Notes under the pieces: model-generated
What the model was told of the DNA's origin: nothing
The model's database searches: none
The model's input: the letters and a program-made list of their open reading frames with translations, nothing else
Program-made: the position numbers and the translations under genes
In this document: piece by piece, positions 1-42,900 of the stretch
Position numbering within the stretch: position 1 is the stretch's first letter
How the letters are laid out: each line of letters opens with the position of its first letter
Assembly (NCBI GenBank): GCA_029240655.1
Contig: JARDZW010000004.1
Coordinates: forward strand, 1 to 42,900
From: Chloroflexota bacterium
Lineage (GTDB): Bacteria > Chloroflexota > Limnocylindria > Limnocylindrales > CSP1-4
DNA: 42,900 bases
Reading direction: 5' to 3'

Positions 1-39
1 GGTGGGGCAACGCACCGCGCTGGCCCTGGGGGCGACGAG

Positions 40-1125
40 ATGGATACTGACGGCCGCAACGGTCACGGACCTGGATCCGCCCGGCGAACGGGCGCGGGCT
101 TCCCGGGATCCGCCTTCGACGCGCACCGGATCATCAATCTCGAGCAGACGTCGGCCGATGCCGAGCAGTCACTTGCCGATGCCGACCAGACGCGATCGGA
201 CCTTGATCAGGCAGCCGCGACGGCCGACGCCGCAAGTGCGATGACCGACCAGATCGCCGCCGACCGCGACCAGGCGGCGGCGGACCGCGCTCACGAAGCG
301 GAGCTCACCCAAGGGGTCGCCGATGACGATGCGTACGACCGATCCAGGGGCGAGCGCGAGGCAGCCACCGTCGAACGGACCGGGACCCGCCTTCGGCGCG
401 GTCAAACGGCCGGCGAGCGGGACCTGACCGCCGCCCAGCGGGATCGCATCGCAGAGGCGCGGGACAAGGCCGGCCGGGACCGCGATGCGCGCGCGGCGGA
501 GCTGGCGAGGGCGGTCGCCGAGCCCCATGCGTCACTGGAGCAACAGCTCGAACTGGTTCGCGCGCAGGCGGCCGCCGATCGGGCCCGCGCCGCCGCCGAT
601 CGCGAGCGCGCCGCGTTGGATCGCGCAAACGCCGCTCGCGAACGAGATCGGCTCGAGGCGGAGCTGCGGTCAGCCCACCTCGACGAGCTGACCGGTGCGT
701 ACCGGCGCGAGATGGGTGAGCTGACCCTTTCGCACGAGATCGACCGGGCTCGACGGTCGGACGGTCGGTTCGTCGTGGCGTTCGTCGACGTCGACGAGCT
801 CAAGCTCGTGAACGATCGCGACGGCCACGCCGCTGGCGATCGTGTGCTCCAGATCGTGGTCCACGAGATCCGTTCCAGGCTCCGCTCGTTCGACCCGATC
901 GTCCGCTACGGCGGGGATGAGTTCGTGTGCGGACTGAGTGGGACCGACCTGGCCGAGGCCGCCCGACGCTTCGACACGATCGCTGACGCCATCCGCGCCG
1001 ACGCCGGCGTCGGCATCAGCGTCGGGATGGCCGCGCTCATCGCCGACGAGACCGCCGTCCAACTGACCGAACGTGCGGACGCCGCCATGCTCAAGGTCAA
1101 GGCCAGGCACCACGCCCGGGCCTAG
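40..1125 (+). CDS. Diguanylate cyclase with long coiled-coil N-terminus
   Basis: Predicted c-di-GMP synthase, 361 residues. The first ~210 residues are charged and repetitive (recurring A-D-x-D-Q and A-A-D-R-x-R-A runs). This predicts a long alpha-helical coiled coil with no membrane segment, so the protein is probably cytosolic and dimerises through this arm. The C-terminal ~150 residues are a GGDEF domain. The GGDEF motif is intact at residues 291-295 and the product-inhibition I-site RxxD (RSFD) is at 282-285, with the usual five-residue spacing. The cyclase should therefore be active and feedback-inhibited. The ATG at 40 has a G-rich stretch upstream, but the frame stays open to base 1, so the true start may lie outside the window. 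It is convergent with the GTPase pair. Confidence 0.85.
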   Translation: MDTDGRNGHGPGSARRTGAGFPGSAFDAHRIINLEQTSADAEQSLADADQTRSDLDQAAATADAASAMTDQIAADRDQAAADRAHEAELTQGVADDDAYDRSRGEREAATVERTGTRLRRGQTAGERDLTAAQRDRIAEARDKAGRDRDARAAELARAVAEPHASLEQQLELVRAQAAADRARAAADRERAALDRANAARERDRLEAELRSAHLDELTGAYRREMGELTLSHEIDRARRSDGRFVVAFVDVDELKLVNDRDGHAAGDRVLQIVVHEIRSRLRSFDPIVRYGGDEFVCGLSGTDLAEAARRFDTIADAIRADAGVGISVGMAALIADETAVQLTERADAAMLKVKARHHARA

Positions 1126-1145
1126 GCGGACCGCCCGGTATCGGG

Positions 1146-2876
1146 TCAGCGCCGCGGAGGCACGCAGTCCTCTCCGGCGCCCCGCGCGGCGTTCCACAGT
1201 CCGCGCCGAGCCCCTTCGATCCGATCCAGCCCCGCCATGGCCGACATCTCGACCTCCCGCCCGACCCGCTCGCGAACCTCCTGGGCAAGGACCCGCGCCC
1301 AACGCCGGCCGAGCCATCCGGCGTGGGCCCCGAGCATCCGCGCGATGAGGTACCCGGCCAGCAGGGCCGCCACGAGAATGATGAAGGGGATCGGCAGCAG
1401 ACCGAGGATCGGCACGCTGACCGAGTCGACGGGGAATTTGATGAGCACCCACAGGACGACCCACACACCGGCGAAGATCAGGGCCAGCGTGGCCAGGGTC
1501 TGCAGCAACCCGAAGACCGTCCAGAGACGGCTCGTGGGCACGTCCGTCCCGCGCGCGGCGATGGCCCGGTCCACGGCTCGCGCGAGATTCGTCCCGACCG
1601 ACCGTGGCTCCATGCTCGTGGCGAGCGCGGCGCGGACGGCGGGTGGGGCCTCCCGGAGTGGCGCCTCGACCGCGCCGCGCAGGACGTCGAGCGCGGGCGC
1701 GAGCGAGCCGCGGTCGCGCCAGCGGGCCAGGAACGCGCCCGGATCGGCGACCCGCGCTTGCCGGCCCGACCATCGATAGATCCGCGACGTGATCCCGGAA
1801 AGTGGCCCGGCTCCCCTGGCGCGGGCGCGTGCACGGGTCGCGGCCACGGCCTGGCGCTCGGCCGCGGGCACGTCAACGACGCGCAGCACCTCGTCGGTGA
1901 CGCGGTCGATCGTCGCCCGGCGCGACGCCCCGTCGAGGAACGGCTTGGCCCTCGCGGTGGAGTCCACGCCGGCCGCGCTGGCCAGTGCGGTCACCGCGGC
2001 CGCGATCGAGGTGACCACGCGCGCTCGGACCACGCGCTTGGCCTCGACCGCGCCGGCGAGCCATTCGCGCACGGGCTCGATTCCGCCGGCATCGGATCCA
2101 CGCGCCGAGGTCAGCAGGACCGGGACCCGGAAGCCTCGCGCCCCGCCTCGTGCCATCGTGGCCAGATCACGCTCGAGATCGCGCCGGACACGGGTTGCGT
2201 CGTCGGCCGAGAGGCGATCGATCTTGTTGAGCACCACGACCTGGCGCTCGAGCCGAGGCAGCCAGGTCGCGAGGAAATCGTCGTGCAGGATCGCGTCGTG
2301 GTATTTCTCCGGATCTGTCACCCAGACGACGGCGTCCACGCGCGGCAGGATCGCCTCGACTCGTTCGCGATGCCCCTCCTCGATCGAATCAAGATCCGGC
2401 AGATCGAGGATCGCAACGTCCCCGAGCGCATCCTCTCCATGATCGCGAACCTCGTGATCGGGGATCCCGAGCCATCCAAGGAGACCACCCAGATCGGGGC
2501 GGCTCGATCGGGGGACCCACGCGAGCGGGTGGGCCGTCGTCGGTCGGCGCGCCGACGCGTCGCTGACCGGCGATCCGGCAAGGCCATTGAGCAGGCTCGA
2601 CTTCCCGACGCCGGTACCCCCGACCAGGGCGAGGACGTAGGTCTCCGCCGGGAACCCGAGGCGCCCCGAGATCTCTCCCGCGGCTGCCCGTACGTCACCG
2701 ATCGGGACGCCGAGCACGACCGCGGCGGCGATCGCTTCGTCGAGCCGCAGGAGACAGGCCCCGATCCCGCGATCGCCGAGCGACGGCCCCGCCCAGTCGG
2801 GCAGTGGCTGATCGGACAGCGTCGGAACGGCCGAGACGTCGCGCGTGGTCGTCGGGAGCGGCTCGGCGATGCTCAT
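1146..2876 (-). CDS. Dynamin-like GTPase, second of a tandem pair
   Basis: P-loop GTPase of 576 residues. G1 is GGTGVGKS at 86-93; G3 is replaced by DLPDLDS (158-164), as is common in bacterial dynamin-like and YfjP-like proteins; G4 is NKID at 217-220. Two hydrophobic segments near 455-480 and 486-512 predict a membrane hairpin followed by a basic, helical C-terminal tail. The open frame runs much further upstream, but that part is the shadow of the neighbouring gene. The ATG at 2876 shares its A with the stop codon of the upstream GTPase (TGATG), so translation is coupled and the products probably work as a pair. Paired dynamin-like proteins in Actinobacteria (IniA/IniC, DynA/DynB) act in membrane remodelling or septation; that role here is inference. 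Confidence 0.8.
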   Translation of the reverse strand: MSIAEPLPTTTRDVSAVPTLSDQPLPDWAGPSLGDRGIGACLLRLDEAIAAAVVLGVPIGDVRAAAGEISGRLGFPAETYVLALVGGTGVGKSSLLNGLAGSPVSDASARRPTTAHPLAWVPRSSRPDLGGLLGWLGIPDHEVRDHGEDALGDVAILDLPDLDSIEEGHRERVEAILPRVDAVVWVTDPEKYHDAILHDDFLATWLPRLERQVVVLNKIDRLSADDATRVRRDLERDLATMARGGARGFRVPVLLTSARGSDAGGIEPVREWLAGAVEAKRVVRARVVTSIAAAVTALASAAGVDSTARAKPFLDGASRRATIDRVTDEVLRVVDVPAAERQAVAATRARARARGAGPLSGITSRIYRWSGRQARVADPGAFLARWRDRGSLAPALDVLRGAVEAPLREAPPAVRAALATSMEPRSVGTNLARAVDRAIAARGTDVPTSRLWTVFGLLQTLATLALIFAGVWVVLWVLIKFPVDSVSVPILGLLPIPFIILVAALLAGYLIARMLGAHAGWLGRRWARVLAQEVRERVGREVEMSAMAGLDRIEGARRGLWNAARGAGEDCVPPRR

Positions 2877-4723
2877 CACTGGCTGGACGCGGTGGCGTCG
2901 ACCCCCTCGGCACCAGCCGGGACCGGATCGGTCGCGCCCTCGGCGCGTGGTCCCCGGAACAGCCCGAGCGCGTCCATCGGCACGGTGGCCGGCAGGCGTC
3001 GGGTCTCCTCTGCGGCCGCCCGCAGGTCGGCGGCCAATGCCTCGAGCTCCTCCGGGACCGCAGCCAGGACGTCGAAACGGCGCCGTTCCTCTGCGAACGT
3101 CTCGACGAGGGCGTCGTCGAGCCGTTGACGCGCGCGGGAGATCAGCTCGACCATCGCGGCCTCCCCGAACAGGGCGCCCAGCAGCTTCTGGTTGAGGAAC
3201 GCCGTCGCGGCAGCGACGCCGACCTCGGTCCCGGTCAGGCCGGCGGTATGGATGAACGAGGCGAGCATGACCCCGACGCCGAGGGCATTGACCCCGATCG
3301 AGGCGCCGCGCGCGAGGCGCCGCTTTCCGGCCCCGGTCTCGGCGATGTCGGTGCCGATCGACGCGATCCAGTCTTCGAGCCTGGCGCGCAGGCGCTCGTC
3401 GAAGCCTGCCGACGGGCCCCACAGCGTCGGGTCCGCCGCGACGGCGTCGGCCACGGAACGTGTCTCCGCCCAGGCCGAGGCGGTCCGGCGCGCAGCTTCC
3501 GCGGCGTGGAGCCGGGCGACCGCCACCAGGTCATCTGTCGTGGCCTCCCGGATCTCCGCGACCGGCGCTGTGGAGGGCCGGAAGATGCTCGCGATCGCAC
3601 CACGGACCGCACCGATCCCGCGCGAGAAGATCCGCGTGATGTCGTCCGCGCCGACGTAATCCTGCCAGTGCCGGAGCGCCTCCTCGCGCAGGAAGGTGCC
3701 GTGCCGGACCGCGTCGCGCACCGAGCCGAGACTGCGTTCGTAGTGGGTCGCGGCGAGCCGGTGGTCCGCCGCCGCATCGATCGCCTCGTGGGCGGCATCG
3801 TCGGCCACCTGGTCGAGTAGCGGGCCCAGGCCCGCCAATGAACCGGCCAGCGCCCGCGCGGCGAGCTCGAGACGCGCCTCGCGGTCGGCGCGCAGGTGGT
3901 CGATCCGGGCGGTCACGGGCGCGACGGCGGCCGCCACGAGGGCCTCCTGCGCGGGGTCGATGTCGCCTTCGGTGACGCCCACCACCTCGAGCGCCCCCTC
4001 CGATCCATCCTCGGCGGCACGCCCACCGAGACCCGCCTCTGCGAACAGGCGCGCCACGTCGGCCAGCACTTCGCGACGGTCGTCGGCCTCGTCAGGAAGG
4101 CGGTTCACGACCACCACGAGCGGCAGGCCCCGCTCGCGCACGCGCCCGAGCACCAGCCACGGGACGCGATCCGCGTAGCGGGTCGCCGTCGTCACGAACA
4201 GGCACAGGTCGGCCGCCTCGACCAGCTGGTCGGCGAGGTCGCGGTTGGCGTGCTCGACGCTGTCGATGTCGGGGGCGTCGACGAGGGCGAGGCCCGGGGC
4301 GACATCCGGATCCTCCTCGATCCGGAGCCGGCGAGGCTCGATCCGCGAAAGCGTGCCTCCCCGGAGGGCCAGCGCGTCGTCGGGGTGGGCGAGGACGATA
4401 GCCGTCCGGGTCGTCGGCCGGAGGACACCCGTCGGGCTGGCAGCGCGACCGGCGATCGTGTTGAAGAGCGTGCTCTTGCCAGCCCCGGTCGGGCCGAGCA
4501 GGAGCACGACCAGGGGCGCGTCGAGGCTGCGGGCGCGAATCCGGACGTGGCCCGCGAGATGGTCGTGCAGCCGCGCCGCGCGAGTGCGAGCGGGATCCGA
4601 TGCCGGACGCAGCGCCGATCGCCGGCCGGCGAGCTGTTCGAGCCGGTCGACGAGCTCTCGGAGCCCCCTGGCCTGAACCCCCGGATCGGCCGCCTGAGCC
4701 TGGGTGCGGTCATCCACCGTCAC
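2876..4723 (-). CDS. Dynamin-like GTPase, first of a tandem pair
   Basis: GTPase of 615 residues. G1 is GPTGAGKS at 77-84; a DAPDIDS segment at 149-155 stands in for the G3 DxxG; the G4 position reads NRLP (207-210) rather than NKxD, so base specificity is less certain than in its partner. A hydrophobic stretch with small residues in the C-terminal half (after the GASIGVNALGVGV run) could insert into membrane. The start is taken as GTG at 4723, preceded by a GGTGGGG purine run. It is the first gene of a two-gene unit and overlaps the next gene by one base. Dynamin_N-type family is clear; cellular role (cell division, membrane repair or stress) cannot be read from the sequence. Confidence 0.78.
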   Translation of the reverse strand: MTVDDRTQAQAADPGVQARGLRELVDRLEQLAGRRSALRPASDPARTRAARLHDHLAGHVRIRARSLDAPLVVLLLGPTGAGKSTLFNTIAGRAASPTGVLRPTTRTAIVLAHPDDALALRGGTLSRIEPRRLRIEEDPDVAPGLALVDAPDIDSVEHANRDLADQLVEAADLCLFVTTATRYADRVPWLVLGRVRERGLPLVVVVNRLPDEADDRREVLADVARLFAEAGLGGRAAEDGSEGALEVVGVTEGDIDPAQEALVAAAVAPVTARIDHLRADREARLELAARALAGSLAGLGPLLDQVADDAAHEAIDAAADHRLAATHYERSLGSVRDAVRHGTFLREEALRHWQDYVGADDITRIFSRGIGAVRGAIASIFRPSTAPVAEIREATTDDLVAVARLHAAEAARRTASAWAETRSVADAVAADPTLWGPSAGFDERLRARLEDWIASIGTDIAETGAGKRRLARGASIGVNALGVGVMLASFIHTAGLTGTEVGVAAATAFLNQKLLGALFGEAAMVELISRARQRLDDALVETFAEERRRFDVLAAVPEELEALAADLRAAAEETRRLPATVPMDALGLFRGPRAEGATDPVPAGAEGVDATASSQ

Positions 4724-4967
4724 AGGGTCACCCCACCGCGGCGCGGGGGCACCGCAGAATGCTGGCCCGCTCTATCGGTTCTATTGCAGACCACGTCGTG
4801 CCCCAGTCGATTGACGTAGCGAAGGTGGACATCCGTCGACAAATCGCGCCTCGGCCCCCGATCGGTTGAAGGAATGGCCGGCCAGCTCGCTCATACGTGG
4901 TGAACCGGCGATCCCGCCGGTCCTGTGGACAGGGCACCACGGTGCCGGATCAAGAAGGACCATTCAC

Positions 4968-5597
4968 ATGACAACCCGAGTGCAGGATCGCCCGAACCGG
5001 TCCACGCAGATTACCCTCATCGCGTCCATCGTGGCCGGGGTGACCCTGGCGGCGGCCGTGGCCTTCACGGCGTCTGGCCGCGGCGGGAACCGCAACGACG
5101 ACCCGGTGGTCGCGCCGATCGTGAACCCGAGCCCGAGCCCCACCCGGCCGACCACGCCGGTTCCGGTACCTGTCGAGACGCCGGCGCCCACGCCCGTGTC
5201 GGGAGACGGCGGCTCCGACGCCATGCCGATCAAGGTCGATCTCGAGAACGCGACCGGTGCAGACGTCCATGTCGATATCGCCGACACCACCGGCCTCCTC
5301 GTGGACGCCCGGTCCGGAACACCCGGCGAGGGCATGTCGGTCGAGGGGCTGGTGGCCGAGAACATCGATGCAACGACGCTGAAGCTGACGTGGGTCGATT
5401 TCCCGATCGACAACGCGCTTGCTCTGTACATCGACGAGCATGAAGGCGGCATGCGCTTCCTGCTCGTCCAGCCGGAGCCGAGCGGCCCGACCGATGCGAT
5501 GGGGTTCGATCGCGAGCTGATCCTGTCCTTCTCGGAGCCGATCTCCGCGGAAGACGTCGATACCCTCCTCGTCGAAGGCCTCGACACCCCTGGCTGA
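4968..5597 (+). CDS. Membrane-anchored extracellular protein of unknown function
   Basis: A 209-residue protein. Residues ~13-35 form one hydrophobic N-terminal segment after a short basic cytoplasmic start, so it is a signal anchor. A proline/threonine/serine-rich linker follows (PSPSPTRPTTPVPVP type), then a ~130-residue acidic domain rich in beta-strand-like patterns (residues ~80-209). I do not recognise the domain. The ATG at 4968 was chosen over an upstream in-frame start because AAGGA lies about eight bases before it and the upstream part looks non-coding. It is divergent from the GTPase pair and followed directly by a strong hairpin terminator, so it is monocistronic. Confidence 0.7.
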   Translation: MTTRVQDRPNRSTQITLIASIVAGVTLAAAVAFTASGRGGNRNDDPVVAPIVNPSPSPTRPTTPVPVPVETPAPTPVSGDGGSDAMPIKVDLENATGADVHVDIADTTGLLVDARSGTPGEGMSVEGLVAENIDATTLKLTWVDFPIDNALALYIDEHEGGMRFLLVQPEPSGPTDAMGFDRELILSFSEPISAEDVDTLLVEGLDTPG

Positions 5598-5618
5598 TCC
5601 TCCGGTCGCCCGCTCATC

Positions 5619-5655
5619 GGCCCGCTCCGACCGTCGGTCGGGGCGGGCCCTTTGT
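5619..5655 (+). terminator. Intrinsic terminator after the secreted-protein gene
   Basis: A 14-bp stem (5619-5632 paired with 5636-5649, one G-U pair) with a three-base loop GTC is followed by CTTTGTGT. It lies 21 bases after the stop codon of the upstream gene, and the minus-strand gene at 5658 ends just beyond it, so it may serve both convergent transcripts. Confidence 0.85.
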
Positions 5656-5657
5656 GT

Positions 5658-6071
5658 CTAGATCGCCCGCATGCGGTTGTTCTTCGGGTCGTGCGTGACC
5701 TCGGCAAGCCCCAGCGCCTCCATCAACGGCGGCATGTACACGCCGAACCGGCCGCGCAGGCCCTTCTTGAGGCCGTACCACCCGCCGACCGGGTTGTCCA
5801 AGGAACGGCCCCAGGCCTCGACGCTCCCGTCTGCTGCCGGCTTCTGCTCGTCCGCGCCCCCGAGCGGTACCCAGTCGCCTCGCTCCTTGAGCATGCGATG
5901 GAGGTCGTCGATCGCCCGGGCGTCATAGAAGAGGCGGGTCCCGCCGACCTGGCACACGATGGCCGGGGGGTCTGCGGCGTCGTCGCGCCACATCTGGTAC
6001 TCCGACGTCCCTGGAGGCGTCTTGAGGACCCATGGATCGTCCTTGGTCCCGCTGCCGCTGAAGTTCGCCAT
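5658..6071 (-). CDS. Conserved hypothetical protein (DUF6855-like)
   Basis: A 137-residue soluble protein with no signal peptide or membrane segment. It begins with an F-x-G-x-G-T-x-D-D-P-W segment and ends in a basic K-N-N-R-M-R tail. The central region is rich in W, Y and G (GGWYGLKKGLRGRFG). I recall very similar proteins across soil bacteria annotated only as a domain of unknown function, probably DUF6855; the name is from memory and should be checked. GGGGAGG lies about nine bases before the ATG. It follows the GGDEF-EAL gene on the same strand after a 118-base gap, so it may have its own promoter. Function unknown. Confidence 0.75.
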   Translation of the reverse strand: MANFSGSGTKDDPWVLKTPPGTSEYQMWRDDAADPPAIVCQVGGTRLFYDARAIDDLHRMLKERGDWVPLGGADEQKPAADGSVEAWGRSLDNPVGGWYGLKKGLRGRFGVYMPPLMEALGLAEVTHDPKNNRMRAI

Positions 6072-6189
6072 ATCGCGCGCCTCCCCTGGGCCCGATCATC
6101 GCGATCGGAGCCTCTCAGGCTAGCAGCACGGTCCGGCCCGGAGGAGGCCACCCCCGTGCTGGTACCGGAGAGGTGTCGCGCTTTGGGAA

Positions 6190-9100
6190 TCAGGCGGCGT
6201 CCGACCCCGCGGCGAGGAGCAGCGTCGCCAGGTCCCCGGCCGCCAGTGGGCGCGCGAACAGGTATCCCTGTCCGAGCTTGGCGCCCAGACGCACGAGGCG
6301 ATCGACTTGCTCCTCGGTCTCCACTCCCTCCGCGATGGTCTCGAGATGGAGGGTCTGCCCGATCTTCACGATCGAGCGGACCAGGGCCGCAGCCTGGCGC
6401 GACGTCCCGATATCCGCGATGAACGAGCGGTCGATCTTGAGCACGTCGATCGGCAGACGGGACAGATAGCTCAGCGACGAGTAGCCCGTGCCGAAGTCGT
6501 CGATGGCGATCCGCACGCCGAGCGCCTTGAGGCCTTCCAGGGCTGCCAGGCTTGCCCCGGCCTCTTCGACGAGGACGCCCTCCGTGATCTCGAGGGTCAG
6601 GTCGGCGGGTTCAAGGCCGGACTCCTCGAGGGCGAGCTGGACGTGCTCGACGATCGAGCCGTGGAGCAGCTGACGGGGCGAGATGTTGACGCTGAGACGC
6701 AGGTCGTCGGGACCGTCGGCTGACGCGCGCCAGCCCTGGACCGTCCGGCAGGCCTCTACCAGGATCCACCGCCCAAGCGGCACGATCAGGTCAGCCGCTT
6801 CGGCGAGCGGGATGAACTGCGTGGGTTCGACGGCACCGCGCATCGGGTGATTCCAGCGTGCGAGCGCCTCGACACCGACGATCCGCCGCGTGGCCATCTC
6901 GACGATCGGCTGGTACGCGACGGTGAGGTCACCTCCGTCGATCGCCAACTTGAGGTCGGCGCGCAGCTCGATCTCGGCCAACCCCTCGCCCGCCATCGAG
7001 GGGTCGTAGATCTGCCATACGCCCTTGCCCCGGCCCTTGGCGGTGTACATCGCCGCGTCCGCCTCGCGGAGCACCGCGGCTGCCTCCGACCCGGGGTGGC
7101 CGAACGCCAGCCCGATGCTGGCGCGGGCGGTGATGCGGTGGCTCGCGATCTCGAACGGTGGCAGGAACGCCGCGATGATGCGGTCCGCCACGCGCGTCGC
7201 TTCATCCTGGGTCGTCTGCTCCAGCAGGACTGCGAACTCGTCACCGCCCAGCCTGGCCGCCGTGTCGCCGGCCCGAACGAGCTCGCCGAGCCGGCGCGCG
7301 ACCTCGACGAGGAGGCCGTCGCCGGCCGCATGGCCAAGCCCGTCGTTGATGAGCTTGAAGTCGTCGACGTCGAAGAAGATGACGCCGACCGCCGCTTCGT
7401 CACGCCGCAGGAGCGCGTGGTCGAGGCGGTCCGTGAACAGCGCGCGATTGGCCAGCCCGGTAAGCGAATCGTGGAACGCCTGGTGACGGAGCTCATCCTC
7501 GAGCCGCCGCCGCTCGGTGATGTCGTGGATCAATGCGCTGTAGTGCTGGGAGCCGCGGACCCGGACCGGCCAGATGGTCAACTCGACGGGGAAGCGACGG
7601 TCGGCGCGGTCCATGGCCGTGACCTCGACCCGGCGGCCGATGAGCGGTCCGGCCCCCGTGGCGCTGAACCGGCGAAGGCCGGCTTCGTGGGCCGCGCGCT
7701 GCTCCTCGGGGATGATGAGGTCGCTCAGGCGCATCCCTAGCGCGTCGTCGCGGGACCAACCGAACGTTTCGGTCGCACGCTCGTTCCAGTCGGTCACGCA
7801 CCCTTCGCCATCGATGGCGACGTAGGCCGAGCTCGCGGTGTCGATGATCCGGCGCTGCTGTTCCTCGCTCGCACGGACCGCCTCTTCGGCCTCCGTCTGT
7901 GCAGTGACGTCCATCAGCACGCCGTGGGACTGCAGGCGGCCGTCGGGCAGTCGGTGCAGGGTGGCCTCGTCGCGGACCCAGATCTCCCGCCCTTCCCGGC
8001 TACGGATGCGGAACGTCTGGTGCAGCGGCTCCCCGCTCTTGAAGTGGTCGTTCTCGGCGGTCGTGATCTTGGCGAGGTCGTCCGGGTGGACGCGCTCGTA
8101 CCAGAGCTCGGGATCGCTCATCAGCTCGGCCGGCGTATACGACAGCAGGTCGATCGCCTGCGGGCTCACGTAGGTCAGCGCCGAGCGCGGGGAGTCGGCG
8201 GTTCGCCGTTCGTCGATGTAGACCAAGGCAGGGATCCGCTCGATGAGCCTGCGGTGCCTCGCCTCGGCCGCGGACAGGTGGTTTGCCGATTCTTCGGCCT
8301 CCCGAACGGCGTTCGTTCGTTCACGAACGAGCAGCACCTGGCGGAGCACCGCGGTGAGGATCACCGCCCAGCCGAGCGGCCGGACGAGGGGGTTTTCGTC
8401 ACTCGTCGTCGTGGAAGCGACCAGGCACGCGACCGCGACCGCTACCGCGGCGAGGGGCAGGGCATCGCGAAAGAACGCCGCAAGACGGACGCTTTGCCAC
8501 GTGGCCCGGGAATCGAGGCGGAACGTGGCACCGGCCAGACCGATAGCCACGGCGCCGATCGAGAACAGGTAATTCGACCAATGACCGGGCGGCGTGATCG
8601 CCGGGGCCGCGGCGACCCATTGCAGGTATCCGATGCCGTACAGGAACGTTCCGATCAGCAGGGCGTAGAGCCCGCCATCGCGAACACGTGCCCGCGTCGC
8701 GAGTGCCGCGATGAGGCCGGCGCCGGCGATGGACAAGCAGGTGATCGGGAAGCTGAGGAGCAATGCGCCCGAGAGGAAGTCGTGGTCCGTGACCAGATAC
8801 CCGAACACAAGGGTCACCACCGTCGCGACGGCGAGGAAGGTGATCACGCAATCCAGGTAGAGGCCGAGCCTCTCGCGTCGGTCGACCGCGTGCCGGACCG
8901 CGAGGTCGAGGGCGAGCACCGCCGGGACCATGACCGCGAACGTCAGCAGGTCCGACGGGGACGGCACGACGGCGACACCGAGCATGCTCTGGGCCAGCCA
9001 CGCGCACTGGGCGGCGAGCCAGAGACCGGACACCGCGGCGAGCCTGGCGCGGATCCGGCGTTCGAGACCAGCCGAGGCTCGGAAGCCGCGGTATGCGAGC

Positions 9101-9285
9101 GCGAAGCCAACGGCGTAGAACGCTGTCCAGTGCACGTTCTCCCAGAGGACGGCCTGTCCGTTGAGATCGAGGACCGTCAGGAGGGCAGCGCCAAGACCGA
9201 GCGCCACGGCCAGGCCGATGCCGATCGTCCAGCGAGTGGTGGGAGGAACCGCCGCGGTGGGAGCGGAGGGGTTCAGGGTGGCCAT
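6190..9285 (-). CDS. Membrane PAS-PAS-GGDEF-EAL c-di-GMP signalling protein
   Basis: A 1031-residue sensor that can make and break c-di-GMP. The first ~300 residues hold about eight or nine hydrophobic segments, an integral membrane sensor module. Two PAS domains follow (about 340-460 with a PAC-like R-x-R-E-G-R-E-I-W end, and about 475-600). The GGDEF domain has an intact GGDEF motif at 680-684 with an RAGD I-site nine residues before it. The EAL domain has EAL at 806-808, plus intact DDFGTGYSS, KIDRSF and AEGVET motifs, so both catalytic centres look functional. The start is uncertain: ATG at 9285 begins a plausible N-terminus, and an in-frame TTG at 9333 is the alternative. It lies 99 bases downstream of the FtsH-like gene. 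Confidence 0.88.
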   Translation of the reverse strand: MATLNPSAPTAAVPPTTRWTIGIGLAVALGLGAALLTVLDLNGQAVLWENVHWTAFYAVGFALAYRGFRASAGLERRIRARLAAVSGLWLAAQCAWLAQSMLGVAVVPSPSDLLTFAVMVPAVLALDLAVRHAVDRRERLGLYLDCVITFLAVATVVTLVFGYLVTDHDFLSGALLLSFPITCLSIAGAGLIAALATRARVRDGGLYALLIGTFLYGIGYLQWVAAAPAITPPGHWSNYLFSIGAVAIGLAGATFRLDSRATWQSVRLAAFFRDALPLAAVAVAVACLVASTTTSDENPLVRPLGWAVILTAVLRQVLLVRERTNAVREAEESANHLSAAEARHRRLIERIPALVYIDERRTADSPRSALTYVSPQAIDLLSYTPAELMSDPELWYERVHPDDLAKITTAENDHFKSGEPLHQTFRIRSREGREIWVRDEATLHRLPDGRLQSHGVLMDVTAQTEAEEAVRASEEQQRRIIDTASSAYVAIDGEGCVTDWNERATETFGWSRDDALGMRLSDLIIPEEQRAAHEAGLRRFSATGAGPLIGRRVEVTAMDRADRRFPVELTIWPVRVRGSQHYSALIHDITERRRLEDELRHQAFHDSLTGLANRALFTDRLDHALLRRDEAAVGVIFFDVDDFKLINDGLGHAAGDGLLVEVARRLGELVRAGDTAARLGGDEFAVLLEQTTQDEATRVADRIIAAFLPPFEIASHRITARASIGLAFGHPGSEAAAVLREADAAMYTAKGRGKGVWQIYDPSMAGEGLAEIELRADLKLAIDGGDLTVAYQPIVEMATRRIVGVEALARWNHPMRGAVEPTQFIPLAEAADLIVPLGRWILVEACRTVQGWRASADGPDDLRLSVNISPRQLLHGSIVEHVQLALEESGLEPADLTLEITEGVLVEEAGASLAALEGLKALGVRIAIDDFGTGYSSLSYLSRLPIDVLKIDRSFIADIGTSRQAAALVRSIVKIGQTLHLETIAEGVETEEQVDRLVRLGAKLGQGYLFARPLAAGDLATLLLAAGSDAA

Positions 9286-9384
9286 AGGTAGTCGTGACCG
9301 TACGCTGGGACGCCTCTTGCTACCACGGCCCAATTGGCCTACCGCCGTGCGGCATTCACCGTCAGATCACGCTGGCCGGTGTCC

Positions 9385-11619
9385 TCAGCGATCCGTGTCG
9401 GCGGCGAGGTCTCGCACGACAGCAGCAACGGAGCGTCGGAGCCGGCCGGGCATGGCCGGCAATCGCCGATTTGCGATGAGGCGCCGGCGCTGGGGCCGGG
9501 AGCGCCCCGACGACGTATCGCCGCTGGCAGTGGCCGGAAACGGGGCGGGGTCGGGCGCGGGCGCTTGGCCAGGCTCCAGGGGGGCTTGAGCCGCCGCGGC
9601 CGGCGACGGCATCGCATGGATGCGTGGCGCGCGTTCGTGGAACGTCGTCGGGATCGCGGCCCACGGGCGGGGCGACGCCGCGGCCGCGCGCCACCCATCC
9701 GGGTCGGCCGGGCGGAGGCGACCGTCCATGACCGCTTCGAATTCGCTGCCGTCGATCCGCTCCTGCTCGTACAGGTATGCCGCCACGTCGCGAAGCCTCG
9801 ACATCTCGGCGATGAGCGTGCGCCTGGCTCCGGTGTACGCCTCGTCGAGGATGCTGCCGATCGCCCTCGCTTGCGCGTCGCGAACGTCGCGGCTGAAGGC
9901 CGCGGAGTCGCCGACCAGGGTGGAGAGGATGCCCCGACCGGTGGCACCATCGTCGGCAGCGTCGGGATCGCGACCCATCCCGAAGCGCAGGACCATCGTG
10001 GTCGCGATGCTCGTCGCCTTCTCGAAGTCGTTCGAGGCACCGCCGGTCACCTCGTGGAACAGCAGCTCCTCCGCCACCCGACCGCCCATCAGCGCCACGA
10101 GTCGGGCGCGCAGGTCGGTCTCGGACGGGAGGTCGTCGTCCTCGGAACTCGAAACCGTGACGCCCAGGGCCTCGCCATGGGCGAACAGGCTGATTTCCTC
10201 GACGCGCCGCTTGTCACCGTGGAGGAAGCCGCACACGGCGTGCCCCGCCTCGTGTGCGGCGATGATGCTGCGCTCGCGGTCGTCCATCGAGCGCTTGCGC
10301 GAGGTGCCGAGCGCGGTCTTCAACCAACCGTTGTGGATCTCGACGGGGCCGATCGCATCGAGCCCGGTTCGGGCGGCGAGAATCGCGGCTTCGTTCAGGA
10401 CGTCGGCGAGCATCGCCCCGGAGAACCCGTAGGTCTTGCGAGCGAGCGCGGGCAGGTCGACATCGATGGTCAGCGGTTTGCCCTGGGCATGGACGGCGAG
10501 GATCGCCAGGCGGCCGTCGCGATCGGGCAACGGGACGTGGATCTTGCGCGTGAACCGGCCGGGACGAAGGGCCGCCGGGTCGAGCGTGTCGAGCCGGTTC
10601 GTGGCCCCGATCACGACGACGCCGTCGTTGGTCCCGAAGCCGTCCATCTCCACGAGCAGCTGGTTGAGGGTCTGCTCGCGTTCCTCGTGGCTGTCGGTGC
10701 CGCCGCGGGCCTTGGCCATCGCGTCGATCTCGTCGATGAACACGACGGCGCGGCCGGCCGCACGAGCCTTGGCGAAGAGCTCCCGAACGCGTCCGGCGCC
10801 GACGCCCACGTACTTCTCGACGAACTCGGAGCCCGAGACCGAGAAGAACGGCACGTCGGCTTCCGCGGCGACGGCCTTGGCGAGCATCGTCTTGCCGGTG
10901 CCAGGCGGTCCGTAGAGCATGACCCCGCGGATGGCCGTGGCGCCGAGCCGGTTGAACCGGCTCGGGTCGCGCAGGAATTCGATGGTTTCGGTAAGTTCCA
11001 GCTTGGCCTCGTCCGCACCGGCGACGTCCGACAACGTGATGCTCGGGCGCTCCCCGACCACGGCCGTGTCGCTCCGGCGCTGATGGAGATTTCGCGACGG
11101 GCGCCAGGTCCGAGCCCCGGAGCCCCGCACGCGCATGAAGATGAGGATGGCCAGAACGAGCAGCGCTCCCGACATCGCGAGACCGACGAACGAGGGCATC
11201 GCGCCGCCATCGGCACCAGGGTCGAGGGCGATCGCCTCATCGGTCAGGAGTCGCGAGTAGCCAGCGGCGCGGATCACGTCGAGGGCGTCGCCGACGGGGA
11301 CTTCCGGTCTGACGACGTGGATCGCACCGCTGGCCGTTCGCGCGATGAGCACGGGTGCAGGCGCACTCACCGCTGTTCCATTCGCCGGCGTCATGGCACT
11401 GATCGCATCGATCTCGCCGCTGCGCGCCGCCCCGAGCACCTGGTCGAGCGTCCAGCGGTCGCCGGTGGTGGTGAACGTCGGCGGCGATCCGGTGACCGGC
11501 CCGGCGGTGCCCGCCGACCGGCCGCCGAACACGCCCGTCAGGATGAGCGCGAGGCCCGCGCCGGAGAGAAGGAAGGCGAGCAGGATCGCGATCACGCGAG
11601 GCGTACGGCGGAAGGTCAC
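9385..11619 (-). CDS. ftsH: FtsH-like membrane AAA+ zinc metalloprotease
   Basis: An ATP-dependent membrane protease of 744 residues. TM1 is at ~8-30, followed by a ~110-residue extracytoplasmic domain and TM2 at ~150-170. The AAA+ module has Walker A GPPGTGKT at 237-244, Walker B FIDEID at 294-299, a pore segment KYVGVGA and an intact second region of homology. The M41 peptidase has HEAGH at 456-460 and the third zinc ligand D531 in TGGASND. After the peptidase there is a ~120-residue extension rich in Ala, Pro and Arg that ends very basic. The GTG at 11619 is preceded by GGAG about nine bases upstream; the open frame before it is non-coding. The divergent extracytoplasmic domain and tail suggest a paralogue rather than the housekeeping FtsH. 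Confidence 0.9.
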   Translation of the reverse strand: MTFRRTPRVIAILLAFLLSGAGLALILTGVFGGRSAGTAGPVTGSPPTFTTTGDRWTLDQVLGAARSGEIDAISAMTPANGTAVSAPAPVLIARTASGAIHVVRPEVPVGDALDVIRAAGYSRLLTDEAIALDPGADGGAMPSFVGLAMSGALLVLAILIFMRVRGSGARTWRPSRNLHQRRSDTAVVGERPSITLSDVAGADEAKLELTETIEFLRDPSRFNRLGATAIRGVMLYGPPGTGKTMLAKAVAAEADVPFFSVSGSEFVEKYVGVGAGRVRELFAKARAAGRAVVFIDEIDAMAKARGGTDSHEEREQTLNQLLVEMDGFGTNDGVVVIGATNRLDTLDPAALRPGRFTRKIHVPLPDRDGRLAILAVHAQGKPLTIDVDLPALARKTYGFSGAMLADVLNEAAILAARTGLDAIGPVEIHNGWLKTALGTSRKRSMDDRERSIIAAHEAGHAVCGFLHGDKRRVEEISLFAHGEALGVTVSSSEDDDLPSETDLRARLVALMGGRVAEELLFHEVTGGASNDFEKATSIATTMVLRFGMGRDPDAADDGATGRGILSTLVGDSAAFSRDVRDAQARAIGSILDEAYTGARRTLIAEMSRLRDVAAYLYEQERIDGSEFEAVMDGRLRPADPDGWRAAAASPRPWAAIPTTFHERAPRIHAMPSPAAAAQAPLEPGQAPAPDPAPFPATASGDTSSGRSRPQRRRLIANRRLPAMPGRLRRSVAAVVRDLAADTDR

Positions 11620-11737
11620 GACGGAGGCTCCAGATGGATCGATCAGTGCTGTACGCGACCCTACCTCTCTGCACCCGGTCCACGACATCGGTTGAAGGTC
11701 CCGTGCCATCTACAGCGAATGGATGATGCGAGGCCCC

Positions 11738-12568
11738 TCAGGAACCTGCTAGCGCACCGATGACGGCGTCAGAGAACGGCGGCCACGCTTCCAGCGCCCA
11801 CGGGCCGTAGTCGCGATCGGTGAGGCACACGAGCGCCCGATCCAGCGCCGGATCGACCCACAGGAATCCGCCAGCTCCGCCGAAATGCCCGAACGTCGCC
11901 GGGGAGTTCCGGCTGCCCGTCCAGTGCGGATCCTTGCCGTCGCGGAGCTCGAAACCGAGGCCCCAGTCGAGCGGATCGAAGCGCCCGACGCCGGGCAGGA
12001 CTCCGATGAGGCCCGGGAAGACGGTCACGGTCGCCGCGTCGAGGGTCGTGCGGGTCAAGAGCGTCGGGCGCAGCAACTCGCGGGCGAAGGCGGCGAGATC
12101 CGTCAGCGGGCCGTGGAGCCCCTCGGAGGGCCGGGCCACGAGCTGCGTGCCGGTCAAGGCGAGCGGCCCGAGGATGCGCCGATCGATCGCGACCTCGAAC
12201 GCGACGCCGTCGCGTGCGGCGAGCAGCGCACCGAGGATGTCAAAGCCGGGATTCGAGTAGATCCGACGGGTTCCGGGCTTGCCGAGGACGGTCTCGCCTT
12301 CGAACGGAAGCCCCGAAGCGTGCGCGAGCAAGTGGCGGACCGTGGCGCCGGGCGGTCCTGCCGGCTCCTCGAGATCGATGAGGCCGTCCTCGACAGCGTC
12401 GAGCACGGCGTACGCGGTGGCGAGCTTCGTCACGGACGCCCATCGGAATGGTTGGTGGACATCGCCGTGCCTGGCAACGATCCCGTCCGGGCCCACGACG
12501 GCCGCCGCGGCGCGGTCGGCGCCCCAGTCATCGACGGTCGCGAGGGCTGCGTCAAGTCGGTCATCCAC
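11738..12568 (-). CDS. Serine hydrolase, beta-lactamase class C / EstB-like fold
   Basis: A 276-residue cytoplasmic-looking hydrolase without a signal peptide. The class C catalytic signature is present: SVTK (S45-K48), Y-S-N in the RIYSNPG segment, and a terminal H-F-G in GHFGGAGG. Proteins of this family are esterases, D-aminopeptidases or beta-lactamases, and the substrate cannot be told here. The start is GTG at 12568; the long open frame upstream is a shadow. There is no ribosome binding site, but TAGCAT ends eight bases upstream, so the transcript may be leaderless. A 34-bp palindrome covers both this -10 candidate and the start codon. Confidence 0.82.
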   Translation of the reverse strand: MDDRLDAALATVDDWGADRAAAAVVGPDGIVARHGDVHQPFRWASVTKLATAYAVLDAVEDGLIDLEEPAGPPGATVRHLLAHASGLPFEGETVLGKPGTRRIYSNPGFDILGALLAARDGVAFEVAIDRRILGPLALTGTQLVARPSEGLHGPLTDLAAFARELLRPTLLTRTTLDAATVTVFPGLIGVLPGVGRFDPLDWGLGFELRDGKDPHWTGSRNSPATFGHFGGAGGFLWVDPALDRALVCLTDRDYGPWALEAWPPFSDAVIGALAGS

Positions 12569-12595
12569 GGCGGCTGATGCTAGCCGCCGTGGATG
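12562..12595. promoter_or_regulatory. 34-bp palindrome over -10 and start codon of the hydrolase
   Basis: Perfect 14-bp arms (12562-12575 and 12582-12595) flank six bases. On the minus strand the centre contains TAGCAT (12577-12582), the likely -10, and the left arm includes the GTG start codon (12568-12566). As DNA it would be an operator; as RNA of a readthrough transcript it would form a strong hairpin hiding the start. No T-tract follows, so a simple terminator is less likely. Confidence 0.6.
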
Positions 12596-12612
12596 CTTGC
12601 CGTCGGGCGGCG

Positions 12613-12897
12613 CTAGGTGGCGGGAGTCGTCGCCGGAGATTCGGTCGACGGCGATGCGGCCGGGTCCTGCCCATCCTGCCCGTCGGTCCTGTTCTCCCCG
12701 TCGGCGCCTTCCGGACAGTCCTCGTGGTCTGCCCGACCGGCCGCCGTCGAGTCGTCGTCGGTGGCCGAGGGCTGGGTGCTCGGGGTTCCCGGCGTTGCAC
12801 TCGACGAGGGTTCGGGGCTGGCGGCCATGACGACCGCGGCACCGCCGACAGCCAGTAGGCCGAGGGCAAGTCCGAACGTCGCCATGCCACGGCGCAT
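12613..12897 (-). CDS. Small membrane-anchored acidic protein, probably frameshifted upstream
   Basis: The open frame gives 94 residues: M-R-R-G, one hydrophobic segment (~8-26), then an acidic Ser/Thr/Pro/Asp-rich extracytoplasmic tail. The gene probably begins earlier, at ATG 13022-13020, which has AGGAG at good spacing and codes for M-D-P-Q-I-P-F-E and a proline-rich stretch. That reading must change frame near a GGTGCC repeat (about 12950-12970) to join E-R-I-A-A-R-D-Q-S-A-L-R-L-T-G-M-R-R-G, which continues into this frame with much better third-position GC. The annotated part is therefore the C-terminal piece of a ~136-residue protein. The function is not recognisable. Confidence 0.55.
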   Translation of the reverse strand: MRRGMATFGLALGLLAVGGAAVVMAASPEPSSSATPGTPSTQPSATDDDSTAAGRADHEDCPEGADGENRTDGQDGQDPAASPSTESPATTPAT

Positions 12898-13150
12898 GCC
12901 GGTGAGGCGGAGCGCCGACTGGTCGCGGGCGGCGATTCGCTCGCCGGTCCCGGTGCCGGTGCCGGTGCCGTCGATAGCGGCGGCGTCGGCACGAGCGGCT
13001 CGAAGGGGATCTGGGGATCCATGTGCGTGCTCCTGCTGCGGGGAGGTCGATACCAGCGCTGGCCACGCAAAGGCTCGCGAGGCGTCCTGAGAAGCGTCTG
13101 AGCCCTTCCCCCGGGGTCGGGGTCGTCACCGGATCGACGCACTTCGCGCC

Positions 13151-13156
13151 TACACT
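13151..13156 (+). promoter_or_regulatory. -10 element TACACT for leaderless msrA
   Basis: TACACT ends six bases before the ATG at 13163, which places the transcription start at or next to the A of the start codon. No ribosome binding site is present. No clear -35 is visible. Confidence 0.5.
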
Positions 13157-13162
13157 TCGGAC

Positions 13163-13837
13163 ATGCAGTTCTTCCGCTCCAAGCCGCAAACCGTTCCCTC
13201 CCCCGCCGAGGCACTCCCGGGCCGTTCCGAGCCGATCGTCCGGCCGGGCATCCACACCGTCCTGGGCACACCGCTCGCCGGTCCATGGCCCGAGGGCACG
13301 AAGACCGCGGTCTTCGGCGCCGGATGCTTCTGGGGCGACGAGAAGGATTTCTGGCAGCTCCCGGGCGTCGTCACGACCGCCGTCGGGTACGCGGGTGGCC
13401 ACACGCCGAACCCGACCTATCAGGAGGTGTGCTCCGATCGGACCGGTCACGCCGAAGTGGTGCTGGTGGCGTACGACCCGTCAGCGATCTCCTACGAGCG
13501 GTTGCTCAAGAGCTTCTGGGAGCACCACGACCCGACCCAGGGGATGCGCCAGGGCAACGACGTCGGTACCAGCTACCGCTCGATCGTCATCGCCGACGAC
13601 GAACAGCGGGCGGTCGCCGAGGCCTCGAAGGCCATGTACCAGGAGCAGCTGTCGAAGGCCGGGTACGGCTCGATCACGACGGAGATCGTCGACGCCGCGT
13701 CGTATCCGTTCTACTACGCCGAGGACTACCACCAGCAGTACCTCGACAAGAACCCGCGCGGCTACTGCCCGAACCATGCGACGGGCGTGAAGCTGCCGGA
13801 CGATTTCGTGGTTACGCCACTGCAGTACGTCGACTAG
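13163..13837 (+). CDS. msrA: Peptide-methionine (S)-S-oxide reductase
   Basis: MsrA, 224 residues; it reduces methionine-S-sulfoxide in oxidised proteins using thioredoxin. The GAGCFWG motif holds catalytic C55, followed by the usual [20 protein letters not shown] and DVGTSYRS segments and the Y-H-Q-Q-Y-L segment near the end. The ~45-residue N-terminal extension before the core is proline-rich without a signal peptide, so the enzyme is probably cytosolic. Candidate resolving Cys is in [10 protein letters not shown]. It heads a plus-strand group with a small unknown gene and a KDPG aldolase, and is divergent from the small membrane-protein gene. Confidence 0.96.
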
Positions 13838-13848
13838 GCTCGCCATGG

Positions 13849-14193
13849 ATGGAGGCGAGCGAGGTTCGTAGCGCCCTCGAAGCCGACTGGCCAGAGCTGG
13901 CCTCGATGCTAGTGGAGCACGACGCCGACCCGGTCAGCGGCGGCTTGTCATATCTGGAGATGGCGGCCGTCGCTCGCTTCCTCGCCAACAAGGTCCGGTC
14001 GGGCGATATCGGCAGCTTCGAGGCCTTCTTCGAAACCGTCGAGCGATGTCTGCACGAGGGTGACGATGAGGCGGTTGAGCTTGTCATGGTCGGCCTGCTC
14101 GAAGACCTGCAGAACCCGAACCTCACCGAGCTGGACAACGACAGGCGACGTACCGGTATCTTGTTCATCGTGAAGCTCCTGTCACGCGCGTGA
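13849..14193 (+). CDS. Small helical conserved hypothetical protein
   Basis: A 114-residue acidic protein, predicted all-helical, with no signal peptide or membrane segment. Its pattern, helical repeats with a central S-F-E-A-F-F-E-T-V-E-R-C-L segment, a G-D-D-E-A-V-E-L-V segment and a hydrophobic end, resembles small proteins often found as immunity or anti-toxin-like proteins (DUF7674 type). This is a loose resemblance only. ATG 13849 is chosen because it lies in the long open frame; TAGGCT ends eight bases before it. Its stop overlaps the GTG of the next gene by four bases (GTGA), so the two are co-translated. Confidence 0.7.
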   Translation: MEASEVRSALEADWPELASMLVEHDADPVSGGLSYLEMAAVARFLANKVRSGDIGSFEAFFETVERCLHEGDDEAVELVMVGLLEDLQNPNLTELDNDRRRTGILFIVKLLSRA

Positions 14194-14846
14194 CGGATCC
14201 AACGTCGCAGCCGGCCATCCCCGCAGATCTCGTCGCGGGCGGGGTGGTCGCCATCGCGCGTCGGCTGACGGCCGACAGCGCGCCTCAGGTCGCCGACGCC
14301 CTCCTCGCCGGTGGCGTGCTGGCGTTCGAGATCACCTTGAACGACCCGGTCGATGCGGCCCTGCGCGCGATCGAGTCGATCGCGTGGCGGTCGCCCGAGC
14401 TGACGATCGGCGCCGGGACCGTCCTGTCGATCGACGTCGCGCAGCGGGCCTTCGATGCCGGGGCCGCATTCCTGGTCATGCCGCATACCGATCCCGAGCT
14501 CGTCGCCTGGGCCACCGCGCGCGGGATCCCGACGCTCCCCGGGGCGGCGACGCCAAGCGAGGTGCTGGCGGCGTGGCGTGCCGGGGCTGCCGCGGTCAAG
14601 GTCTTCCCGGCGTCGGTGGTGGGACCGGCGTTCGTGCGCGAGTGCCGTGGGCCGTTCCCGGACATCCCCCTCGTCCCGAGCGGGGGCGTGACCGTTGAGA
14701 CGGCCGCCGACTTCATCCGAGCGGGTGCCATGGCCGTGGGCGTCGGGAGCTGGCTGATCGGTGACGCTGCGCCCGACGGCGTCACGGCCCGCGCGCGCCA
14801 AGTCGTTGACGCCGTCGTAACGGCACGAGCCATCGTCGGTCGCTGA
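14190..14846 (+). CDS. eda: KDPG/KHG aldolase family enzyme
   Basis: A 218-residue class I aldolase of the Entner-Doudoroff type: 2-keto-3-deoxy-6-phosphogluconate to pyruvate and glyceraldehyde-3-phosphate, with possible 4-hydroxy-2-oxoglutarate or 2-keto-3-deoxy-6-phosphogalactonate activity. The Schiff-base lysine is K137 in AAVKVFPAS and the general acid/base is E47 in FEITL. GAGTV and SGGV segments and the final G-V-G-S phosphate site are present. The residue following TL is N rather than the usual R of TLRT, so substrate preference may differ. GTG start overlapping the preceding stop. It sits next to, and convergent with, the sugar kinase operon, which suggests a role in sugar or uronate breakdown. 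Confidence 0.9.
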   Translation: MTDPTSQPAIPADLVAGGVVAIARRLTADSAPQVADALLAGGVLAFEITLNDPVDAALRAIESIAWRSPELTIGAGTVLSIDVAQRAFDAGAAFLVMPHTDPELVAWATARGIPTLPGAATPSEVLAAWRAGAAAVKVFPASVVGPAFVRECRGPFPDIPLVPSGGVTVETAADFIRAGAMAVGVGSWLIGDAAPDGVTARARQVVDAVVTARAIVGR

Positions 14847-14867
14847 CAGCCGACCGGGCCCGGCCGA

Positions 14868-15887
14868 TCAGCCCCCGTCGGGCGTTGCGTCGATCGCCTT
14901 GGCGTCCCATGAAGCGAGCGCCGCGCGCACCTTCGCCCCGACCGCCGGATCTGCTGTCGCGCCCCCAACCTCGTCCAGGCCAAGCAACGCGGCCCCGGCG
15001 ACGGGCGGCGCCTTCGATCGCACCAGCCGCGCTCGCCGGGCGACCGCCTGGACCCCGGCCTCGATCCGGGCGCGGAACGCCTCGTCAGGCGTTCGGAACA
15101 CCCCGCCGCCCAGAACGACTTCGGGATCGCTTCGGGTGAGCCGAAGCCGCCGGATCATCGCCCCGGCCATCGCGACGACCTCGTCGGCGAGACGGTCGAC
15201 GATCGCACGCGCGGCCTCGTCGCCCTGCGTCGCCGCCCCGAACACGACCGGGGACAGCTCGCCGATGCGCCGTTCCGAGATCCGGCCGTGGTACATCGCC
15301 ATCGTCAGCGCCCGTGGCGTGGCGAGCCCGAAATATCCCGGCACGGTCCGCTCGAGGACCGTCCGAGCCCCACGGCCATCGCGCGCCCGGACGGCCGCTG
15401 CGAGGCCCTCCCAACCGACGTCGGTCGCCCCGCCCCAGTCCCCCGAGATTTCGCCCAGGGCATCCAGTCTGGCGGTTCGGCCGTCGGGCGCCACGCCGGC
15501 CGCATTGACACCCTGGCCGCAGATGACGACCACACCCCAACCCCGGTCGGTGCCGGCACGCAAGGCCGCGAACGTATCGTTGCGCAGCAGGTCGGTCCGG
15601 GCGAAGCCACCCGCGGCGAGTCGCCCGGTCAGCCCGCGGACATCGGATGGCGTATCCGCGCCGGCGAGGCAGTACACGCCCACGTCGGCGCGCTCCGCAC
15701 CACGCACTCCGGCCGCGGCGTACGCCTTCGCGACGAGCCCGGATAGCCGCTGCATCCCGGCATCGCCACCGACCTGCTGGTGGGACGTGGTCTGACCTCG
15801 GACCGCGGCCAGCAGGCGGCCATCCGCATCGACCAACGCGACATCGGTCTTCGAATTCCCGCCATCGACGGCCAGGACCAACGTCAC
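14868..15887 (-). CDS. BadF/BadG/BcrA/BcrD-type sugar kinase (GlcNAc kinase-like)
   Basis: An ASKHA-fold ATPase of 339 residues. The N-terminal phosphate loop is LAVDGGNSKTD (residues ~3-14), a second phosphate segment lies in GQGVNAAGV, the connect region is GEISGDWGGATDVG, and the adenosine motif is VVLGGGVF. Members near carbohydrate transporters phosphorylate N-acetylglucosamine, glucosamine or related sugars. The GTG at 15887 overlaps the stop of the deacetylase gene by four bases (GTGA). It is the last gene of the sugar operon. In this PTS-free locus it is the obvious candidate to phosphorylate an imported sugar or disaccharide before GH4 cleavage; that assignment is inference. Confidence 0.85.
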   Translation of the reverse strand: MTLVLAVDGGNSKTDVALVDADGRLLAAVRGQTTSHQQVGGDAGMQRLSGLVAKAYAAAGVRGAERADVGVYCLAGADTPSDVRGLTGRLAAGGFARTDLLRNDTFAALRAGTDRGWGVVVICGQGVNAAGVAPDGRTARLDALGEISGDWGGATDVGWEGLAAAVRARDGRGARTVLERTVPGYFGLATPRALTMAMYHGRISERRIGELSPVVFGAATQGDEAARAIVDRLADEVVAMAGAMIRRLRLTRSDPEVVLGGGVFRTPDEAFRARIEAGVQAVARRARLVRSKAPPVAGAALLGLDEVGGATADPAVGAKVRAALASWDAKAIDATPDGG

Positions 15888-16480
15888 GGCAAGGCGTCCA
15901 GCCGCACGAACTCGCCGCCCCCGGCGCGCACGCCATCGATGATCGCCGGCAGCGCGAGGGCCGTCGCCATCGTCCATGGATGGAGCAGGATCACGGCACC
16001 GTCCCCATGAGCCAGCGCCGCGTTGACGGCCTCGCGCGCGACGCGACGACCCGTTGCCGCCCTTCGCCAGTCGAGCCCGTCCACGTTCCAGCTGGTCTCG
16101 CGATAGCCGAGTCGCTCCAAGGCGCCAAGGACGCCTGGATCGTTCGTTCCGGCCCCGAACGGACACCGGAACCACGGCCTCGGGTCCTGGCCGGTCGTTC
16201 GCCGGATCGCACGCTCCGCGGCCCGGACGTCCGCGGCGATGCCAGCTGGGCTCAGGAGCGTCATGCGGGCGTGATAGTGCGAGTGGTTGCCCACGAGGTG
16301 TCCGCCGTCGGCTATCGAGCGGGCGAGGCTCGGGTACGCCTCCGCCCAGCGTCCCTGCACGAAGAACGACGCCCGGATCCCGCTCGCCGCCAGCGCCTCG
16401 AGGACCTTCTCGGTACCACCGGGTCGATGGCGCCGGTCCGGGTGCTCCGCGTCGAAGGTCAGCGCGACGCGGACCGTCAC
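15884..16480 (-). CDS. NodB-type polysaccharide deacetylase
   Basis: A 198-residue CE4 deacetylase domain with almost nothing else and no signal peptide, so it is probably cytosolic. All five NodB motifs are visible: TFDAE near the N-terminus, H-S-H-Y-H metal ligands, RCPFG, the D-G-L-D-W segment and ILLHPW. The second Asp of the usual TFDD is Ala here, which is the metal-binding aspartate in many members, so metal binding may differ. GTG start overlaps the permease stop by four bases and its own stop overlaps the kinase start by four. A cytosolic NodB enzyme inside a sugar ABC operon suggests deacetylation of an imported amino-sugar oligomer. Confidence 0.85.
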   Translation of the reverse strand: MTVRVALTFDAEHPDRRHRPGGTEKVLEALAASGIRASFFVQGRWAEAYPSLARSIADGGHLVGNHSHYHARMTLLSPAGIAADVRAAERAIRRTTGQDPRPWFRCPFGAGTNDPGVLGALERLGYRETSWNVDGLDWRRAATGRRVAREAVNAALAHGDGAVILLHPWTMATALALPAIIDGVRAGGGEFVRLDALP

Positions 16481-17580
16481 TTGTCGACGCCGGTGATGAC
16501 GATGCCGCGGGTGAAGAAACGCTGGGTCAGCAGGAACGCGATCACGGGGATCACGAGGGTCATCAGCGTACCGGCCTGGATGTAGCCCGGTTCGCGGTAG
16601 TAGATGCCGTTGAACCGCTGCAGGCCCAGGGCGACGGTCTGGATCTCGGGCCTGCCGGCCGTGTACAGGAGCGGACCGAAGAAGTCGTTCCACGAGTACA
16701 CCAGGTGGAACACCGCCACCGCGACGATGACCGGCCAGGCCTGCGGGATGAGCACCGAGATCAGCGTCCGGAACGGGCCCGCGCCGTCGATCGCCGCGGC
16801 CTCGTCCATCTCGGTCGGGATGGTCATGAAGTACTGGCGCATCAGGAAGACGTCGTAGGCGTTCGCGAAGAACGCGGGCACCAGCAGCGGCAGCCACGTG
16901 CCAACCCAGCCGATCCGCTGGAACACCGTGTAGGTCGGGATGATCGTCACCGCCGCCGGGAGGAAGATCGTGGCGATCAGCAGCGTGAACAGGAGGCCGC
17001 GACCGGGAAACCGAAAGCGCGCAAAGCCGTAGGCGACCAAGGTGCATGAAACGAGCGTGCCGATGGTCGAGACGACGGCGATGAAGACCGTGTTGAACAG
17101 CAGGCGGGGATAGTCGATGAGGTCCCAGACCGCGGCGAAATTCTCGAAGTGCGGAGCGAACTGCCAGACCGGTTCCAGAGTCCGCCACGAACCCTCCCAC
17201 ACGATCGGTGCCGCGTCCGGCGCGGCCGGGTCCACGAACGTGCTCTGCCGGCGCAGCGGTTCGAGGAGGGCCAGTTGACGGGTGGATCCGTCGGGCATCG
17301 GGACGTTCATGATCGGCAGGTCCTCCCCGCCGAACGAGAACATCACGGGGTCCGCCGGGTAGAGGGGACTGTGGGCCTGGGTGATCTGGTCCAGGCTCTT
17401 CACGGAATACGCCAACGAACGGAGCATCGGCGACAGGAAGGCCGCCAGGATCAGGACGGCGATCAGCGTGATCAGGAACGAGCGGCCGCTGTCGCCGCGC
17501 TGCCGTGGTGGTCGGCTGCCCTCCGCCGCCCGGCCACGCCTGCGCAGGATCCCGCGGCGAGGGATCGACAGGGCGGTCAT
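16477..17580 (-). CDS. Carbohydrate ABC transporter permease, MalG family
   Basis: A 367-residue inner-membrane permease with six predicted membrane segments. The EAA loop reads EMDEAAAIDGAGPFRTLISVLIPQAWP, typical of CUT1 sugar transporters. It is ~80-90 residues longer than ordinary MalG-like permeases (~280) because of a hydrophilic extracytoplasmic insert between TM1 and TM2 (about residues 60-135). The N-terminus is basic (RRRGRAAEG). ATG 17580 overlaps the stop of the MalF-like gene by four bases (ATGA). It pairs with the MalF-like permease and the binding protein; the matching ATPase is not in this window, so a shared MsmK-type ATPase is likely. Confidence 0.93.
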   Translation of the reverse strand: MTALSIPRRGILRRRGRAAEGSRPPRQRGDSGRSFLITLIAVLILAAFLSPMLRSLAYSVKSLDQITQAHSPLYPADPVMFSFGGEDLPIMNVPMPDGSTRQLALLEPLRRQSTFVDPAAPDAAPIVWEGSWRTLEPVWQFAPHFENFAAVWDLIDYPRLLFNTVFIAVVSTIGTLVSCTLVAYGFARFRFPGRGLLFTLLIATIFLPAAVTIIPTYTVFQRIGWVGTWLPLLVPAFFANAYDVFLMRQYFMTIPTEMDEAAAIDGAGPFRTLISVLIPQAWPVIVAVAVFHLVYSWNDFFGPLLYTAGRPEIQTVALGLQRFNGIYYREPGYIQAGTLMTLVIPVIAFLLTQRFFTRGIVITGVDK

Positions 17581-18524
17581 CGCGCCTCACCGGCGTAGTA
17601 CACCCAGCGCCGGGCCGTTCCGAACAGGACGAGCGTGATGGCCAGCGTGATCGCGAACAGGAGCCACGCGAGCGTCGCCCCGTACGACATGTTCTGGAAC
17701 GTGAAGAAGTTCTTGTACAAGTACAGGTTGTAGAACATCGTCGAGCCGCCTGGCTCTCCAGTGCCGTCCTGGAGCACCAGCGGGACGAGGAAATACTGCA
17801 TGACCTCGACGACCGACAGCACCATCGTGAAGAAGATGACCGGGGTCAGCATCGGGATCGTGATGTGGCGCAGGGACGCCCACGCCCCCGCTCCGTCGAT
17901 CCGGGCGGCTTCATACAGATCCGTGGGGATCCCCTTGAGCCCGGCAAGGTAGACGATCATCCCCGCGCCGATGCCCCAAACCCCGATGAGCGCGAGACCG
18001 GGGTAGACCCATGAGGGATCCTCCAGCCACGCGGGTGGGTTCTCGACACCGACCGCCTGGAGGGCCAGGTTGATCCAGCCCGTGCTCGGGTTGAGCATCC
18101 CGCCCCAGATGAAGACGGCGGCCACGAACGGCACGACGTAGGGCAGGAAGAACAGGACCCGGAAGGCGCTCGAGCCGTACAGGTGCCGGGAATGGAGCAG
18201 CAGCGCCACGAGGAGCGGCAGGATCACCGCTATGGGCAGTGCGAGCGCAGCGAATTTCAGGGTGATGACGAGCGAATCCCAGACCTGCTGATCGTTGATC
18301 AGCTTCTCGTAGTTCTTCAGCCCCACGAACGCCAGCGGCTGGGCCTGGGCGAGGTTGATGTTGGTGAACGAGAAGGCCAGCGTCGCGATCATCGGGATGG
18401 CGGTGAACGCCGCAAAGCCGATGAGCCATGGCGCGATGAAGACATAGCCCCAGCGAGCGCGCCGCCAGCCCAGCCCGGAGAAGCGAGGCTGCCGTGGCGG
18501 TCGCGCCACGCTGGGGTTAGCCAT
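17577..18524 (-). CDS. Carbohydrate ABC transporter permease, MalF family
   Basis: A 315-residue CUT1 permease with six predicted membrane segments. The cytoplasmic EAA loop reads DLYEAARIDGAGAWASLRHITIPMLTP. The N-terminal RPPRQPRFSGLGWRRARWGYVFIAPWLIGF segment is typical of MalF/UgpA-like subunits. It lies three bases after the binding-protein gene and overlaps the MalG-type gene by four, so all three are made together. Size and topology are normal for the family. The substrate cannot be read from the permease alone. Confidence 0.95.
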   Translation of the reverse strand: MANPSVARPPRQPRFSGLGWRRARWGYVFIAPWLIGFAAFTAIPMIATLAFSFTNINLAQAQPLAFVGLKNYEKLINDQQVWDSLVITLKFAALALPIAVILPLLVALLLHSRHLYGSSAFRVLFFLPYVVPFVAAVFIWGGMLNPSTGWINLALQAVGVENPPAWLEDPSWVYPGLALIGVWGIGAGMIVYLAGLKGIPTDLYEAARIDGAGAWASLRHITIPMLTPVIFFTMVLSVVEVMQYFLVPLVLQDGTGEPGGSTMFYNLYLYKNFFTFQNMSYGATLAWLLFAITLAITLVLFGTARRWVYYAGEAR

Positions 18525-18527
18525 GGA

Positions 18528-20018
18528 TCAGCTGCCGCCCGCGTCCCAGACGCCCTGCATCTCGGCGCGTAGGGCCTCGATCTCGGCGTTCAGGTCGAGT
18601 CCGGGGGTCGTCTGCCACTTGGTCCCGTACTTGCTCAGCAAGTCGAGGGTCTGGTTGTAGGCCGGCATATACGATTCGAAGTTCGGCACATCGGCGAACG
18701 CGACGCCCTCCTTGGCCACCTTCGTGTCGATCCCCTGCGTGTAGTCGGCGAACTGTGCCTGCAGGAACGCATCCTGCTTCGATTCCACCGCGGGCATCCC
18801 GCCATAGAGCGTGAGCAGATCCTCGTTGCCGAGCAGGTACAGCAGCACCTCGAACGCCTGGTCGGGGTTCTTGCTCGTCTTCATGATGCGCCACGTGTCG
18901 GCGTTGAACGCGGCCGTCGTCTTGCCCTGATAGGCCGGGGTCGCGGCCATGTTCCAGTCGTCACCCGCGTCCGAGATGCAATACGTCGACCACAGGTAAT
19001 TGGTACTCATCGCGACCTTGCCGGCGCAGAACGGATATCCGGCCGGATTGATGTCGGTGGTCTCGAAGATGGGACCGGTCATGCTGAAGTGGTCGGTCCA
19101 GATGCCGTCGTAGAAATGCTTCCACGCGGCCGCCCATGCGGCCGGGATCTCGACGGTCTTGCCGTCCGCGGCCATGAACGAGCCGGCACCCCAGTACGCG
19201 CCGGTCTGACGCAGATCGTCACGCTGCGGTTCGAAGCCCCATTGCACGATCTTTTCCGGATCGAAGCCTTCCTCGGTGGCGTCCGCACCGTTCTCGTCGA
19301 CGGTCAGGATCTTCGCGATCTCGCGGACCGTGTCGTAGTCCCACGGACGCTTGGAACCGTCCGGCATCGTGTACTCGCTGTTCCACGCGTGTGGCGGCTC
19401 GGCGAGACCGGCCTCCTTGAACATATCGGCCTTGTAGAACAACACGGACGGATAGACCGCGTACGGGATGCCGAGCTGGCCCTCGCCGCCGGCGTTGTAC
19501 AGGTCAACGGTCGACTCGGGGAACTGGCCCATATCGAAGCCGGCCTTGTCGATGTGCGGCTGCAGGTCGAGCCACTGGCCGTGGAACGCCTCTGCGCCGC
19601 CGATGCCGACCGGGCCCACGATGTCGGGGCCGTTGCCCGCTGCCAGCTGCGTGGAGAGCGCGTCGCGTGCGCCCTGGTAGATGAACCCCTCGAACTGCAG
19701 ATGGATGCCCTCGTGCGAGGCGTTGAAGTCGTCGGTCACCTTGAGCTCCACTTCGACCTGTTCGGGCGCATCACCGGTCCCGAGACAGCAGTACCAGCGG
19801 ATCAGGACGTCGCCCGGGTCTGGCTGTGAGCCCGTGACCGGCAGCGGCGTCGGGACCGGTTCGGTCGACTCGGCGGGCGCCGATGCGTCCGCTGATCCCG
19901 CGGGTGCGGCCGATCCGGCTGACGGCGCCACCGCGCTTGGAGTTGCCCCTCCACAGGCACCGGCCAGCAGGGCCAGCATTGATACCAGGACGGCGATCCG
20001 CCCGAACGTCGGTTGCAT
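18528..20018 (-). CDS. ABC transporter sugar-binding lipoprotein
   Basis: A 496-residue extracellular solute-binding protein of family 1. A signal peptide with a basic start and a hydrophobic core ends in LLAGAC, so C22 is the likely lipidated residue and the protein is tethered outside the membrane. A short Ala/Ser/Pro-rich linker follows (about 25-60) before the binding domain. ATG 20018 is preferred over an upstream in-frame start because GGAGG lies about nine bases before it and the lipoprotein signal begins there. It is 50 bases downstream of the GntR gene and 3 bases upstream of the MalF-type permease. The substrate is unknown; the neighbouring deacetylase, BadF kinase and GH4 enzyme favour a beta-linked disaccharide, possibly an amino-sugar one. 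Confidence 0.93.
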   Translation of the reverse strand: MQPTFGRIAVLVSMLALLAGACGGATPSAVAPSAGSAAPAGSADASAPAESTEPVPTPLPVTGSQPDPGDVLIRWYCCLGTGDAPEQVEVELKVTDDFNASHEGIHLQFEGFIYQGARDALSTQLAAGNGPDIVGPVGIGGAEAFHGQWLDLQPHIDKAGFDMGQFPESTVDLYNAGGEGQLGIPYAVYPSVLFYKADMFKEAGLAEPPHAWNSEYTMPDGSKRPWDYDTVREIAKILTVDENGADATEEGFDPEKIVQWGFEPQRDDLRQTGAYWGAGSFMAADGKTVEIPAAWAAAWKHFYDGIWTDHFSMTGPIFETTDINPAGYPFCAGKVAMSTNYLWSTYCISDAGDDWNMAATPAYQGKTTAAFNADTWRIMKTSKNPDQAFEVLLYLLGNEDLLTLYGGMPAVESKQDAFLQAQFADYTQGIDTKVAKEGVAFADVPNFESYMPAYNQTLDLLSKYGTKWQTTPGLDLNAEIEALRAEMQGVWDAGGS

Positions 20019-20068
20019 GCGCGTAGTCCTCCGTCTGCGATGAACGCTCGATGGGTTCCTCGACGTTG

Positions 20069-20863
20069 TCACCGGCTCGCTCCTCCTCCACGTGGCAGCA
20101 CCTCGGTTGGTCGCGACCAGCTCGGCCGCTCGACATCGCGCTCGACGTAGTAGCGCGAGCGATCCCCGCGCACGAACGTCCGACCGAACTCGACCGCCGT
20201 GTCGTCGGCAGCGAACGCGATGCCTTCGATCAGGAGTGCCGCGGCCCCGCGGCGCTGGCCCAGCAGGGCGGCCTCGCGGGTCCGCAACAGGACGGGCTCC
20301 AGCGCCTCGCGTGCGCGGACGACCGGGGTCCCGTACCGGGCAGCCATCAGCTCGTACAGCGAGGCATGTTCGAGATCGCTCGCGAGCAGACCCGGGAACC
20401 GCTCGGCCGGGAGATGGACCTGCTCGAGGAGGTACGGCTCGCCACCCGCAAGCCGGAGCCGCTCGAGATACAGCGTCGGCGAACCCGCCTCGAGACCCAA
20501 CGCCGCGGCGACGGACACCGTGGCCGACTCGGGCCGGGCCGAGATCAGGCGGGTCTGTGGGTCAAGGCCGCGCTCCTGCATCTCGTCCGCGAAGCTGGCG
20601 CGGCTCGCGATGTCACGCTCCAGGCGCGGCCGCAGGACGAATGTGCCACGTCCGCGGGTCCGCTCGATGCGCCCCTGCTGGGCGAGCTCCCCGAGCGCCC
20701 GGCGGACGGTGATCAGGCTGACACCGTAATGGCGGGCCAGCTCACGCTCCGGCGGGAGGCGATCGCCCGGCTGCCACGTCCCGTCGTCCAGGGATTCGCG
20801 CAGGTCGAGATACACCTGGTGGTGCATCGGAACGGGGCCGAGCGAGAGTCGGAAACGGGCCAT
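20069..20863 (-). CDS. GntR family regulator, HutC/UTRA subfamily
   Basis: A 264-residue transcription factor. Residues ~10-78 are the GntR winged helix (PPERELARHYGVSLITVRRALGELAQQG, then the wing RTRGRGTFV). Residues ~95-240 are the UTRA ligand-binding domain, which in this subfamily usually binds a phosphorylated sugar. It is the first gene of the sugar operon and is divergent from the GH4 gene, with a 26-bp palindrome in the shared promoter region. It probably represses both directions until a sugar phosphate releases it. GAGGAG lies about 13 bases before the ATG. Confidence 0.92.
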   Translation of the reverse strand: MARFRLSLGPVPMHHQVYLDLRESLDDGTWQPGDRLPPERELARHYGVSLITVRRALGELAQQGRIERTRGRGTFVLRPRLERDIASRASFADEMQERGLDPQTRLISARPESATVSVAAALGLEAGSPTLYLERLRLAGGEPYLLEQVHLPAERFPGLLASDLEHASLYELMAARYGTPVVRAREALEPVLLRTREAALLGQRRGAAALLIEGIAFAADDTAVEFGRTFVRGDRSRYYVERDVERPSWSRPTEVLPRGGGASR

Positions 20864-20918
20864 CGTGGCTGGCGGCTCCTCTAGGTCGGGCGGCGAAGAC
20901 CAGGGTTGCGCGGTCCGC

Positions 20919-20944
20919 GATTGCTGATAACGTTATAAGCAATC
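20919..20944. promoter_or_regulatory. Palindromic GntR operator in the divergent sugar promoter
   Basis: A 26-bp palindrome with only one mismatched pair, centred between 20931 and 20932. The outer half-sites are GATTGCT and AGCAATC and the core is ATAACGTTAT. It is AT-rich in a GC-rich setting and lies between the GntR start (20863) and the GH4 start (20990). The site overlaps TTATAA, a possible -10. Confidence 0.75.
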
Positions 20945-20989
20945 GTGTCAAGCCCCCGGCCCCGCTGGCTTGACGGAATGGGAGGGTGG

Positions 20990-22258
20990 ATGGGCACCAG
21001 GATCACGGTCGTCGGCGGCGGCAGCACCTACACCCCGGAGCTGGTCGACGGCTTCGTGCGACGCGCGGACCGCCTTCCCATCGACGAGCTCGTCCTGCTC
21101 GATACGGACCCCGACCGGCTCGACGTCGTCGGCGGCCTCGCGCAACGCATGCTCGACCGGCTCGACTGGACCGGCCGCCTGCAGCTGACCGGCGATCGGG
21201 ACGCCGCCCTCGACGGCGCTGACTTCGTGCTCTTCCAGCTGCGGGTCGGCGGCCAGGCAGCTCGGCTCGTCGACGAGACCCTCCCCCTCCGATTCGGGGT
21301 CATCGGCCAGGAGACCACCGGCGCGGGGGGCTTCGCCAAGGCGATGCGCACGGTCCCGGTCGTGCTCGAGCTCGCAGAGCTGGTGGCCCGCCGCTCGGCG
21401 CCAGACGCGTGGATCGTCGACTTCACGAACCCGGTCGGCATCGTCACCCAGGCGCTCATCGATGCCGGGCACCGGGCGATCGGCTTGTGCAATGTCGGGA
21501 TCAACCTGCAGCGCCGGATGGCCACGCTCTTCGAGGTGGAGCCGGAGCGGGTCGAGCTGGAGCACGTCGGGCTCAACCACCTGACCTGGGAACGTGCGGT
21601 CCGTGTGGATGGGATCGACCGCCTGCCCGAGCTGCTCGACGAGCACGCCGAGCTGTTCGCGGATGAATTCCGTCTCCCGGTCGACATGATCCGCACGATC
21701 GGCGCGATCCCGTCCTACTACCTGCGTTACTACTTCCTCACCCGGACGGTGCTCGAGGAGCAACGCGCGGGCCACACCCGGGCCAGGGACGTCATGGACA
21801 TCGAGGCCCGCCTCCTCGAGCTCTACCGGGACCAGTCCCTCGCCGAGAAGCCAGCGTTGCTGGACGACCGCGGTGGCGCCTTCTACAGCGAGGCCGCGGC
21901 CCAGCTCATCGCATCGCTCCACGACGGCGCGGGCGACGTCCAGATCGTGGACGTCCGCAACGACGGAGCGATGCCGGACCTGCCGGCCTCGGCGGTGGTC
22001 GAGGTCCCGGCGCGCATCGATCGGGATGGCGCGCATCCGCTCCCGCTGGCGCCCCTGGCGCCAGAGCAGCGCGGCCTCGTCCAGGCCCTGAAGGCGTACG
22101 AGGACCTGACCGTGGCCGCGGCGCGTTCGGGCGACCGGACGCTGGCTGTCCGGGCGCTGGGGGCGAACCCGCTCGTCGGGTTAGAGGTCGCGCGACCGCT
22201 GCTCGAGGCGATCCTCGAAGCGGACCGGAAACACCTGGATCGGTTCGCCATCGCCTGA
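20990..22258 (+). CDS. Glycoside hydrolase family 4 (6-phospho-beta-glucosidase type)
   Basis: An NAD-dependent, metal-dependent glycosidase of 422 residues. It starts with the Rossmann motif ITVVGGGSTYTPELVDGF. The metal ligands are C167 in CNVGIN and H197 in GLNHLTW, at the usual spacing. DFTNPVGIVTQ and IPSYYLRYY segments fit the 6-phospho-beta-glucosidase (LicH/CelF/BglT) branch. The enzyme oxidises C3, eliminates and re-adds water. ATG 20990 is chosen for GGGAGGG just upstream; in-frame GTG 20945 and ATG 20978 are alternatives, and GTG 20945 abuts the operator. No PTS is nearby, so a phosphorylated substrate would have to come from the BadF kinase. Confidence 0.92.
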   Translation: MGTRITVVGGGSTYTPELVDGFVRRADRLPIDELVLLDTDPDRLDVVGGLAQRMLDRLDWTGRLQLTGDRDAALDGADFVLFQLRVGGQAARLVDETLPLRFGVIGQETTGAGGFAKAMRTVPVVLELAELVARRSAPDAWIVDFTNPVGIVTQALIDAGHRAIGLCNVGINLQRRMATLFEVEPERVELEHVGLNHLTWERAVRVDGIDRLPELLDEHAELFADEFRLPVDMIRTIGAIPSYYLRYYFLTRTVLEEQRAGHTRARDVMDIEARLLELYRDQSLAEKPALLDDRGGAFYSEAAAQLIASLHDGAGDVQIVDVRNDGAMPDLPASAVVEVPARIDRDGAHPLPLAPLAPEQRGLVQALKAYEDLTVAAARSGDRTLAVRALGANPLVGLEVARPLLEAILEADRKHLDRFAIA

Positions 22259-22348
22259 CCCGGGACGATCGACGCGACACGCGCCTGCAATGCCGAGACG
22301 GGGCCGGTGGGCCGCGTGATCTGACCCGATGCGGCATGCTTGCCCGCG

Positions 22349-25204
22349 ATGTCCGACCCGTACCGCTCCCAGGCCTACCCGATCAACGACCAGCAACCGC
22401 CCCGCCGGACCACCGCCGGCTGGATCGCGATCATCGTGTTCGCGTTCCTGGCCGCGGTCGGCATCCTGGCCGCGTTCGCCGCGCTGTCCGTCTACGGCTC
22501 CCTGACCGAGGATCTCGAACCGCCCGAGGAGCTGACCGACTACACGCTGCCGGAGGAGACCGTGCTCCTCGACCGAACCGGGGAGGTCGAGCTGGCCCGC
22601 TTCGGCGAGTTCAAGCGCGACGTCGTGGCCTTCGAAGACATCCCTCCGCTGATGCTCGACGCGACGACCGCGATCGAGGACAAGACCTTTTGGGAGAACG
22701 CCGGGTTCGACCCGCTGGCCATCGTCGCCGCCGGTCTCGACTCGTTGCGCGGCAACAGCCGCGGCGCATCGACGATCACCCAGCAGCTCGTCCGCGCGCG
22801 CTTGCTCGATCCGGATCTGCTGCAGGACGAGGACCGGACGTTCGAACGCAAGCTCAAGGAGATCATCCAGTCCATCCGGGTGACGCAGTACTTCGCCGAA
22901 CAGGGCGACGACGGCAAGAAGCAGATCATCGAGGCGTATCTCAACCAGATCTATTACGGAAACCAGAGCTACGGCGTGAAGGCCGCGGCTCGGTCGTACT
23001 TCGGCAAGGAGCTCGCCGACCTGACGCCGGGTGAGGCAGCGACGCTCGCTGGGCTTCCCAAGTCGCCGTCCAACTACGACCTGGTGCGTAACGCAAATGA
23101 GAGCTGCGACAGCGAGCCGGAGGAGGGCGCAGCCTGTCCCGCGGCCGACAGCCACCTCATCGTCCCGCCAGACACCGTCATCCTCCAGCGCCGGGACCAG
23201 ATCCTCGAGCTCATGGCGGACGACCGAACCCCGATCTCGAAGGACCAGTACAGCGACGCCGAGATCACCGCGGACGTCGGCAAGGAGGTCGAGCTCGCAC
23301 GACAGACGGCGCCCCGCTGGCTGGCTCCGCACTTCGTGTGGGCCGTGCGCGACGAGCTGACGGTCAAGCTGTGCGGCGAGGACGCCCCGTCGTGCGAGGA
23401 GCTCGACAACGGCGGACTGCAGGTGATCACGACCGTGGATCTCGAGCTCCAGAAGATCGCCGAGAAGTGGGTCAAGGGCGCGACGATCGTTCCCCACCGC
23501 GCGAGCAACAGGCGGGAAGCTGCCGCCAAGGCCCTCGGCTTCGATCGCTACGAGCCCTGGATGCGCAATCTCGAGGACAAGAACGTTCGTAATGGCGCCC
23601 TGGTCGCGCTCGACTACGAGACCGGCGAGCTCGTCGCCTACGTCGGCTCGGCCGAGTACTACGCGACCCAGAGCCGCCCGGAGTTCCAGCCCCAGTACGA
23701 CGTCGTCGGACAGGGCTTCCGCCAGCCGGGCTCGGCCTTCAAGCCCTTCAATTACGTCGTCGGCATCGACGACGGCACGATGACCGCGGGCGACATGTTC
23801 ATGGACGTCGGCACGGATTTTGGCGGCCGCTACACCCCGAACGACGCGGACAACCTCGAGCGCGGTCCCGTGCGGCTACGGAACGCGCTGCAGTTCTCCC
23901 TGAACATCCCGGCCGTCAAGGCGATGGCCCTCAACACCCCCGAGCACATGTTCGCCCGGGCCAAGGATTTCGGCATGACCTTCCAGAGCGACACGACCGA
24001 TGCCGGCCTGGCCCTCGCGCTGGGCGTCGCGGAGACCCGGCCGGTGGACCTCGCGTCCGCCTACGGGACCCTCGGGAACGGCGGCCGGCGCATCCCGCCC
24101 ACGACGATCCTGGCGATCAAGAACGGTGCGGGTGAGGACGTCGTCGAGCCCTATGTCCCACCCGAAGGCACACAGGTGGTCAGCCCGCAGGCTGCCTGGA
24201 TCGTCACCGATATCCTCGCTGGCAACACCAACCGCCGCGTGAACCCGTTCTGGGGCGAATTCGCCGTGGAGGGACCCGGCGGCGACCGCCGGCCGGCGAC
24301 GCTCAAGACCGGCACGAACAACGACGCCAAGGACCTCAACGCGTACGGCTACATCGCGCCGCCCACCGAGGCGGGCCGGGCGGACGGCGCCTACGCCCTG
24401 TCGGTCGGGGCGTGGAACGGCAACAGCGACAACACCGCCGTCGGCCAAGTCTTCTCCATCGATGTCTCGACCTTCGTCTGGCAGGGATTCGTCCAGGAGG
24501 CCAGCGCCGAGTGGGAGATCACGAACTTCGAGCGTCCGGCCGAGGGCTTGACCCAGGTCAGGATCGACGAGTTCACCGGAATGCTGCCCAGCTCTGGCAG
24601 CGAGGGCGTCGAAGAGTGGTTCATCGGCGACAGCGCGCCCGATTCCCGCGTGGAGAGCGATACGTGCGGTGAAGAGGTCCTGTCGGTCGCCGGTCACGAA
24701 GACAAGTTCGACAACTGGATGGTCGCGGACCGCGACTGGATCGCGCGCGCGGAACGTGGGCCGGGCACCCGCGGCGGACCCGAGAACACGCGAGTCACGT
24801 ACTTCTACAACAACCAATTCAACCCATACGGGCGCACCTGGGGCGTGCTCGTTGACGGCGACGGCTGCGGATCGCCCAGCCCTTCACCGAGCTGTTTCAT
24901 CGTCCCCACGCCTGACCCGAGCGGCGTGGTCCCCTCGTTCGCGTTGCCCTCGCCCACGGGCGACGAGGCGGTCGCGCAGCCCTGCCCGACGGCGCCCCCG
25001 ACCGCGAGCCCGTCGTTGGAACCGAGTGCCACGCCCGAACCGTCCCTCGAGCCGACGCCCGAACCGACGCCGGAACCGACACCCGAACCGACGCCGGAAC
25101 CGACGCCCGAACCGACACCCGAACCGACGCCCGAACCGACGCCACCGCCGTCGGCCGCTCCTGAGGGGTCGGTCGCGCCGGCAGCCGCGTCCACATCTCC
25201 CTGA
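22349..25204 (+). CDS. Class A penicillin-binding protein (glycosyltransferase/transpeptidase)
   Basis: A bifunctional peptidoglycan synthase of 951 residues. It has a short cytoplasmic Pro-rich N-terminus, one membrane anchor (~27-52), and a GT51 domain with catalytic E110 in AIEDKTF, then GASTITQQLVR and KLKEIIQS. The transpeptidase has SAFK at 462-465 (nucleophile S462), SLN at 517-519 and KTG at 653-655. Both activities look intact. The C-terminal ~90 residues are Pro/Thr/Glu-rich and end in T-P-E-P repeats, probably a cell-wall spacer. ATG 22349 is used; an in-frame TTG sits nine bases earlier. It is separated from the GH4 gene by 90 bases with no obvious terminator. Confidence 0.95.
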   Translation: MSDPYRSQAYPINDQQPPRRTTAGWIAIIVFAFLAAVGILAAFAALSVYGSLTEDLEPPEELTDYTLPEETVLLDRTGEVELARFGEFKRDVVAFEDIPPLMLDATTAIEDKTFWENAGFDPLAIVAAGLDSLRGNSRGASTITQQLVRARLLDPDLLQDEDRTFERKLKEIIQSIRVTQYFAEQGDDGKKQIIEAYLNQIYYGNQSYGVKAAARSYFGKELADLTPGEAATLAGLPKSPSNYDLVRNANESCDSEPEEGAACPAADSHLIVPPDTVILQRRDQILELMADDRTPISKDQYSDAEITADVGKEVELARQTAPRWLAPHFVWAVRDELTVKLCGEDAPSCEELDNGGLQVITTVDLELQKIAEKWVKGATIVPHRASNRREAAAKALGFDRYEPWMRNLEDKNVRNGALVALDYETGELVAYVGSAEYYATQSRPEFQPQYDVVGQGFRQPGSAFKPFNYVVGIDDGTMTAGDMFMDVGTDFGGRYTPNDADNLERGPVRLRNALQFSLNIPAVKAMALNTPEHMFARAKDFGMTFQSDTTDAGLALALGVAETRPVDLASAYGTLGNGGRRIPPTTILAIKNGAGEDVVEPYVPPEGTQVVSPQAAWIVTDILAGNTNRRVNPFWGEFAVEGPGGDRRPATLKTGTNNDAKDLNAYGYIAPPTEAGRADGAYALSVGAWNGNSDNTAVGQVFSIDVSTFVWQGFVQEASAEWEITNFERPAEGLTQVRIDEFTGMLPSSGSEGVEEWFIGDSAPDSRVESDTCGEEVLSVAGHEDKFDNWMVADRDWIARAERGPGTRGGPENTRVTYFYNNQFNPYGRTWGVLVDGDGCGSPSPSPSCFIVPTPDPSGVVPSFALPSPTGDEAVAQPCPTAPPTASPSLEPSATPEPSLEPTPEPTPEPTPEPTPEPTPEPTPEPTPEPTPPPSAAPEGSVAPAAASTSP
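25052..25143 (+). repeat. 12-bp tandem repeat encoding T-P-E-P
   Basis: Seven full copies and a partial copy of CCGACGCCCGAA and near variants (CCGACGCCGGAA, CCGACACCCGAA). Each copy codes for P-T-P-E, giving the repetitive tail of the penicillin-binding protein. The unit is a multiple of three, so copy-number change keeps the frame. Confidence 0.95.
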
Positions 25205-25226
25205 CGCCGCCTTCCGTGCCGGCGTG

Positions 25227-26018
25227 ATGCCCGCGATCGTCGAGTTGCGGGAGGTCTCGGTGCGCCGGGCGGGCCGCACCATTCTCGGTCCGCTCGACTT
25301 GACGGTGCGCGACGGCGAGCGCTGGGTCGTGCTCGGGCCGAACGGCAGTGGCAAGACGACCCTGCTGTCGGTCGCGTCCATGAATCTGTGGCCCACGACG
25401 GGCACCGTGGAGGTGCTCGGGGAGCGCTACGGACGAACGGATGCGCGCGAGCTTCGGCGTCGCGTCGGGTTCGCGGGGTCCGCGATCGAGGCTGCGATGC
25501 GACCCGATCTGACCCCGACGACGCTGATCATGACGGCCCGTCACGGCGCATTCGAGCCGTGGTGGCATGTCTACGACGACGCCGATCGCGATCGGGCGCG
25601 AGAACTCGGGGAGCGGATGGGCCTGGCCGGTCACCTCGATCAGGCGTTCGGGACATTGTCCGCCGGCGAACGCCGGCGCACCTCGATCGCCCGGGCGCTG
25701 ATGCCCGACCCGGACGTGCTCATCCTGGACGAGCCGATGGCGAGCCTCGACCTCGCCGCGCGTGAGCTGCTCATCGGGGACCTCGAAGCGCTCGCCCGGG
25801 AGCCGCGGCTGCGCGCGCTGATCCTCGTGTCGCACCATCTCGAGGAGATCCCAGCGGGGTTCGGGCACGCGCTCGTGCTGCGCGAGGGTCGGGTGCTCGC
25901 GGCCGGGCCGAGTCAGGACGTCCTCACGGACGACGTCCTGACCGGGGCGTTCTCGATGCCGCTCACGGTCGAGGGGCATGATGGCCGCTGGACGGCCAGG
26001 ATGCGACGCGATCCGTGA
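25227..26018 (+). CDS. Lone ABC transporter ATP-binding protein
   Basis: A 263-residue ABC ATPase. Walker A is GPNGSGKTT (~37-45), the signature is LSAGERRR, Walker B is VLILDEPM and the H-loop is LVSHH. It resembles single ATPases annotated near molybdate or iron ABC proteins (ModF/YlmA-like). No permease or binding protein is adjacent. The frame upstream is open into the penicillin-binding protein gene, but that is a shadow; ATG 25227 begins a natural ABC start (PAIVELREVSVRRAG). GTG 25224 is an alternative start. The partner and substrate are unknown. Confidence 0.9.
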   Translation: MPAIVELREVSVRRAGRTILGPLDLTVRDGERWVVLGPNGSGKTTLLSVASMNLWPTTGTVEVLGERYGRTDARELRRRVGFAGSAIEAAMRPDLTPTTLIMTARHGAFEPWWHVYDDADRDRARELGERMGLAGHLDQAFGTLSAGERRRTSIARALMPDPDVLILDEPMASLDLAARELLIGDLEALAREPRLRALILVSHHLEEIPAGFGHALVLREGRVLAAGPSQDVLTDDVLTGAFSMPLTVEGHDGRWTARMRRDP

Positions 26019-26070
26019 CCGACGTGGCGCACGACACGCGAATGTCACGACTTCGGCGCACCATGACGCG

Positions 26071-27660
26071 GTGAGCACATCCGCATCGACGCTCAGCCCG
26101 GGCGTTTCCGCGCACTCGTCCACATCGCGGGTCGATGCGGCCGCCGCCGGGGTGGCCGCCACGGCCGTGGCCCTCGGAGCGTCGGAGCTGATCGCCGCGG
26201 TGTTGCCGGGCGCGACCTCCCTTGTCGCGGCGGTCGGCCAGGTGGTCATCGATCTCCAGCCGTCGGGCGCCAAGGACCTGGTCGTAGCGCTCTTCGGGAC
26301 GAACGACAAGGTGGCCCTCGAGGTCGTCGTGGTGCTCGTGTCGCTCGCGTTCGGTGCCGTCCTCGGCATCCTCGCGGTCCGTCGCTTCGCCCTCGCGGCG
26401 GCGGGTTTCGTCGCGTTCGGCGTGCTCGGCTTCGCGGCCGCGCTCGGCGACCCGCAGGCCAACGCGGCGTCGGTCGCGGCGCAGGCCACGGTGGCGGTCG
26501 GGCTCGGGTTGCAGACCCTGTCGTGGCTCCTCGCCCGGGCGCCCGTTGTCGGAGCGATGGACGCGGACGGCACTGTCGCATCCTCGGACCCGGCGCGCCG
26601 CTCGTTCCTGTTGCGCACCGGCGCCGTGGGCCTGTCCGCGCTCGTCGTGGGCCTCGGTGGCCGAAGCCTGCTCGCCGGTTCACGGACGGCGCCGATCACC
26701 GCCGGGGAACTGCCGGTGGCCTCGGAGACCGTGCCACCCATCGCCGCGGGGGCCGACCTCGCGCCGACGACGCCCGGCCTGACCCCGCTCGTCGTTCCGA
26801 ATCAGGATTTCTACCGCATCGACACCGCCCTCCTGGTCCCGAGCGTGGACATCACGACGTGGACCCTGCGGATCCACGGCCTCGTGGAGCGTGAGACGAC
26901 ACTGACCTGGAACGAGCTGCTGGCCCTGCCGATGTTCGAGCAGTACGTGACCATCGCCTGCGTCAGCAACGAGGTCGGTGGTGGGCTGGTCGGGAACGCG
27001 AAGTGGACCGGGGTCCGGCTGCGCAACGTGCTCGAGATCGCCGGCGTCATGTCGGCGGCGACGCAACTCGTAGGACGACCGGTGAGCGGAGACGTGTTCA
27101 GTGCGGGCATGCCCATGGCCTGGGTCATGGACCCATCACGCGAGCCGATGATCGCCGTCCAGATGAACGACGAGCCGCTGCCGCCCGCGCACGGCTTCCC
27201 CGCCCGGCTCATCATCCCCGGCCTGTACGGCTACGTATCGGCGACGAAATGGCTCGCAGAATTGGAGTTGACCACGCTCGAAGGTTTCGACGGCTACTGG
27301 GTCCCTCTCGGATGGGCGAAGGAGGCGCCGATCCTGACCCAGTCGCGGATCGACACGCCACGGGGTGGGTCGGTCGGCGCGGGCCGTGTGCCGATCGCCG
27401 GCATCGCCTGGGCACCCGATCGGGGCGTCACCAGGGTCGAGGTCGCGATCGACGGGGAGTGGCGCGACGCGGAGCTTTCGGCGCCCATCTCGGACGCGAC
27501 CTGGGTCCAGTGGGTCGTCGCCTGGGACGCGACGCCGGGTCAGCACACGGTCAGCGTCCGAGCGACCGATGGGACCGGCGCGGTCCAGGAAGAGCGCTCA
27601 TCGCGGCCCGCGCCGGATGGCGCTCGCGGCTGGCACACGGTCTCGATCACGGTCTCCTGA
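26071..27660 (+). CDS. Membrane-anchored sulfite-oxidase-fold molybdopterin oxidoreductase
   Basis: A 529-residue protein. Residues ~15-165 hold about four hydrophobic segments, then a twin-arginine-like R-R-S-F-L-L-R segment leads into another hydrophobic stretch (~185-205). Residues ~250-430 are the molybdopterin domain, with the metal-binding Cys C297 in TIACVSNEVGG, followed by a Mo-co dimerisation domain (~430-520). The catalytic part should face outside the cell. In this family, similar enzymes reduce or oxidise small sulfur or nitrogen compounds, or repair oxidised methionine; which one applies is not visible. The start is GTG 26071; the upstream ATG inside the ABC gene gives an unlikely N-terminus. 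Confidence 0.88.
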   Translation: MSTSASTLSPGVSAHSSTSRVDAAAAGVAATAVALGASELIAAVLPGATSLVAAVGQVVIDLQPSGAKDLVVALFGTNDKVALEVVVVLVSLAFGAVLGILAVRRFALAAAGFVAFGVLGFAAALGDPQANAASVAAQATVAVGLGLQTLSWLLARAPVVGAMDADGTVASSDPARRSFLLRTGAVGLSALVVGLGGRSLLAGSRTAPITAGELPVASETVPPIAAGADLAPTTPGLTPLVVPNQDFYRIDTALLVPSVDITTWTLRIHGLVERETTLTWNELLALPMFEQYVTIACVSNEVGGGLVGNAKWTGVRLRNVLEIAGVMSAATQLVGRPVSGDVFSAGMPMAWVMDPSREPMIAVQMNDEPLPPAHGFPARLIIPGLYGYVSATKWLAELELTTLEGFDGYWVPLGWAKEAPILTQSRIDTPRGGSVGAGRVPIAGIAWAPDRGVTRVEVAIDGEWRDAELSAPISDATWVQWVVAWDATPGQHTVSVRATDGTGAVQEERSSRPAPDGARGWHTVSITVS

Positions 27661-27699
27661 ACCAAGCGGTGCCGTCCAGCCGACGTGGTCCGGAATCGG

Positions 27700-27705
27700 T
27701 ATAGA
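27700..27705 (+). promoter_or_regulatory. -10 element TATAGA for leaderless DUF3090 gene
   Basis: TATAGA ends eight bases before the ATG at 27714, so transcription would start about at the start codon. No ribosome binding site is seen. Confidence 0.55.
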
Positions 27706-27713
27706 GTCAAAAG

Positions 27714-28295
27714 ATGCCGCGACGCCGCTACATCTTCGATCCACCCGAGCGCTTCGTCGCCGGCACGATCGGTGACCCGGGCAATCGGACGTTCTTCCTG
27801 CAGGCACGCGATGGCGGCCGGGTGATCTCGGTCGCGCTCGAGAAGGTCCAGGTCGCGGTCCTCGCGGAGCGACTCGACGACCTGTTGGGCGAGCTCGATC
27901 GCCGTGGCGTGCCCCACGGCGTCCCCGACGAGGTGCTCCCCGACATCGCCACGGGCCTCGACGATGACGTCTCGGCGCTGGATGAGCCGCTCGTGGAGGC
28001 ATTCCGTGCCGGTTCCCTGACGCTCGGCTGGGACCCGGATGCCGAGCGCGTGCTCCTCGAGGCGCGCGCCCAGGACGAGGACGGCGAGGCCATCGATCCA
28101 GATGAGGACGACGACGAGGACGAGGACGGGCCGGACCTGCTGCGAGTGCGCCTGACTGCAGCGGCGGCTCGATCATTCGTGGCCCGGGCCGCGCGGGTCG
28201 TCGCGGGCGGTCGCCCGCCTTGTCCGCTGTGCGGCGCCCCGCTCGATCCGCGCGGTCACATCTGCCCGCGCCGGAACGGCCATTACGTCAACTAG
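27714..28295 (+). CDS. DUF3090 family protein
   Basis: A 193-residue protein with the family start RRYIFDPPERFVAGTIGDPGNRTFFLQAR. The middle has an acidic low-complexity stretch (D-E-D-D-D-E-D-E-D, ~125-135). The end is a small zinc-ribbon-like tail, CPLCGAPLDPRGHICP (C-x2-C ... C). It is followed 19 bases later by the SCO1664 family gene. In Actinobacteria these two travel with a histidine phosphatase-type phosphomutase, often near mshC of mycothiol synthesis; the third partner is not next to them here. Function unknown. Confidence 0.92.
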   Translation: MPRRRYIFDPPERFVAGTIGDPGNRTFFLQARDGGRVISVALEKVQVAVLAERLDDLLGELDRRGVPHGVPDEVLPDIATGLDDDVSALDEPLVEAFRAGSLTLGWDPDAERVLLEARAQDEDGEAIDPDEDDDEDEDGPDLLRVRLTAAAARSFVARAARVVAGGRPPCPLCGAPLDPRGHICPRRNGHYVN

Positions 28296-28314
28296 CCGGA
28301 GCGACGGGGCAAGC

Positions 28315-29043
28315 GTGCCGGATCGCGCCGCGACCCTCGAGATCCTGCGCGACGGCGCCATCTCGATCGTCGGGCGGGTCATCGGCTCCAGCAACAACGC
28401 CCTGTTCGTGACGGTCGCTTGCCCGGATCCCGGGCCGCGGGAGCCGCTGGCCGCCATCTACAAGCCGACGGCCGGCGAGCGCCCGCTCGACGACTTCCCG
28501 GACGGGACCCTGACGCGCCGGGAGGTCGCCGCGTGGCACGTCTCGGAGTCGAGCGGCTGGGACATCGTCCCCCCGACCGTGCTGCGCGACGGGCCCTACG
28601 GTGAGGGCATGGTCCAGGCGTACGTGGAGCCCGATCCAACGGTCGACGTCGTAGAGCTGATCACGTCCGCGGATCCACGGTTGCGGCGGATGGCCGTGCT
28701 CGATGCCACGATCAACAACACCGATCGCAAGGGCAGCCACATCCTACCGGTCGACGGCGGCCGGCACATCCACGGCGTGGATCACGGCGTGTGTTTCTCG
28801 CCCGTGCCCAAGCTGCGGACCGTCCTGTGGGCGTGGCGCGGCCAGGAGCTGACGGCCGATGAGCTTGACGGCCTCCGGCGGATCCGCGAAGACCTCGACG
28901 GGGAGCTGGGTGCGACGCTGCGATCGCTTCTAGGGCGGACCGACGCGCGGGCCACGATCCGGCGCGTGGACTCGTTACTGAAGAGCGAGCGCTTCCCGCT
29001 CCCGTCCCCGACGTGGCCGGCGATCCCCTGGCCGCCGTTCTAG
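28315..29043 (+). CDS. SCO1664 family protein (phosphatidylinositol kinase-like fold)
   Basis: A 242-residue protein matching the actinobacterial SCO1664 family in overall pattern: an early G-R-x-x-x-S-x-N segment, a lysine in AAIYKPTAGERPL, and N-N-T-D-R-K-G-S-H-I followed by H-G-V-D-H-G-V-C-F. These resemble the kinase-fold elements of PI3/4-kinase-like proteins (nucleotide lysine, catalytic D-x-x-x-x-N, and metal D). The start is GTG 28315, with GGAG and GGGG upstream. It forms a pair with DUF3090, the same order as in Actinobacteria. The substrate is unknown. Confidence 0.9.
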   Translation: MPDRAATLEILRDGAISIVGRVIGSSNNALFVTVACPDPGPREPLAAIYKPTAGERPLDDFPDGTLTRREVAAWHVSESSGWDIVPPTVLRDGPYGEGMVQAYVEPDPTVDVVELITSADPRLRRMAVLDATINNTDRKGSHILPVDGGRHIHGVDHGVCFSPVPKLRTVLWAWRGQELTADELDGLRRIREDLDGELGATLRSLLGRTDARATIRRVDSLLKSERFPLPSPTWPAIPWPPF

Positions 29044-29054
29044 CGCCGGACATA

Positions 29055-29088
29055 CGTTGGCGGGGTCCGCTACCGGACCCCGCCGACG
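29055..29088. terminator. Hairpin between convergent genes
   Basis: A 15-bp stem (29055-29069 with 29074-29088, one G-T pair) with a four-base loop CTAC lies between the SCO1664 stop (29043) and the stop of the minus-strand membrane-protein gene (29111). No T-tract follows on either strand, so it is a stem-only terminator or a transcript-end stabiliser. Confidence 0.6.
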
Positions 29089-29110
29089 AGCAATGCGAGA
29101 CGGACGGGCG

Positions 29111-29578
29111 TTACGCCCTGCCGAACGCTGCCTTGATGTTGGGCTGCATCAGGTAATACAGGATGATCCCGGCAATGGCGACGCCGATGATCTGGCTCGA
29201 GATGTCGCTTCCGCCGATGATCGCGATGACAGCAAGGACGATGCTGGCGCCCTGGAGCACGACACCGAGCGTCCAGGCCCAGGGCTGGAGCGTCCAGGCC
29301 CCGTAGGCGAAGGCCAGGCTCGCGAGCCCGGTGGCGAGTGCGAGGATCCCGAAGACCGCTCCGAGGCCGAACATTGCCGCCTCACCCGTTGCCGCGGCGC
29401 CCAAGCCGCCGAGGCCGATCAGGGCAACGCCGCCGAGGATGCCCAAGATGCCGCCGATCGCGGAAAGGACCGCGAGGATCGTGATGCCGGTCGGCCGCGA
29501 CGTGACGGACGTCGACGACGGTGCCGGCGGTGGTGCCGATGGCGGTGCAGGTGGCGGGGTAGTGGTCGGTTCAGTCAT
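29111..29578 (-). CDS. Small membrane protein with Pro-rich N-terminus
   Basis: A 155-residue protein. Residues 1-30 are Pro/Ala/Ser/Thr-rich. Four hydrophobic segments follow: ~37-63, ~68-93, ~98-120 and ~125-145, with Gly-rich helices. It resembles DUF-type four-helix membrane proteins common in Actinobacteria and Chloroflexota, but I cannot name the family. ATG 29578 is used because GGGAGG lies about eleven bases before it; an ATG at 29599 has no such site. It is convergent with SCO1664 and divergent from the UvrD2-type gene. Confidence 0.78.
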   Translation of the reverse strand: MTEPTTTPPPAPPSAPPPAPSSTSVTSRPTGITILAVLSAIGGILGILGGVALIGLGGLGAAATGEAAMFGLGAVFGILALATGLASLAFAYGAWTLQPWAWTLGVVLQGASIVLAVIAIIGGSDISSQIIGVAIAGIILYYLMQPNIKAAFGRA

Positions 29579-29763
29579 CTGGTGCTGTGCCTCCCTCATT
29601 CGTATCCGACGCGCATCCGAAACGAATGCGATGACGGCATCCTAGCCCCCCAGACCGGCGTGGCAAGGGCAATTTTCGTTCTCGGTTCGACCCGACGCAC
29701 CGCGACATGACACTCCGGACGGCCCGAAATCCGTCAGTGGAGGCCCGGTGCAACGCGCGGCGC

Positions 29764-29769
29764 TACGAT
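29764..29769 (+). promoter_or_regulatory. -10 element TACGAT for leaderless uvrD2
   Basis: TACGAT ends six bases before the ATG at 29776. No ribosome binding site is visible, which fits a leaderless transcript. Confidence 0.5.
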
Positions 29770-29775
29770 CGGGCG

Positions 29776-31854
29776 ATGCTCACCATCGACGCGGACGCCC
29801 TGCTTGCCGATCTGGATCCCGCCCAGCGCGAGGCGGTCATCACGGTCCGTGGCCCGCTGTGCATCCTGGCCGGGGCCGGCACGGGCAAGACCCGCGTGAT
29901 CACGCGCCGGGTCGCGTATGCCCTGGCGACCGAGGCGGTCCGGCCGTCGGACGTCCTCGTCGTCACCTTCACGGATAAGGCCGCGACGGAGATGCGCGAT
30001 CGCCTGGCGGCGGCGGGACGCCGAGGCGTGTCGGCGTTCACGTTCCATGCGGCGGCGCTCCGTCAACTCCGGCATTTCTGGCCGCGTATCCACGACCGCG
30101 ACCTGCCGAGCGTCCTCTCGTCGAAGGCGTCGCTGCTGGCGCCCCTGGCGCGGTCGTTGCCCGGCGGCTACCGATACCTGGCCGTCCGGGATCTCGCGGC
30201 CGAGATCGAATGGGCGAAAGCGCGCCGGATCGCACCCGCGGGTTACGCCGATGGCGTCATCGGGCAGCGGCACGACGGCCCGCTGCCGCCGGACCTCATG
30301 GCACGGTTCTATCGGGACTACGAGACCGCGCGCGACCGGGCCGGGCTCATCGACTTCGAGGACATGCTGGCGATGACCGTGGAGCTGATCGAGGGCAACG
30401 AGGCCGTTGCGGCCGAGGTTCGGGCACGCTATCGATGGTTCTCTGTCGATGAATACCAGGACACGAACCCGCTCCAGCAGGCGCTCCTCGATGCCTGGCT
30501 CGGCGGGCGCGATGATCTCGCCGTCGTCGGCGACGAGGATCAGACGATCTACACGTTCACCGGAGCCACGAGCGACTATCTGACGGGCTTTTCTGCTCGA
30601 TATCCCGATGCCAGGATCGTTCGACTGGAGAGCAATTTCCGTTCGACGCCACAGGTGCTGGGCCTCGCCAATCGCGTGCTGGCCGCCGGGCGCGCGGCGG
30701 ACGACGAGCGCGCTGCGGGAACGGCCGCGCGACCGGAGAAGCGTCTCGTGCCGACACTCGATGGCGGGCCGTCCCCGCACATCGCGGGCTTCGACACGGA
30801 CGATGCGGAGCTCGCCGGGATCACGACGGCCATCCGGGCCCTCGCTCGGGACAACATCACGCACGGCGATATGGCGATCCTCGTCCGAACGAATGCCCAA
30901 TTGCCGGCGCTGGAAGCCGGCCTCGGCGCGGCAGGCATCCCGTTCCACGTCCGCGGGGAGCGATTCTTCGCACGCCCGGAGGTCCGTCGGGCATTGCGCG
31001 TGGCCGCGGCGCTGGACCGGCCACTGGACGCTCGCCGCGTCGCGGAGTCGTCCGAGGCTGTTCCCGACGCGCTCCCCGCCAGGCTGGCCGGGGCCTTCGA
31101 ACAGGAGCTCGGCGTCCACCGGGACACCGTGCCGGATGGCGATGCGGCGCGCGAACGGCATGCGGCTGTCGTGACGCTCCTGGAGCTCGCGGAAGCTCTC
31201 GCGGCCGCGGATCCGGGTACGGACGTGGCCGGCTTCCTTGCCGAGGTCGAGCGCCGAGCCGCGGCGGAATCGAGCGGGGCGATCAACGGCGTCGAGCTGC
31301 TGACCTACCACCGCGCCAAGGGACTCGAGTGGGAGGCCGTCTTCCTGCCCGCGCTCGAGGATGGCACGCTCCCGATCCGCCAGGCCAGCGACCCAGGCGA
31401 GCTCGCGGAGGAGCGGCGACTGCTGTACGTCGGGATCACGAGGGCACGCCGGCACCTCTGGCTGTCGTGGGCTCGTCGCCGTACGGCCTCGACCGGGCGC
31501 GAGGGTCGCCGCAGCCGTTCGCGCTTCCTCGACGGTCTCATCCCGGCACCGGTCCGGACGGTGAGGGTCGTACCGTCCGAGACACCCCAGCGCCTCGCGG
31601 CCGGTGACCGTTCACCGCTTTCCAACGCGCTCCGAGCCTGGCGGACGGCCCGTGCCCGCGCCGACCAGGTGGCGCCCTTCATCGTGTTCCATGACAGCAC
31701 GATCGAGGCGATCGCCGACCGCCGACCGGCCACGATGCCGGAGCTTCGACGCGTGCCGGGTGTCGGGCCGATGAAGCTCGATCGATACGGCGAGGAGATC
31801 ATCGCCATCGTGGCTCGCACGCTTGAGGCGACCCCGGACGATGGTCCACATTGA
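29776..31854 (+). CDS. uvrD2: UvrD2-type SF1A DNA helicase with HRDC domain
   Basis: A 692-residue 3'-5' helicase. Walker A is GAGTGKT (33-39); motif Ia is TFTDKAATEM; motif II is VDEYQDT, with D225-E226; motif III is VGDEDQTIYTFTGA; motif IV is LESNFRST; motif V is TYHRAKGLEWE; motif VI is LLYVGITRARRHLWLSW. The C-terminal ~75 residues (about 615-690) are an HRDC domain ending in VPGVGPMKLDRYGEEI. This layout matches mycobacterial UvrD2, but the four-cysteine zinc module that UvrD2 carries before HRDC is absent. Its last codon bases overlap the -35 of the SOS promoter that follows. Probable role: DNA repair or replication support. Confidence 0.92.
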   Translation: MLTIDADALLADLDPAQREAVITVRGPLCILAGAGTGKTRVITRRVAYALATEAVRPSDVLVVTFTDKAATEMRDRLAAAGRRGVSAFTFHAAALRQLRHFWPRIHDRDLPSVLSSKASLLAPLARSLPGGYRYLAVRDLAAEIEWAKARRIAPAGYADGVIGQRHDGPLPPDLMARFYRDYETARDRAGLIDFEDMLAMTVELIEGNEAVAAEVRARYRWFSVDEYQDTNPLQQALLDAWLGGRDDLAVVGDEDQTIYTFTGATSDYLTGFSARYPDARIVRLESNFRSTPQVLGLANRVLAAGRAADDERAAGTAARPEKRLVPTLDGGPSPHIAGFDTDDAELAGITTAIRALARDNITHGDMAILVRTNAQLPALEAGLGAAGIPFHVRGERFFARPEVRRALRVAAALDRPLDARRVAESSEAVPDALPARLAGAFEQELGVHRDTVPDGDAARERHAAVVTLLELAEALAAADPGTDVAGFLAEVERRAAAESSGAINGVELLTYHRAKGLEWEAVFLPALEDGTLPIRQASDPGELAEERRLLYVGITRARRHLWLSWARRRTASTGREGRRSRSRFLDGLIPAPVRTVRVVPSETPQRLAAGDRSPLSNALRAWRTARARADQVAPFIVFHDSTIEAIADRRPATMPELRRVPGVGPMKLDRYGEEIIAIVARTLEATPDDGPH

Positions 31855-31879
31855 CCGAACGCGCGTTCGAAGGTATAGT
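31851..31879 (+). promoter_or_regulatory. Promoter TTGACC-17-TATAGT with embedded LexA/SOS box
   Basis: The -35 is TTGACC (31851-31856) and the -10 is TATAGT (31874-31879), with exactly 17 bases between. A perfect palindrome CGAAC-GCGC-GTTCG (31856-31869) fills the spacer. It matches the Gram-positive LexA consensus CGAAC-N4-GTTCG. LexA binding there would block RNA polymerase. The expected transcript starts near 31886 and reads into the zinc-ribbon gene. Confidence 0.8.
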
Positions 31880-31885
31880 TCACAA

Positions 31886-32069
31886 GTCACCGATCCGCAG
31901 CGACGGCTCCGGTCGAGCGCCTCGAACAACGGACGCTCCCGCCCGCAGCGCGAATCACCAGACCGTTCCGGCCCCCACCTCGGGCTGTCCAGAGCGAAAC
32001 CGATCACCGGCCGCGGCCCAGGATCAAACCACCTGTGGCGCGCCAGAAAGCAATACGAGAACCAAACCC
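31886..32069 (+). other. Long 5' leader of the SOS transcript
   Basis: About 184 bases between the predicted transcription start and the ATG at 32070. I see no convincing ORF, no known riboswitch and no strong hairpin. It is less biased than the flanking genes, and a structured or small-RNA role is possible but unsupported. Confidence 0.35.
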
Positions 32070-32267
32070 ATGATGTCCCGTTCCACCACCACGACCTTTG
32101 CCGGTCGTTCCAGTTCCATGCGCCGAATGCGCCGCCGCGCGACCGCCGCCAACACCGGCTCACGCATCTTCTGCGGCACCAACGGGTGCCCCAGCTTCCT
32201 CGAGATCGATCCGACCTCAGGCGTCGCTACCTGCGCGATCTGCGGCTTCACGCGCCGCACCCACTGA
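32070..32267 (+). CDS. 65-residue zinc-ribbon protein, probably SOS-regulated
   Basis: The predicted product has two parts. Residues 1-32 are Ser/Thr- and Arg-rich (R-R-M-R-R-R at 18-23), positively charged and likely disordered. Residues 33-65 form a compact zinc ribbon with C35-G-T-N-G-C40 and C55-A-I-C58, which is CX4C then CX2C. An acidic strand with L-E-I-D-P-T-S-G-V-A-T lies between the knuckles. This is typical of small nucleic-acid- or protein-binding zinc ribbons. The start is one of two adjacent ATGs; no good ribosome binding site is visible. The LexA-box promoter upstream is the only promoter seen. I do not recognise the family. Confidence 0.6.
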   Translation: MMSRSTTTTFAGRSSSMRRMRRRATAANTGSRIFCGTNGCPSFLEIDPTSGVATCAICGFTRRTH

Positions 32268-32333
32268 CCTAGCCGACGTCGCACCGGCCGGGATGGCCGA
32301 CACGGCAGCTCGCCGAGGCGCCATCCTGCCGGC

Positions 32334-33698
32334 ATGACGTCCCTCCGCACGCTCGATCGCGGGCGTCTCGCGCGCCACATGGCCGACGAGACCGCGCGCT
32401 TCGTCGCCGAACATCCGCGCTCCCAGCAGCTGCACGAGCGCGCCAAGGCATCGCTCCTGGACGGCGTACCGATGAACTGGATGGTCCGCTGGGCGGGTCC
32501 GTTCCCCTTGTTCGTGGAGGAAGCCTCAGGTGCCCGGTTCACCTGTGTCGACGGCCACGAGTACGTCGATCTCTGCCTCGGCGACACCGGATCGATGGCC
32601 GGCCACGGCCCGGGCCCGACCATCGCCGCCGTCGAGCGCCAACTCCGCCGAGGCATCACGCACATGCTCCCGACCGAGGACGCGATCTGGGCCGGGGAGG
32701 AGCTCCAACGGCGCTTTGGCCTGCAGTCCTGGCAGTTCACGCTGTCGGCCACGGATGCGAACCGCTTCGCCATCCGCCTGGCCCGTCACATCAGCGGCCG
32801 CAGCAAGGTCCTGGTCCACGACCAGTGCTACCACGGCTCGGTAGATGAAACGTTCGCGGTTCTCGACAGCGATGGTCGCGTTGGTCCCAGGGAAGGCCTG
32901 ATCGGGCCACCGGTCGACGTCGCCGCGACCACCCGGGTCGTGGACTTCAACGACGTCGACGGCCTCGCTCGCGCGCTCGCCGACCGTGACGTCGCTGCGG
33001 TGCTGTTCGAGCCTGCCCTCACGAACATCGGCATCGTCCTGCCCGAGCCCGGCTATCACGACGCGGTCCGCGACCTGACCCGGCAGACCGACACGATCCT
33101 CATCATCGATGAGACCCATACCATCTGCGCCGGCCCTGCCGGCGCAACCGGTGCGTGGGGCCTCGAGCCCGACATGCTCGTGATCGGCAAGACGATCGGG
33201 GGTGGGATCCCGGCCGCGGCCTACGGCATGAGCCGCGAGATCGCCGACCGGGTCAGCGCGTCCATCCCGGAGAAGGACGCCGATGTCGGCGGGATCGGCG
33301 GCACGCTGGCGGGCTACGCGCTGTCCCTCGCCGCGGTCCGGGCGACCCTTGGCGAGGTCCTCACCGACGCGGCGTTCGAGCGGATGCTGCAACTTGGCGA
33401 ACGTTGGGCGGACGGGGGCGACGGCGTGATCCGCTCGCACGATGTGCCGTGGCACGTGACCCGACTCGGTGCCCGTGCGGAATACCACTTCATGCCGGAG
33501 CCGCCGCGCACCGGCGCCGAGCAGGCCGCCAACGCCGATCCGGAGCTCGAGCGCTTCCTGCACCTCTGGGCGATGAACCGTCGCATCCTCATGACGCCGT
33601 TTCACAACATGGCCCTGATGTCGCCGGTCACGGTCGAGGCCGACGTGGATCGCCACAGCGAGGTGTTCGAGGCCGCGGTCGTCGCGCTGTTCGACTGA
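32334..33698 (+). CDS. Class III aminotransferase (glutamate-1-semialdehyde-type)
   Basis: A PLP enzyme of 454 residues, about the normal length. The Schiff-base lysine is K286 in VIGKTIGGG, and the cofactor aspartate lies in IIIDETHT. The N-terminal part has the G-H-E-Y-V-D-L and G-S-M-A-G-H-G-P segments of the class III fold. It resembles glutamate-1-semialdehyde aminomutase and beta-amino-acid or omega transaminases; the substrate cannot be settled. ATG 32334 lies 67 bases after the zinc-ribbon gene; CATCCT ends six bases upstream. The gene is probably transcribed alone or by readthrough from the SOS promoter. Confidence 0.88.
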   Translation: MTSLRTLDRGRLARHMADETARFVAEHPRSQQLHERAKASLLDGVPMNWMVRWAGPFPLFVEEASGARFTCVDGHEYVDLCLGDTGSMAGHGPGPTIAAVERQLRRGITHMLPTEDAIWAGEELQRRFGLQSWQFTLSATDANRFAIRLARHISGRSKVLVHDQCYHGSVDETFAVLDSDGRVGPREGLIGPPVDVAATTRVVDFNDVDGLARALADRDVAAVLFEPALTNIGIVLPEPGYHDAVRDLTRQTDTILIIDETHTICAGPAGATGAWGLEPDMLVIGKTIGGGIPAAAYGMSREIADRVSASIPEKDADVGGIGGTLAGYALSLAAVRATLGEVLTDAAFERMLQLGERWADGGDGVIRSHDVPWHVTRLGARAEYHFMPEPPRTGAEQAANADPELERFLHLWAMNRRILMTPFHNMALMSPVTVEADVDRHSEVFEAAVVALFD

Positions 33699-33764
33699 CG
33701 CTCGCAGGGACGGCCTGTCACCCGCAGCCCACCTCGTGACAGGCAAGCTGACGCTGCCCCCGAC

Positions 33765-33770
33765 TATCGT
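33765..33770 (+). promoter_or_regulatory. -10 element TATCGT for leaderless nuclease-helicase
   Basis: TATCGT ends six bases before the GTG start at 33777, so the mRNA would begin at the start codon. Confidence 0.55.
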
Positions 33771-33776
33771 TGACGC

Positions 33777-36700
33777 GTGCAGCTGATCGATGGGCGACCC
33801 GTCTTCGCCGCGACGGACCTCGTTGCATACCTGGCCTGCGAGCATCTCACCCAACTCGAACGAGCCGCGCTGGCGGGCCTCGTCAAGCGGCCGATGCGCG
33901 AGGACCCCGAGCTCGACATCATCCGCAAGCGCGGCTTCCAGCACGAGAAGCGCTACCTGGCCGACCTACAGGCGGCCGGGCGCTCATCGGTCGAGATCGC
34001 GCTGGACGGCTCGATCGAGGATCGCGGCGACCAATTGCGCGCGGCCGCGGCGGAGACGATCGCGGCGATGGCCTCCGGGGCCGACGTCATCTACCAGGCA
34101 ACGTTCTTCGATGAGACGTGGCGCGGCCACGCCGACTTTCTGTTGCGGGTCGACGATCCGGGGCGGCCGTCGGTCTGGGGCCCGTATCACTACGAGGTCG
34201 CCGACACGAAGCTCGCCCGCCACGTCAAGGCGAGCGCGGTCCTGCAGATCTGTTCATACATCGACCAGCTGGAGCGCATCCAGGGCGTCCGCCCGGAGTG
34301 GCTGCATGTCGCGCTGGGCGGCAGCGCCCGGGCCGTGGAGCGGCTGCGCGTCGACGACTACATGGCGTACTACCGGAGCGCCCGCGACCGATTCCTGGCA
34401 ACGATGGCGGACGAGGTGCCCGCCACGTATCCGCCGGGAGCCACGTATCCGGAGCCGGTCGAGCACTGCGATGTCTGTCGCTGGGCCGCCGAATGCGTCG
34501 AACGACGGCGTGACGACGACCACCTGAGCCTCGTCGCGGGCATCAGCGGCCGGCAGCGCCAGGCACTGACCGGGCGCGACATCGTTACGCTCGAAGCTCT
34601 CGGCGATCTGCCACTGCCGATGTCCCCACGGCTCGAGGGCGTCGGCGAGGGGGCCCTTATCCGCGTTCGAGAACAGGCGCGTATCCAGCTGGAGGGGCGA
34701 CGACACGACGATCATCGCTACGAGCTCTTTCTGCCTGATGCCGGGCAGTCGATCGATCCGGAGCGCGGGCTCGCGACCCTTCCCGAACCTTCGGCTGGCG
34801 ATCTATTCCTTGACCTCGAAGGCGATCCGTATGCCTTCGACGATGGGCTCGACTACCTGTTCGGCATCCTGGAGACCGACGGCACCTTCCATGCATTCTG
34901 GTCGAAGGACGACCGAGGCGAGTTCAGCCCAGCCGGCGAACAGCGCGCCTTCGAGCAGGTGATCGACTTCATCGCGGAGCGCCTGCGAGCCGATCCGGAT
35001 CTGCACGTCTATCACTACGCCGCATACGAGCCGACTGCGCTCAAGCGGCTCATGGGCCGGTACGGCACGCGCGAGGAGGAAGTCGACGACCTCCTCCGCC
35101 GCGGTGTCCTGGTCGACCTGCTCCGCGCGGTCCGGCAGTCACTGCGTGCCTCGGTGGAGAGCTACTCGATCAAGAAGATGGAGGTCTTCTACGGATTCAC
35201 TCGCGAGATCGACCTGCGCGACGCCGGTTCGAGCATCGTCGCCTTCGAGCAGTGGCTGGAGCTCGGCGAGGGCGAGCGCCCGGCTGCCGACCACCTGGAC
35301 CAGATCGAGAAGTACAACCGCGACGACGTCGTCAGCACCCGGCGACTGCGCGACTGGCTCGAGGAGCGGCGGCTAGAGCTCGCCGAGTCGGCTGGCCTTC
35401 CCGTACCCCGCCCGATGGCTCGCGAGAACCCAGTGCCTGCCGAGCTGACCGAGGCACAGGCCCGGACGCAGGCGCTCGTTGAGCGGCTTGCCGACCCTGC
35501 CATCGCCGCCGTCGACCCTGCCGACCGCGATCCCGCGGATCACGCTCGCTGGCTTCTCGGGCAGCTGCTCGGCTGGCATCGCCGCGAGGACAAGTCCATG
35601 TGGTGGGAGTTCCACCGCCTCATGGATCTGACTCCGGAGCAGCTTGTCGACGAGGACGAGCCTATCGGGATGCTCGTCCCGGACGGGCCTGTGTCGGAGA
35701 TCAAGAACGGCAAGCAAGTCTGGCGATACCGCTTCCCGGACCAGGAACAGGATGTCGGGCGCCGCGCGTTCGAGCCTCGTCGCAAGCAGGAGGCACCGGA
35801 CGCCAGCCCGTTCGACTGGGGCGTCGGCGATTTCGTCGCCGTGAATCAGACGGAGCTGACGGTCGACATCCGGCGCTCGATCGCAGATCCGCATCCGGCA
35901 GCGGTCGTCCCCTTGCCCTGGGTCCCGACGCCGGAGCACAAGGCCCGGCTGTTCGAGATCGGGGAATGGGTCGCCGACCACGGCATCGACGGCGACGGGC
36001 CGCACCGGGCGGCGCGCGATCTCCTGATCGGTCGTCCGCCCCGCGCGGGACAGGCGCCAGGCGAGTCCCTTTGCCGCCCGAACGAAACGGACCTCGCCGC
36101 CGCGCGACGGCTCGTCCTCGAGCTCGATGACACGGTCCTGCCGATCCAGGGCCCGCCAGGATCGGGGAAGACCTATTCCGGCGCCAGGATGATCTGTGAG
36201 CTGTTGCGTGCCGGCAAGAAGGTCGGCATCACCAGCACGAGCCACAAAGTCATCGGCAATCTGCTTCAGGCCGTGCTCAAAGCCTCCGCACCCGAGTTCG
36301 AAGACGTCGAGGTCCGGCCTATCCAGCGCGGGGATGCGGACCAGCTTCTTGACGACGAGCGCGTCATGCGGGGCGTCAACCCACAGGCGGTCCGCGAGCA
36401 CCTCGACGATGGACGCGCCAACCTGGCCGCCGGCACGTCCTGGCTTTGGGCCTCACCGAAGATGATCGGAGCCGTGGACGTGCTGTTCGTGGACGAGGCC
36501 GGCCAGATCTCCCTGGCGAACGTCATCGCGACTTCGACCGCGACGCGCAGCATCGTGCTGCTCGGCGACCCGCAGCAGCTCGATCAGCCGATGCGGGGTG
36601 CCCATCCGCCCGGAGCGGACCGGTCGGCGCTCGCCCACGTGCTCGGCGGCGCGGCCACGATCGGGGCGGATCGAGGGCTGTTCCTCGAGACGACGTGGCG

Positions 36701-37355
36701 GTTGCATCCTGCCCTGTGCGACTTCACCTCGGAGGTCTTCTACGACGACCGCCTCGAGCCCCAACCCCATCTCGCCGCCCAGCGCCTCATCATCCAGATG
36801 GAACTGGTCGATGGAGTAGGCCCACGCCTCGTGCAGGTGGCTGCCAGTGGTGCGGACAACGAATCGCCGGTAGAGGCCGGTGCGATCGCCGCGCTCGCGA
36901 CGACGCTCGTCAAGGACGGGTCATGGACCGATGCGGAGCGCGTCACGAAGCATCTGACCTGGGAGGACGTGCTCATCGTCGCGCCGTTCAACGCTCAGGT
37001 CGGCGCGATCAAACGGCTCCTGCCGCCGGAGGCTCGGGTGGGAACCGTGGACAAGTTCCAGGGGCAGGAGGCGCCGATCAGCCTCTATTCGATGACGACC
37101 TCGAGCCCCGAGCTGGCGCCTCGGGGGATGGACTTCCTCTATAGCCGCAACCGCATGAACGTGGCGACATCGAGAGCGCAGTGCGTGGCGGTCGTCGTCG
37201 CGTCCCCCGATCTGCTTCGGGTCCGAGCGCGTACGCCGGAGCAGATGCGTCTCGCGAATGCGTTCTGCCGCTTCGCGGAGCTTGCGTCGAGCCCGCCTGA
37301 TGGGCCCCCGGCGCCCCCGCCGAGGCTGGAACTCCTGACGCTCGGCCTCGTCTGA
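33777..37355 (+). CDS. TM0106-type Fe-S RecB nuclease / RNase-H-fold exonuclease / SF1B helicase
   Basis: A 1192-residue multi-domain DNA enzyme. Residues ~1-245 are a RecB-like PD-(D/E)XK nuclease with D120 (GHAD), D143 and K145 (ADTK), and Q157-x3-Y161. Cysteines C21, C231, C234 and C240 give the C-Xn-CX2CX5C pattern of the Fe-S clusters of AddB and Cas4. Residues ~340-530 are an RNase H-fold exonuclease: D346-x-E348 and Y513-x3-D517. Residues ~770-1175 are an SF1B (Upf1/Dna2-like) helicase with GPPGSGKT (792-799), DEAGQ at 906, GDPQQL, and C-terminal VDKFQGQE and NVATSRAQ. It belongs to the TM0106 family of RecB-like nucleases. GTG start; it follows the aminotransferase by 78 bases. Likely role: DNA repair, recombination or foreign-DNA processing. 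Confidence 0.9.
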   Translation: MQLIDGRPVFAATDLVAYLACEHLTQLERAALAGLVKRPMREDPELDIIRKRGFQHEKRYLADLQAAGRSSVEIALDGSIEDRGDQLRAAAAETIAAMASGADVIYQATFFDETWRGHADFLLRVDDPGRPSVWGPYHYEVADTKLARHVKASAVLQICSYIDQLERIQGVRPEWLHVALGGSARAVERLRVDDYMAYYRSARDRFLATMADEVPATYPPGATYPEPVEHCDVCRWAAECVERRRDDDHLSLVAGISGRQRQALTGRDIVTLEALGDLPLPMSPRLEGVGEGALIRVREQARIQLEGRRHDDHRYELFLPDAGQSIDPERGLATLPEPSAGDLFLDLEGDPYAFDDGLDYLFGILETDGTFHAFWSKDDRGEFSPAGEQRAFEQVIDFIAERLRADPDLHVYHYAAYEPTALKRLMGRYGTREEEVDDLLRRGVLVDLLRAVRQSLRASVESYSIKKMEVFYGFTREIDLRDAGSSIVAFEQWLELGEGERPAADHLDQIEKYNRDDVVSTRRLRDWLEERRLELAESAGLPVPRPMARENPVPAELTEAQARTQALVERLADPAIAAVDPADRDPADHARWLLGQLLGWHRREDKSMWWEFHRLMDLTPEQLVDEDEPIGMLVPDGPVSEIKNGKQVWRYRFPDQEQDVGRRAFEPRRKQEAPDASPFDWGVGDFVAVNQTELTVDIRRSIADPHPAAVVPLPWVPTPEHKARLFEIGEWVADHGIDGDGPHRAARDLLIGRPPRAGQAPGESLCRPNETDLAAARRLVLELDDTVLPIQGPPGSGKTYSGARMICELLRAGKKVGITSTSHKVIGNLLQAVLKASAPEFEDVEVRPIQRGDADQLLDDERVMRGVNPQAVREHLDDGRANLAAGTSWLWASPKMIGAVDVLFVDEAGQISLANVIATSTATRSIVLLGDPQQLDQPMRGAHPPGADRSALAHVLGGAATIGADRGLFLETTWRLHPALCDFTSEVFYDDRLEPQPHLAAQRLIIQMELVDGVGPRLVQVAASGADNESPVEAGAIAALATTLVKDGSWTDAERVTKHLTWEDVLIVAPFNAQVGAIKRLLPPEARVGTVDKFQGQEAPISLYSMTTSSPELAPRGMDFLYSRNRMNVATSRAQCVAVVVASPDLLRVRARTPEQMRLANAFCRFAELASSPPDGPPAPPPRLELLTLGLV

Positions 37356-37367
37356 CCGGCCCGCCGG

Positions 37368-37373
37368 TATCAT
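37368..37373 (+). promoter_or_regulatory. -10 element TATCAT for leaderless MFS gene
   Basis: TATCAT ends eight bases before the ATG at 37382, and no Shine-Dalgarno sequence of usual strength is seen apart from a GGAG too close to the start. Confidence 0.45.
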
Positions 37374-37381
37374 CGCGGAGC

Positions 37382-38659
37382 ATGGCTGCCGACCTCGCGC
37401 CCAACGAGCTCGAACGGCTGCGCCGCCGGACGCTGCGGTCGCTCGTCGCGGGCGTTGCGCTTGGGAGCACCGGCCACATCGCTGCCGCCACGGTCGCGAC
37501 GATCGTCGCGCAGGACATCGCGGGCAGCACGGCGTGGAGCGGCGCGCCGGGGGCCACGGTGGTGCTGGGCGCCGCGGCGGGCGCGGTCGTCCTTGCGCAG
37601 CTCATGGTCCGGTTCGGGCGGCGGAACGGCCTGGCCGCCGGGTATGGGATGGGCGTCGCCGGCGCCTTCGTTGCCACCGCGTCCGTCGTCTGGGCCTCGC
37701 TCCCGCTCCTGCTCCTCGGGACGTTCATGATCGGTTTCGGCAACGCGTCCAATCAGCTGTCCCGCTACGTGGCAGCCGACCTGTTCCCGCCCGAACGACG
37801 CGCCTCCGGGCTGGGCACGGTCGTGTGGGGCGCCACGATCGGGGCAGTGATCGGGCCCAATCTCGCGGCGCCGGCGTCGGAGGTGGCCAGCGCCCTCGGG
37901 CTGCCTGATCTCGCCGGCGCCTACCTCGTCCCAGTCGTCTTCGTGGGGATGGCGATGCTGCTGACGATCGTGGCCCTCCGCCCCGACCCCTACGCGCTGG
38001 CCGACCTGTCGTCGGTGCGCGACCGCGCCGAGGGTGAGCGGGGCACGGCACTCGCGCTCAGGAGCGTCCTTCGCCGGCCAAACGTGCCCGTCGCGATCGT
38101 CGCACTCCTGACGGGCATGGTCGTGATGGTGCTGATCATGACGATGACCCCGCTGCACATGGCCCAGCACGGTCACGATATCGCTGCCGTCGGGCTGGTC
38201 CTCAGCGGGCATACCTTCGGGATGTACGGCCTGTCACCGATCTCGGGGAGGCTGACCGATCGTCTCGGTAGCGTGCCGGTCATCGTTGCCGGCCTGGCCA
38301 CGTCAGCGCTCGCGGCGATGCTGGCCGCGGCCGCACCGCCCGAGGGCGGCGTCCTGTTGTTCGTCGCGTTATTCCTCCTCGGGTACGGCTGGAACCTCGG
38401 CTACGTAGCGGGCTCCGCGTTGCTGACCCAGGACCTGTCACTCGCCGAACGGACGCGGCTCCAGGGCCTGACGGACGGCCTCATCTGGAGCTCCGCCGCA
38501 GCGGCGAGCCTCGGCTCTGGCGTGGTCGTCGCATACGCGGGCTACGCGACCCTTGGGCTGCTGGGTGCGGCCCTCGTGGTCGTACCGGTGCTGCTCGTGC
38601 TCGCCCGCCGGACCGCCGTCAACGATCACGCCACGTCGGCGCCCGCCGCCGGCGCGTAG
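37382..38659 (+). CDS. MFS transporter
   Basis: A 425-residue integral membrane protein with about 12 hydrophobic segments and a polar central loop (~200-225), the usual MFS layout. A short basic N-terminus precedes TM1. The R-F-G-R-R-N-G-L segment after TM2 is the expected inter-helix MFS motif A-like loop, with the partner loop SGRLTDRLGS in the C-terminal half. The substrate is not clear; the closest impression is a drug/H+ or general efflux-type MFS. It starts 27 bases after the nuclease-helicase stop and is convergent with the M20 peptidase. Confidence 0.9.
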   Translation: MAADLAPNELERLRRRTLRSLVAGVALGSTGHIAAATVATIVAQDIAGSTAWSGAPGATVVLGAAAGAVVLAQLMVRFGRRNGLAAGYGMGVAGAFVATASVVWASLPLLLLGTFMIGFGNASNQLSRYVAADLFPPERRASGLGTVVWGATIGAVIGPNLAAPASEVASALGLPDLAGAYLVPVVFVGMAMLLTIVALRPDPYALADLSSVRDRAEGERGTALALRSVLRRPNVPVAIVALLTGMVVMVLIMTMTPLHMAQHGHDIAAVGLVLSGHTFGMYGLSPISGRLTDRLGSVPVIVAGLATSALAAMLAAAAPPEGGVLLFVALFLLGYGWNLGYVAGSALLTQDLSLAERTRLQGLTDGLIWSSAAAASLGSGVVVAYAGYATLGLLGAALVVVPVLLVLARRTAVNDHATSAPAAGA

Positions 38660-38675
38660 CCACGCGGCAGCCGCC

Positions 38676-39963
<1,288 letters not shown>

Positions 39964-39971
<8 letters not shown>

Positions 39972-40830
39972 GAAGGATCGGTCGCGTCATGCACGTTGGC
40001 CCGCCCGACCCGTTGATCCCGATCTGGGTCGCCGGGTAGATGTGGACTTCGCAGCCGGCGGCGACCAGGGCGGCCGCCGTCTCGGGGTTGCCGTCCGCCA
40101 TGATCACCACACCGGGCCGGACGGCCAGCACGTTGCACCCGAGCGTCGGGAATTCCGCATCCGGGACTTCGACGAGACGGATGTCGAGATCGACCAGCAG
40201 CTCCCAAAGGCCCGCGGGCAGGAGGGGCAGGTACACGACCGCGAGGTCGTCGGCGACAGGCGAGATGACGCTCAAGAGGTGGATGAGCTCGGCCGGGCCC
40301 TTCCAGTACGGGAGGTCGAAGACGCGGACGTCGCCACCGACCAGGTCGGCCAGCTGGAACACGCCACTGGCATTGCTCCGCAGCGTCCGCCCGATGCAGA
40401 ACAGGTCCGGTCGCAGCCAGAAGGTGTCGCCGCCCTCGATCGTCCCTGGCGGCTCGATCCGCCCGAGCGTCGGGATGCCGGCAGCCTCGGTCCATGCCTC
40501 CAGGATGTCCGGTTCGCCGGCGCGGTTCGGCTTTCCCGGGCGGAGCGGGATCGCCCCGCGGTCGGTCACGAGCAGCGGATCGAACGGGTAGATGAGGTCC
40601 GGATCGTCCGTCTCGGCCTCCAGGACATGGACGGTCGGCCCGAGGCCTGCGAGGACCTCGACGAAGGTGTCGTGCTCGCGACGCGCCACCTCGAGGTCGA
40701 CCGGATAGAGGAACCCGTGGGCGGGATCGTCGAATGCGCGACCGAACGCCTCGCCGGGCGGCTTGACCAGCACGTCGCGCAGCGTGGAGGTCATGCTCTG
40801 GGCGCCGTAGCGCCGAGCCGTCAACGTCAT
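39964..40830 (-). CDS. Dimethylargininase/arginine deiminase-like amidinotransferase-fold enzyme
   Basis: A 288-residue beta/alpha-propeller enzyme of the guanidino-modifying superfamily. The E-G-G-D motif is at 132-135; a His in LIHLLSVISPV matches the catalytic His; and the nucleophile is C232 in TLGCNVLAV. This is the layout of dimethylarginine dimethylaminohydrolase, which makes citrulline and dimethylamine. Other superfamily members act on arginine or ornithine. ATG 40830 is chosen: TATCCT lies six bases upstream and the family start YGAQSMTSTLRDVLV is included; ATG 40794 is an alternative. Its end overlaps the M20 gene. Confidence 0.85.
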
Positions 40831-40878
40831 GCCCGAAGGATAGTCGCGAGACGTCCATCGGAGTACCCTGCGGGGACC
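40831..40878. promoter_or_regulatory. Compact divergent promoter, two leaderless genes
   Basis: Only 48 bases separate the two divergent start codons. TATCCT (minus strand, 40842-40837) ends six bases before ATG 40830, and TACCCT (plus, 40864-40869) ends nine bases before ATG 40879. The two polymerase sites must overlap, so the genes likely compete or are co-regulated. Confidence 0.55.
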
Positions 40879-41109
40879 ATGGCCGCCTACGCCACGATGG
40901 TTCGCATCGATCGCGTCAAGCCGCACCTCGCGGGACACGGGCGCGCAAGCCCGGCGGAATGGACCGCGTCCGAGCCCCTCGTCGGGCCCGAGTCCATCGA
41001 CCTCGTCGGCCGTCCGCTGCTCCCCCACGTGGCCGAGCGCTGGATGAGCCTTCGCGAGGTATGGGCCCAGACGACGTTCTACCTCTTCAACGCCGAAGGC
41101 TGGCGCTGA
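40879..41109 (+). CDS. Small hypothetical protein, 76 residues
   Basis: A soluble protein with no signal peptide, beginning M-A-A-Y-A-T-M-V-R-I-D-R-V-K-P-H and ending in F-Y-L-F-N-A-E-G-W-R. It is divergent from the dimethylargininase-like gene and convergent with the FAD oxidoreductase. The composition is gene-like (GGGGA is close before the ATG), but the open frame extends upstream as a shadow, so this short annotation depends on start choice. Family unknown. Confidence 0.55.
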   Translation: MAAYATMVRIDRVKPHLAGHGRASPAEWTASEPLVGPESIDLVGRPLLPHVAERWMSLREVWAQTTFYLFNAEGWR

Positions 41110-41128
41110 TCGCCGTGCGCGCCGCTCC

Positions 41129-42292
41129 CTAGGCGAGTGGCGGGGGCGGGAACCGTTCAGGGTCGAGCGCGGGCGGTGGCCCTGGCACCCGGCCATCGAG
41201 CAGATCGGCGAGCAGACGCCCGCTCGCGGGCCCGGTGGAGATGCCCCACGGCCCGTGACCGGCCGCGACCCACAGCCCGTCGGGGCCAGGCACGCGTCCC
41301 ACGAGCGGCCGACCATCGACACTCTGCGGTCGTGCGCACACCCGGTGTGGACCGACGCTCGCCGATGCGATATCGGGGACGTACCCAGCGCCACGGGCCA
41401 GCATCGCGGGCACGAGGCCAGCGGGATCCGGTTCCGTGTCGAGGAACGTCGATCCGAGGGAGCTCGCGGCACCGGCGGTCACCAGGCTGAAGGATTCGCC
41501 CGTGGCACCACGCGCAAGGTTCGGTTCACGTCCGGGTTCGATCTCGATCTCGGCCTCCTCGAGGACGTGCGTCGGTGGCCGCTCCAGTGTGACGCCGACG
41601 ACGACGCCCCACGACCGCCCGATCGGTCGCCACGTCCCGCTCGGATCGATGACGTCGGGCGTCCAAGGCCCCGCCGCGACGACCACGTGTTGGGCCGCCA
41701 GGCGACGCCCACCTTCCGTCTTGACGCCGGCCACGCGGTCCGATGCGAGCCAAGGTCGCGCCGCTTCACCCACGCGGATGTCCACGCCGAGGCGCGCCGC
41801 CCAGGCGGCGTACGCGCGGGTCGCTGCGGCGGGAGCGACCGGGTATCCGATCGCCAGACGGCACGCCGCCACGTCCGCGGCCAGCGCTGGCTCCACCGCC
41901 CTCGCCTCCCCTGGCCCAAGGTAGCGCGGGGACAGGCCCGGATGGGTTCCGGTCAGGGCGTCGACCAGACCTCGCGCCACGCCCGGATCGTGGGTCACCA
42001 TCAGGAGCCCCGCTGGCTCGGCCGGCAGCCGAAATCCGTCGTCGTCCTCGGAAGCGAGGGCACGGTAGAGGGCGATTGTCTCGAGATGCAGCTGCACGAG
42101 GACCGGATCGAACGGATGCTGGACGACCCCCGAGTTGCGCCCGGAGGCGGCGGCTGCGATGTCCGATCGCTCGAGGAGCACGACCCGGCGGCCGGATGCC
42201 GCGAGGTGCGCGGCGCACGACACGCCGACGATCCCGCCGCCGATCACGATGACGTCGGCTGCCGGATCGGTGGAGCGATGCAGGCTGGCCAT
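41129..42292 (-). CDS. FAD-dependent oxidoreductase, DAO family
   Basis: A 387-residue flavoenzyme. The N-terminal dinucleotide motif is VIVIGGGIVGVSCAAHL with an acidic end of strand 2 (LLERSDIA). The Arg-rich S-G-R-N-S-G loop and the C-terminal G-L-W-V-A-A-G-H-G-P-W-G-I-S-T-G-P-A-S-G motif are those of glycine oxidase, D-amino-acid dehydrogenase and sarcosine oxidase-type enzymes. Probable reaction: oxidative deamination of a D-amino acid or N-methyl amino acid. ATG 42292 has CATAGT ending eight bases upstream and no ribosome binding site. The -10 region and start are near the YceI gene. Confidence 0.88.
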   Translation of the reverse strand: MASLHRSTDPAADVIVIGGGIVGVSCAAHLAASGRRVVLLERSDIAAAASGRNSGVVQHPFDPVLVQLHLETIALYRALASEDDDGFRLPAEPAGLLMVTHDPGVARGLVDALTGTHPGLSPRYLGPGEARAVEPALAADVAACRLAIGYPVAPAAATRAYAAWAARLGVDIRVGEAARPWLASDRVAGVKTEGGRRLAAQHVVVAAGPWTPDVIDPSGTWRPIGRSWGVVVGVTLERPPTHVLEEAEIEIEPGREPNLARGATGESFSLVTAGAASSLGSTFLDTEPDPAGLVPAMLARGAGYVPDIASASVGPHRVCARPQSVDGRPLVGRVPGPDGLWVAAGHGPWGISTGPASGRLLADLLDGRVPGPPPALDPERFPPPPLA

Positions 42293-42345
42293 CGCGGCCG
42301 ACTATGGCATGAGGCAGGCGCCCGGCGGAGGGCTCGCGGACACAC

Positions 42346-42373
42346 GGACGCCCCGACCGTAGCCGGGGCGTCC
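42346..42373. terminator. Hairpin between YceI and FAD oxidoreductase
   Basis: A perfect 10-bp stem (42346-42355 with 42364-42373, arms GGACGCCCCG and its complement) with an eight-base loop lies after the YceI stop and before the oxidoreductase start. No long T-run follows on the minus strand, so it is a weak terminator candidate. Confidence 0.55.
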
Positions 42374-42426
42374 TTCGCGCGGAGGAGACGCGCTGCTGAT
42401 GTCGGCGACGTATCGGTCCGGTGCTG

Positions 42427-42900
42427 TCAGGAGGTGGCGCCGACCAGCTCCGCGGGCTCGGTCGCGGCGACTTCGTCGGCCGCGATGGTGATGTCGAGCT
42501 TGATCTCCTTGCCGACCAGCCAGCCGCCCTGCTCGAGGGCGACGTTCCAGTTGAGATCCCAGTCCGCCCGCACGATGGTCGCGGTCGCCGACAGGCCCGC
42601 ATGGCGAGCGCCGCTCATGCCGGGGACGATCCCCTCGAGCGTGACGTCGAACGTGATCGGCTTCGTGACCTCACGGATGGTCAGGTCACCGGTGACCCTG
42701 AAATGGTCGTCACCGACCCGCTCGACATCGGTCGCGACGAATCTGATGTTCGGAAACCGCTCGGCGTCGAAGAAGTCGGGGGACCTGAGGTGCGTGTCGC
42801 GGGCGCCGAAGCTCGTGTCGACGCTTGCGGCGCCGACGCGGAACTCGCCGCGGGATCGGGTCGGGTCGTTCTCGTCGAGCTCGATCGTGCCGTCGACGTC
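42427..42900 (-). CDS. YceI family protein (5' end beyond window)
   Basis: The visible C-terminal 157 residues match YceI-like lipocalin-fold proteins: the S-F-G-A-R-D-x-H-L-R-S-P-D-F-F-D segment, P-N-I-R-F, G-D-L-T-I-R-E-V-T-K-P-I-T-F-D-V, and the terminal W-L-V-G-K-E-I-K-L-D-I-T-I. YceI proteins bind isoprenoid-like lipids and many are periplasmic or extracellular. The N-terminus, and with it any signal peptide, lies outside the window. The complete family is ~180-190 residues, so only the first ~25-30 are missing. The stop is at 42427-42429. Confidence 0.93.
   Translation of the reverse strand, partial: DVDGTIELDENDPTRSRGEFRVGAASVDTSFGARDTHLRSPDFFDAERFPNIRFVATDVERVGDDHFRVTGDLTIREVTKPITFDVTLEGIVPGMSGARHAGLSATATIVRADWDLNWNVALEQGGWLVGKEIKLDITIAADEVAATEPAELVGATS

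Follow-up and report, generated by a model that had tools for sequence, protein, structure and literature searches.

A predicted LexA operator in the promoter of an orphan zinc-ribbon gene with a candidate leader RNA in Limnocylindrales

Which gene, if any, is served by a perfect LexA-type palindrome that lies between the -35 and -10 elements of a promoter, at the very end of a helicase gene and pointing towards a tiny zinc-ribbon gene? This question is raised by a stretch of 42,900 nucleotides from a Chloroflexota bacterium, hereafter the window. From comparison of the window with its host genome and relatives, we consider it highly probable that the palindrome would act as a LexA operator within the promoter of the zinc-ribbon gene, with SOS control being lineage-specific and the gene having its basic role elsewhere.

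The probable operator, its promoter and the host LexA

Positions 31851–31879 read TTGACC GAACGCGCGTTCGAAGG TATAGT, with a 17-nt spacer, and the CGAAC-GCGC-GTTCG palindrome shares the last base of the -35 hexamer, so that operator and promoter overlap. Both the sequence and a promoter scan confirmed the earlier note's description of a perfect LexA-type palindrome inside TTGACC-17-TATAGT. The promoter is the only sigma70-like one in 31700–33900 (10/12 matches, compared with 0.1 expected in shuffles), and the window contains no perfect CGAACN4GTTCG other than the palindrome at 31856–31869. As had also been claimed, the site lies at the end of a UvrD2-type helicase gene, which ends at 31854, meaning that the promoter begins over the helicase stop codon; the promoter is indeed aimed at a small uncharacterised zinc-ribbon gene, which is real and starts with the ATG at 32070. 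A long leader had been missed: transcription is inferred to start ~185 nt ahead of this ATG (Table 1).

Table 1. Features of the locus, with window coordinates and the evidence for each.
Feature	Position	Strand	Evidence
UvrD2-type helicase (UvrD/REP + C-terminal HRDC), upstream neighbour, outside the unit	29707..31854	+	ORF, domain matches, neighbourhood comparison
-35 hexamer TTGACC	31851..31856	+	sequence; promoter scan 10/12
LexA operator (SOS box, predicted) CGAACGCGCGTTCG	31856..31869	.	perfect palindrome; same slot at 30/30 lexA loci; kept in G004
-10 hexamer TATAGT	31874..31879	+	sequence; promoter scan
5' leader of zinc-ribbon mRNA	31886..32069	+	start inferred ~7 nt after -10; conserved G000/G004
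Hairpin H1 region, GGTCGAGC (31911–31918) ... CGCTCCCG (31934–31941)	31895..31956	+	compensatory changes in 25 sequences; model R1
Hairpin H2, CGTTCCGGCCC...GGGCTGTCCAGAGCG	31964..31996	+	compensatory changes, inner helix, 20 sequences
65-aa orphan zinc-ribbon protein (CxTNGC...CxxCG), basic N-terminus RRMRRR	32070..32267	+	orthologues, conserved start, invariant cysteines
Class-III aminotransferase (NCBIfam NF005453), conserved downstream neighbour, possibly co-transcribed	32334..33698	+	domain match, neighbourhood comparison
TM0106-family RecB-like nuclease joined to SF1 helicase, third co-directional gene	33777..37355	+	domain match, neighbourhood comparison

The host is a MAG of Candidatus Limnocylindrales, Chloroflexota (G000; 2.7 Mb, 71.5% complete), whose incompleteness was counted against the LexA-operator explanation. 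The earlier note had asked whether the organism carries LexA and further CGAAC-N4-GTTCG sites, and both were found. A single LexA match is present in the MAG, a canonical LexA with an HTH, whose translation contains GEIAAGGP, GDSM and VTLKRF; from general knowledge of LexA, we take these to hold the Ala-Gly cleavage site and the serine and lysine of catalytic type. The lexA gene has its own box, and every one of the 30 lexA loci fetched (that of the MAG and those of 29 relatives) has a GAACN4GTTC core between TTGACA and the -10, the same layout as at the zinc-ribbon promoter (this count includes locus L109, where the box position fits and the printed flank is empty). When scored with a PWM, the zinc-ribbon box reached 20.2, compared with 22.5 for the lexA site. 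Genome-wide, 18 perfect boxes were detected versus 3 for the reversed control pattern, and boxes precede lexA, uvrA, uvrB, a gene for an HRQ1/MrfA-like helicase and a small ORF beside dinB; no clear box was seen upstream of recA, where ~200 nt were available. Several other perfect boxes fall within coding sequence and look like chance matches. On these comparisons, the box in the window is very probably a LexA operator.

Two of these loci in the MAG deserve separate mention. The perfect LexA box at L002:1501–1538 ends 23 nt before the ATG of the HRQ1/MrfA-like DEAD helicase, which, judged by this arrangement, is likely an additional SOS gene of the host. Beside dinB, tandem LexA cores GAACATCTGTTC and GAACAGGTGTTC are found (L007:1450–1520), one of them inside a TTGACAT promoter aimed at an unannotated 90-aa ORF next to dinB.

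The box among orthologues and its probable target

Zinc-ribbon orthologues occur in 71 of the 107 family genomes, usually as a single copy. In the congener G004, the promoter reads TTGACG-17-GATAGT with CGAACACCCGTTCG, the N4 being changed, and the core lies 217 nt upstream of the start codon, compared with 213 nt in the window. Because the preceding gene is a different one in G004, yet box and promoter are retained, the zinc-ribbon gene, rather than the helicase, appears to be the target.

A perfect GAACN4GTTC core is present at 8 of 71 unique orthologues, each time between -35 and -10, where shuffles give a chance expectation of 0.56 anywhere in 450 nt. The box-bearing genomes belong to three genera: g1 (G000 and G004), g2 (G047, G082, G083 and G087) and g15 (G039 and G124); two further orthologues (L074 and L182) have one-mismatch cores. 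A recognisable TTGAC promoter was found at 55 orthologues, and the remaining 45 of these, congener G002 among them, have no box, so conservation of the box in every orthologue was rejected. The earlier note had held that loss of the palindrome from orthologous regions keeping the promoter would speak against its proposal, and here the outcome was divided: the box is retained in the same slot across three genera, but is absent from most other orthologues with the promoter. SOS control therefore looks lineage-specific, and since in most relatives a promoter of this kind stands without a box, the core role of the gene probably lies outside DNA damage. In a tree of leader and gene, the box label takes 6 changes, at least 4 of them forced by well-supported branches, suggesting that SOS control was gained or lost several times.

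Five of the box-less promoters (L053, L061, L079, L187 and L221) have a left half-site, GAAC, directly after TTGACAG or TTGACA; these half-sites may be what is left of an operator since lost, or the beginnings of a new one.

If the box is a LexA operator, the important target might instead be the downstream aminotransferase or RecB-like nuclease/helicase, with the zinc-ribbon gene as a passenger. The three genes all lie on the + strand, separated by 66 and 78 nt, and a terminator-like site was looked for in 31700–33900 and none was found; moreover, the class-III aminotransferase is the commonest neighbour, directly downstream and co-directional at 33/70 loci, including 7 of the 8 box-bearing ones, and the RecB-like nuclease gene is downstream in 6 other loci. 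However, promoter and leader accompany the zinc-ribbon gene to loci without these neighbours, and the box-bearing G004 has neither gene in the 737 nt available downstream, and we judge a downstream target to be unlikely. As a separate observation, the helicase part of the TM0106-type RecB-like nuclease/SF1 helicase is similar to helicases from candidate defence systems.

That the palindrome arose by chance in a GC-rich genome, with LexA having no action at this site, would agree with the many perfect genome boxes within coding sequence and with the 3 control matches arising by chance, but the box coincides with the sole nearby promoter, in the exact slot used at lexA; G004 retains it with a different N4, and two other genera carry it at the same position. 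We therefore regard coincidence as very improbable. Control of the UvrD2 helicase, or its coupling with the small gene, would suit the overlap of the box region with the helicase stop codon and the presence of the helicase near the zinc-ribbon gene in G002 and G030 too, but the promoter sits at the helicase 3' end and is directed away from it, and its retention in G004 behind another gene largely refutes this explanation, leaving it barely credible. Within the fetched flanks, UvrD2 lies upstream of the zinc-ribbon gene at two loci only, and the neighbourhood comparison across loci led us to reject the linkage, and with it the functional pairing with a repair helicase that had been suggested.

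The leader RNA and the zinc-ribbon protein

The leaders of the host and G004 have long blocks in common and differ by indels that are not multiples of three, which indicates that the leader is probably non-coding. A 138-aa ORF from TTG 31851 was rejected as a real gene, because the same indels break its frame and orthologues start at an ATG equivalent to 32070.

Comparison with relatives revealed two hairpins in the leader. H1 follows the pattern GC-A-GG-UCN-GAGC-loop-GCUC-CC-GC, with 89.7% of cells paired in 25 sequences and a covariation of 0.192; shuffles gave 0.057, and slid structures no more than 0.070. H2 follows CCGCUC-inner helix-GAGCGG, with 91.9% paired and a covariation of 0.251, where shuffles gave 0.122 and slid structures did not exceed 0.101; its pair-type count was no higher than in shuffles. 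Since the hairpin sequences were chosen by motif, the invariant core helices say little, and support comes from the variable helices. Compensatory changes are seen in the relatives, whereas the window's own H1 copy diverges. When the window leader was folded on its own by MFE, it did not outperform shuffled sequences (z -0.16); the evidence for a structure is therefore the covariation among relatives.

R1, a covariance model for H1, hit one place per genome in 21/81 genomes, 20 of the 21 being family genomes; in 19 of those 20 the zinc-ribbon gene follows, and in the twentieth (G041) the place ends at a contig edge, with the zinc-ribbon gene near the edge of another contig. The diverged H1 of the host was not detected by R1 at E 0.01, and canonical H1 is absent from genus g2, the home of four box-bearing members. 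The remaining R1 hit is weak (E 0.009) and lies in G077, from another family of the class. No Rfam family matches the leader, which we propose as a candidate new cis-regulatory RNA.

In a GTDB r220 scan, 63/63 zinc-ribbon loci were titled Chloroflexota. The start codon is conserved across orthologues, which share a basic RRxRRR stretch, and all four cysteines are invariant in 37 aligned sequences, arranged in two pairs (C-x-T-N-G-C and C-x-x-C) as expected of zinc ligands. The protein had no match above the curated cut-off in Pfam or NCBIfam, none at E 0.001 among PDB sequences and no clear homologue in PADLOC; Pfam IBR, falling below the gathering score, was rejected. An AlphaFold model, moderately confident at pLDDT 70, consists of an N-terminal helix and three short strands, and showed no match to PDB folds at E <= 0.001. 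A basic zinc ribbon behind a covarying leader points to a product that binds nucleic acid and is controlled through the leader: most likely, the protein would bind nucleic acid or the surface of the ribosome or RNA polymerase, with the leader regulating its synthesis.

Proposed regulation and comparison with known systems

The operator, the promoter, a LexA with cleavage and catalytic residues, part of its regulon and a conserved gene can all be read directly from the DNA, and the leader hairpins from comparison with relatives; LexA binding, induction, read-through and a role for the leader we infer. LexA at 31856–31869 would cover the region between -35 and -10, blocking RNA polymerase. Upon DNA damage, RecA filaments would trigger self-cleavage of LexA and the promoter would open. 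The resulting mRNA would comprise the ~185-nt structured leader and the zinc-ribbon ORF, probably with the co-directional aminotransferase too, and may extend into the RecB-like nuclease gene as well. Far more tentatively, and in our view improbably, the orphan protein might bind its own covarying leader, in autogenous control, and act on the ribosome or RNA polymerase, several lineages having separately placed it under LexA. If true, this would be an undescribed order-restricted regulatory unit in which DNA damage tunes transcription or translation through the zinc-ribbon protein.

These data document LexA boxes and a partial regulon for an uncultured Chloroflexota order of soil and groundwater, and add an orphan zinc-ribbon gene to predicted SOS control. 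They also provide a clear case of regulatory turnover, in which an operator repeatedly appeared or vanished in one promoter slot while promoter and gene stayed: within Limnocylindrales the switch occurs in some lineages only, the gene is retained by the majority, and a folded RNA leader precedes it in many. The leader itself, not described before, is a candidate regulatory element whose structure can be tested.

Among titles and abstracts, our literature search returned nothing directly relevant on LexA in Chloroflexota, and, within that limited search, we know of no described SOS regulon that contains an orphan zinc-ribbon gene preceded by a structured leader. Bacillus and mycobacteria likewise have LexA regulons of the CGAAC-N4-GTTCG type; the one described here belongs to the order Limnocylindrales and includes such a gene. 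Short and basic, with two CxxC-like knuckles, the protein is reminiscent of bL32, archaeal eL34 and RNA polymerase small subunits, a similarity to small zinc ribbons that comes with very weak profile scores. Ribosomal-protein leaders are autogenous mRNA leaders of small basic proteins, and in the candidate zinc-ribbon leader covarying hairpins similarly come immediately before the gene of a small basic protein, at essentially one gene per genome; this leader, however, matches no Rfam family. The LexA motif of Streptomyces venezuelae is tCGAAC-N4-GNNCGa, and that regulon has the same operator class, in-promoter operators and control of lexA and uvr genes (PMC9380542). The operator is of a known kind, while its host, target and lineage pattern are new, and the orphan protein with its leader is the more interesting part.
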